DNA of 39,868 bases from Alphaproteobacteria bacterium casp-alpha2 (GTDB lineage: Bacteria > Pseudomonadota > Alphaproteobacteria > Rhodospirillales > Casp-alpha2): positions 1 through 39,868 of the forward strand of contig LFEN01000001.1 in the NCBI GenBank assembly GCA_001510075.1, given 5' to 3'. A model generated the notes under the pieces. That model was given only the letters and a program-made list of their open reading frames with translations. It was not told the DNA's origin and searched no databases. This document shows, piece by piece, positions 1-39,868 of this stretch (positions are counted from its first letter, which is position 1; the number at the start of each line of letters is the position of its first letter). Position numbers and translations under genes: made by a program.

Positions 1-673
1 CCCCTGTTGCCGCTTTCACCAGCGGCGGGCCGCCGAGGAAAATGGTGCCCTGTTCTTTGACAATAATACTTTCGTCCGACATCGCAGGCACATAGGCACC
101 GCCCGCCGTGCACGAGCCCATGACGACGGCGACCTGGGGAATGCCGGCCGCCGACATACGAGCCTGATTGTAGAAAATCCGTCCGAAATGCTCCCTGTCG
201 GGAAAGACCTCGTCCTGGGCGGGCAGATACGCACCGCCGGAATCGACCAGATACACACACGGCAAATTGTTTTCCTGGGCGATTTCCTGGGCGCGGAGAT
301 GTTTCTTGACGGTAATGGGATAATACGTCCCGCCCTTGACGGTGGCGTCGTTGGCCAGGATTACCGCTTCCGTGCCGTTAATGCGCCCCAGCCCGGTAAT
401 AATCCCGCCTGACGGTACTTTGTCAGGATAAAGGCAATATCCGGCGAAGGCGGAAAACTCCAAAAATGGCGTGCCGTCGTCGATCAGTTTTTCGATGCGC
501 TCTCTCGGCAGCAACTTTCCCCGATCCTGGTGTTTTTTGCGGGCTTCTTCCCCGCCGCCTACGGATATTTCCGCCAGTTTTTTGCCAAGGTCATCCAGTT
601 GCTCCTGCATCGCCGCCTTGTTGGCGGCAAAGGAAGCGGATTTAGTATCAAGGGTGGTTGTCAGGACGGCCAT
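1..673 (-). CDS. mccB: Methylcrotonyl-CoA carboxylase beta subunit (carboxyltransferase), partial
   Basis: N-terminal 224 codons of an acyl-CoA carboxylase carboxyltransferase; the rest lies beyond base 1. The partner biotin subunit carboxylates 3-methylcrotonyl-CoA in leucine breakdown. The N-terminus ([15 protein letters not shown]) is followed by the crotonase-fold core with [16 protein letters not shown] and, near the break, [19 protein letters not shown], the glycine-rich acyl-CoA/biotin-binding loops. SGGAYLPxQDEVFPD fits the MCC-beta branch better than PccB, whose equivalent in this same window (pccB) reads [10 protein letters not shown]. The ATG is 12 bases after the rhodanese stop, so it is probably the distal part of the ivd-led operon. 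The biotin-subunit gene is expected beyond the edge but is not seen. Confidence 0.93.
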
Positions 674-685
674 GGTAATTCCGGG

Positions 686-1087
686 TTATTTCTTTTTCTT
701 CGGGCGTTCGCCAATGGGGGCGTCAGCTTCCATCCAGGCGCCGAACCCGCCTTCGATGTGGCACACGGGGGCAAGGCCCATATCCTGTACCGCCTTGGTC
801 GCCAGGGCCGAGCGCCAGCCCGAGCGGCAATAGAAAACGAACGTCTTGCCCGATGCGAAGATGTCCTTGTGATAGGGGCTTTGCGGGTCGACCCAGAATT
901 CCAGCATGCCCCTGGGAGCGTGAAAGGCGCCCGGCACCATGCCGTCGTGGTCCAATTCCCGGACGTCGCGGATATCGACGATGACATGATTGTCGTCGTC
1001 CATTAGGGGAATAGCCTCATCAACGCTAATGGTTTTGATTTCCGCCATGGCTTCGTCGACCATGGTCTTAACGCCCTTAATCGCCAT
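686..1087 (-). CDS. Rhodanese-like sulfurtransferase domain protein
   Basis: Single rhodanese domain of 133 residues. The active-site loop is CRSGWRS with the cysteine at residue 87, preceded by the VIVDIRDVREL strand (about 36-45) that is typical of the fold. Such proteins move sulfane sulfur from a donor to a thiol acceptor; the physiological substrate cannot be read from the sequence. There is no signal peptide, so it should be cytoplasmic. AAGGAT lies upstream of the ATG. It is sandwiched between the DsbA-like isomerase gene (15-base gap) and mccB (12-base gap), so it is almost certainly in the same transcript. The tail ends in a run of lysines. Its role in an acyl-CoA pathway is unclear. 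Confidence 0.9.
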   Translation of the reverse strand: MAIKGVKTMVDEAMAEIKTISVDEAIPLMDDDNHVIVDIRDVRELDHDGMVPGAFHAPRGMLEFWVDPQSPYHKDIFASGKTFVFYCRSGWRSALATKAVQDMGLAPVCHIEGGFGAWMEADAPIGERPKKKK

Positions 1088-1102
1088 TTTAATTATCCTT
1101 TT

Positions 1103-1705
1103 TTACCAACCACCGGATTTCAACCAGCGCCGGATCATCCAGAAACGGTCGGCGCCCCAGAACTGCTCGCCATCGATGATGATGAAGGGCGAGCCGAACA
1201 CCCCTGCATCCAGTGCTGCTTGCGTTTCGTCTTTGAGGCGCTGTTTATTTTCCGGTTCCTGAATAGCGGCAAGCAGCGCCTCACGATCAACGCCCAGGGG
1301 TGCGGCCAAATCGGCAACGACAGCAGCATCTGAAATATCCGCCCCTTGGCCGAAATATTTATCATAGGCGGCAATGGCGAAATTTTTAGCCAGCGCCTCA
1401 TCGTCGTCCGTCAGCCAGTAAAAGGCCCGCGATGCGGCCAGGGTGGCGATTGGGAACGGGTCCGGCAGGGTCCAGGGAACGTCCATATAGACGGCCAGGC
1501 GTTCCCAGTCGCGCTTGCAATAATCGCCCTTCAGCGGAATAGTCGCCAACGGCTGCCCGCCCGTCACCTGCATCGCCGCACCCAGCATGATCGGTTTCCA
1601 AACGACGTCGCGGTCAAAATCGGCAGCGATGGCGTCGATCTTCTGGGCCGCAAAATAACCGTACGGAGATGACAGGTCGAAATAGAATTTTATCGGATCG
1701 CTCAT
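1103..1705 (-). CDS. 2-hydroxychromene-2-carboxylate isomerase-like, DsbA/GST-kappa family
   Basis: 200 residues when started at the ATG two bases after the thiolase stop; an upstream extension (MHRRRRSHGHG) would overlap thiolase and is unlikely. The start DPIKFYFDLSSPYGYFA carries the S-P-Y motif (Ser13) that in this thioredoxin-fold family replaces the DsbA CxxC and activates glutathione. FGSPFIIIDGEQFWGADR near the end is the family's cis-proline region. Known relatives isomerise hydroxychromene carboxylate in naphthalene breakdown or act as kappa-class glutathione transferases. No aromatic pathway is visible here, so the true substrate is open. Tight spacing with thiolase and rhodanese indicates one operon. 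Confidence 0.88.
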   Translation of the reverse strand: MSDPIKFYFDLSSPYGYFAAQKIDAIAADFDRDVVWKPIMLGAAMQVTGGQPLATIPLKGDYCKRDWERLAVYMDVPWTLPDPFPIATLAASRAFYWLTDDDEALAKNFAIAAYDKYFGQGADISDAAVVADLAAPLGVDREALLAAIQEPENKQRLKDETQAALDAGVFGSPFIIIDGEQFWGADRFWMIRRWLKSGGW

Positions 1706-1707
1706 GA

Positions 1708-2907
1708 TCAAGTCACCCTTTCGACGGCCATGGCCGTGGCTTCGCCGCCGCCGATGCAAAGCGTGGCGACGCCTTTTTTAAGGTCATATTTTTCCAGCGC
1801 CGCCAACAACGTCACCAGGATCCGCGCGCCGGACGCGCCGACGGGATGGCCCAGCGCACAGGCCCCGCCGTGGACGTTGACCTTGTCATGGGGGATATCA
1901 AGGTCGCGCATGGCGGCCATGGTGACGACGGCGAAGGCCTCGTTGATCTCGAACAAATCGATGTCACGCCGGTCCCAACCCGTAGCAGCCAGTAATTTTT
2001 CAACGGCCCCGACAGGGGCGGTCGTGAACCACGCCGGGGCTTGCGCGAAGGTTGAATGTCCGTGAATGACGGCTAAAGGTGTAAGTGCACGTTTTTCTGC
2101 TTCGGAGCGCCGCATCAGCACCAACGCTGCCCCGCCATCGGAAATGGAACTGGAATTAGCCGCCGTCACCGTGCCGTCCTTGTCAAAGGCCGGTTTGAGG
2201 GCGCGGATTTTGTCGATATTAGCCTTCAGCGGCTGTTCGTCGCGCTCAATAATAGTTTCGCCCCCCGTTTTCCCGCGTCGCGTCTTGACCGTGACCGGCT
2301 CGACCTCTGACGCAAACGTGCCGTCCTCGATCGCCCTCTTGGCGCGGGCCAGGGATTCGATGGCAAAATCATCCTGGGCGTCGCGGGTGAACTGGTATTT
2401 TGTCGCCGTATCCTCGGCATAACACCCCATCAGCTTGCCACGGTCGTAGGCGTCCTCCAACCCGTCGAGAAACATATGGTCCATAATCTCGCCATGGCCC
2501 ATGCGGTAGCCCTGTCTGGCCTTGGTCAGCAAATAAGGCGCGTTCGACATGCTTTCCATGCCACCGGCAACCATCACCGACGCCGACCCGGCCAAGATGC
2601 CGTCATGGGCCAACATCGCCGCCTTCATGCCCGACCCGCACATTTTATTCACCGTCGTGCAGCCCGTAGCGTCGGGAATGCCGGCGCCGCGCGATGCCTG
2701 ACGGGCCGGGGCCTGGCCCATGCCGGCGGGCAACACCACGCCCATGAGCACTTCATCGATGTCTTCGGCGTTAATACCGGCGCGCTCCAGCGCACCACGG
2801 ATGGCAACGGTGCCAAGCTCTGGCGCGGCGACGTCATTAAGATCACCCTGGAACCCACCCATCGGGGTCCGGGCCGCGCCGACGATGACGATAGGATCTT
2901 CAGTCAA
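1708..2907 (-). CDS. Acetyl-CoA C-acyltransferase (thiolase)
   Basis: 399 residues, full length for the family. The nucleophilic cysteine is Cys90 in NKMCGSGMKA; the second catalytic set is NEAF (322-325), His354 in GGACALGHPVGASGAR and Cys384 in LCIGGGEAT. It condenses or cleaves acetyl-CoA with acyl-CoA. In this locus it most simply acts on acetoacetyl-CoA or a 3-ketoacyl-CoA, taking leucine-derived carbon to acetyl-CoA. Biosynthetic (PhbA/AtoB) and degradative (FadA) types cannot be separated with certainty. The start is TTG, supported by GAGGAG eight bases upstream inside the end of the cupin gene and by the natural N-terminus TEDPIVIVGAARTPMG. Confidence 0.95.
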   Translation of the reverse strand: MTEDPIVIVGAARTPMGGFQGDLNDVAAPELGTVAIRGALERAGINAEDIDEVLMGVVLPAGMGQAPARQASRGAGIPDATGCTTVNKMCGSGMKAAMLAHDGILAGSASVMVAGGMESMSNAPYLLTKARQGYRMGHGEIMDHMFLDGLEDAYDRGKLMGCYAEDTATKYQFTRDAQDDFAIESLARAKRAIEDGTFASEVEPVTVKTRRGKTGGETIIERDEQPLKANIDKIRALKPAFDKDGTVTAANSSSISDGGAALVLMRRSEAEKRALTPLAVIHGHSTFAQAPAWFTTAPVGAVEKLLAATGWDRRDIDLFEINEAFAVVTMAAMRDLDIPHDKVNVHGGACALGHPVGASGARILVTLLAALEKYDLKKGVATLCIGGGEATAMAVERVT

Positions 2908-2909
2908 TT

Positions 2910-3401
2910 TTAAGTCTCCTCATAAGGTGTAGCATCTTTGTGGAAGAAGGCGGGCTGGCCGTCCTTCTTGCGACGGATCAAATCGATGTCCGGGTAATCG
3001 ACACCATCATCGCCGTCGCGGCTGCCGACTTCAAGGTATTGGGCATCACCGTTTCCCCGGTTGATCAAGTGGTGGCCGTTGCCGGTTGCTGCCGGAAACC
3101 CGGCAACCATTCCTGGGCCTAATTCCTGTTCCCCCTCATCGGTGACCAGGGTCAATTGGCCTTCCAGGACATAGATAAATTCATCTTCGTGGGTGTGGCA
3201 ATGGCGTTGCGATGACATAACACCGGGGGCTAGGCAAATTAGGTTGACGCCGTACTGAGACAGCCCCAGGGCGTCGCCGATGACGCGCTTTTGCCGCGTC
3301 TCGACACCTTCTTTGAACTGCGCCGGATAAGTGGTGCCGAGCTTCGTCTCGAGCCTCTCCGGATCGAGGGCGGGAAGGGTTAACTTTGCATGCGACGTCA
3401 C
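2910..3401 (-). CDS. Cupin domain protein
   Basis: 163 residues from a GTG start with GAGAGG about eight bases upstream. Longer starts run into the toxin gene. The first cupin motif is HCHTHEDEFIYVLEG, with two histidines and a glutamate for metal; the second is around GFPAATGNGHHLINRG. Relatives include single-domain cupins described as transcription-associated or as sugar/oxalate-binding enzymes, and nothing here picks one. The gene begins 17 bases after the PIN toxin stop, so toxin-antitoxin mRNA could read into it, and it overlaps the ribosome-binding site of thiolase. The C-terminus (about 125-163) is charged, with DGDDGVDYPDIDLIRRKKDG. Confidence 0.85.
   Translation of the reverse strand: MTSHAKLTLPALDPERLETKLGTTYPAQFKEGVETRQKRVIGDALGLSQYGVNLICLAPGVMSSQRHCHTHEDEFIYVLEGQLTLVTDEGEQELGPGMVAGFPAATGNGHHLINRGNGDAQYLEVGSRDGDDGVDYPDIDLIRRKKDGQPAFFHKDATPYEET
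2916..2921 (-). promoter_or_regulatory. Shine-Dalgarno of the thiolase gene
   Basis: GAGGAG is followed by an eight-base spacer and then TTG. It fixes the non-ATG start of thiolase and lies inside the last codons of the cupin gene, so the two are translationally close. Confidence 0.7.
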
Positions 3402-3418
3402 CAAGAAATCCTCTCTCA

Positions 3419-3802
3419 CTACCGAATGAGTACGACGTCGACACCAATATCCAATTCGGCCCAAACCCTATCCGCCGTCAGGGCGCCGACCTGTCGAATT
3501 CGCGCCAAGCTGAGGCAGGCCCGGTCCGCAAGCGAAAGGCCATGCTTTCGGGTTAGCAGACCAAGCATTCCCGTCGCAAATGCATGTTCCTCGTCGAAGT
3601 TCACGATCTCCACGCCGAGAGTGGAGATGGCGGCATGGACTTCGACCTCGGTCAACCCAGAGCCCGCAAGCTTGCCCACTATCTCGGCGACGTTGACCGC
3701 AGACATCAACGCGCCGGGGATATAGCCCTTCACGACATCATCGCCCGGTTCGCGTTTGAAAACGGCCAGCGCCGCCGACGCATCAAGGACAATGTTATCC
3801 AT
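3419..3802 (-). CDS. PIN-domain ribonuclease toxin (VapC-like)
   Basis: 127 residues from the ATG that overlaps the antitoxin stop by eight bases. The four acidic residues of the PIN active site are in place: Asp7 (IVLDASA), Glu40 (NVAEI), Asp93 (LSLADRACL) and Asp111 (ALTADRVW). The family cuts RNA (tRNA or rRNA) with Mg2+ and is held inactive by its partner. An upstream in-frame extension (MKNKKRVWCAW) would fall inside the antitoxin gene and is unlikely. All catalytic residues are intact, so it is probably functional. The target cannot be read from sequence. Confidence 0.92.
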   Translation of the reverse strand: MDNIVLDASAALAVFKREPGDDVVKGYIPGALMSAVNVAEIVGKLAGSGLTEVEVHAAISTLGVEIVNFDEEHAFATGMLGLLTRKHGLSLADRACLSLARIRQVGALTADRVWAELDIGVDVVLIR

Positions 3803-4307
3803 GTTTCCTCTCCACGCGCACCACACCCTCTTCTTGTTCTTCACGTTTTACTTCACGCCGCCGCTCGGCCAATAACTCATCAACCAGACTCACGCCTTCT
3901 GGCACGTATTTGGCGACCATATCCTGCACGCGCGCAATCGCGGTATCGCGCCCAATCAATCTAACTTCTTCCTTGTCCAGCATCATGAGAACGGGACCGC
4001 CTTCCTCGATTCCCAGAAATTGGCGATAGGCTGCCGGAACGACGACCCGGCCATCCGGCCCTACCTGTGTCCAGATTTGTTCCGGCGGACCTTCCTCTAA
4101 TTCAGGAGACCGTTTTTTTTCTTCCTTTTCCTTGGCCCGCTCCAAGACGTTGCGAACGTGTTGATAACGAATATCGAGAAAACGGGCGATATCGGACCGA
4201 GTATAATCAGCGCTACCAAGCGTCCGTATTTTATCCGACTTGGTTTTCATGCCGGCGCACAATTGCTTCATGGCGTTTTTTTGCTCTTTGCTCAAAAGTT
4301 TTGACAT
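3795..4307 (-). CDS. Antitoxin with N-terminal helix-turn-helix and AbrB/SpoVT-like domain
   Basis: 170 residues. Residues about 22-55 look like a helix-turn-helix (ADYTRSDIARFLDIRYQHVRNVL), then a charged linker, then a swapped-hairpin AbrB-type domain at about 81-118 (GPDGRVVVPAAYRQFLGI). The last 50 residues are charged and probably wrap the toxin, as in other VapB proteins. It lies directly upstream of the PIN toxin with an eight-base overlap, the usual antitoxin-first order. It should neutralise the toxin and repress its own promoter at 4342-4370. Most VapB-type antitoxins are about 70-90 residues with one DNA-binding domain, so two candidate DNA-binding modules is unusual. AAGGAA precedes the ATG. 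Confidence 0.85.
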   Translation of the reverse strand: MSKLLSKEQKNAMKQLCAGMKTKSDKIRTLGSADYTRSDIARFLDIRYQHVRNVLERAKEKEEKKRSPELEEGPPEQIWTQVGPDGRVVVPAAYRQFLGIEEGGPVLMMLDKEEVRLIGRDTAIARVQDMVAKYVPEGVSLVDELLAERRREVKREEQEEGVVRVERKHG

Positions 4308-4341
4308 GGCTAATTCCTTAGTTCATGGAAACTACCATTTG

Positions 4342-4370
4342 ATATTGTCATAATGTTTAGATTGTGTCAA
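4342..4370 (-). promoter_or_regulatory. Promoter of the toxin-antitoxin pair
   Basis: -35 TTGACA (4365-4370, perfect), 17-base spacer, -10 CAATAT (4342-4347, weak). It sits about 35 bases upstream of the antitoxin ATG and just downstream of the ivd stop. TGACA occurs twice 19 bases apart (TGACACAAT and TGACAATAT), a possible operator for autorepression. Confidence 0.5.
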
Positions 4371-4379
4371 TTTTTTTAG

Positions 4380-5564
4380 TTACCCCGTTTCCTCGAACAA
4401 TTCCCGGCCGATCAGCCAGCGGCGGATTTCGGATGTGCCGGCGCCGATCTCATACAATTTGGCGTCGCGCAGCAGGCGACCTGTCGGGCTCTCGTTCATA
4501 TAGCCCATGCCGCCCAGGCATTGTATGGCTTCCGACGCCATCCAGGTGGCCTTTTCGGCGGCAAAAAGAATGGCCCCGGCGGTTTCCTTGCGAAGCCGGG
4601 GGTTTCCCGCGCCGCCTTCGTCACAGGCCCTGACGACGGCGTACACATAGGCCTTGGATGCGTTCATGGTGGTGTACATGTCGGCCAGCTTGCCCTGCAT
4701 CAATTGAAACGCACCGATGGGTTTGCCGAACTGTTTTCGGTCATGGACATAGGGAAACACCACGTCCAGGCAGGCCTGCATGATGCCCAAGGGGCCGGCC
4801 GCCAGCACGGCGCGCTCGATATCAAGGCCGCTCATCAACACCGATGCGCCTGCACCCTCTTGCCCGAGCAAATTTTCTTCCGGCACCTCACAGTCCTCGA
4901 ACACCAGCTCGCCGGTGTTCGATCCCCGCATGCCGAGCTTGTCGAGCTTCGGCGAGGTCGAAAAGCCCTTGAAGGTTTTCTCGACGATAAAAGCGGAAAT
5001 GCCCTTCGGCCCCGCATCGGGGTCGGTCTTGGCATAGACGATCAGGGTATCGGCGTCCGGCCCGTTGGTGATCCACATCTTGGTGCCGTTGAGGATATAG
5101 CGCGCCCCCTTCTTTTCGGCCCGAAGCGTCATGCCGATAACGTCGGACCCGGCGCCGGTTTCGCTCATCGCCAGCGCCCCGACATGATCACCGCTGATCA
5201 GTTTCGGCAAGTAGCGTTGCTTTTGATCGTCGTTTCCGTAACGCTGGAGTTGGTTGACGGTCAAATTCGAATGGGCGCCGTAACTAAGGCCCACGGATGC
5301 CGAGGCGCGGCTGATTTCTTCCATGGCGACGGCGTGTTCGATATAGCCCATACCGGCGCCGCCATAGGCCTCGTCCGCCGTAATGCCCAAGACCCCGAGG
5401 TCGCCCATTTTTTTCCACAGATCGGCGGGAAAATCGTTGCTTTCGTCAATGGCGGCAGCGCGTGGCGCGATTTCGTCGGCGGCAAAACTGCGCACCGAAT
5501 TGCGCAACATATCGGCGGTCTCGCCGAGGTAAAAATCAAGGCCCGGAACGTCATTTGGAATCAT
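4380..5564 (-). CDS. ivd: Isovaleryl-CoA dehydrogenase
   Basis: 394 residues from the ATG preceded by GAGGAA; a further upstream ATG (MREETPM) is less well placed. It oxidises isovaleryl-CoA to 3-methylcrotonyl-CoA, passing electrons to ETF. The FAD signature is [11 protein letters not shown] (131-141). The catalytic base is Glu250 in [14 protein letters not shown], the position used by isovaleryl-CoA dehydrogenases. The alternative site used by medium-chain enzymes is not Glu here ([11 protein letters not shown]), which separates this protein from straight-chain acyl-CoA dehydrogenases. It is the first gene after a promoter with a LiuR-like palindrome. With mccB downstream it supports leucine degradation. 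Confidence 0.95.
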
Positions 5565-5591
5565 CGGGGTTTCCTCTCTCAAGCCGGGCCT

Positions 5592-5620
5592 ATTTTAGTT
5601 AACGTTTACGTAAACGTCAA
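5592..5620 (-). promoter_or_regulatory. ivd promoter with LiuR-like palindromic operator in the spacer
   Basis: -35 TTGACG (5615-5620), 17-base spacer, -10 TAAAAT (5592-5597). The spacer is filled by the perfect 16-base palindrome ACGTTTACGTAAACGT (5602-5617), extended to 28 bases (5596-5623) with one mismatched pair. MerR-family proteins bind exactly such spacer palindromes. It lies 28 bases upstream of the ivd ATG. A near-copy is at 8592-8620 ahead of the MerR gene, which points to the same regulator acting on both. Confidence 0.75.
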
Positions 5621-6882
5621 CTAGGCCCTAAAAGCATCCCCCCGCCGGCGAGCAAAATGCCCAATACGCCGCAGGCCAGGGCCGAGCAAAGAAAAGGTCT
5701 GTGCAACAAAATGCCTTTACCAGCCACCTTCCGAATCACAGGAATGGCGATCTTGCAGATGAAGCCGAAGACAGCAATAAAACAAAAACCAGCCAGGGGA
5801 AGGAACGGCAAACGCATGACCCAGAAGTCCGGGCCCAGATAAGCCCCGCCACCGTCAGCCTTCAAGCCTAAAAGGATGTTCACAGCCCCTTGCCAGGAAA
5901 CGGCGCGTTCCGTTCCGGCATGCATTCCGTAGCCCAGAAGAACAGACAATATCGCCGCTGCCATCAGGCTTAGCCCAAAGGCCCACGTCCCCCCGAGGCC
6001 GCTGCCCTTTTCGCCGGGAATTTTCCGGGCCGCGCTGAGTATCATGATGGAAAGGGTAACGGGTAGGCTGAGGGCGGTTAAAAAAGAACTGCTAAGAATA
6101 ATTTGCCATGTCCGGAGCGGGCTTTGATCGCCGACGGCCAGATGGCCGGCCAGCAATGCCATAAAGGTCAGCACATAGGCGACGGGCAATGCCGCCAGAA
6201 AGACATGCGCAAACCGGGCCCAGGGAACATGGCCCGGATTTTTTCCCCGAAACCGGAGGGCGGTGTCTATCATCAGACCAATGCCATAGGCCGCCAGATA
6301 CCAGAAAGCGGCAACGAGAACGCTTTTCAGGACGGCGTGAGAGAAAACGTTGCGGATGGTAACTTCGGTAAAAGAGTGAAGGACATAGAGCGGTATAATC
6401 AGGAATAGAGAAATGCCCAGGTAGGTTGCCGCCAGGCCGCTAAAGATTTTGGCCTGCTCCCATTCCCCGGCGAAATTAAGCAACCCAAGAACACCCAGTA
6501 TCGACAGGTAATAGAAGAATAAAAAAGGCGATCCGCCGAACAAAAAATTGATCGCCGCCGCGACGGGAACAAAGACGAACAGCAATGCAAAAATCAATCC
6601 ACCGAAAGCCACGCCCTGGTCCGCGTCCTGAAAGCCGAACCGGATCAGCGTCTGTAATTTTCCGGCCAACCACCCGTTCATGAATTTAGGAATTTCCCGC
6701 CACCCGGTGATCGAAAGCCTGACCCAGCTTGATGCCAGCCAGCGGCGCAAGCCCTTTATCTTCGGTACCGGTCCGGTGTCTGCTATCCACAGCCCCGCAG
6801 ACACGGCGCCCATCAAAACGCCGGACCAAAGCAGGATAGTCTGTACAAAAACAATACCGGTTTGGCCCCCAGTTGGCGTCAT
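5617..6882 (-). CDS. Polytopic inner-membrane protein of unknown function
   Basis: 421 residues, not recognised. About ten hydrophobic spans are visible near residues 11-34, 91-115, 118-138, 146-170, 183-209, 226-252, 262-287, 301-320, 361-386 and 396-420. A basic amphipathic stretch (41-83, KIKGLRRWLASSWVRLS and on) follows the first span. There are no cofactor or Walker motifs. The start ATG follows GAAGGTG, seven bases after the thioesterase stop, and the TGA lies inside the ivd operator. The context suggests it is expressed with the MerR regulator, an aspartate-dehydrogenase-like enzyme and a thioesterase. A carrier or a membrane sensor would both fit, and nothing in the sequence chooses. 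Confidence 0.85.
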   Translation of the reverse strand: MTPTGGQTGIVFVQTILLWSGVLMGAVSAGLWIADTGPVPKIKGLRRWLASSWVRLSITGWREIPKFMNGWLAGKLQTLIRFGFQDADQGVAFGGLIFALLFVFVPVAAAINFLFGGSPFLFFYYLSILGVLGLLNFAGEWEQAKIFSGLAATYLGISLFLIIPLYVLHSFTEVTIRNVFSHAVLKSVLVAAFWYLAAYGIGLMIDTALRFRGKNPGHVPWARFAHVFLAALPVAYVLTFMALLAGHLAVGDQSPLRTWQIILSSSFLTALSLPVTLSIMILSAARKIPGEKGSGLGGTWAFGLSLMAAAILSVLLGYGMHAGTERAVSWQGAVNILLGLKADGGGAYLGPDFWVMRLPFLPLAGFCFIAVFGFICKIAIPVIRKVAGKGILLHRPFLCSALACGVLGILLAGGGMLLGPS

Positions 6883-6889
6883 TACACCT

Positions 6890-7345
6890 TCACCCTGTTA
6901 CATCGGCGCGGCCGGAAATCCGCATCAACGTTTGCTGCATGGTCGCACACGGGGTTTCCCGACCGTCCTTGATGATACCCACGTCCGCCCGGCATACGGT
7001 TAGGGTCATGCCGGAGCGGATGACCTCTCCCCTGGCGATCAACATCTCCCCATCGGCCGGCGCCATCAGGTTCAATTTGTATTCAACGGTCAAAATACCG
7101 TCTTTTGCATCCATCAGGGAAAACGCGGCATACCCGCCGGCGCTGTCGGCGATGGTGCCGATGACGCCACCGTGGAAAAAACCGTGTTGCTGGGAAACGG
7201 CATCACTATAGGGCAGTTCGATCTCGCAAAAGCCCGGCTCGACCCGGCGAAGGCGGGCACCGATATGATCCATAATCCCCTGGGCGGCGAAGCTTTTTTT
7301 GACCCGCGCCTCAAAATCCGGGTCCCTGACCTTGAAATTCTGCAT
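6890..7345 (-). CDS. PaaI-family acyl-CoA thioesterase (hotdog fold)
   Basis: 151 residues. The hotdog active-site segment QQHGFFHGGVIGTIADSAGG has the HGG motif (58-60) and Asp67 at the start of the long helix, as in PaaI-type thioesterases that hydrolyse acyl-CoA. The TVEYKLNLMAPADG segment (about residues 85-100) is the typical central strand. It is cytoplasmic. It lies 11 bases after the aspartate-dehydrogenase-like gene and seven bases before the membrane protein, in the MerR-led operon. A likely job is releasing CoA from stalled branched acyl-CoA intermediates; the acyl specificity is not readable. Confidence 0.9.
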   Translation of the reverse strand: MQNFKVRDPDFEARVKKSFAAQGIMDHIGARLRRVEPGFCEIELPYSDAVSQQHGFFHGGVIGTIADSAGGYAAFSLMDAKDGILTVEYKLNLMAPADGEMLIARGEVIRSGMTLTVCRADVGIIKDGRETPCATMQQTLMRISGRADVTG

Positions 7346-7356
7346 GCCGGGGTTCC

Positions 7357-8184
7357 TCAGGTACCTACCTTGAACGGCGTCACCAGACCGCGCAGCGTCT
7401 CCATGACGCTCAAGGGTACGATCATGCCGGTGGCCGGGTTGTCTGGCGTCGGCTGGACGGCGATGGTCATTTCAAAATTGGCGGTATCGGCGACAACCTT
7501 GATAGTATGGGTGTTGCGGGTGACCCCCGGATCGGCCCAAATTTCGAAATCGGTTTTTTCCGGGCCAACCCCGGCCAACCCGAGGGCGACGGCGACATTG
7601 ACGTTGGCGGGAAACTTCTTCGCCGCCTCGGCTGCATTTCCCCTAAAAAGCATCAACGGCTGTTCAAGCCCATCAAGGTCGATCCCCTGCTCAATGACAA
7701 AGGGAGCTTTTTTAAGCCCCGCCGGTGGTTTGCGCGTAAGCATGGTTACCGAATGGACGACACCCAAGGCCGCAGAGCGGATCGCATCAAGCCCCAGGAT
7801 CGCGCCCGTCGGCACGATAATCCTGGCGCCGGTTTCCCTGGCCAGATCAACCAGGTCCATACGGTCCAACAGGGACGTAACGCTCAACGGCACAAAAAGC
7901 AGCCCGGCCTTGAGGGTGGTTTCAGCGATTTCCACGAACATTTCCGGCGGCGCGCTTTCGACGATGATGTCGGACACCGCCACCAGTTCCTTAATGCCGA
8001 GAACCGGCACCGCCACGTTGAAATCTTGCAGCCTTTCTTCCGCCCGTTCCTGGTTGCCGGCGGCGACGGCCGACAGTTCCAGACCTTCAACACCGCCGTC
8101 CAGCCATTTGGCAACCGGCAGACCGACCGTGCCGAGGCCGGCAATGCCAACCCGCAGAGGTTTTTTTGGGGTACCGATGGTCAT
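7357..8184 (-). CDS. L-aspartate dehydrogenase-like NAD(P)-dependent oxidoreductase
   Basis: 275 residues from the ATG that overlaps the MerR stop as ATGA. The Rossmann dinucleotide site is GIAGLGTVG (13-21). PTGAILGLDAIRSA (125-138) and ADPGVTRNTHTI (217-228), with His226, match the catalytic region of the aspartate dehydrogenase family. Known members convert aspartate and NAD(P)+ to iminoaspartate or oxaloacetate plus ammonia, for NAD synthesis or for making NADPH in storage-polymer producers. No nadA or nadC gene is near, so a quinolinate role is not supported by context. Linkage to a leucine regulator suggests a nitrogen or reductant role, but that is inference. Confidence 0.82.
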   Translation of the reverse strand: MTIGTPKKPLRVGIAGLGTVGLPVAKWLDGGVEGLELSAVAAGNQERAEERLQDFNVAVPVLGIKELVAVSDIIVESAPPEMFVEIAETTLKAGLLFVPLSVTSLLDRMDLVDLARETGARIIVPTGAILGLDAIRSAALGVVHSVTMLTRKPPAGLKKAPFVIEQGIDLDGLEQPLMLFRGNAAEAAKKFPANVNVAVALGLAGVGPEKTDFEIWADPGVTRNTHTIKVVADTANFEMTIAVQPTPDNPATGMIVPLSVMETLRGLVTPFKVGT

Positions 8185-8585
8185 TCGCCTTTCGCCGCTT
8201 TCCGGCCTTTTTGCTTTTCCGACAACAAACCCGAACATTGAGCTTCTATTTTTTCCATTTCCATCAGGGTTTCAACAATGTCGTCTTGCTGGCGAATGAG
8301 CGCTGCCTTGCGTTCGTAGATTTTGTCGAGGAAATGGCGCAACTGCGTGACTTCCGAATGATCGACGTCATAGAGATCAATCAACTCGCAGATTTCATCA
8401 AGGGAAAAGCCGAGCCGCTTGCCACGCATGATCAGCTTCAGCCGCACCCGGTCGCGGGGGCCGTAAACACGCCGCTGGCCTTCACGGTCCGGTGACAGCA
8501 GGCCCTTGTCTTCGTAAAAGCGAATGGTGCGGGTGGTGACGTCGAATTCCCGCGCCAGTTCGGCGATGCCAAATGTTTCGGACAT
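8181..8585 (-). CDS. liuR: MerR-family transcriptional regulator, LiuR-like
   Basis: 134 residues. A winged helix-turn-helix at the start (FGIAELAREFDVTTRTIRFY, then DKGLLSP) has the standard MerR signature, followed by a coiled-coil dimerisation helix (about 80-117). There are no clustered cysteines for metal binding, which fits the LiuR group that senses branched-chain acyl-CoA or related metabolites. A palindrome sits inside its own promoter and a near-copy inside the ivd promoter, so it probably controls both. It leads an operon with the aspartate-dehydrogenase-like gene (ATGA overlap), thioesterase and membrane protein. The LiuR name rests on context and operator form, not on a sequence search. 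Confidence 0.85.
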   Translation of the reverse strand: MSETFGIAELAREFDVTTRTIRFYEDKGLLSPDREGQRRVYGPRDRVRLKLIMRGKRLGFSLDEICELIDLYDVDHSEVTQLRHFLDKIYERKAALIRQQDDIVETLMEMEKIEAQCSGLLSEKQKGRKAAKGE

Positions 8586-8591
8586 GAGCGA

Positions 8592-8620
8592 AGGTTAGCT
8601 TACGTTAACGTAAACGTCAA
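8592..8620 (-). promoter_or_regulatory. liuR promoter with LiuR-like operator in the spacer
   Basis: -35 TTGACG (8615-8620), 17-base spacer, -10 TAACCT (8592-8597). The spacer holds TTACGTTAACGTAA (8600-8613), a perfect palindrome. Its outer part ACGTAAACGTCAA (8608-8620) is identical to 5608-5620 of the ivd operator, and the -35 and spacer lengths agree. This indicates autoregulation by the MerR protein. Confidence 0.72.
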
Positions 8621-8628
8621 AATGGCGT

Positions 8629-10047
8629 TTAAAACATGATCAGCCCGGCCAGGCCCAAAAAGACAAAAAACCCGACGACATCGGTAATGGTGGTCAGAAA
8701 AACACCCGACGCCACCGCCGGGTCGATGCCGAAGCGGTCAAGCGCCAGCGGAATGGTCGTGCCCGCCAGCCCGGCGACGATCATATTGACGACCATCGCC
8801 AGTCCGATCACCACGCCCAGGGTAGGGTCGCCGAACCAGCCCCAGGCAACGCCGCCGATTAGCACGGCAAAAAGAATACCGTTGAAACAGCCGACCAGCA
8901 GTTCCTTGCCGATGACCCGGCTGGCGTTTGCCGGCGTCAGCTCCTTCATCGCCAACGCCCTAACAGCGACGGTGAGGGTCTGGGTGCCGGCGTTGCCGCC
9001 CATGGAAGCGACGATGGGCATCAAAATCGCCAACGCCACCATTTGCTGCAAGGTGGCATCGAACAAACCGATGACCACGGAGGCCAGGATCGCCGTGGCC
9101 AAATTAACAACCAGCCAGCTAAAGCGCGCACGCATGGTATAGAGGCTGGCTTCGTACAAGTCGTCTTCCTTGACGCCACCTAAAAGCATGATGTCCTCTT
9201 CGTGCTCTTCGTGGATAACGTCGACAACGTCATCAATGGTAATGATACCGATTAGTCGGCCCCCATCATCAACCACCGGGGCGGACACCAGATCGCGCTG
9301 GCGGAAAACGAAGGCAACATCTTCCTGGTCCACGCTCACGGGCAGGACCTTCATTTCTGCATCCATGAGATCGGTGACGGGCACCGGACGATCGGTCGTC
9401 AGAAGCCGGCTAAGCGGGATCGAGCCGACAGGCCGGTGCGTCGGGTCGACGACAAAAATATCATAGAATACGCCCGGCATGACCGCCTTCTCGGTCTCGG
9501 TCTTATGGCGCAGGAAGTCGATGGTCTGGCCGACGTTCCAAAACGTCGGCACGGTCACCACTTCGCGCTGCATCAAACGACCGGCACTGTCTTCGGGATA
9601 AGACAGTCCCTCTTCGATCAGGGTCCGGTCGCCGGCAGGGATGGCGTCCAGAACTTGTTTTTGTTCGCCTTCGTCCAGTTCCTCTAAGACTTCAAGCGCA
9701 TCATCGCTGTCCAATTCGACGATGACCGCCGCCAGATCCTCAAGCCCCAGAACATCGACGACATGATCACGGACCGTTTCGTCCAGCTCGGCCAGGAGGT
9801 CCGGATCAAAATTGTCGCGCAGGATATTGACGACCATGGCCCGATCATCAGGGCTCAGGTGCTCCAACATGTCAGCCGCGTCTGCCGGGTGAAGCTCTTC
9901 GATCAGCTCGCGAACGCGAAGCTTGTCGCCCGAGAGAAGGACCTCAAGAAAGACCTGCTCTTCCTCAGGCTTAAGGTCGAGCACTTCTTCCTCGGGGGGG
10001 GGCCCAGGGGAATTAGCATTTTTCCTGTTGTCTTCGGTATCGACCAC
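8629..10047 (-). CDS. mgtE: Magnesium transporter MgtE
   Basis: 472 residues, full length. It has an N-terminal acidic superhelical domain (about 30-165, repeated [17 protein letters not shown]-type units), then two CBS domains (about 175-295, including [22 protein letters not shown]), then a membrane domain of about five helices (about 320-472). The pore region has [14 protein letters not shown], the conserved MgtE motif. It carries Mg2+ inward down its gradient and closes when cytosolic Mg2+ binds the N-terminal and CBS domains. The GTG start has GGAA about nine bases upstream and lies only 11 bases beyond the T-run of the tRNA terminator, so its own leader is almost absent. The CBS domains carry acidic residues as expected. 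Confidence 0.96.
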
Positions 10048-10058
10048 GGGAAGGTTCC

Positions 10059-10094
10059 AAAAAAAAGAGGTCCGTCACAATTGTGGCGGACCTC
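10059..10094 (-). terminator. Rho-independent terminator after tRNA-Leu
   Basis: On the minus strand, an eight-pair stem GAGGTCCG/CGGACCTC (10067-10094) is extended by a CAC/GTG inner stem past one mismatch, has an AATT loop, and is followed by eight T (10059-10066). It starts seven bases after the tRNA CCA and ends 11 bases before the mgtE start. Confidence 0.88.
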
Positions 10095-10101
10095 GGTAAA
10101 G

Positions 10102-10188
10102 TGGTGCGGTCGAGAAGACTCGAACTTCCACGGGATTGCTCCCACAGCGACCTCAACGCTGCGCGTCTACCAGTTCCGCCACGACCGC
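10102..10188 (-). tRNA. tRNA-Leu (anticodon GAG)
   Basis: 87 bases with encoded CCA. The seven-pair acceptor stem is GCGGTCG/CGACCGC. The anticodon stem CAGCG/CGCTG closes loop TTGAGGT with anticodon GAG at 10152-10154. A long variable arm of leucine type follows, and the T arm is GGAAG-TTCGAGT-CTTCT. It reads CUC and CUU codons. Confidence 0.96.
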
Positions 10189-10216
10189 AAAATCCTTTAC
10201 AATGTTACTGTGAGGG

Positions 10217-10245
10217 GGAATACCAAATGCAGGCCGGAGTATCAA
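10217..10245 (-). promoter_or_regulatory. Candidate promoter of tRNA-Leu
   Basis: -35 TTGATA (10240-10245), 17-base spacer, -10 TATTCC (10217-10222), about 28 bases upstream of the tRNA 5' end. The -35 overlaps the edge of the 10-base tandem repeat. The -10 is weak. Confidence 0.4.
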
Positions 10246-10273
10246 GCACGGGCAAGCACGGGCAAACACGGGA
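10244..10273 (+). repeat. Three tandem copies of a 10-base unit
   Basis: Two exact copies of AAGCACGGGC and a third with three changes (AAACACGGGA) run up to the lipB ATG. The unit length is about one helical turn. The array lies between the divergent tRNA-Leu and lipB genes and forms the lipB leader. Confidence 0.75.
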
Positions 10274-10275
10274 AA

Positions 10276-10926
10276 ATGACCGAAAATCAGGATATCGAGT
10301 GGAAAATCAGCGATTTCCCCGTTTCATACCCGGATGCGCTAGCATTCATGGAGGCCCGGGTCGATGAAATCCACAAGGCAAACGCGCCGGAAACGATCTG
10401 GCTTCTGGAACACCCGGCGCTGTATACCGCCGGCACCAGCGCCGAGCCCTCGGAATTGCTCGACGGAAACCGATTTCCGGTATTCCAAACCGGCCGTGGC
10501 GGGCGCTACACCTACCACGGGCCGGGGCAGCGGATCGCCTACGTCATGCTGGACCTTAAAAAACGCAATAACGACGTTCGCGCCTTCGTTCACGGGCTGG
10601 AAGACTGGGTCATCCGTACGCTGGCTACCTTCAACGTCATCGGCGAGGTGCGGGGCGACCGGGTCGGCATCTGGGTCCGCCGGGGGGCGCCGGACAACCC
10701 CAAATCGCGCGAAGATAAAATCGCCGCCATCGGCGTGCGCGTCCGGCGCTGGGTGACTTTTCACGGGCTCGCCATTAACCTGGACCCGGACCTGGAGCAT
10801 TTTTCCGGCATCGTGCCTTGTGGCATCGAAGAGCACGGGGTGACATCGCTCTGGGATATGGGCATTACCGCCACCACGCCGGAGCTGGATTCCGCCCTGA
10901 TGGCGACGTTCAAGGAAGTATTTTAG
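10276..10926 (+). CDS. lipB: Octanoyl-[acyl carrier protein]:protein transferase (lipoyl synthesis)
   Basis: 216 residues; the only protein gene on the plus strand. It moves octanoyl from ACP to lipoate-dependent enzymes (E2 subunits, GcvH), the step before LipA. The motif [12 protein letters not shown] (74-85), Lys148 in [12 protein letters not shown] and the nucleophile Cys182 in [13 protein letters not shown] are all present. The ATG is preceded by GGGAAA, a weak ribosome site at the end of a 10-base tandem array. A longer in-frame reading upstream would run through the tRNA and the end of mgtE in antisense and is not credible. It is divergent from tRNA-Leu and convergent with acylphosphatase, ending nine bases from that gene's stop. 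Confidence 0.95.
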
Positions 10927-10935
10927 CCCCCTCTT

Positions 10936-11217
10936 CTACATCGTCGGCAAGGAACGGAAGCCACGTTCTTCAGGTGGCGGCGCCGGATGTTGGCTGACGC
11001 TATCGACCCGCGCCGAGGACGGTCCCTGATGGCAGGCCAGGATCATGGCGTCGACATCGCTGCCAGCCCCGGAAAACAATGCCTCCAACGTCCCATCAGT
11101 GCGGTTACGGACCCAACCGTCAAGGTTCAGGATTGATGCTTCCTGCATTACCCAGCCGCGGAACCAGACACCCTGGACCCGGCCTTCGACAACCACGCGG
11201 ATGGATTTTTCCTTCAT
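10936..11217 (-). CDS. acyP: Acylphosphatase
   Basis: 93 residues, normal length. The phosphate-binding motif is VEGRVQGVWFRGW with catalytic Arg20, and Asn38 in GWVRNRTDGTLEA completes the active site. It hydrolyses carboxyl-phosphate bonds such as acetyl or carbamoyl phosphate in the cytoplasm. It lies downstream of pccA but is separated from it by a repeat-rich 124-base gap, so it may have its own promoter. None is clear in the repeats. Confidence 0.95.
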   Translation of the reverse strand: MKEKSIRVVVEGRVQGVWFRGWVMQEASILNLDGWVRNRTDGTLEALFSGAGSDVDAMILACHQGPSSARVDSVSQHPAPPPEERGFRSLPTM

Positions 11218-11222
11218 TTTTT

Positions 11223-11320
11223 AACCACAAAGACACGAAGACACAAAGACACGAAGACACAAAAAACATAAGGGTAGCTTTTTCACTTCTTTTTTCTTTG
11301 AGCCTTTGTGTCTTGGTGGT
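11223..11320. repeat. Short tandem array flanked by a long inverted repeat
   Basis: Left arm ACCACAAAGACACGAAG (11224-11240) and right arm (11304-11320), whose reverse complement ACCACCAAGACACAAAG differs from it at two of 17 positions. Within the left side the eight-base unit alternates as ACACGAAG, ACACAAAG, ACACGAAG, ACACAAAA. It separates acylphosphatase from pccA. It could form a large stem in pccA mRNA. It resembles dispersed extragenic repeats seen in other environmental bacteria. Confidence 0.75.
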
Positions 11321-11341
11321 GATTCTTTGCACCTAACAGAA

Positions 11342-13327
11342 TTACTCAAATTCCAAAATCACCTGATCGACCATCAGGCTGTCACCCGGCTTGGCCTTAA
11401 TGATGGCGATGACGCCATCTTTTTCGGCGCGCATGACGTTTTCCATTTTCATCGCCTCGATGACGGCCAGTTCCTCGCCGGCCTTTACTTCTTGCCCTTT
11501 GGTGACGGCCAGCGACACCAGCAGCCCCGGCATCGGTGACAAAAGAAGGTTCGATGTGTCGGCAATTTCTTTTTCGGGCATTAGCATCTGCAACTCGGCG
11601 GCGCGTTCGTTGAGCACCAGGACATCCACTTCCCCGCCCCGGTGATAAAGCCTGTAGGCGATATCTACCCGTTCTACCTGCAAACAGATCAACGCGCCGT
11701 TGAGGGTTCCCTTAAATACCGGATCGCCCAGTTTCCAGCCGGTTTGAATTTCGGCGTCGAGGCCTTTCATGGAAACCGCATAGCCGCCTTCATTCATGCT
11801 CACCCGAACCGGCGTCGCTTGGTTTTGCAACAAGACCACCCAGTCGTCAGACACCACCCTCATCCGCCCCGTGGTCTGGCCGCTAATCAAGGACGCGCGT
11901 TCCTGGAAACCACGGTGCACGGCAGCCGCAACGGCGACCAGCAGCTTTGGGTCATCCGGGACCAGGTCCTGGGAATGAAACCCGTCGGGGTATTCGTCGG
12001 CAATAAAATCGGTGCTGAGACGACCTTCGGCAAAACGCGGGTGCGCCATCAGGGCGGCTAAAAAACCGATGTTATGGCGCACGCCCTGGATATAAAATTC
12101 ATCCAGCGCCAAAGACATGGTTGCTGTCGCTTGCTCGCGGGTATCGGCGTAAGAGATCATTTTGGCGATCATGGGATCGTAGAAAATAGAAATCTCACCG
12201 CCCTCGCTGACGCCCGTATCGACGCGGACAGCGTCGTTTTCCGCCGGTGGGCGGTATTTTGTCAGCCGCCCGGACGATGGCAGGAAGTTGCGGAACGGGT
12301 CCTCGGCATAAATGCGGGCCTCGATGGCCCATCCATCCAAGGTGATGTCATCCTGGGCAAAGGGCAGCTTTTCCCCGGCGGCTATATTGATCATCTGTTC
12401 GACCAAATCGAGGCCGGTGATCTTTTCCGTCACCGGGTGTTCGACCTGAAGGCGTGTATTCATTTCCAGAAAATAGAAATTTCTGTCGCCATCGACGATG
12501 AATTCTACCGTCCCGGCAGAGGCATAATTGACCGCCTTGGCCAGGGCCACGGCCTGTTCGCCCATGGAACGGCGCGTCGCCTCATCAAGAAATGGCGACG
12601 GCGCTTCCTCGATAACTTTTTGATGGCGGCGCTGGATAGAACATTCACGTTCGCCCAAATAGACCGTATTACCAAAATTATCGGCCAGTACCTGGATTTC
12701 AATATGGCGCGGGTTTTCGATGTATTTTTCGATGAACACCCGGTCGTCTCCGAAGGCGGTTTTCGCCTCACTGGATGCGCGGGCAAGCCCGTCCAGACAT
12801 TCTTCGTCATTGCGCGCAATACGCATGCCCTTGCCGCCACCGCCGGCGGATGCCTTTAACATCACCGGATATCCGATTTTTTTGGCGACGTTGATCGCTT
12901 CCTTGCCGTTTTTGATGACGCGGCCATCACCGGGAACCGTATTGACGCCAGCGCTTTGAGCCAGCTTTTTCGACTCGATCTTGTCGCCCATGACGGTCAT
13001 GGCTTTGGTGCCGGGACCGATAAAAGCCACGCCGGCTTTTATCAGCGCCTTGGCGAAGACGGCATTTTCCGACAAAAACCCATACCCCGGATGCACCGCA
13101 TCGGCGCCGGTGCGATCAATAGCTTCTAGAATCTTTTTGATATCGAGATAGCTTTCCGCCGCCGCCGGCGGGCCGATCAAGACAACCTCGTCGGCCATTT
13201 CCACGTGCAGCGCGCGCGTGTCTGCCTCCGAACAGACGGCGACGGTCCTGATACCCATTTTTTGCGCCGTCTTGATAACCCGACAGGCAATTTCACCCCG
13301 GTTGGCGATGAGGATTTTTTTAAACAC
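11342..13327 (-). CDS. pccA: Propionyl-CoA carboxylase alpha (biotin carboxylase/biotin carrier)
   Basis: 661 residues from a GTG start with GGAG seven bases upstream; TTG one codon earlier is the alternative. The order is a biotin-carboxylase domain (KILIANRGEIACRV; ATP-grasp glycine loop KASAGGGGKGMRI; catalytic MNTRLQVEHPVTE), the BT linker domain that binds the beta subunit (about 450-580), and a C-terminal biotinyl domain with EAMKMEN, biotin Lys627. It carboxylates biotin with ATP and bicarbonate for propionyl-CoA to methylmalonyl-CoA. The length and BT domain separate it from the shorter AccC. It follows pccB and the two 2TM genes in the same direction. Methylmalonyl-CoA mutase is not in the window. 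Confidence 0.95.
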   Translation of the reverse strand: MFKKILIANRGEIACRVIKTAQKMGIRTVAVCSEADTRALHVEMADEVVLIGPPAAAESYLDIKKILEAIDRTGADAVHPGYGFLSENAVFAKALIKAGVAFIGPGTKAMTVMGDKIESKKLAQSAGVNTVPGDGRVIKNGKEAINVAKKIGYPVMLKASAGGGGKGMRIARNDEECLDGLARASSEAKTAFGDDRVFIEKYIENPRHIEIQVLADNFGNTVYLGERECSIQRRHQKVIEEAPSPFLDEATRRSMGEQAVALAKAVNYASAGTVEFIVDGDRNFYFLEMNTRLQVEHPVTEKITGLDLVEQMINIAAGEKLPFAQDDITLDGWAIEARIYAEDPFRNFLPSSGRLTKYRPPAENDAVRVDTGVSEGGEISIFYDPMIAKMISYADTREQATATMSLALDEFYIQGVRHNIGFLAALMAHPRFAEGRLSTDFIADEYPDGFHSQDLVPDDPKLLVAVAAAVHRGFQERASLISGQTTGRMRVVSDDWVVLLQNQATPVRVSMNEGGYAVSMKGLDAEIQTGWKLGDPVFKGTLNGALICLQVERVDIAYRLYHRGGEVDVLVLNERAAELQMLMPEKEIADTSNLLLSPMPGLLVSLAVTKGQEVKAGEELAVIEAMKMENVMRAEKDGVIAIIKAKPGDSLMVDQVILEFE

Positions 13328-13348
13328 CAAACACTCCCGTTTTCGGCC

Positions 13349-13618
13349 CTATTCGGGACCGCCGAGCAACCCCTTGAACAAACCCATGGTGTACGCTGCC
13401 TGCAGCGCAAAAACCGACCCCCAGCCGACCATGGGCCATACGAACCACAGGTTATCCGGAGAATTCGTATAATTTACCGCCACCAACACGATCATGGTCA
13501 GAAAATAAAGCCCGAGATGAATGGCGAACCCCCGCAACCGCCGTTCAGCAGATTTACTTTCCGTATTGGGCGCATCACTCACTATTTGTTCCGGTCCCCT
13601 AACTGTCCCCATTGTCAT
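13349..13618 (-). CDS. Small 2TM-domain membrane protein
   Basis: 89 residues with two hydrophobic spans (about 33-49 and 62-78) separated by NYTNSPDNLWFVWP, the layout of the 2TM domain family of unknown function. The start overlaps the end of the preceding gene by 20 bases. It is the second of a tandem pair between pccB and pccA and is probably translated from the same message. A short soluble N-terminus carries SAERRLRGFAIH, similar in place to the RKRMRWFANH region of the upstream gene, which suggests an old duplication. Confidence 0.72.
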   Translation of the reverse strand: MTMGTVRGPEQIVSDAPNTESKSAERRLRGFAIHLGLYFLTMIVLVAVNYTNSPDNLWFVWPMVGWGSVFALQAAYTMGLFKGLLGGPE

Positions 13619-14039
13619 TATTCTGGGGAAGTACAGCCTTGATCTGACTTGCTTTTTGCGACCGTTTCAGCGTCGGCGACAAGGCATAATTGGCGTGAAT
13701 GGCCAGCACCCCAATCCAGGCGCCGAACACCACCAGAAAAATGGCAGTATCAATTTTTTGGTAAATTGTCATCTTCAGCGAGATCGCCACCGCGATGCCG
13801 ACGACAAAGAGAATGACATGGTTGGCAAACCAGCGCATGCGCTTGCGCCCGGTTGTTACCTTATGAACAACTTCTTCTTCGAACTCGCGGGCAACTTTGG
13901 GATTAACGTGCGCCGTCGGAACGCCGCGCGAAACCGGGGGCTTTTTTTTCTGCCCAGAGGCTGGCGGAACTTCCGGTTTTTTCAGATCTTGTTCGGTCAC
14001 CGGATGGAATCTGCGATCCGGGTTAATTTCATCTGCCAT
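13599..14039 (-). CDS. 2TM-domain membrane protein with a longer N-terminus
   Basis: 146 residues. Two hydrophobic spans are at about 70-88 (FANHVILFVVGIAVAISL) and 97-115 (DTAIFLVVFGAWIGVLAIH), after a 60-residue proline/lysine-rich cytoplasmic part (KKPEVPPASGQKKKPPVSRG). It follows pccB with an 86-base gap and overlaps the next 2TM gene by 20 bases. The function is unknown. Placement between the two subunits of one enzyme suggests a membrane or regulatory partner, but only by association. Confidence 0.72.
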   Translation of the reverse strand: MADEINPDRRFHPVTEQDLKKPEVPPASGQKKKPPVSRGVPTAHVNPKVAREFEEEVVHKVTTGRKRMRWFANHVILFVVGIAVAISLKMTIYQKIDTAIFLVVFGAWIGVLAIHANYALSPTLKRSQKASQIKAVLPQNNDNGDS

Positions 14040-14125
14040 TTAGCTTGATCCTGTTGCCTGCGGGGGCCGCACCCTAGCGTTATTTGTACCGCTTAATCCC
14101 CCTTCTGAATAGATGCAGAGGGACA

Positions 14126-15658
14126 TCACAATGGAATATTGCCGTGTTTCTTCCACGGGTTGTCGAGTTTCTTGTTTTTCAACATGCGCAGGCTCTTGGC
14201 GATACGCACGCGGGTGTTATGCGGCATGATGACATCGTCGATGAAGCCCCGATGGCCGGCGATGAACGGATTGGCGAAGCGTTCCCGGTATTCCTCGGCC
14301 CTGGCCTCGATCTTTTTCTTGTCGCCCAAATCGCCCCGGAAGATGATTTCGACCGCCCCTTTCGGTCCCATGACGGCGATTTCCGCCGTCGGCCAGGCGA
14401 AATTGACGTCGCCGCGTAAATGTTTTGAGCTCATCACGTCATAGGCCCCGCCGTAAGCCTTGCGGGTAATCAACGTGACCTTTGGCACCGTCGCCTCGGC
14501 ATAGGCGAAAAGCAGCTTTGCCCCGTGTTTGATGATGCCGCCCAATTCCTGGGACGTGCCCGGCAAAAAGCCGGGAACATCAACGAAGGTAACGATGGGG
14601 ATGTTGAAGCAATCACAGAAGCGCACAAACCGAGCCGCCTTGATCGATGACGAAATATCCAGGCAGCCCGCCAGAACCATCGGCTGGTTGGCGACGATGC
14701 CGATGGTCGAGCCTTCCATGCGGGCGAAGCCAACGATGATGTTGCCGGCGTAATCGGGTTGTATTTCGAAGAACTCGCCTTCATCGACGACCTTGTGGAT
14801 CAGCTCGTTCATGTCGTAGGGCTTTGACGGATCGTCGGGTACCAGGGTATCGAGTGACATTTCCACCCGGTCGCCCAGGTCCGGCGTCGGTCGTTGGGGC
14901 GGTTGCTCGCGATTATTAGCCGGCAAAAAATCGATAAAACGGCGCAGGTATAACAATGCTTCCGTATCGTTGTTGAAAGCCTTGTCGGCAACGCCTGACG
15001 TTGTCGTGTGGGTTACCGCCCCGCCGAGTTCTTCCTGGGTGACTTCTTCATGGGTGACGGTTTTGACCACGTCCGGTCCGGTGACGAACATGTAGGACGT
15101 ATCGCGGACCATGAAGATGAAATCCGTCATCGCCGGCGAATAGACGGCGCCCCCGGCGCACGGCCCCATAATCATGGATATCTGCGGCACCACGCCGGAT
15201 GCGAGCACGTTCCTCTGGAATACCTCGGCGTACCCGGCCAGCGACGCCACACCTTCCTGGATGCGCGCGCCGCCGGAATCGTTGATGCCGATCACCGGCG
15301 CGCCGACCTTCATGGCCTGGTCCATAATCTTGCAGATTTTCTCGGCGTGGGATTCGGAAAGCGAGCCGCCGAAGACGGTAAAATCCTGGCTAAAGACAAA
15401 TATCAGCCGGCCATTGACGGTGCCGAATCCGGTGACGACGCCGTCCCCCGGAATCGACTGCTCTTGCATGCCGAAGTCTGAGCAGCGGTGCTCGACAAAC
15501 ATGTCCCATTCCTCGAAAGAACCGGGATCGAGCAATAGTTCCAGGCGTTCCCTGGCCGTCAGTTTGCCTTTCGAATGCTGGGTGTCGATACGCTTTTGCC
15601 CGCCGCCCTTGCGCGCACGGTCGCGCTTTTCTTCGAGCTGGCGGATGATATTTTGCAT
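14126..15658 (-). CDS. pccB: Propionyl-CoA carboxylase beta (carboxyltransferase)
   Basis: 510 residues, full length. It holds the two crotonase-like halves: [17 protein letters not shown] with [17 protein letters not shown] in the first, and [24 protein letters not shown] with [11 protein letters not shown] in the second. It transfers the carboxyl from biotin to propionyl-CoA; the hexamer with PccA makes methylmalonyl-CoA. The ATG has GGGAGG upstream and a promoter at 15686-15714, so it leads the pccB-2TM-2TM-pccA operon. This route carries propionyl-CoA from isoleucine, valine and odd-chain acids, in keeping with the leucine locus nearby. Confidence 0.96.
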
Positions 15659-15685
15659 GGGGCCTCCCGTAATGTTCCGGGAACG

Positions 15686-15714
15686 AGAATAGACCGAATA
15701 ATCCAGGCTGCCAA
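15686..15714 (-). promoter_or_regulatory. Candidate pccB promoter
   Basis: -35 TTGGCA (15709-15714), 17-base spacer, -10 TATTCT (15686-15691), about 27 bases upstream of the pccB start and just after the AsmA stop. No LiuR-like palindrome is present. Confidence 0.55.
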
Positions 15715-15720
15715 TCGTGG

Positions 15721-17811
15721 TTACTTGCCGAACAGGCCCTTGAGCGCGCCGCCCAGGTCTTTGCCGAGGCTGTCCAGTTTCCGGTCTACCTTGTCCATTT
15801 TGGAATCCTCGGGCGGAGGTGGGGCAGCTTTGGTTGATTTCGGCGTGGAAGCCTTGCTCCGCACCAGGGGACGTCCGGCCAGAGCGAGTTTGCAGTAATC
15901 CGTATTATCGACATCCGACGAAGTGTCGCCGGCTTTTTTGCCACCCAGCCCGACCAAATTACCAATGGCGGAGACGCCGCCTGTTGCAATATCCTTGGCC
16001 GTCGAGACCGACCCGGTGACGACGCCGACGGCGGTGCCGGCCAGATCAGGGGCGGCGGAAGGATTAGCCAGGGTGCCGCCGACATTGACGGGAACCATGG
16101 CCAGTTTCAGCAGGCTGATTTTCTTGGCCCGGGGATTGACCTGAATTTGGATGGTTTCATCACCAAGGTTAACGCCGCCGGTGCCGATCATGGAAAGTCC
16201 GCCGGTCTCGAAAACAAGTGTTTTGGCTTTGGCTTGGCCCCGGCGAATATCGAAATCGACGACGCCGCAGCGGATTGTTTTATCGCCCTTGCTGTCGACA
16301 AAGGGCAACGCCGACATGATATCGGCGGACAGAATATTCAACAGCCCGCTTTCGACTTTACCGCCCTGGGTCGTGATACGGGCCCGGCCATCAAGACCGG
16401 CCATGATCTTGCCGATAGAACCGCCCTTGCCCTTCAGGTTGATCCGGGCATCGAACTTGCCGGTGGCAATATCGGTCAGCTTCAAATCATTGAGGATCGC
16501 CCCGTAATCGACCTGCCGGGCGTCCAGATTGAGGCTCAGTGCTGTCGTCGGAACGGAGCCGTCAAGAACCAGGCTGGCGCTGACTTTGCCGCCGCCGACG
16601 GTGGTGTTGAGGGGGTTGATATCCAGCCGCCCGGCGCCCAGGACAAGACGGATATCCGTATCTTTGAGGATGATGCCGCCGGTAACCAGCCGCCCGGCCC
16701 GAAACCGCACACGGGCATCGGCGGCCTTAAGCGCGTCGAGCAGCAATGGATCGGCGGAAAAGACACGGTCTGTTTTCTTGGCAGGCGCCGGTCCTTTGGG
16801 AAGCAGCGCATCGAGGTTCATCACCGTCGAAGTAAGCTCGGCGTCAAGGGCAGGACGGGTGCGGCCCTTGAGAGTCACCGTGAGATCGCCCTTCAGGTCG
16901 CTGTTGCCGATGACGGCGTTCAGCCCGGTGATTTTGTATCCGCCTTTAGGGTCGCTGAAGTTACCGGAAACCTTGATCGGCGGCAATTTTGGCAATGCCA
17001 CCCCGGCGGCCCCGGCAAGGGGGCCTAAGTCGGAAGCATCCAGCGTTAATTTCAGGTTCAGACCCCGGCCTTGGTGTGGCTCGGTGACAACGCCCCGGAC
17101 GGTGGCGCTCAGCCCGGTGGTGGAAAAATCGAGCGAAACCGGATAAGGCTGGCCGCCGTTGATCAATGCTTCCACCGGTCCCAGTTGCCCCGATGCTTTC
17201 AGGGCTTGGCCGTTGAAATCACCGGCAAGCTCGATGTTCATAGGTGATTTCAGGCTATCGGTGCGTAAATCCATGTTGTCGAGACGAAGCGTCGTGGTGG
17301 TGTTCTTTGCCCCATCCCGAAAGCTGACTTTCAAATTCTTGATGCGGATCCAATTGATGACCGGCAGGGTTCCCGGTCCAGCGTCGGGTTTTTTGGTTGC
17401 GGCTTTTGTCCCGGCGGTTTTCAGCTCCCAGTTGCCCTGCCCCTGCGCATTGGTTTCTACCAGTAAATCGAGACCGTCTAAAACAAGGCGTTTGACCCGG
17501 ATGTCGCCGGTCAATAGCGGAAAAAACTCTACCTCTGCGGCGAAGCGGTTCAGGCGGACCATCTCCTTGCGGCTGCCCCAAGGCGCATTGGCAAAGGTGA
17601 CCCCTTGCACTGCGACGGAGGGATTGAGGGATATTTCCAGGTTAAGATCACCGCTGATGGCCATGTCGCGGCCCGTTGCGGCCTTGACCTGTTCCGCTAT
17701 CAAGCCTTTGTATTCATTGAAGTCTAGGGATTTGAGGATAGCGACCCCGGCGACGACAACGGCCACGGTTAAAACAACCAAGACAGAAAGAATTTTTTTC
17801 CAACGGCCCAT
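15721..17811 (-). CDS. AsmA-family protein
   Basis: 696 residues. One N-terminal span (about 7-27) anchors a long beta-rich periplasmic part. The AsmA signature [13 protein letters not shown] is near residue 117, and [18 protein letters not shown] toward the end matches the AsmA C-terminal region. AsmA-like proteins belong to the bridge-forming proteins that carry lipids between inner and outer membrane, or affect outer-membrane assembly. The last 80 residues are lysine/serine rich and low in hydrophobics ([20 protein letters not shown]). The start overlaps the HAD stop by one base (TGATG), so the two are coupled. Confidence 0.9.
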
Positions 17812-18494
17812 CAGAGCGCCATCCCCAGTGTTTTAAGCCTGTCGGGCAGTTCGGCAAATTCGTCGATCACCGCGTTTGCACCAACGGATTTCAGATGTTC
17901 CAGGGGATGATACCCCCAGGAAACGCCGACGGCCAGGGTTCCGGCACTGACGGCCATTTCAATGTCGAAGGTGGTATCGCCGATCATTGCCGTATTTTTC
18001 GGCTCCGTGCCGGTTTCATTCATGGCGTTGAGCAGCATCCCCGGGTTTGGTTTGCCCGGCGCCGTGTCGGCGGTCTGTAGGGTTTGGAAGCGATCGGTAA
18101 TGCCATGAGTTTCAAGCGTTGCCAGCAAGCCGCGGCTGCCCTTGCCAGTGGCAATGCCCAACAGGAAGCCCGCGTCTTCCAGCTGCTTGATGGTTTCCAG
18201 CGCTCCCGGATACAGGGGATCGGCGACCTTGCCCTGCTGGCGCAACTCGTGAAAAGCCTCGATATAGCTGTTTTCCACCCGGCCGTGTTCCTCATCTTCC
18301 AATTGAGGTAGCAATTGGCCAATGGCATGACGAAGAGGCAAGCCAACGACCCGGCGAATGGATTCTGCTTGCGGGACGGTATGGGTGTGAGCCTCAAAGG
18401 CGGCGCGCATGGAATCAATGATCGAATGTTGGGAATCGACCAAGGTCCCATCACAATCAAAAACGACCAATCGTAAGGCTGAAGAGGAAGGCAT
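17811..18494 (-). CDS. HAD-superfamily hydrolase, phosphoglycolate phosphatase-like
   Basis: 227 residues. Motif I is VVFDCDGTLVDS with Asp13 and Asp15, motif II is IATGKGS, motif III includes the lysine of GKPNPGM, and motif IV is MIGDTTFDIEMA. The cap is the small helical type, as in Gph-like enzymes. It dephosphorylates small phosphate esters; the substrate is not readable. It starts six bases after the stop of the response regulator gene and overlaps AsmA, so the three probably share a transcript. In alphaproteobacteria a HAD gene often lies near rluC, as here. Confidence 0.9.
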   Translation of the reverse strand: MPSSSALRLVVFDCDGTLVDSQHSIIDSMRAAFEAHTHTVPQAESIRRVVGLPLRHAIGQLLPQLEDEEHGRVENSYIEAFHELRQQGKVADPLYPGALETIKQLEDAGFLLGIATGKGSRGLLATLETHGITDRFQTLQTADTAPGKPNPGMLLNAMNETGTEPKNTAMIGDTTFDIEMAVSAGTLAVGVSWGYHPLEHLKSVGANAVIDEFAELPDRLKTLGMAL

Positions 18495-18500
18495 AAGGGC

Positions 18501-19190
18501 TTATTGGGGCGCCATGGTGTTCTCTTCGGACAACAGGTAGCCAACGCCGCGAAGGGTATGAACGCTGATATTGGCGCCGGCGACGGAGAGCCGCTTGCGA
18601 AGCCTCGAAACATGAACCTCGATGGAATTGGAAGACACTTCTTTACCGAAACCGTAGATATTGTCTTCCAGGACGTCCTTGGGAACGACGCGCCCATTGC
18701 GGCGCATCAGCTGTTCCAGAACCCCCAACTCACGCCGGGGAATGGAAATGGTCCGCTCATCAACCTGGACTTCCCGGGCCGTGGTGTCGAAGGAAACATT
18801 ACCCGCAGTGATGACCAGCCCCAAAACCCCGCCGGGACGGCGCAACAGGGCACGGATGCGGGCGACCAGTTCTTCCATGGCGAAAGGTTTAAGAAGATAG
18901 TCATCGCCGCCGCTGTTCAAGCCCTTGACCCGGTCGTCAATACCGTCGCGAGCAGTCAGGATCAATACCGGGGTTTCGTCACCCTCTTCGCGCAACGAAT
19001 GCAACACGGAAAGGCCGTCGGCATCAGGAAGACCGAGATCGAGAATAATGGCATCATACTTGACCGTCGATAGCGCTGCCTGACCGGCGCTGGCGGTAGC
19101 AACGTCATCAACGGTAAAACCTTCTTTTTCAAGGCCGTCCTTGACGAACTTGGCAAAGCGATCATGGTCTTCAATAAATAACAGGCGCAT
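18501..19190 (-). CDS. OmpR/PhoB-type response regulator
   Basis: 229 residues. The receiver domain has the phosphorylated Asp51 (IILDLGLPDADG), an acidic pocket at Glu7-Asp8 and Lys101 (LLKPF). The C-terminal winged helix (about 128-222) has the OmpR-type recognition helix SNSIEVHVSRLRKRL. It regulates transcription when phosphorylated by a histidine kinase. No kinase gene flanks it (rluC upstream, HAD phosphatase downstream), so it is an orphan in this window. Its 159-base upstream region is AT rich with a candidate promoter and a short palindrome. Confidence 0.94.
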   Translation of the reverse strand: MRLLFIEDHDRFAKFVKDGLEKEGFTVDDVATASAGQAALSTVKYDAIILDLGLPDADGLSVLHSLREEGDETPVLILTARDGIDDRVKGLNSGGDDYLLKPFAMEELVARIRALLRRPGGVLGLVITAGNVSFDTTAREVQVDERTISIPRRELGVLEQLMRRNGRVVPKDVLEDNIYGFGKEVSSNSIEVHVSRLRKRLSVAGANISVHTLRGVGYLLSEENTMAPQ

Positions 19191-19241
19191 TTAAATCCTC
19201 ATTTGAAAAATCCAATGGCCCCGCTACCATCCCAGGTACTG

Positions 19242-19258
19242 AATAAATACAATTTATT
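19242..19258. promoter_or_regulatory. Palindrome in the response-regulator leader
   Basis: Perfect inverted repeat AATAAAT-ACA-ATTTATT, 17 bases, just downstream of the candidate -10. It is a possible binding site, perhaps for autoregulation. The function is not shown. Confidence 0.35.
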
Positions 19259-19268
19259 TTATCTGCCT

Positions 19269-19296
19269 ATTGTAATTCGAAAGGAATAAATGTGAA
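19269..19296 (-). promoter_or_regulatory. Candidate promoter of the response regulator
   Basis: -35 TTCACA (19291-19296), 16-base spacer, -10 TACAAT (19269-19274). It lies in the AT-rich gap between rluC and the regulator, about 80 bases from its ATG. Confidence 0.4.
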
Positions 19297-19349
19297 ACCA
19301 GTCATATGGATTTGCCGCAAGTAATTGGCTTCTCATATTCTTGGGTTTT

Positions 19350-20339
19350 TTAGGCTATTTCATTGAAATCCCTAAACAATTCTTGTTCTAGTTTTTCATT
19401 GAAGCCAAGCGCCTTAAAGGTATTTGTAAAATGCTCCGGCAGGGGGGCGGTGACTTCAAGCACCCTCCCTTTGGCCTGAGGAATTATCATCGCCCTGGCA
19501 TGCAAATGAAGTTGTCCGGAAATTTCACCGCCGTCCAGGAACGCCTCTCTGCCGCCGTATTTTCCGTCGCCAAAAATGGGCGTTCCCAGGGCAACGGCAT
19601 GAACGCGTAATTGATGCGTGCGTCCGGTCAAGGGTTCGAAAAGAACCCAAGCGGCCTTTTGTCCCGCATGATCGAGGATACGGAAATAGGTCTGGGCCTT
19701 TTTACCATCGGGGCTGCCGATGACGACCCTCTCTCCGCCTCTGCCTGACATTTTTGCAAGGTCCAGGTTAATCATGCCCTCTTCCGTCTCGGGCAGTCCG
19801 ACAACGACCGCCCAATAAGCCTTGCGGATTTTTTTCTCGCGAAATGCTGCGGTCAGGGTTCGCGCAGCAACCGGGTTTCGGGCCAGCACCAAAACGCCGC
19901 TGGTGTCCTTATCGAGCCGATGAACCAAGCGTGGCCGTTCCGGGGCCTCAAAACAAAGGGCATCAAGCATAGCATCCAAATGCTTGCGGATACCGCTACC
20001 GCCTTGAACGGCAAGACCAGCGGGTTTGTCGATGACAATGATATCGTCATCTTTGTGGATAACCCGGGCGCGCAAGTCTCTGAAGTCCGCCTTGGATGTT
20101 TTCGGTGCAGCAGCTTTATCTTTTACCTTTTCCTTAGCAAGCGGGGGGATACGGAGTTGCTGGCCTTTCTCAAGACGGGTGTTGGATTTTACTCGCTTGC
20201 CATTGACCCTGACCTGGCCGCTGCGCAGCAGCTTTTGCAAGCGGACATGGGCAAGCCCCGGATAATGGTTTTTGAACCAGCGGTCGACCCGCACCCCGTC
20301 TTCGCCATCATCGACCGGTATCGTCTGAACGCCACTCAA
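19350..20339 (-). CDS. rluC: RluC/RluD-type rRNA pseudouridine synthase
   Basis: 329 residues. An N-terminal S4 RNA-binding domain (about 16-65, including LQKLLRSGQVRVNGKRV) is followed by the catalytic domain with HRLDKDTSG, nucleophile Asp143, and RTHQLRVHA later. It makes pseudouridine in 23S rRNA (the RluC or RluD group; these are not separable from motifs alone). The TTG start with GGAGG upstream overlaps the antiporter stop as TTGA, so the pair is coupled. The C-terminus is about 25 residues longer than the core. Confidence 0.92.
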   Translation of the reverse strand: MSGVQTIPVDDGEDGVRVDRWFKNHYPGLAHVRLQKLLRSGQVRVNGKRVKSNTRLEKGQQLRIPPLAKEKVKDKAAAPKTSKADFRDLRARVIHKDDDIIVIDKPAGLAVQGGSGIRKHLDAMLDALCFEAPERPRLVHRLDKDTSGVLVLARNPVAARTLTAAFREKKIRKAYWAVVVGLPETEEGMINLDLAKMSGRGGERVVIGSPDGKKAQTYFRILDHAGQKAAWVLFEPLTGRTHQLRVHAVALGTPIFGDGKYGGREAFLDGGEISGQLHLHARAMIIPQAKGRVLEVTAPLPEHFTNTFKALGFNEKLEQELFRDFNEIA

Positions 20340-21595
20340 TTTTCTTCCCTCCCCTGGCTTTCGACAATCGCATCACGGGCGTCATGAATGTGTTCCGGGC
20401 CAACCTTGAGCGTTCGTTCCCCTAATATGGAAATACCCCAGGCGCCAAGGGGGGCCGTGAGCACGATACTGAGGACGGCAACCGCGAGAATGATTTCTCC
20501 CGGCCCCTGGTCCATTCCCACCAATGCCATCGCCGCCAGTGGGGCGCCACCGATGGCCGCCTGTACGGTGGCTTTGGGAAGATACGATACGACAACGAAC
20601 ATCCGCTCAGGGAAGGTCAAATCACTACCGAGCAAACAGCCGTATGTTCCGATGCTTCTGGCGACCAGGCCCAAAAATATGATGACGGCGCCGGCAAGGC
20701 CGGCTTTAAACGCCACCCCCAGGTCCACTTGAGCACCGACCATGGTAAACAGTACGATTTCAGCGAATATCCAAATTTTTCCAAGCTTGGCGGAAATTTC
20801 GTGGGCGATGTGTTCGTCTTTTTCCAGGATAATAAAGCCCGTCGCCATCACCGCCAGCAGGGCGGCGAAAGGAACCCACGGTTCCAGCAAATATTCGCCA
20901 CGAACGAACAAAACGGAAAGAGCAAGGACGATCAACACGCGTTTTGTCGCCCGGGGGTCGAAGCGATGGAACAACCTGTAAAGCAGGCCCCCGGCCACCA
21001 ACCCAACACCGACCCCTAACAAAATAGAAATGGGGATACCCGCCAGTTGCCAGGCAATATTGGCTGAACTGCCCGTATAGATGCCGATCAATACACTGTA
21101 GATGACAATGACAAACACGTCGTCGAGGGAGGACGCGGCAAGGACCATTGTCGGAATGCCTTTTTCCGACCCCATGCCCCTTTCCATAAACCTGATCATC
21201 AGCGGCACCACCACGGCCGGGGATACCGCCGCCAAAATTGCCCCCAGAATGGCCGATTCCATATAACCAAGACCCAACAAAGGTGGCCCAAGAACCGTAA
21301 TGGCGGCGCCTTCGATAACGGCAGGAACAGCGGATAACAACACAACCCGCCCGCCCACGCGGTTAAGCGTTTCTTTGCTGAGCTCTAACCCCGCCCGCAA
21401 CAAAATAACGATCAAGGCCAACAGACGAAAATCGTAGGAAATCTCCAGAAGACCGGGGTTGACCCAACCAAGGACATACGGCCCGGCCAAAACGCCTAAA
21501 AACAACATTCCGACCAGGCCGGGAATGGTCATCTTGCGGAAGGCCCAATCGACGATCAGGCCTAAAATCAATAATTCGGCAAGGCTGACGATCAT
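20336..21595 (-). CDS. Cation:proton antiporter (CPA family)
   Basis: 419 residues with about 11-12 hydrophobic spans through to residue 394, then a short soluble tail (GPEHIHDARDAIVESQGREEN). The paired aspartates Asp158-Asp159 in AASSLDDVFVIVI sit where Na+/H+ and K+/H+ exchangers carry their ion-binding acidic residues. VSYLPKATVQAAIGG has the conserved lysine of the late helices. It exchanges Na+ or K+ for H+. There is no TrkA-N domain, unlike KefB/KefC. It lies between rarA (21-base gap) and rluC (overlap), probably one operon. Confidence 0.88.
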   Translation of the reverse strand: MIVSLAELLILGLIVDWAFRKMTIPGLVGMLFLGVLAGPYVLGWVNPGLLEISYDFRLLALIVILLRAGLELSKETLNRVGGRVVLLSAVPAVIEGAAITVLGPPLLGLGYMESAILGAILAAVSPAVVVPLMIRFMERGMGSEKGIPTMVLAASSLDDVFVIVIYSVLIGIYTGSSANIAWQLAGIPISILLGVGVGLVAGGLLYRLFHRFDPRATKRVLIVLALSVLFVRGEYLLEPWVPFAALLAVMATGFIILEKDEHIAHEISAKLGKIWIFAEIVLFTMVGAQVDLGVAFKAGLAGAVIIFLGLVARSIGTYGCLLGSDLTFPERMFVVVSYLPKATVQAAIGGAPLAAMALVGMDQGPGEIILAVAVLSIVLTAPLGAWGISILGERTLKVGPEHIHDARDAIVESQGREEN

Positions 21596-21616
21596 CCGTT
21601 CAAAATCCAGGTTCCC

Positions 21617-22903
21617 TTATTTCTTTTCACGGCGCAGCTTATCCCAGTAGTCGAGCCTTTTGGCAATTTCCCGCTCGAATCCCCGTTCGCCCGGTTCGTA
21701 AAACCGGGTTCGTGTCATATCTTGGGGGAAATAATTTTGCCCTGAAAAGCCTTCTTCGTTGTTGTGGTCGTATTCATATCCGGCCCCGTACCCTAAGTCT
21801 TTCATCAGTCCCGTCGGCGCGTTGAGGATGTGTTTGGGCGGATCAAGAGAGCCGGTATCCCGGGCCGCTTTGGCCGCCATTTTTTCGGCCTTATAGGCAG
21901 CGTTGGATTTCGGCGCCGTGCCCAAATAAATCACACATTGAACGATCGCCAACTCCCCTTCCGGCGAACCAAGACGTTCATAAGCCTGCCACGCCGCAAT
22001 GGTCAGGGGAAGGGCCTGGGGGTCGGCCAGACCGATATCTTCGGAAGCAAAACGGGTCAACCGGCGGAGGATATAACGTGGGTCTTCCCCGCCCGCTATC
22101 ATGCGCGCTAGCCAGTATAGCGCCGCATCCGTATCGGAACCACGAAGCGACTTATGCAGCGCGCTGATAAGGTTGTAATGGCCTTCCTGGGACTTGTCAT
22201 ATAACGGCACCCGGCGTTGCACGGCCTCGGCCAACGCCAGGGTGTTCATCTTGGGAGCTTCCGGCAAAGCCAGCACGGCTTCGACCATATTCAGCAGGTA
22301 GCGGCCATCACCATCGGCCATGGCGCGCAAGGCAGCCCGGGCATCATTATCAAGCGGCAGCGAGCACCCTTCCAATTTTTCGGCGCGCACGAGAAGTTCT
22401 TCCAGAGCTGCGTCATCAAGTCGGTTCAGGACCAATACCTGGGTCCGCGATAAAAGCGCTGCATTAAGCTCAAACGATGGGTTTTCCGTCGTCGCACCGA
22501 CCAGAATCACCGTGCCGTCTTCAACATAGGGAAGAAAGCCGTCTTGTTGGGCCCGGTTAAAGCGGTGTATTTCGTCAATAAACAGGAGCGTCCCCTGCCC
22601 CATTTCACGCTTGCCTTTGGCCGTATCAAAAATCCTGCGCAAATCGGCGACGCCGGAAAAAACCGCCGACAAGCGTTCGAAATGCAAATCCGTCATTTCT
22701 GCCAGCAAGCGGGCAATGGTGGTTTTTCCGGTTCCGGGCGGCCCCCACAAAATGATCGACGTCAGCTTTCCGGATTCCATCCCCCTGGCAATGGGGCCAT
22801 CGCCGCGCAACAAATGGTCCTGGCCAACGACTTCGGGAATAGATTTAGGTCTCAGCCGATCAGCCAGCGGCCTGGGGGCACCGGATTCAAACAAGGTGCT
22901 CAT
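21617..22903 (-). CDS. rarA: Replication-associated recombination protein A (MgsA)
   Basis: 428 residues. Walker A GPPGTGKT (54-61), Walker B LLFIDEIHR (106-114), then sensor ATTENPSFELNAALLSRTQV. The C-terminal half holds the RarA helical tetramerisation region (KSLRGSDTDAALYWLARMIAGG) and ends with NYFPQDMTRTRFYEP, a family hallmark. It is an AAA+ ATPase acting at stalled replication forks and ssDNA ends. It is followed by the antiporter and rluC in the same direction. Confidence 0.96.
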   Translation of the reverse strand: MSTLFESGAPRPLADRLRPKSIPEVVGQDHLLRGDGPIARGMESGKLTSIILWGPPGTGKTTIARLLAEMTDLHFERLSAVFSGVADLRRIFDTAKGKREMGQGTLLFIDEIHRFNRAQQDGFLPYVEDGTVILVGATTENPSFELNAALLSRTQVLVLNRLDDAALEELLVRAEKLEGCSLPLDNDARAALRAMADGDGRYLLNMVEAVLALPEAPKMNTLALAEAVQRRVPLYDKSQEGHYNLISALHKSLRGSDTDAALYWLARMIAGGEDPRYILRRLTRFASEDIGLADPQALPLTIAAWQAYERLGSPEGELAIVQCVIYLGTAPKSNAAYKAEKMAAKAARDTGSLDPPKHILNAPTGLMKDLGYGAGYEYDHNNEEGFSGQNYFPQDMTRTRFYEPGERGFEREIAKRLDYWDKLRREKK

Positions 22904-22931
22904 TTAAAAATTAGGCTCCATATTGTGACGA

Positions 22932-23627
22932 TCAACCCAAATGCGCCTTAAAATGCTCCAAGGTGCGCAAGCGGGCAGCATCGGCGGACGCTTGATCAAA
23001 ATGTTTGCCGCCGACCCTGGCGAATGCGTGGTCCTGCCCCTGATAATCGTAGATCGTCACCTTGTCGTTGCCGTCCAGGCGGGCGTGGACTTCGGCCTGT
23101 TGGTCCTTTGGCACATATTCGTCCTCGGTAGGTATATGAAGGACAAGCGGCGCGTTCACCGTTTCATCAAGGTGCTCTGTCAGCATAACGCCGTAATAGC
23201 TGACGCAGGCATCCGCGTTGGTCCGGGTTGCGGTCAAATAGGCCAAACGGCCACCAAGGCAAAAACCAACGCTCCCAACCTTGCCAGTACACCCGTCTTG
23301 GCCTCTGAGCATTTCAATAGTGGCGTCTAAATCCGCAACGCCTTTGTCCAGGTCAAACCCGTTAAAAAGTTCGAACGCCCGCGCCCATTCCGCCTCGGTC
23401 TGGTCAGAGAGTTGGATGCCCGGAACCTGGCGCCAGAATATATCCGGGCAAAGAGCCATATAACCGGCCTCGGCGAAGCTGTCGGTTATGCCCCTCATGA
23501 CATCGTTAACACCGAAAATTTCCTGAATGACGACAACCCCGGGACCACTACCGCTATCCGGTGTTGCGAGGTACCCCATGAACTCGCCGCCGTCTGAAGC
23601 CTTAATAAGGATTTCACTACCGCTCAT
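22932..23627 (-). CDS. Dienelactone hydrolase-family protein
   Basis: 231 residues, alpha/beta hydrolase. The triad is Cys123 in VGFCLGGRLAY, Asp169 in IPTEDEYVP and His200 in GQDHAFAR, with the oxyanion region VIQEIFGVND (33-42). Classic members open dienelactone in chlorocatechol breakdown; many with this layout have other ester or thioester substrates. No chlorocatechol genes are near. The ATG has GGGAGG upstream. There are 68 bases between its start and the protease stop with no clear terminator. Confidence 0.92.
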   Translation of the reverse strand: MSGSEILIKASDGGEFMGYLATPDSGSGPGVVVIQEIFGVNDVMRGITDSFAEAGYMALCPDIFWRQVPGIQLSDQTEAEWARAFELFNGFDLDKGVADLDATIEMLRGQDGCTGKVGSVGFCLGGRLAYLTATRTNADACVSYYGVMLTEHLDETVNAPLVLHIPTEDEYVPKDQQAEVHARLDGNDKVTIYDYQGQDHAFARVGGKHFDQASADAARLRTLEHFKAHLG

Positions 23628-23695
23628 TTTCCAAGCCTCCCTATGAATTATTGCTAAAGGTTAACGCATAAGGGGCCTTTAAGCCAATGTGAGCC

Positions 23696-25147
23696 TCAGC
23701 CGTTGATGACCAAATTCAGAGATTTTCCATCCCTGTCGACATCGATCCGCCAGCGCTCGGCGCGGTTCTTTAAAAGCGATAGCAACTGAGGCACGGTAGT
23801 GACTTTTTGACCGTTTACGGTCCTTACAAAATCACCGACCAGGAACCCCAGCCGGTGAGCGGGCGAGCCCTCATTGAGTTCGATAACGATAACGCCCTTT
23901 TTAAAACCATCGAGCCCAAACTCATCTGCTAAAGCCGGTGACATGTTGGCGACGGTAGCCCCGGCAAGGGGTTGGCGCCCCGTTAAGGCCGTAATTTTCC
24001 GAGGCGGGACTTCCGGCGGCGGCGCCAGTTTCAGATTTAAAGTGATTGGCGTATTAGCCCGCAACACCTTCAAAAATGCCGTTTGGCCGACCGTTAACGT
24101 CGCCATACGATATTCAAGCCCCTTTGGATCATTCACCTCGTGGCCGTTGATTGACAAAACAACATCGCCAACCCTGATCCCGGCACTATCGGCGGCAGCC
24201 CCTTTATGGACCCTGTTGATCAGCACCCCGGTAGGGCGCGCCATATCCAGAGAAAGGGCAATTTCCTGGGACACCCCTTGGCCTGATGCCCCCAGCCATG
24301 GCCGCACCAATTTACCGTTCTTGATCATCCCAGAAACGACGGCGCGGACCATGTTTGCGGGAACGGCAAAGCCAATCCCAAGTGATCCGCCACTTTTTGA
24401 AAAAATCGCCGTATTGACCCCGGCCAGTTTGCCATCCATGGACACCAGCGCGCCGCCGGAATTTCCCGGATTGATAGCGGCATCGGTCTGAATAAAGTAA
24501 TTCAGATCAGATTTTGTTACCTGTGTCCTGTTGAGGGCTGAAACAATGCCGCTGGTGACGGTTTGCCCGACACCAAAGGGATTGCCAATCGCCAAAACCA
24601 GATCTCCGACCTCGAGGTCGTCAGAATTTCCAAGTTCCAGAAACGGTAGTTTTGAATTTCCGGGTTGGATTTTCAGTATTGCCAGGTCGGTTTTCTCGTC
24701 CGTGGTCACAATGGTGGCGGCGAATTTTCGCCGGTCCGCCAGAACGACGTTGATCTGGTCGGCGCCGGCAATCACATGATTGTTGGTCACGATCAGCCCG
24801 TCCGAACGCACGATTACACCAGAGCCCAATGAATTTTTCAGTTGCTCCCTTGGCAGGCCAAAACCGGGAGCGTCACGAAAAAAGCGGCGAAAAAAAGGAT
24901 CGTCAAATAACAGCGATCCGCCACGGCGGCGGACAATCTTGCGGGCGTAAATATTGACGACGGAGGGGGCGACTTTCTTGACCAAAGGAGCGAAGGATTT
25001 CTGGATATCCGCCCTTGAGGATGGAATTTGTTTTTCCCCTGCACCAACACCCTTAGCGGCTAGAAGCGCTAAAGGCCCGGCAAGAACAAGAGTGCAAAAG
25101 AGTCTAAAAAAAATGCCCACGAAACCACCGTTCGAACAGATTGACAT
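23696..25147 (-). CDS. Do-family periplasmic serine protease (DegP/DegQ-like)
   Basis: 483 residues from the ATG starting MSICSNGGFVG; an upstream ATG adds six residues. The signal segment is about 11-36 (FFRLFCTLVLAGPLALLAAKG). Trypsin-like triad: His124 (VTNNHVIAG), Asp154 (EKTDLAILK), Ser230 (PGNSGGALV). Two PDZ domains follow (about 270-370 and 385-483). It degrades or refolds misfolded proteins in the envelope. It lies just after the terminator of the ribosomal operon, so expression is probably from read-through or a promoter not identified. No canonical sigmaE-type site could be fixed by eye. Confidence 0.94.
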   Translation of the reverse strand: MSICSNGGFVGIFFRLFCTLVLAGPLALLAAKGVGAGEKQIPSSRADIQKSFAPLVKKVAPSVVNIYARKIVRRRGGSLLFDDPFFRRFFRDAPGFGLPREQLKNSLGSGVIVRSDGLIVTNNHVIAGADQINVVLADRRKFAATIVTTDEKTDLAILKIQPGNSKLPFLELGNSDDLEVGDLVLAIGNPFGVGQTVTSGIVSALNRTQVTKSDLNYFIQTDAAINPGNSGGALVSMDGKLAGVNTAIFSKSGGSLGIGFAVPANMVRAVVSGMIKNGKLVRPWLGASGQGVSQEIALSLDMARPTGVLINRVHKGAAADSAGIRVGDVVLSINGHEVNDPKGLEYRMATLTVGQTAFLKVLRANTPITLNLKLAPPPEVPPRKITALTGRQPLAGATVANMSPALADEFGLDGFKKGVIVIELNEGSPAHRLGFLVGDFVRTVNGQKVTTVPQLLSLLKNRAERWRIDVDRDGKSLNLVING

Positions 25148-25175
25148 CGCCCCTGATAGTAACATTTGAAAAGGC

Positions 25176-25202
25176 AAAAGGCAGCCGATTGGGCTGCCTT
25201 TT
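25176..25202 (-). terminator. Terminator at the end of the ribosomal protein operon
   Basis: Stem AAAAGGCAGCC (25176-25186) with GGCTGCCTTTT (25192-25202) and a five-base loop. It lies 31 bases after the rplQ stop and ahead of the Do-protease gene. Flanking A and T runs would let it work in either direction. Confidence 0.82.
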
Positions 25203-25232
25203 ATAATTCAGAACGAAACCATGAAATCGACG

Positions 25233-25667
25233 TTATTCGGCGTCTTTGGGCCCTTGCGATTCTTGTTCCAGGGCGTGACGGGCTTTGTCTTCCATACCTT
25301 TGGCATCAGGGTCCCGATCGACAAGCTCGATAACAGCCATCGGCGCGCTATCTCCATAACGGAAACCGGCTTTCAGGACCCGTGTATACCCGCCCGGGCG
25401 CTCTTTATAGCGTTCCGCCAATGCGCCGAACAGTTTTGAGACGGCGGCATCATCGCGAAGGTATGAATGGGCCTGGCGGCGCGCATGCAGAGTGCCACGT
25501 TTGCCAAGCGAAATAATTTTATCGGCGATGCGTCGTAGATCCTTGGCTTTCGGCAAGGTAGTGTTGATTTGCTCGTGCGTGACAAGGGATACGGCCATAT
25601 TGGAAAACATGGCTTGCCGATGCGAACTGGTGCGGTTCAGTTTTCTGGCACCGTTACGGTGACGCAT
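25233..25667 (-). CDS. rplQ: 50S ribosomal protein L17
   Basis: 144 residues. [20 protein letters not shown] is the L17 N-terminus, and the core [15 protein letters not shown] is intact. The C-terminus has about 15 extra charged residues ([21 protein letters not shown]), common in alphaproteobacteria. It binds 23S rRNA near the exit tunnel. It is the last gene of the alpha block, followed by a terminator. Confidence 0.97.
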
Positions 25668-25691
25668 TGTTCAGGCTCCTCTATTTTGCTT

Positions 25692-25734
25692 ACGTACGCG
25701 TGCCATTTTACACGTACGCGTGTGGGTTTTTTTT
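25692..25734. repeat. Paired 11-base repeats between rpoA and rplQ
   Basis: ACGTACGCGTG occurs at 25692-25702 and again at 25712-25722, exactly 20 bases apart, followed by eight T on the plus strand (25727-25734). Around the second copy ACACG-TACG-CGTGT forms a short hairpin. It lies in an 85-base gap. Confidence 0.7.
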
Positions 25735-25752
25735 AAGGTCGTTCAGCCTCTA

Positions 25753-26769
25753 TTAATACGGGTCTTCCAGTTTCTTGGCCAGATCTTCGATATTTTCAGG
25801 CGGCCAGTCGGGAATTTCCATGCCCAAGTGCAGCCCCATTTGTCCGAGAACTTCCTTGATTTCATTCAAGGACTTACGACCAAAGTTTGGCGTCCGGAGC
25901 ATATCCGTTTCGCTTTTCTGAACCAGATCCCCAATATAGATAATGTTGTCGTTCTTCAGGCAATTGGCTGAACGAACGGAAAGTTCCAGTTCGTCTACCT
26001 TGCGCAGAAGGTTCTTGTTGAAGGGCAGTTCTACTTTCGTTTCTTCGGCCAGCGCCTTTTTCGGTTCATCAAAATTGACGAACAGGGCTAACTGATCTTG
26101 CAAAATACGCGCCGCCAGGGCGACAGCATCGTCCGGGGTAACAGCGCCACTGGTGGTTACTTCCAGGCTCAGTTTGTCATGATCGGTAACCTGGCCAACA
26201 CGCGTGTTATCAACCTTGTACGTAACCTTGCGGACCGGGGAAAACAGCGCATCAACGGGGATCAAACCGATGGGGCTATCTTCCGGGCGGTTTTGGTCTG
26301 CGGCAACATATCCTTTGCCGTTTTCCACCGTCAGTTCCATATTGAGCTTGGCGCCTTTGTCGAGGTGACAAAGGACCATATCCGGGTTCATGATTTCAAT
26401 GTCAGGGCCAGCTTCAATAGCGCCTGCTTTGATTTCCCCCGGACCGGTAGCCTTCAAGGTCATCCGTTTCGGTCCTTCGGCGGACATGCGGATATTAAGG
26501 GACTTGATGTTAAGGACAATGTCCGTCACATCTTCCCGGACACCCGGAATAGCCGAAAATTCATGCAACACGCCATCTATTTGAACCGACGTTACCGCGG
26601 CCCCTTGCAAAGACGAAAGAAGAACCCGCCTTAAGGCGTTGCCAAGAGTCAGCCCAAACCCGCGTTCAAGCGGTTCGGCAACGATGGTCGCCGTCCGGGA
26701 CGCATCGGTGCCGGGCTGGATATTAAGTTTCGATGGTTTAATAAGTTCTTTCCAGTTTTTTTGAATCAC
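25753..26769 (-). CDS. rpoA: RNA polymerase alpha subunit
   Basis: 338 residues from a GTG start. The N-terminal domain has the dimer segment [19 protein letters not shown]; the C-terminal domain has [15 protein letters not shown] with the arginine matching E. coli Arg265, which contacts UP elements. It nucleates polymerase assembly and receives activators. It is followed by rplQ after a gap with 11-base repeats and preceded by two hairpins. Confidence 0.98.
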
Positions 26770-26801
26770 TTGGGAGACCTCACGCTCGAGACGTTTTACT
26801 G

Positions 26802-26821
26802 AAACTCCAAAATCGGAGTTT
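26802..26821 (-). promoter_or_regulatory. Hairpin in the rpoA leader (proximal)
   Basis: AAACTCC-six-base loop-GGAGTTT, a perfect seven-pair stem, about 33 bases upstream of the rpoA GTG. It has no T-run, so a terminator is unlikely; a regulatory or stability role is possible. Confidence 0.45.
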
Positions 26822-26866
26822 AGCTACATTTACTTTCGCCGGACCCTCTTGGGGCCTGCGACAGAT

Positions 26867-26886
26867 GGAGATGGATTCCCATCCCC
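26867..26886 (-). promoter_or_regulatory. Hairpin in the rpsK-rpoA gap (distal)
   Basis: Minus-strand GGGGATGG-GAAT-CCATCTCC: eight pairs with one G-U, four-base loop. It lies 30 bases after the rpsK stop. Together with 26802-26821 it gives the rpoA message a structured leader in the place where rpsD lies in gamma-proteobacteria. Confidence 0.45.
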
Positions 26887-26915
26887 CCGCGCAACTGCGG
26901 TTTGAGTATGCCGCC

Positions 26916-27308
26916 TTAAACCCGGCGGCGTTTTCTTGGCCGACACCCATTATGGGGAATCGGCGTCACATCACGGATCGCCGTGATGGTAAACCCGACG
27001 GCCTGCAAAGCACGCAAAGCCGACTCGCGGCCCGATCCGGGGCCTTTGACTTGCACTTCAACGATTTTCATTCCGTGGTCCATGGCTTTCCGGCCAGCAT
27101 CTTCACCGGCCATCTGAGCGGCATACGGCGTAGACTTCCTGGAGCCCTTGAAACCCTGGGCACCCGCAGACGACCAAGCGATCACATTGCCTTGGGCATC
27201 GGCAATGGTGATCATCGTATTGTTGAATGTCGCGTTTACATGGGCCACGCCAGAAACAATGTTCTTGCGTTCGCGTTTCGCCGTCCGCTGTGTCGGTGCA
27301 TTAGCCAT
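26916..27308 (-). CDS. rpsK: 30S ribosomal protein S11
   Basis: 130 residues, standard length. The motifs [15 protein letters not shown] and [26 protein letters not shown] are the S11 core and basic end, which sits in the platform near the E site. It follows rpsM with a 19-base gap and precedes rpoA after a structured 146-base gap. Confidence 0.98.
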
Positions 27309-27327
27309 TTAATATTCCACTTAGCCT

Positions 27328-27705
27328 TTAATGAACTGCTTTTTTCTTACCCGTGATAGCCTTTGCGGGGCCTTTGCGGGTGCGAGCATTCGTGTGTGTA
27401 CGCTGGCCACGTACTGGCAGCCCGCGACGATGGCGAAGGCCCCGGTAACAACCAAGGTCCATCAAGCGTTTGATGTTCATGGCGATTTCACGACGGAGTT
27501 CCCCTTCGACCTGGTAATCCTGGTCGATAGTATCTCTGATCCGGCCCAGTTCATCATCTGTAAGGTCGTTAACCCGCCGCTCGGCAGGGATTCCGATGCC
27601 TTCACAGATTTTTTTGGCCGAAGTCCGACCGATGCCATGAATATATGTTAACGCGATAACGATCCTTTTTGCGGTCGGGATGTTAACGCCAGCAATTCGT
27701 GCCAA
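27328..27705 (-). CDS. rpsM: 30S ribosomal protein S13
   Basis: 125 residues. [20 protein letters not shown] is the S13 start; [19 protein letters not shown] with a basic tail ([16 protein letters not shown]) ends it at the subunit head and P site. The start codon is TTG with AAGGAG eight bases upstream. It is the first gene of the alpha block, under the promoter at 27773-27800. Confidence 0.98.
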
Positions 27706-27713
27706 AGCAAGTT

Positions 27714-27719
27714 CTCCTT
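27714..27719 (-). promoter_or_regulatory. Shine-Dalgarno of rpsM
   Basis: AAGGAG, eight bases before TTG. This strong site compensates for and fixes the TTG start of S13. Confidence 0.75.
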
Positions 27720-27772
27720 AAACTTTGGAAAAAAACAATGTTTCTAGCCCGTTAGGTGCCGGAAGAGGCGCG

Positions 27773-27800
27773 ATTATAGGGCTTGATCGCCCCAAGTCAA
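27773..27800 (-). promoter_or_regulatory. Promoter of the rpsM-rpsK-rpoA-rplQ operon
   Basis: -35 TTGACT (27795-27800), 16-base spacer, -10 TATAAT (27773-27778, perfect). The leader to rpsM is about 60 bases. It is the most consensus-like promoter in the window and lets the alpha block be expressed apart from the spc block. Confidence 0.8.
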
Positions 27801-27835
27801 CACGCTCCATCTGTACTTTTTCGGTCTTTTTTCCG

Positions 27836-28480
27836 TTAACCCAATATGGCATCCAATTGGCCCTTAACTTCGTCAATGGAAGCCATTCCATCCACACTTT
27901 TCATTACACCCTTGTCCCCGTAATAGGACACAATTGGCGCGGTTTGATCATGATAGGCCTCAAGCCGGGAACGTACGGTTTCGGCATTATCGTCGGCCCG
28001 GCGGGAAAATTCAGTGCCGCCGCACTTGTCACAAACCCCGTTTTCCTTGGGTTTTTGAAACTCATCATGGTATCCAGCCCCACAACCGGCGCAGGTATAA
28101 CGCCCGGTAATCCGGGTCACCATGGCGTCATCATCGACTTTCAACTCGATGACATGGTCAATAACAAAGCTTTTTTCTTCAAGCATTTTATCCAGTGCTT
28201 CCGCCTGAGGCGTGGTGCGGGGAAACCCGTCCAGAATAAAGCCGTTTTTGCAGTCGTCCTGATCAATACGGGACGAAATCATGTTGATAATCAGGTCGTC
28301 GGAGACCAGCCCGCCGGAATCCATGATTTCCTTGGCCTGCTGTCCCAATTCGCTGCCGGACGCCACTTCGGCCCGCAACATGTCGCCCGTGGACAGCTGA
28401 ACGATGGAATAGCGTTCCTGCAACCCTTTGGCCTGGGTGCCTTTGCCGGCGCCGGGAGGACCTAAAAGTATTAAATTCAC
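27836..28480 (-). CDS. adk: Adenylate kinase
   Basis: 214 residues. P-loop GPPGAGKGTQ (7-16), AMP-site LSTGDMLR and DGFPRT, long LID domain. Four cysteines at 130, 133, 150 and 153 (CAGC and CDKC) form the zinc-knuckle version of the LID, stabilising it. It interconverts ATP and AMP with two ADP. The GTG start overlaps the secY stop by one base (TAGTG), so it is translated with secY. The secY-adk-rpsM order is alphaproteobacterial. Confidence 0.97.
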   Translation of the reverse strand: MNLILLGPPGAGKGTQAKGLQERYSIVQLSTGDMLRAEVASGSELGQQAKEIMDSGGLVSDDLIINMISSRIDQDDCKNGFILDGFPRTTPQAEALDKMLEEKSFVIDHVIELKVDDDAMVTRITGRYTCAGCGAGYHDEFQKPKENGVCDKCGGTEFSRRADDNAETVRSRLEAYHDQTAPIVSYYGDKGVMKSVDGMASIDEVKGQLDAILG

Positions 28481-29820
28481 TAGCTCCGGCCCCTCAATTT
28501 TGATTTTTTTATGAGCCCTTCATATTGATGGGCAAGAAGGTGAGACTGAACCTTGGCAACGGTATCCATTGTTACGGTGACGACGATCAGCAAACTGGTG
28601 CCACCGAAATAGAAAGGCACGGAATATTTCGAAATCAAAAGTTCCGGCAAAAGGCAAATAAAGGCCAGATAAGCAGCGCCGACAACGGTCAGACGGGTCA
28701 AAACCCAATCCAGGTAATCGGCGGTATTTTTTCCGGGTCGGATACCGGGAACAAAACCGCCATATCGTTTCAGGTTATCGGCCGTATCGACGGGATTAAA
28801 GACAACGGCGGTGTAGAAGAAGGCAAAAAATACCACCATAGAAATATAGAGAATCAGATAAACAGGCTGCCCGCGGCCAAGATAGGCGGCAACGGTGGTC
28901 ATCCATTCCGGGCCGGTCCCGGCGCTGAAGCTGATAACGGTTATTGGCATCAACAACAGGGAACTGGCAAAAATCGGCGGAATCACGCCGGCCGTATTGA
29001 TTTTCAACGGCAGATGCGAGCTTTCGCCGCCGCTCATCTTGTTGCCGCGCTGGCGTTTCGGGTACTGGATCAAAATTCGCCGTTGCGCCCGTTCAACGAA
29101 GACAATGAAATAAATCGCGGCCACGGCCATCACCAAAAGAAAAATGATGAAACCCGTAGAAAGTGCGCCGGTACGGCCTAACTCAAGGGTTCCGGCAAGA
29201 GCACTTGGTAAATTGGCGACAATGCCGGAAAAAATAATCAATGAAATTCCGTTGCCAACACCCCGAGCCGTGATCTGCTCGCCCAACCACATCAGAAAGA
29301 TCGTGCCACCGACCAGTGTCACCACAACCTGGAACCGGAAAAACAACCCCGGATCGGACACGGCGGCGCCGGCACTTGACGTCATGCCTTCAAGCCCGGC
29401 TGAAATTCCGTAAGCCTGAAGGGCGGCAATGAGAACAGTACCGTAACGGGTGTATTGATTGATTTTCTTGCGCCCGGTCTCGCCTTCTTTTTTCAAAGCT
29501 TCCAATTGCGGAGAAATTGCCGTCATCAATTGCATGATGATGGAAGCGGAAATGTAGGGCATGATATTCAGGGCAAAAATCGTCATCCGGCTGAGCGCAC
29601 CGCCGGAGAACATGTCAAACATGCCAAGAATTCCGCCCTGGTTTTGGCGAAAGATATCCCTGAGGACAACGGGGTCAATGCCAGGAAGCGGGATATAGGT
29701 GCCAAGCCTGTAAACAATCAGGGCGGCGAGCGTAAACCAAAGACGTTTCTTTAATTCCGTGGCCTTGGCAAAAGACCCGAAATTCATATTCGATGCAAAT
29801 TGTTCGGCTGCGGATGCCAT
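28480..29820 (-). CDS. secY: Protein translocase subunit SecY
   Basis: 446 residues, about ten membrane helices. It has the plug/lateral-gate start GTYIPLPGIDP, the GGTIFLMWLGEQITARGVGNG segment and the basic loop RAQRRILIQYPKRQRGNKMSGG, which interacts with ribosome or SecA. It is the channel of the Sec pathway with SecE and SecG. It sits after rplO and before adk, coupled to adk by overlap. A run of eight A precedes its ATG. Confidence 0.98.
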   Translation of the reverse strand: MASAAEQFASNMNFGSFAKATELKKRLWFTLAALIVYRLGTYIPLPGIDPVVLRDIFRQNQGGILGMFDMFSGGALSRMTIFALNIMPYISASIIMQLMTAISPQLEALKKEGETGRKKINQYTRYGTVLIAALQAYGISAGLEGMTSSAGAAVSDPGLFFRFQVVVTLVGGTIFLMWLGEQITARGVGNGISLIIFSGIVANLPSALAGTLELGRTGALSTGFIIFLLVMAVAAIYFIVFVERAQRRILIQYPKRQRGNKMSGGESSHLPLKINTAGVIPPIFASSLLLMPITVISFSAGTGPEWMTTVAAYLGRGQPVYLILYISMVVFFAFFYTAVVFNPVDTADNLKRYGGFVPGIRPGKNTADYLDWVLTRLTVVGAAYLAFICLLPELLISKYSVPFYFGGTSLLIVVTVTMDTVAKVQSHLLAHQYEGLIKKSKLRGRS

Positions 29821-29836
29821 CGGTTTTTTTTAACCC

Positions 29837-30493
29837 TTATCCCTGGTCCGGGTCGGATTTGTCATCGTCGCTGGCTTCTGCTTTTGCTGCGTTTTCAACA
29901 GGTTCTTCCTTGCCAGATTCTTCCTTGGCCTCTACTTCTTCCGGCGCCTGATCAGCCTTCTTTTTGGGCTTGTCATCTGCGCCTTCCTTGAATTTCCGGT
30001 GGCGGGCCTTGCCCTTGCCTTCGGGTTTCACTTTTTGCGGTAGCAAATTGACTTTTCCACCGGCTTTTTCCACGGCGGCAATTCCGCCTTTGGAAGCACC
30101 GGTGATTTCAAGCGTTAATTTAGCCTTCAATTCGCCCTTCACAATGAGCCGAACGCCATGTTTGTTCTTTTTAACCACTCCGGCTTCAACCAAAACGGCC
30201 TCCGTCACGGGCTTTTTACCGTCAATTTTTCCACTGGCGACGGCGTTTTCAAGCGTGCCGGTCGTAAGCTCGCCGATATCCTTGGAAAAGGGGTTTTTGA
30301 ACCCGCGTTTAGGCAAACGACGGTACAACGGCATTTGGCCGCCTTCGAAACCTAGAAGAGAAACACCGCTTCTGGATTTCTGACCTTTTTGTCCGGCCCC
30401 TGACGTTTTGCCAGTGCCGGAACCCATGCCGCGGCCGACACGTTTCCTGGGCTTATGGGCGCCTGGACGGTCGCTAAGTTCATTTAATCTCAT
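29837..30493 (-). CDS. rplO: 50S ribosomal protein L15 with extended acidic tail
   Basis: 218 residues against about 145-160 usual. The core (1-165) is normal: MRLNELSDRPGAHKPRKRVG, RGMGSGTGKTSGAGQKGQKS and the C-terminal KGGIAAVEKAGGKVNLL. Residues about 170-218 add a lysine-then-glutamate-rich tail ending KAEASDDDKSDPDQG. The tail is not expected for large-subunit assembly. It is followed by secY 16 bases on. Similar tails occur on L5 and L3 in this operon. Confidence 0.97.
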   Translation of the reverse strand: MRLNELSDRPGAHKPRKRVGRGMGSGTGKTSGAGQKGQKSRSGVSLLGFEGGQMPLYRRLPKRGFKNPFSKDIGELTTGTLENAVASGKIDGKKPVTEAVLVEAGVVKKNKHGVRLIVKGELKAKLTLEITGASKGGIAAVEKAGGKVNLLPQKVKPEGKGKARHRKFKEGADDKPKKKADQAPEEVEAKEESGKEEPVENAAKAEASDDDKSDPDQG

Positions 30494-30546
30494 AATCTTT
30501 ACTTTCTTGCCTAAGGTCCGAATAAAACCGGACCTAAAGAGCCAAT

Positions 30547-30747
30547 TCAGCCGGCTTCATCAACACGGACGAGGTGAGACACCTTTTCAATCATCCCTCG
30601 CACAGAAGGCGTGTCTTCCAATTCCCGGGTCCGGTGCATCTTGTTAAGTCCAAGTCCGATCAACGTTGCACGCTGATCACCGGGGCGCCCAATTGCGCTG
30701 CCGGTCTGCGTTACCTTGACGGTCGCTTTCTTTTTAGCATCAGCCAT
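30547..30747 (-). CDS. rpmD: 50S ribosomal protein L30
   Basis: 66 residues. [32 protein letters not shown] is the L30 fold (ferredoxin-like), with the usual ending [14 protein letters not shown]. It binds 23S rRNA. It starts three bases after the rpsE stop and sits upstream of rplO. Confidence 0.96.
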
Positions 30748-30750
30748 CGG

Positions 30751-31374
30751 TTACTCCTTGGCAACAGCTTCCGCCGGGCCACCCCGTCGGGAAACTATTT
30801 CTGCGACTTTCTTTCCCCGTCTTGCCGCAACGCTTCTGGGAGAAGAGCACGATTGCAGAGCCTGGAAAGTCGCCTTGACCATATTATGGGGGTTGGAGCT
30901 GCCGATGGATTTTGCCACGACATCCTGAACGCCCATTGTTTCAAACACCGCGCGCATAGGACCGCCGGCGATAACGCCGGTTCCCGCAGGCGCCGCCCTC
31001 AAGAACACTTTGCCAGCGCCGAAACGGCCCTTGACGTCGTGATGCAGGGTGCGGCCTTCGCGAAGCGGAATTTGAACCATGTTCCGTTTTGCCGAATCTG
31101 TTGCCTTGCGGATAGCTTCGGGAACTTCACGAGCCTTACCCGTACCGTAACCAACGCGGCCACGTCCATCTCCGACCACTACCAGCGCGCCGAAGGAAAA
31201 ACGGCGTCCACCTTTGACCACTTTGGCGACGCGGTTGATGTGAACGAGCTTGTCGAGAAGGTCGTCGCCTTCGTCACGTTCGTTATCTCGCCCACGGCCA
31301 CGTCCACGTGGGGCGCCGCCTGGGGCACCTTGGCCGCCACGGCGTTGGGGCGAGGGGGGGGTTGTTTCCGACAT
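30751..31374 (-). CDS. rpsE: 30S ribosomal protein S5 with Arg/Gly-rich N-terminus
   Basis: 207 residues against about 165-170 usual. The core starts near residue 38 ([19 protein letters not shown]) and has the family's [16 protein letters not shown] and the C-terminal KATFQALQS. The first 37 residues are disordered-looking with [19 protein letters not shown], an RGG-like patch. S5 shapes the decoding region and mRNA entry. Longer N-termini are common in alphaproteobacteria. Confidence 0.97.
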
Positions 31375-31386
31375 TCTTGTTCTCCC

Positions 31387-31749
31387 CTAAAAAATGAGAC
31401 CGGCTTCACGAGCCGCATCGGCCAGGGCTTTGACCCGACCGTGATATCTAAAACCGCCACGGTCAAAAACGACATCTTTGATGCCCTTTGCCGCAGCCCG
31501 TTCCGCAATTGCCTTGCCGACAGCGCTGGCAGCACTTTTGTCCGCGCCTGTTTTCAATTTATCCCGCAAATCCTTGTCGAGACTGGAAGCAGACACGAGA
31601 GTGGAATTCTGCTTGTCATCGATAACCTGCGCATAAATATGCTTGCCCGACCTGAAAACAGACAGGCGCGGACGTAACCCGGATTTGCGGCGGAGCTGCA
31701 TACGGGTCCGTTGCTGACGGCGTTTGAATAATTCTTTTGTCTTGGCCAT
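31387..31749 (-). CDS. rplR: 50S ribosomal protein L18
   Basis: 120 residues, usual length. The basic start [21 protein letters not shown] and the fold [18 protein letters not shown] with C-terminal [23 protein letters not shown] are diagnostic. It binds 5S rRNA. The ATG overlaps the rplF stop by one base (TAATG). Confidence 0.97.
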
Positions 31750-32282
31750 TACTTCTTCTTGCCTTCCTTACGAAAGACGTATTCGCCTTCGTACCTGATG
31801 CCTTTGCCTTTGTAGGGTTCCGGTGGGCGGAAACTTCTAATTTCAGCGGCGGCTTGCCCGACTTTTTGCTTGTCCGCACCGCTAATTGAAATGTGGGTTT
31901 GATCCGAGCAGGTAATTTTCAATTCTTCAGGGACGGGATAGCGAACCTCGTGGCTAAATCCAAGTTGCAGAACCAAGTCCTTGCCCTGCACCTGGGCCCG
32001 GTACCCAACCCCCTGAATTTCAAGGTTTCGGGAAAACCCTTCGCCGACACCGGTAACAAGGTTTGCAATAATATTGCGCGAAGTTCCCCAAAGTTTACGC
32101 GCAGTCTGGCCGTCGTTCCTGGGCTTGACTAAAATTTGATTACCATCCCGGCTGACTTCGACATCATCACCAAAGATAGCGTTAAGTTCACCCAACTTAC
32201 CCTTGGCTGTTACGCTCTGTCCGGCGATTTCAACACTAACGCCGTCAGGAACTTCAACTGGATTTTTACCGATACGCGACAT
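31749..32282 (-). CDS. rplF: 50S ribosomal protein L6
   Basis: 177 residues, normal. The start [19 protein letters not shown] and the second-half motif [27 protein letters not shown] identify L6. It lies near the factor-binding region of the large subunit. It overlaps rplR by one base. Confidence 0.98.
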
Positions 32283-32312
32283 AATACACTTCCGATTTTC
32301 CGGATTGAATTC

Positions 32313-32711
32313 TTAAAAAACTTGGCACAAGACTTCGCCACCGACGTTCTGGTCCCTGGCCTCGGAATCAGAAAGCACACCTCGGGGCGTCGATAAAATG
32401 GAAATACCCAGCCCGTCATAAACACGAGGAAGGTCTTTAATTCCAGAATAAACACGCTGCCCCGGAGTCGACACCCGGCTGATTTCCTTAATCACGGGGT
32501 TACCTTCGTGATATTTTAATTCAATTTCGATTTCGGCAATTCCGGGGCGAACTTCGCGCTCGGAAAAACCACGAATGAACCCTTCGCGCTTCAGCACATC
32601 AAGCACGTTCGCCCGCAGCTTTGAAGCCGGCGATAGAATGGTTTCTTTCTGGGCCTGCTGTCCGTTACGAATACGGGTCAGCATATCACCCAGTGGATCG
32701 GTCATTGTCAT
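32313..32711 (-). CDS. rpsH: 30S ribosomal protein S8
   Basis: 132 residues from the ATG with AAGGAG upstream; a long in-frame extension would run over rps[18 protein letters not shown] and the C-terminal [23 protein letters not shown] are S8 hallmarks. It binds the central domain of 16S rRNA and in E. coli represses the spc operon; whether it does here is not shown. Confidence 0.98.
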
Positions 32712-32724
32712 GCGCCGCTTCTCC

Positions 32725-33030
32725 TTACCAGCTGGATTTGACCATGCCGGGAATCTGCCCGGCAGACGCCAATTCGCGCAATGCGATACGGCTGAGTTTA
32801 AACTTGCGATAATTACCTCTCGGCCGCCCCGACAGTTCGCAACGAAGACGTTGGCGTACGGGGGCAGAATTGCGAGGCAGTTGGGCAAGCTTGATATGCG
32901 CATTAAAGCGATCTTCAGGAGAAAGATTTTCGTCTTTCGTCAGGACTTTCAGCGCGGCCCGCTTGGCGGCATATTTTTTTGCCAGGCGTTCACGCTTTTT
33001 GTTTCTTTCGATGGCGCTCGTTTTAGCCAT
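32725..33030 (-). CDS. rpsN: 30S ribosomal protein S14 (zinc-free form)
   Basis: 101 residues from the ATG overlapping the L5 stop by eight bases. It lacks the CxxC pairs of the zinc form and has the longer C-minus layout: [18 protein letters not shown] and [34 protein letters not shown]. It assembles in the head of the small subunit. Confidence 0.97.
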
Positions 33031-33787
33031 TATTATCTTCTCCGTTTGATTTTTCATCCCCGGATGCGGCCTCTTTCGGCGCATCGGTAGGTTGATCATC
33101 CGCACCCCCTTCAGCTTCGGGAGCGGCATCTTGGGGCGTGTCTTCTTGATCGCCGATTTCTTCCTTCAAGGCTTCCTTGGCGGCAAGTTTTTCCTCTTCC
33201 AAGGAGGCTTTGCGGGCAGCCTCTTCTTCTTTTTCTTTTTCCGGATCCCTGCCACTGAATGGAAAATCGAACCCTTTCAGCAAGGCCCGGGCCTCATCAT
33301 CGGACTTGGCGGTGGTGCAGATGACGACGTCCATGCCCCGAACCTGATCGACTTTGTCGTAATCAATTTCGGGGAAAACGATTTGCTCTTTCAAACCAAG
33401 AGAATAATTTCCGTTGCCGTCGAAACTGCGCGGCGATAACCCGCGAAAATCTCGAACCCGGGGCAGCGCAATGGTAACAAGCCGGTCAAGAAATTCGAAC
33501 ATCCGCTCACGGCGAAGCGTTACCTTGCAGCCGACGGTCATGCCGTCGCGCAATTTAAACGCAGCAATAGATTTTTTGGCTTTAGTGATAACGGCTTTCT
33601 GGCCCGCAATCAGGGTCAATTCTTCGGCCGCGGCGGCTACCTTCTTTTTATCAAGTGCGCCTTCGCCAACGCCCATGTTGATAACAATTTTATCAAGCTT
33701 GGGCGCTTCCATATGGTTTTTGTAGCCGAATTCCTTGATCAAGGACGGCTTTATGGTGCTTTGGTAATATTCGTTCAAGCGGGTCAT
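33023..33787 (-). CDS. rplE: 50S ribosomal protein L5 with long acidic tail
   Basis: 254 residues against about 180 usual. The core (1-179) is normal: [33 protein letters not shown], and the end [24 protein letters not shown]. Residues 180-254 form a charged tail, first a likely helix ([19 protein letters not shown]), then an acidic/alanine part ending [19 protein letters not shown]5 binds 5S rRNA and the central protuberance. The ATG at 33787 is chosen over TTG two codons earlier. Confidence 0.96.
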
Positions 33788-33803
33788 GCTCAATAAATCC
33801 GTT

Positions 33804-34127
33804 CTACGTGTCTATGACTTCGCCAGATCGTTTGGCAAAGCGTACTTTGTTTCCGCCCTCGAGGACTTTGAAACCAACACGCGTTGGCTTGTCATCCTTG
33901 GGGTCGATATGCGCTACATTGGAAACGTGGATAAATGCTTCCATTTCAACGATTCCGCCGGCCGCCGTTTGAGTCGGGCGCGTGTGGCGCTTCATCATAT
34001 TGGCGCCCTGCACCAGGACGCGGTCAGTTTTCGTGAACACTTTCAGGACATCTCCGGTTTTTCCCTTATCCTTACCGGTGGTCACGAAGACCCTGTCGCC
34101 TTTTTTGATTTTCATCTTTGAAGCCAT
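33804..34127 (-). CDS. rplX: 50S ribosomal protein L24
   Basis: 107 residues. [24 protein letters not shown] is the KOW motif, followed by [13 protein letters not shown] and [22 protein letters not shown]. It starts assembly of the large subunit at the 5' end of 23S rRNA. The ATG overlaps the rplN stop (TGATG); a GTG one codon upstream is possible. Confidence 0.97.
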
Positions 34128-34495
34128 CACAACACCTCGGGGGCCAGGGAAATAATTTTCATGTACTTCTTGGCGCGCAGTTCACGCGTTACGGGGCCAA
34201 AAATCCGGGTTCCAATAGGCTCACCCTGCGGGTTAATAAGGACCGCAGCGTTTGAATCAAAGCGGATGGTCGATCCATCGGAACGGCGAATGTCCTTGGC
34301 CGTGCGAACGACGACAGCCTTAACAATTTCACCTTTTTTAACCCGACCGCGTGGAATTGCTTCTTTGATGGAAACGACAATAACGTCCCCAACGGAAGCA
34401 TATTTCCTCTTGGAGCCACCCAGCACCTTGATGCACTGAACCCGCCTTGCGCCGGAATTATCAGCTACCTCGAGGTTTGTTTCACTTTGAATCAT
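34127..34495 (-). CDS. rplN: 50S ribosomal protein L14
   Basis: 122 residues, standard. [22 protein letters not shown] and the end [24 protein letters not shown] are diagnostic. It forms part of the intersubunit bridge region. First gene of the spc block; no separate promoter could be fixed in the 35-base gap before it. Confidence 0.98.
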
Positions 34496-34530
34496 CGTCT
34501 TTCGTCCTTAATCCGTTCTCTTAAAAGTGC

Positions 34531-34767
34531 TTAGGCACCTTCGCCGAGAACTTCCCAACGCTTGTTTTTGGATAGCGGCCGACATTCCTGAATGCTGACG
34601 ATATCACCAGTTTTGAATGCATTGTTTTCATCATGGGCGGCATACTTTTTCGAGCGCCGGATGAACTTCTTGTACAGCGGATGCATAACCTTCCGTTCGA
34701 CCTTAACGGTAATGGTCTTGTCCATCTTGTCGCTGACAACGACACCTTGCATGATGCGTTTTGGCAT
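34531..34767 (-). CDS. rpsQ: 30S ribosomal protein S17
   Basis: 78 residues. [27 protein letters not shown]-type start and [21 protein letters not shown] are the S17 OB fold. It binds 16S rRNA early in assembly. Last gene of the S10 block. Confidence 0.97.
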
Positions 34768-34777
34768 TGCTTACTCC

Positions 34778-34984
34778 TTAAGACGCCGGAACCGCTTCGC
34801 GGTGGCGTTCATTCAAAATCGTCTTTAGGCGGCCGATATCACGGCGCACCGCACGCACACGGGCGGTATTTTCCAACTGGCCGCTAGCCGCCTGAAAGCG
34901 CAGGTTGAAGGCTTCCTTGTGCAGGTCCAGCAGCTGTTCTTTTATTTCATCGTCGCTTTTCGCGCGCACGTCTTCGGTTTTCAT
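34778..34984 (-). CDS. rpmC: 50S ribosomal protein L29
   Basis: 68 residues from [14 protein letters not shown]; an upstream start would extend over the rplP stop. [40 protein letters not shown] is the helical hairpin of L29 at the tunnel exit, where trigger factor and SRP dock. Confidence 0.96.
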
Positions 34985-34988
34985 CGAC

Positions 34989-35408
34989 CTAAACTTCCTC
35001 ACCCAAACGGGTTACGAATTTGGTTTTCAACGGCAACTTTGCCGCCCCCAATTCAAATGCTCGTCTGGCCACTTCCGGGGTTACCCCATCAACTTCAAAA
35101 AGAATCCGACCGGGTTTTACTCTTGCAACCCAGTATTCAACAGCACCCTTACCTTTACCCTGCCGGACTTCGGCAGGTTTTTGGGTAACAGGCACATCGG
35201 GGAAAATTCTGATCCAGACGCGGCCCGCACGTTTCATATGCCGGGTCATGGCGCGCCGGGCTGCTTCAATCTGGCGCGATGTGACGCGTTGCGGCGCCAT
35301 TGCCTTGAGCCCAAAGGCGCCGAAATTAAGCTTCGTGCCGCCTTTGGCTTTTCCGTGAATGCGCCCTTTATGGGCCTTCCGGTATTTCATATTTTTTGGA
35401 CTAAGCAT
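34989..35408 (-). CDS. rplP: 50S ribosomal protein L16
   Basis: 139 residues. [19 protein letters not shown] and KMVFN-type end [21 protein letters not shown] identify L16, which positions the A-site tRNA. Followed by rpmC four bases on. Confidence 0.97.
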
Positions 35409-35443
35409 CGTACTTTTCCTGGTTTTTTATCGAGCCCAAGCGT

Positions 35444-36121
35444 CTAGCGCTGGGGTTGTTGTTCCTGGGCTTGTTTGTCCAACGCCATCGGGTCGTGGGC
35501 CATGATTTCGCCTTTGAAAATCCACACTTTGACGCCGCAGGCGCCATAGGTGGTTTTTGCCGTCGCCTCGCCATAATCGATGTTCGCCCGAAGGGTGTGC
35601 AGCGGAACGCGCCCTTCCCGGTACCACTGGGTACGGGCGATTTCGGCGCCACCAAGACGTCCCGCACAGTTGATGCGAATACCGCCGGCACCGAGCCGCA
35701 TGGCAGATTGAACAACCCGCTTCATGGCGCGACGAATAGACACCCGGCGCTCCATCTGCTGGGCGACGTTCTCGGCCACCAGTTGGGCTTCAATTTCGGG
35801 CTTGCGGATTTCAACGATATTCAAATGCGCTTCGGCCCCGGTAATTTGGGAAATTTCCTTGCGCAGTCTTTCAATATCGGCGCCCTTCTTCCCGATCACG
35901 ACCCCCGGACGAGCCGTATGAATGGTGACACGGGCTTTTTTCGCGGGCCGCTCGATAATGATTTTTGAAACGCCGGCCTGGGCAAGGCTCTTAACCAGGT
36001 ATTCCCTGATTTTAAGATCCTCGTGCAACAATTCAGAGTAATTGGCGTCTGCATACCAGCGTGAATCCCAGGTACGATTGATACCCAAACGCAGGCCGAT
36101 GGGGTTGAGCTTTTGACCCAT
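35444..36121 (-). CDS. rpsC: 30S ribosomal protein S3
   Basis: 225 residues. [22 protein letters not shown] start, KH domain with [17 protein letters not shown], and [20 protein letters not shown] in the C-terminal half. It lines the mRNA entry with S4 and S5. The ATG overlaps the rplV stop (TAATG). The tail ends [11 protein letters not shown], short and Gln-rich. Confidence 0.98.
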
Positions 36122-36501
36122 TATACCGTCTCCTCGCGCTCGCGAATGATCAAGCGCATGTTGCTGAAAGGTTTTTGTATACGTCCAACGCGGCCGCGCG
36201 CACGGGCACGCCAGCGTTTAAGCACCATGCCTTTGCCAACCGACGCTTCGGCAACAAAAAGACGGTCAACGTCTAACTGATGATTGTTTTCGGCATTGGC
36301 AATAGCGCTTTCCAATAATTTCTTGACCTCACCGGAAATCCGCCGGCGGGAGAATTGAAGCTCGGCCAGTGCTGCCTCGCAGTTCTTGCCTCGGATAGTC
36401 TCGGCCACCAGATTAAGTTTCTGGGGGCTGGTCCGAATATTTTTTGCAATGGCCATGGCTTCGTTATCGGCAAGCCCGCGCCCGAATGATTTTTTGCCCA
36501 T
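36121..36501 (-). CDS. rplV: 50S ribosomal protein L22
   Basis: 126 residues, with about 15 extra at the N-terminus before [22 protein letters not shown]. The beta-hairpin [19 protein letters not shown] reaches into the exit tunnel and is where macrolide-resistance changes arise in other bacteria. It sits two bases after rpsS. Confidence 0.97.
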
Positions 36502-36503
36502 AG

Positions 36504-36782
36504 CTAGTCCCTCTTCGCCTTCTTGTCGGCCGTGTGGCCGTAATACAAACGGGTTGGTGAAAATTCACCCAGCTTGTGGCCGATCATGTCTTCGGTCACC
36601 AGCACGGGAACGAATTTGCGGCCGTTGTAAACGCCGAACGTAAGGCCGACGAACTGAGGCAGAACTGTTGAACGCCGCGACCATGTCTTAATGACATTAT
36701 TGCCGCGCGACGAACGCAAGACTTCCGCTTTCTTAAGCAGATAGCCGTCAATGAAAGGGCCTTTCCAGATGGAACGGGGCAA
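36504..36782 (-). CDS. rpsS: 30S ribosomal protein S19
   Basis: 92 residues. [21 protein letters not shown] and [26 protein letters not shown] are diagnostic. It binds the head near S13. The start is TTG, with a perfect AGGAGG eight bases upstream; no ATG is near. Confidence 0.97.
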
Positions 36783-36790
36783 ACGCTCGT

Positions 36791-36796
36791 CCTCCT
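36791..36796 (-). promoter_or_regulatory. Shine-Dalgarno of rpsS
   Basis: AGGAGG, the full consensus, eight bases before TTG and overlapping the rplB stop. It fixes the unusual start. Confidence 0.8.
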
Positions 36797-37625
36797 ATTT
36801 CTTCGCGTGACGACGGCGCATAATCATGCGATCCGTCTTCTTGTTGGAACGTGTTCTTTTACCCTTGGTTGGCTTACCCCAAGGCGTTACGGGGTGACGG
36901 CCACCACTGGTCCGGCCTTCGCCGCCACCATGAGGGTGATCAATCGGGTTCATGGCAACGCCACGCACTGCAGGGCGTTTTCCAAGCCACCGCTTGCGCC
37001 CGGCCTTGCCGAGTTTGATATTTTTCTGATCCGGGTTGGAAACGGCGCCCACAGTGGCCATGCATTCGGCCCGAACAACACGAATCTCACCTGAACTGAG
37101 GCGCAACTGGGCGTAGCCCTGATCCTTACCGATAATCTGAGCATAGGTGCCCGCAGAACGGGCAATCTGCCCACCTTTTCCAAGCTTCATCTCAATGTTA
37201 TGGATGATAGTGCCAACGGGGATATTCTGCATGGGCATGGCATTACCGGGCTTGATATCCATCGCGGCGCCGGAAATAACCTTGTCGCCGACACCAATTC
37301 GTTGCGGCGCCAGAATATAACTGAGCTCGCCATCTGAATATTTAATCAGGGCAATAAAAGCGGTCCGGTTGGGGTCGTATTCCAGGCGTTCCACCGTCGC
37401 TTCGACCCCATACTTAATCCGCTTGAAATCAACGATGCGGTAACGGCGTTTGTGCCCGCCGCCACGGCGACGCGCCGTGATCCGGCCCATGTTGTTGCGT
37501 CCGCCATTGCCATGAAGGCCTTCGGTCAGGGATTTTTCGGGTTTACCCTTCCAAAGGCCGGAGCGATCGACGAGCACAAGGCCGCGACGTCCCGGTGTGG
37601 TCGGATTGAATTTCTTTAATGCCAT
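36795..37625 (-). CDS. rplB: 50S ribosomal protein L2
   Basis: 276 residues. [22 protein letters not shown] start, [23 protein letters not shown] and, near the end, [25 protein letters not shown] with the histidine important for peptidyl transfer. It is a core protein at the peptidyl-transferase centre. Confidence 0.98.
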
Positions 37626-37642
37626 TTTCTTCTCTTACCCTG

Positions 37643-37966
37643 CTAAACGCCCGACATCACATCAATAGACTGGCCTTCGGCCAAAGTGATGACTGCCTTC
37701 TTGGTTTCGATCTGTTTGCCGACCTGACCACGGAACCGCTTGATCTTGCCTTTATGACGAAGCGTGTTGACTGCCTTGACCTTGACCTTGAACAGTCCTT
37801 CGATGGCCGCTTTGATCTCAAATTTATTGGCGTCCAAGGGAACCCGGAACGTCACCTGATTATGTTCGGAAATCAGGGTCGCTTTTTCCGTCACCACCGG
37901 GCTACGGAGGACTTGATACATCCGTTCTTTGCTGGTTTTGAAGTCACGGCTGCTGTATTTCCTCAT
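37643..37966 (-). CDS. rplW: 50S ribosomal protein L23
   Basis: 107 residues. [24 protein letters not shown] and the loop [20 protein letters not shown] at the tunnel exit are typical. The ATG overlaps the rplD stop as ATGA. The N-terminus is a little longer than in E. coli ([18 protein letters not shown]). Confidence 0.96.
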
Positions 37967-38583
37967 TTCAGGCGCTCCACCAGCTTTTCAACACCATCTT
38001 TGGTCAACACCAGGGTTTCCCGGCGAATGATGTCGTAAACATTGGCGCCGCCACTCGGCAGCACATCAAGCCCGTTGATGTTTCCGGCCGCACGGACAAA
38101 ATTTTCATCCACTTCGGCGCCGTCAATAATCAGGGCCCGGCCCCAGTTCAGTTTTTCAAACTGTTTTGCCAGATCAGACGTATTTATTTTTTTCAGCTTC
38201 GCTTCGTCCAGGACAACCAGCTTGCCTTCCGCCTGCTTGGCGCTGAGGGCGGATTTCAAGGCTAACAGGCGGACCTTTTTCGGCAGCTTGTGAGCGTGGG
38301 AACGAACCTGGGGGCCGAAAGCAACGCCACCACCGCGCATTTGCGGGGCGACCGTCGTACCTTGGCGGGCGCGGCCTGTCCCTTTCTGATTGAAAGGTTT
38401 GCTTTTGCTCGCCTTGACCTCGCTGCGTCCTTTGGTTTTGGCGTTGCCGGAACGGCGTTTTGCCAACTGCCAGTTTACGGCACGCGCGACAAGGTCGCCA
38501 CGGACCTTAACGCCGAATACGTTTTCATCCAGCTCAATGGTGCCGGATTTTTTATTGGCGAGGGTAATTACATCGCACTGCAT
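37963..38583 (-). CDS. rplD: 50S ribosomal protein L4
   Basis: 206 residues. The tunnel loop [32 protein letters not shown]-type segment and the C-terminal [21 protein letters not shown] identify L4. In E. coli it also represses the S10 operon; that role is not shown here. It follows rplC with a six-base gap. Confidence 0.97.
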
Positions 38584-38589
38584 AACAAA

Positions 38590-39417
38590 TTAGTCCTCTT
38601 TCCCCGCGTCTTTTTCATCATCACCGCTGGCCTTTTCTTCAACCGGGGCTTCTTCAGGCGTCTCTTCGGGTGCCGCATCTACAACGACTTCTTCTTCCGG
38701 CGCACCATCTTCCACCGGTGCTTCCTCGACTTGCGCCGTTTCCTGACCACGGATCGCACAGGGGAAAGGCGCGCCGTCGGGAAGCCGTTTTTTGACTGCG
38801 TCGGTTATAAAAACGTAACCGCCTTTTGAACCTGGAACCGCGCCCCGGACCAGAATAAGCCCGCGCTCGGAATCAGTACTGACGATTTTTAAATTCTGGG
38901 TGGTAACGCGGACGTTACCCATTTGGCCGGCCATTTTCTTGCCCTTGAAAACTTTGCCGGGGTCCTGGCAATGCCCTGTCGAACCTAGAGAACGGTGGCT
39001 AACTGAAACGCCGTGGCTTGCGCGAAGGCCGGCAAAACCATGCCGCTTCATACCGCCGGCAAAGCCTTTACCGATAGAAGTGCCGGCAATATCGACAAAC
39101 TGCCCGGTGACAAAGTGCGCCGCAGATAATTCAACGCCGATATCGACGAGGCCATCGCCGGAAACCCGGAATTCGGCCAGCTTGTGTTTTGGTTCGATCT
39201 TGGATTTCGCATAATGGCCACGAAGGGCCTTTGAAACATTCTTGACCTTGGCCTTACCCCAGCCCAATTGAAGCGCGTTATAGCCGTCTCGCTCTTCGGT
39301 TTTTTGAGAGACGACCTGACAATCTCCGACGTCAAGCACCGTCACCGGCACATGGGTGCCGTCATCGACGAATACACGCGACATTCCGAGCTTGCGGGCA
39401 ATTAAACCAGTACGCAT
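38590..39417 (-). CDS. rplC: 50S ribosomal protein L3 with acidic tail
   Basis: 275 residues against about 210-225 usual. The core (1-224) includes [27 protein letters not shown] and [20 protein letters not shown], with Gln151 in the place methylated by PrmB. Residues 225-275 are a glutamate/alanine/proline tail ending [16 protein letters not shown]3 nucleates 50S assembly near the peptidyl centre. The tail resembles those of L5 and L15 here. Confidence 0.97.
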
Positions 39418-39452
39418 AACTTAACGATCCTTAAAAACTTTATCCCAATCGC

Positions 39453-39761
39453 CTAGAGCTTGATTTCAACATCAACCCCGGCAGCGAGGTCGAGTTTCAT
39501 CAGCGCATCAACGGTTTGTTGGGTCGGGTCGACGATATCAAGTACCCGCTTGTGGGTACGAATTTCAAATTGCTCCCGCGATTTCTTATCGATGTGCGGA
39601 GAACGCAAAACAGTAAATTTCTCAATCCGCGTCGGAAGAGGAATCGGGCCACGAACCTGGGCACCCGTCCTTCGCGCAGTGTTGACGATCTCTTTCGCCG
39701 ACTGATCAAGTACTCGGTGATCGTACGCCTTGAGACGAATGCGGATGCTTTGTTGATCCAT
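39453..39761 (-). CDS. rpsJ: 30S ribosomal protein S10
   Basis: 102 residues, standard. [40 protein letters not shown] and [15 protein letters not shown] are diagnostic. It sits in the head and also partners NusB in antitermination. First gene of the S10 block, following tuf; GGAATTAGG precedes the ATG. Confidence 0.98.
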
Positions 39762-39784
39762 AACCTAATTCCTATAAACGCAAA

Positions 39785-39805
39785 CGGCCCCTAATTCGGG
39801 GGCCG
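39785..39805 (-). terminator. Hairpin between tuf and rpsJ, possible terminator or attenuator
   Basis: CGGCCCC (39785-39791) pairs with GGGGCCG (39799-39805) around a seven-base loop. The following T-run on the minus strand is broken (TTTGCGTTTA), so termination would be partial at best. Confidence 0.45.
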
Positions 39806-39817
39806 CATGGCTTGTTC

Positions 39818-39868
39818 CTATTCTATGACCTTGGCGACGACGCCGGCGCCGACGGTGCGGCCACCTTC
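39818..39868 (-). CDS. tuf: Elongation factor Tu, C-terminal end (partial)
   Basis: The last 16 residues, EGGRTVGAGVVAKVIE, then TAG. This is the conserved C-terminus of EF-Tu domain III. The rest lies beyond the window. Its place ahead of rpsJ is the usual str-to-S10 junction. Confidence 0.95.
   Translation of the reverse strand, partial: EGGRTVGAGVVAKVIE

Follow-up and report, generated by a model that had tools for sequence, protein, structure and literature searches.

Leucine catabolism clusters are already well mapped. According to a published study (PMC7238569), ILV boxes precede both liuR and the liuA-led cluster of Rhodospirillum rubrum, which also includes a thiolase and a DSBA protein, and liuR (Rru_A1994) lies separate from this cluster (Rru_A1940-A1948). 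The main text of that study makes no mention of an aspartate dehydrogenase, and a literature search pairing LiuR with aspartate dehydrogenase gave no match. We analysed a stretch of 39,868 nucleotides at the end of an alphaproteobacterial contig (hereafter the window), which has in common with the proteobacterial LiuR/liu regulon a MerR-type regulator, predicted ILV-type operators at the regulator's own gene and at liuA, and the liuA and liuB genes themselves. It also shares with R. rubrum the co-localised thiolase and DSBA protein (PMC7238569, main text). Unlike known liu clusters, it carries an extra LiuR-led operon encoding an aspartate dehydrogenase (AspDH)-family enzyme, a thioesterase and a new membrane protein.

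The LiuR-led operon and its liu cluster

The operon spans positions 5617-8585 on the minus strand, directly preceded by mgtE, and is closely packed. The gene liuR (8181-8585) encodes a LiuR-like regulator of the MerR family carrying the DNA-binding regions PF13411 (MerR_1, 1.2e-17) and PF09278 (MerR-DNA-bind), with a median identity of 80% across five loci of the same genus. The start of the AspDH gene (7357-8184) overlaps the liuR stop in an ATGA, the thioesterase gene (6890-7345) follows after an 11-base gap, and the gene for a polytopic protein of 421 residues (5617-6882) follows after a further 7 bases, reproducing the reading frames and spacing given in the first-pass annotation. A neighbourhood comparison found the same four-gene order in relatives, arguing that the arrangement is not due to chance. 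The neighbourhood is not unique to this genome, but the full set was seen in only 10 of the 31 genomes that carry the membrane protein gene, four of them with a short form of that protein. Among 150 genomes of the order, 21 hold both LiuR and AspDH genes, and in 15 of these the two are neighbours; three genera of the same family (g3, g5 and g7) have the LiuR-AspDH pair with the membrane protein absent.

The thioesterase contains a 4HBT domain, exceeds the cut-off of the hotdog thioesterase model TIGR00369 (54.5 versus 36.6 bits) and matches PDB entry 3e1e over nearly its full length (chain A, E 1.5e-36). It had been called a PaaI thioesterase; the hotdog assignment stands, but the PaaI label is loose, as the protein falls far below the PaaI equivalog TIGR02286 (26.6 versus 118.9). 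The equivalog or exception models for PaaI, EntH and MenI all remain short of their cut-offs.

We scanned the window with the 12 specified bases of an assumed LiuR-type consensus. Only two sites reach at least 11 of the 12 bases, both double palindromes to which no strand is assigned. One (8599-8620) lies between the mgtE stop and the liuR start, and the other (5599-5620) overlaps the stop codon of the membrane protein gene, upstream of liuA. The chance expectation is a mean of 0.017 sites in 60 Markov-1 simulations, with a slightly stricter count; the pattern becomes common at three or fewer mismatches (24 matches observed versus 11.8 expected). Among loci L020-L037, a box is found upstream of liuR in nine of ten liuR-bearing loci and upstream of liuA in all 13 liuA-bearing loci. 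At the threshold used, the operator before liuR was not found in L030, L148 and L152, nor the one before liuA in L077; for both L147 and L148, the closest box precedes a gene upstream of liuA. Putative ILV-type operators are thus present both at liuR's own promoter and at liuA.

Behind its own box, liuA (4380-5564, minus strand) is the next gene downstream of the operon. Its product has no NCBIfam equivalog at that model's cut-off, and scores 620 and 516 bits against the isovaleryl-CoA dehydrogenases 4kto and 1ivh, compared with at most 324 bits against differently named acyl-CoA dehydrogenases in the PDB. It is followed on the same strand by genes for a cupin protein (2910-3401; Cupin_2, 4.3e-17), at the same position in relatives, a thiolase (1708-2907; Thiolase_N and Thiolase_C), likewise compared with relatives, a DSBA-like protein (1103-1705; PF01323, 2.4e-38), a rhodanese-like protein (686-1087; PF00581, 1.6e-17) and the N-terminal 224 residues of liuB, the 3-methylcrotonyl-CoA carboxylase beta subunit (2-673; PF01039), which is cut by the contig end. 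The liuB fragment gives 333 bits against the methylcrotonyl-CoA carboxylase beta subunit 3u9r and scores higher against two otherwise labelled entries, 9tps (propionyl-CoA carboxylase beta, 350) and 4q0g (AccD1, 334); the remaining propionyl-CoA carboxylases in the PDB stay at or below 126 bits. In three genomes of the same genus, liuC-like (enoyl-CoA hydratase) and liuE-like (HMG-CoA lyase) genes follow liuB, as judged by eye from N-termini; liuD (carboxylase alpha) was not seen between liuB and liuC at L203, L204 and L205. The adjacent liuA, the liuB at the contig end and the liuC- and liuE-like genes of relatives identify the window locus as the first, regulatory half of a cluster for leucine catabolism (liu), and the pathway itself is ordinary. 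The first-pass annotation had tied the LiuR-led operon to branched-chain acyl-CoA use, which our analysis supports, but its description of a side branch lacking the usual liu genes was misleading. It had overlooked both operators and the position of liuA.

The AspDH-family enzyme and NAD synthesis

The second gene of the operon was labelled aspartate dehydrogenase-like from the outset, and its product indeed scores 330 bits against NF009825 (cut-off 253) and consists of Asp_DH_C and NAD_binding_3 domains (Pfam). It shares with L-aspartate dehydrogenase (NadX, EC 1.4.1.21; PDB 1h2h, 1j5p and 2dc1) the two-domain family and a conserved N-x-H segment. It differs from these enzymes in its LiuR linkage, in the retention of its clade in a genus without NadA (g8), and in reading NPATG where the solved enzymes read NPKTS, thus departing from the NP[K/R]T motif that our analysis assumed to define activity. 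The LiuR-linked enzymes form one clade without the basic residue of this motif, as seen from a tree, of which the branching alone was used, and from a separate motif count that supplied the motif labels. The tree omits L104 (truncated) and five short matches, and the count omits the unlinked L095, L096, L097 and L175 (unparsed) as well as two LiuR-linked loci, L021 (truncated) and L148, whose motif reads TPGTG by eye. The loci examined were 30 of 64 matches in one search and 30 of 78 in another, and calling a locus unlinked to LiuR rested on flanks of at most about 1.5 kb to either side.

A rather doubtful alternative, though one with several observations in its favour, is that the enzyme is NadX itself, converting L-aspartate into iminoaspartate for NadA, and that the operon couples NAD supply to leucine oxidation. 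Nine of the ten genomes of the window's genus have NadA and none has NadB over cut-off, suggesting that the AspDH enzyme may feed NAD synthesis. In three of them (G000, G003 and G005) nadC, assigned by eye, adjoins nadA with no nadB there, and G000 and G005 each contain one match to PF01958. A NadB-profile match in G000 was rejected as NadB; its domains are of the fumarate reductase/succinate dehydrogenase flavoprotein type, and its 354 bits lie below the cut-off of 453, compared with 488 to 659 for the nine over-cut-off matches elsewhere in the order. Beyond the genus, we scanned 24 genomes of the same order and left uncounted nine without NadA, one of which (G049) nevertheless has NadB over cut-off. 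Among the 15 NadA-positive genomes, NadB is present in five of the six without AspDH and absent from six of the nine with AspDH; in these six, AspDH is LiuR-linked in G013, G015 and G147 and occurs without LiuR in G038, G043 and G046. On the other hand, genus g8 keeps the LiuR-linked AspDH with NadA in none of six genomes, which argues that NAD supply is not its sole role; G011, G024 and G037 hold NadA, NadB and a LiuR-linked AspDH together; and G045 has NadA with both NadB and AspDH absent, which points to a possible further source of iminoaspartate. The enzyme also fails to reach the NadX equivalog TIGR03855 (164 versus 207), which, like its missing basic residue, speaks against the NadX assignment.

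The membrane protein and its neighbours

The membrane protein had been described as an unrecognised protein of ten helices, and both parts of this description held: the AlphaFold2 model and alignment-averaged hydropathy agree on ten transmembrane helices, and profile and structure searches returned no convincing match to a known transporter family. Residues N112, G116-G117, E140, P164 and Y166 are invariant. The protein has no match among Pfam, NCBIfam and PHROGs models or PDB sequences, and a Pfam scan of 15 members gave a best stray E value of 0.095; the family is absent from all libraries tried. The best Foldseek E values were 0.25 for the full model and 0.2 for the short form, which has 272 residues in genus g8, and VIA structure comparison gave Z scores under 8 for both. 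Matches to choline-transporter-like, ZnT, MATE and GPCR folds were set aside as common helical arrangements, none of which stands out. Seven part-against-part comparisons found no internal repeat, which, together with the lack of a convincing transporter match by sequence or fold, counts against a role in transport.

Our survey of 297 genomes from the order found the protein in 31. None was found in the class sample outside the order, where at most four candidates were scored per genome and remote homologues could be missed, or in a plasmid collection. A single-sequence scan of genome contigs likewise gave no relative, and an alignment-based scan with a closer alignment (A2) returned six named MAG loci. 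In the 31 genomes, the gene occupies the liu slot in 17, stands beside mgtE in five, belongs to aryl-CoA or Liv-type clusters in seven and lies elsewhere in two. Several of the homologue-bearing clusters of family f20 (seven genomes) are aryl-CoA-like; in four of the seven, the gene directly precedes a Liv-type binding protein (PF13458, 2.1e-70 in the one tested), and one homologue follows a Pfam-tested 4HBT thioesterase and PnbB. These arrangements lend indirect support to the suggestion in the first-pass annotation that the membrane protein may export or sense an acid released by the thioesterase.

The mgtE-adjacent genes suggest that the membrane protein might go with the magnesium transporter MgtE in ion or membrane homeostasis, with liu accessory genes inserted between the two and the protein a mere passenger in the operon, an explanation we regard as unlikely. 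In five genomes of families f13, f18 and f21, mgtE is immediately followed by the membrane gene in the same orientation, at a distance of 70 bases or less in four cases and 0.9 kb in the fifth (L031), and mgtE precedes liuR at the window locus as well. The stretch examined in these five contains no match to LiuR, AspDH or a thioesterase, and the absence of a neighbouring thioesterase in these three families weakens the suggested export or sensing of an acid. However, no mgtE match occurs in the stretch examined in the seven f20 genomes, in G063 or in G044, where LiuR, AspDH and thioesterase matches are absent too, and mgtE precedes liuR even without the membrane gene (e.g., L146 and L148), suggesting that mgtE may simply flank the region as a whole. 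It is less probable still that the protein acts as a receptor or signal partner of LiuR and not as a carrier. The two genes share an operon, and the central part of the model shows a weak similarity to seven-helix receptors (best Z 7.8 over 137 residues, rmsd 5.8), a likeness that may reflect a common arrangement only; against this reading, the model contains no sizeable soluble domain, no LiuR match lies close to the homologues of family f20 and nothing in the fold searches is outstanding.

Proposed role of the operon

We lean towards the view that the locus represents the first, autoregulated operon of a gene cluster for leucine/isovalerate utilisation, in which the AspDH-family enzyme deaminates, the thioesterase frees acids and the ten-helix protein moves them. 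The conserved gene order and operators favour this view, as does the membrane gene's place in the liu slot in 17 of 31 genomes; the low count of full sets (10 of 31), the LiuR-AspDH pairs lacking the membrane protein and the loci without an operator at the threshold used speak against it. The operators predicted before liuR and before liuA suggest co-control of both operons, such that LiuR would place the four genes and liuA-cupin-thiolase-DSBA-rhodanese-liuB together under the control of branched-chain substrates. The AspDH-family enzyme, whose family is observed, would carry out NAD(P)-dependent oxidative deamination of an amino acid, and the thioesterase may release acids from accumulating CoA thioesters. 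More tentatively, the ten-helix protein could carry such small carboxylic acids, or else the amino acid or oxo acid, through the inner membrane, its designation as a carboxylate permease being a guess. The operon would then play an accessory part in leucine catabolism, recycling CoA and nitrogen as it proceeds. A bolder proposal, which we consider quite improbable, is that enzymes of the LiuR-linked clade use the aspartate dehydrogenase fold to act on branched-chain amino acids (as leucine dehydrogenases), after loss of a basic residue to which the side-chain carboxylate might bind, and that the ten-helix protein founds a new permease family for branched-chain or aryl carboxylic acids.

Two functions without assignment, a new membrane protein family and a clade of AspDH enzymes whose motif has changed, thus lie under one predicted regulator. 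Assigning them would name a new family of carboxylate permeases, or re-annotate some of the alphaproteobacterial 'aspartate dehydrogenases'.

Operon layout and the leucine-catabolic genes

The first-pass annotation had described four tightly packed genes, and this arrangement was borne out: between positions 5617 and 8585 on the minus strand, LiuR (8181-8585) is followed by an aspartate dehydrogenase (AspDH)-family enzyme (7357-8184), a hotdog thioesterase (6890-7345) and a 421-residue membrane protein (5617-6882). An AlphaFold2 model of the last (mean pLDDT 82.1, pTM 0.78, 15 sequences) and hydropathy averaged over 26 homologues concur on ten transmembrane helices, with two helices of lower hydrophobicity between the first and the second. 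P106, A109, N112, G116, G117, E140, P164 and Y166 are invariant among these homologues, and the protein is new to all libraries tried. Directly ahead of the liuR promoter lies mgtE (8629-10047), with propionyl-CoA carboxylase genes nearby (11342-15658). The position of mgtE recurs across genera, and several loci also carry pccA and acylphosphatase genes further upstream.

The usual liu genes had been thought absent, which proved incorrect, as liuA is found one operator downstream and others follow there and past the contig end. The gene behind this second operator encodes isovaleryl-CoA dehydrogenase, scoring 620 bits to 4kto versus 324 for the best differently named acyl-CoA dehydrogenase. 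After liuA come a PIN/AbrB-like pair, a cupin, a thiolase, a DSBA protein, a rhodanese and liuB, of which the window, itself the entire contig (G000:C1:1-39868), holds the first 224 residues before the gene runs off the end. Three genomes of the same genus continue past liuB with genes resembling liuC and liuE, named by eye from their N-termini. At these three loci (L203, L204, L205) the carboxylase alpha gene, liuD, is absent between liuB and liuC; perhaps the biotin subunit is a shared one, or is encoded elsewhere. The toxin-like PIN-domain gene (PF01850) and its partner occupy 3419-4307 (minus strand) between liuA and the cupin gene, the AbrB-like label being our own, with no Pfam match at 1e-5. 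One or both have matches near liuA at three further loci (L023, L028, L030).

Two 22-bp stretches each consist of three ACGT cores at six-base spacing, that is, two overlapping palindromes. One (8599-8620) directly precedes liuR, and the other (5599-5620) overlaps the membrane-gene stop codon some 35-55 bases ahead of the liuA start. Scored against what we take to be the LiuR consensus, 11 of 12 specified bases are reached in the window only at these two sites. Among loci L020-L037, a predicted box precedes liuR in nine of ten liuR-bearing loci (the exception being L030) and liuA in all 13 that bear it. The pattern is less regular in loci fetched later: a box precedes liuR at L077, L084 and L085 and at seven of nine further liuR-bearing loci (exceptions L148 and L152; L154, a repeat of L030, was omitted), no box was found ahead of liuA at L077, and at L147 and L148 the nearest box precedes a gene upstream of liuA rather than liuA itself. 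One study places ILV boxes ahead of liuR and of the liu cluster in Rhodospirillum rubrum (PMC7238569), and in another LiuR is listed among MerR regulators, with branched-chain amino-acid use as its target (PMC5343134).

Conservation and contexts of the membrane protein

The membrane protein is present in eight of the nine other same-genus genomes, in each case with a thioesterase match before it (only a fragment at L021) and liuA after it. Of the operon's members it evolves fastest, with a median best-match identity of 48.5% (eight loci), compared with 80.3% for LiuR (five), 69.3% for AspDH (five), 76.3% for the thioesterase (eight) and 82.9% for liuA (eight). In G009 (L021:3019-3372) the AspDH match is cut to residues 4-86 and the thioesterase match to a 30-residue piece, with the membrane gene retained, a pattern that a single internal deletion, or else a fault in the assembly, would leave. 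Relatives occur in six named MAGs titled Alphaproteobacteria, Proteobacteria, Rhodospirillales or Rhodospirillaceae. A coarse first look at a 385-genome class sample gave a match only in the window's own genome; within the order, 31 of 297 genomes proved to carry the family, and among the 210 of good quality the number is 13.

In 17 of these 31 contexts the gene occupies the liu slot, ahead of liuA. Fourteen of them show LiuR, and in the remaining three the contig begins at the thioesterase. Five of the 17 belong to genus g8 and have shorter or diverged versions (272-284 residues; 380 in G177). The complete four-gene set occurs in ten genomes (G000, G003, G004, G005, G006, G020, G016, G027, G033 and G253), the last four with the short form. 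The operon lacks AspDH in G045 and G062 and the thioesterase in G177, and in G063 the membrane gene lies beside AspDH without LiuR.

Family f20 accounts for seven contexts. Several of its clusters contain genes for a molybdopterin-dehydrogenase, a CoA-transferase or an AMP-ligase, assignments tested on one example per type, and in four of seven the membrane gene is directly upstream of a Liv-type binding protein and permeases (one binding protein tested, the others assigned by eye). At L083 the membrane gene comes after a 4HBT thioesterase, confirmed with Pfam, and PnbB; at L078 a thioesterase-like fragment, recognized by eye, lies upstream. The f20 loci L078, L079, L080, L081 and L083 carry varying sets of molybdopterin-dehydrogenase, CoA-transferase, indolepyruvate-oxidoreductase-like, PnbB and Liv-type ABC genes. 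We favour a carboxylate carrier because, in two separate lineages, the gene keeps company with CoA-thioester catabolism and thioesterases as well as an importer of organic-acid type. Five genomes in which the gene adjoins mgtE only (G048, G053, G056, G073, G076) argue against a strict link; in G044 it has none of the liu, AspDH, mgtE or f20-type neighbours.

The LiuR-linked AspDH

Among 150 genomes of the order, 21 hold both LiuR and AspDH. The two genes are neighbours in 15 of these, and the link may have been missed in some of the other six because a contig end is close. The adjacency spans six genera of family f2 (g1, g3, g5, g7, g8, g15) plus g12. All 16 LiuR-linked sequences fall within one 21-row set of the AspDH tree (support 100/99), alongside five unlinked ones. 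Solved AspDH enzymes read NPKTS; each of the 15 LiuR-linked loci whose motif was parsed reads NPATG, and L148, also LiuR-linked, reads TPGTG. The motif was parsed at 51 unlinked loci as well: K or R stands at this place in 39, while nine read NPATG and three have G or P. The change to NPATG probably occurred once and therefore counts as one event, not fifteen. Our guess for the basic residue is that it binds the side-chain carboxylate; a literature search on the AspDH active site found no paper on its role.

The genus AspDH could be the only known iminoaspartate source there, because NadA is present in nine of ten genomes and NadB exceeds the cut-off in none of the ten. Against this reading, NadA is absent from all six g8 genomes, five of which keep a LiuR-linked AspDH, G011, G024 and G037 carry NadB besides theirs, and G045 has NadA with neither NadB nor AspDH. 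At L174, where the vicinity gave no LiuR match, an NPATG-type AspDH adjoins genes resembling, by eye, 2-oxoacid dehydrogenase E1 alpha and beta, as expected for an amino-acid-degrading dehydrogenase. The window thus holds a leucine-catabolic cluster of an ordinary kind; the accessory operon attached to it is conserved, and the dehydrogenase of that operon may be mis-specified.
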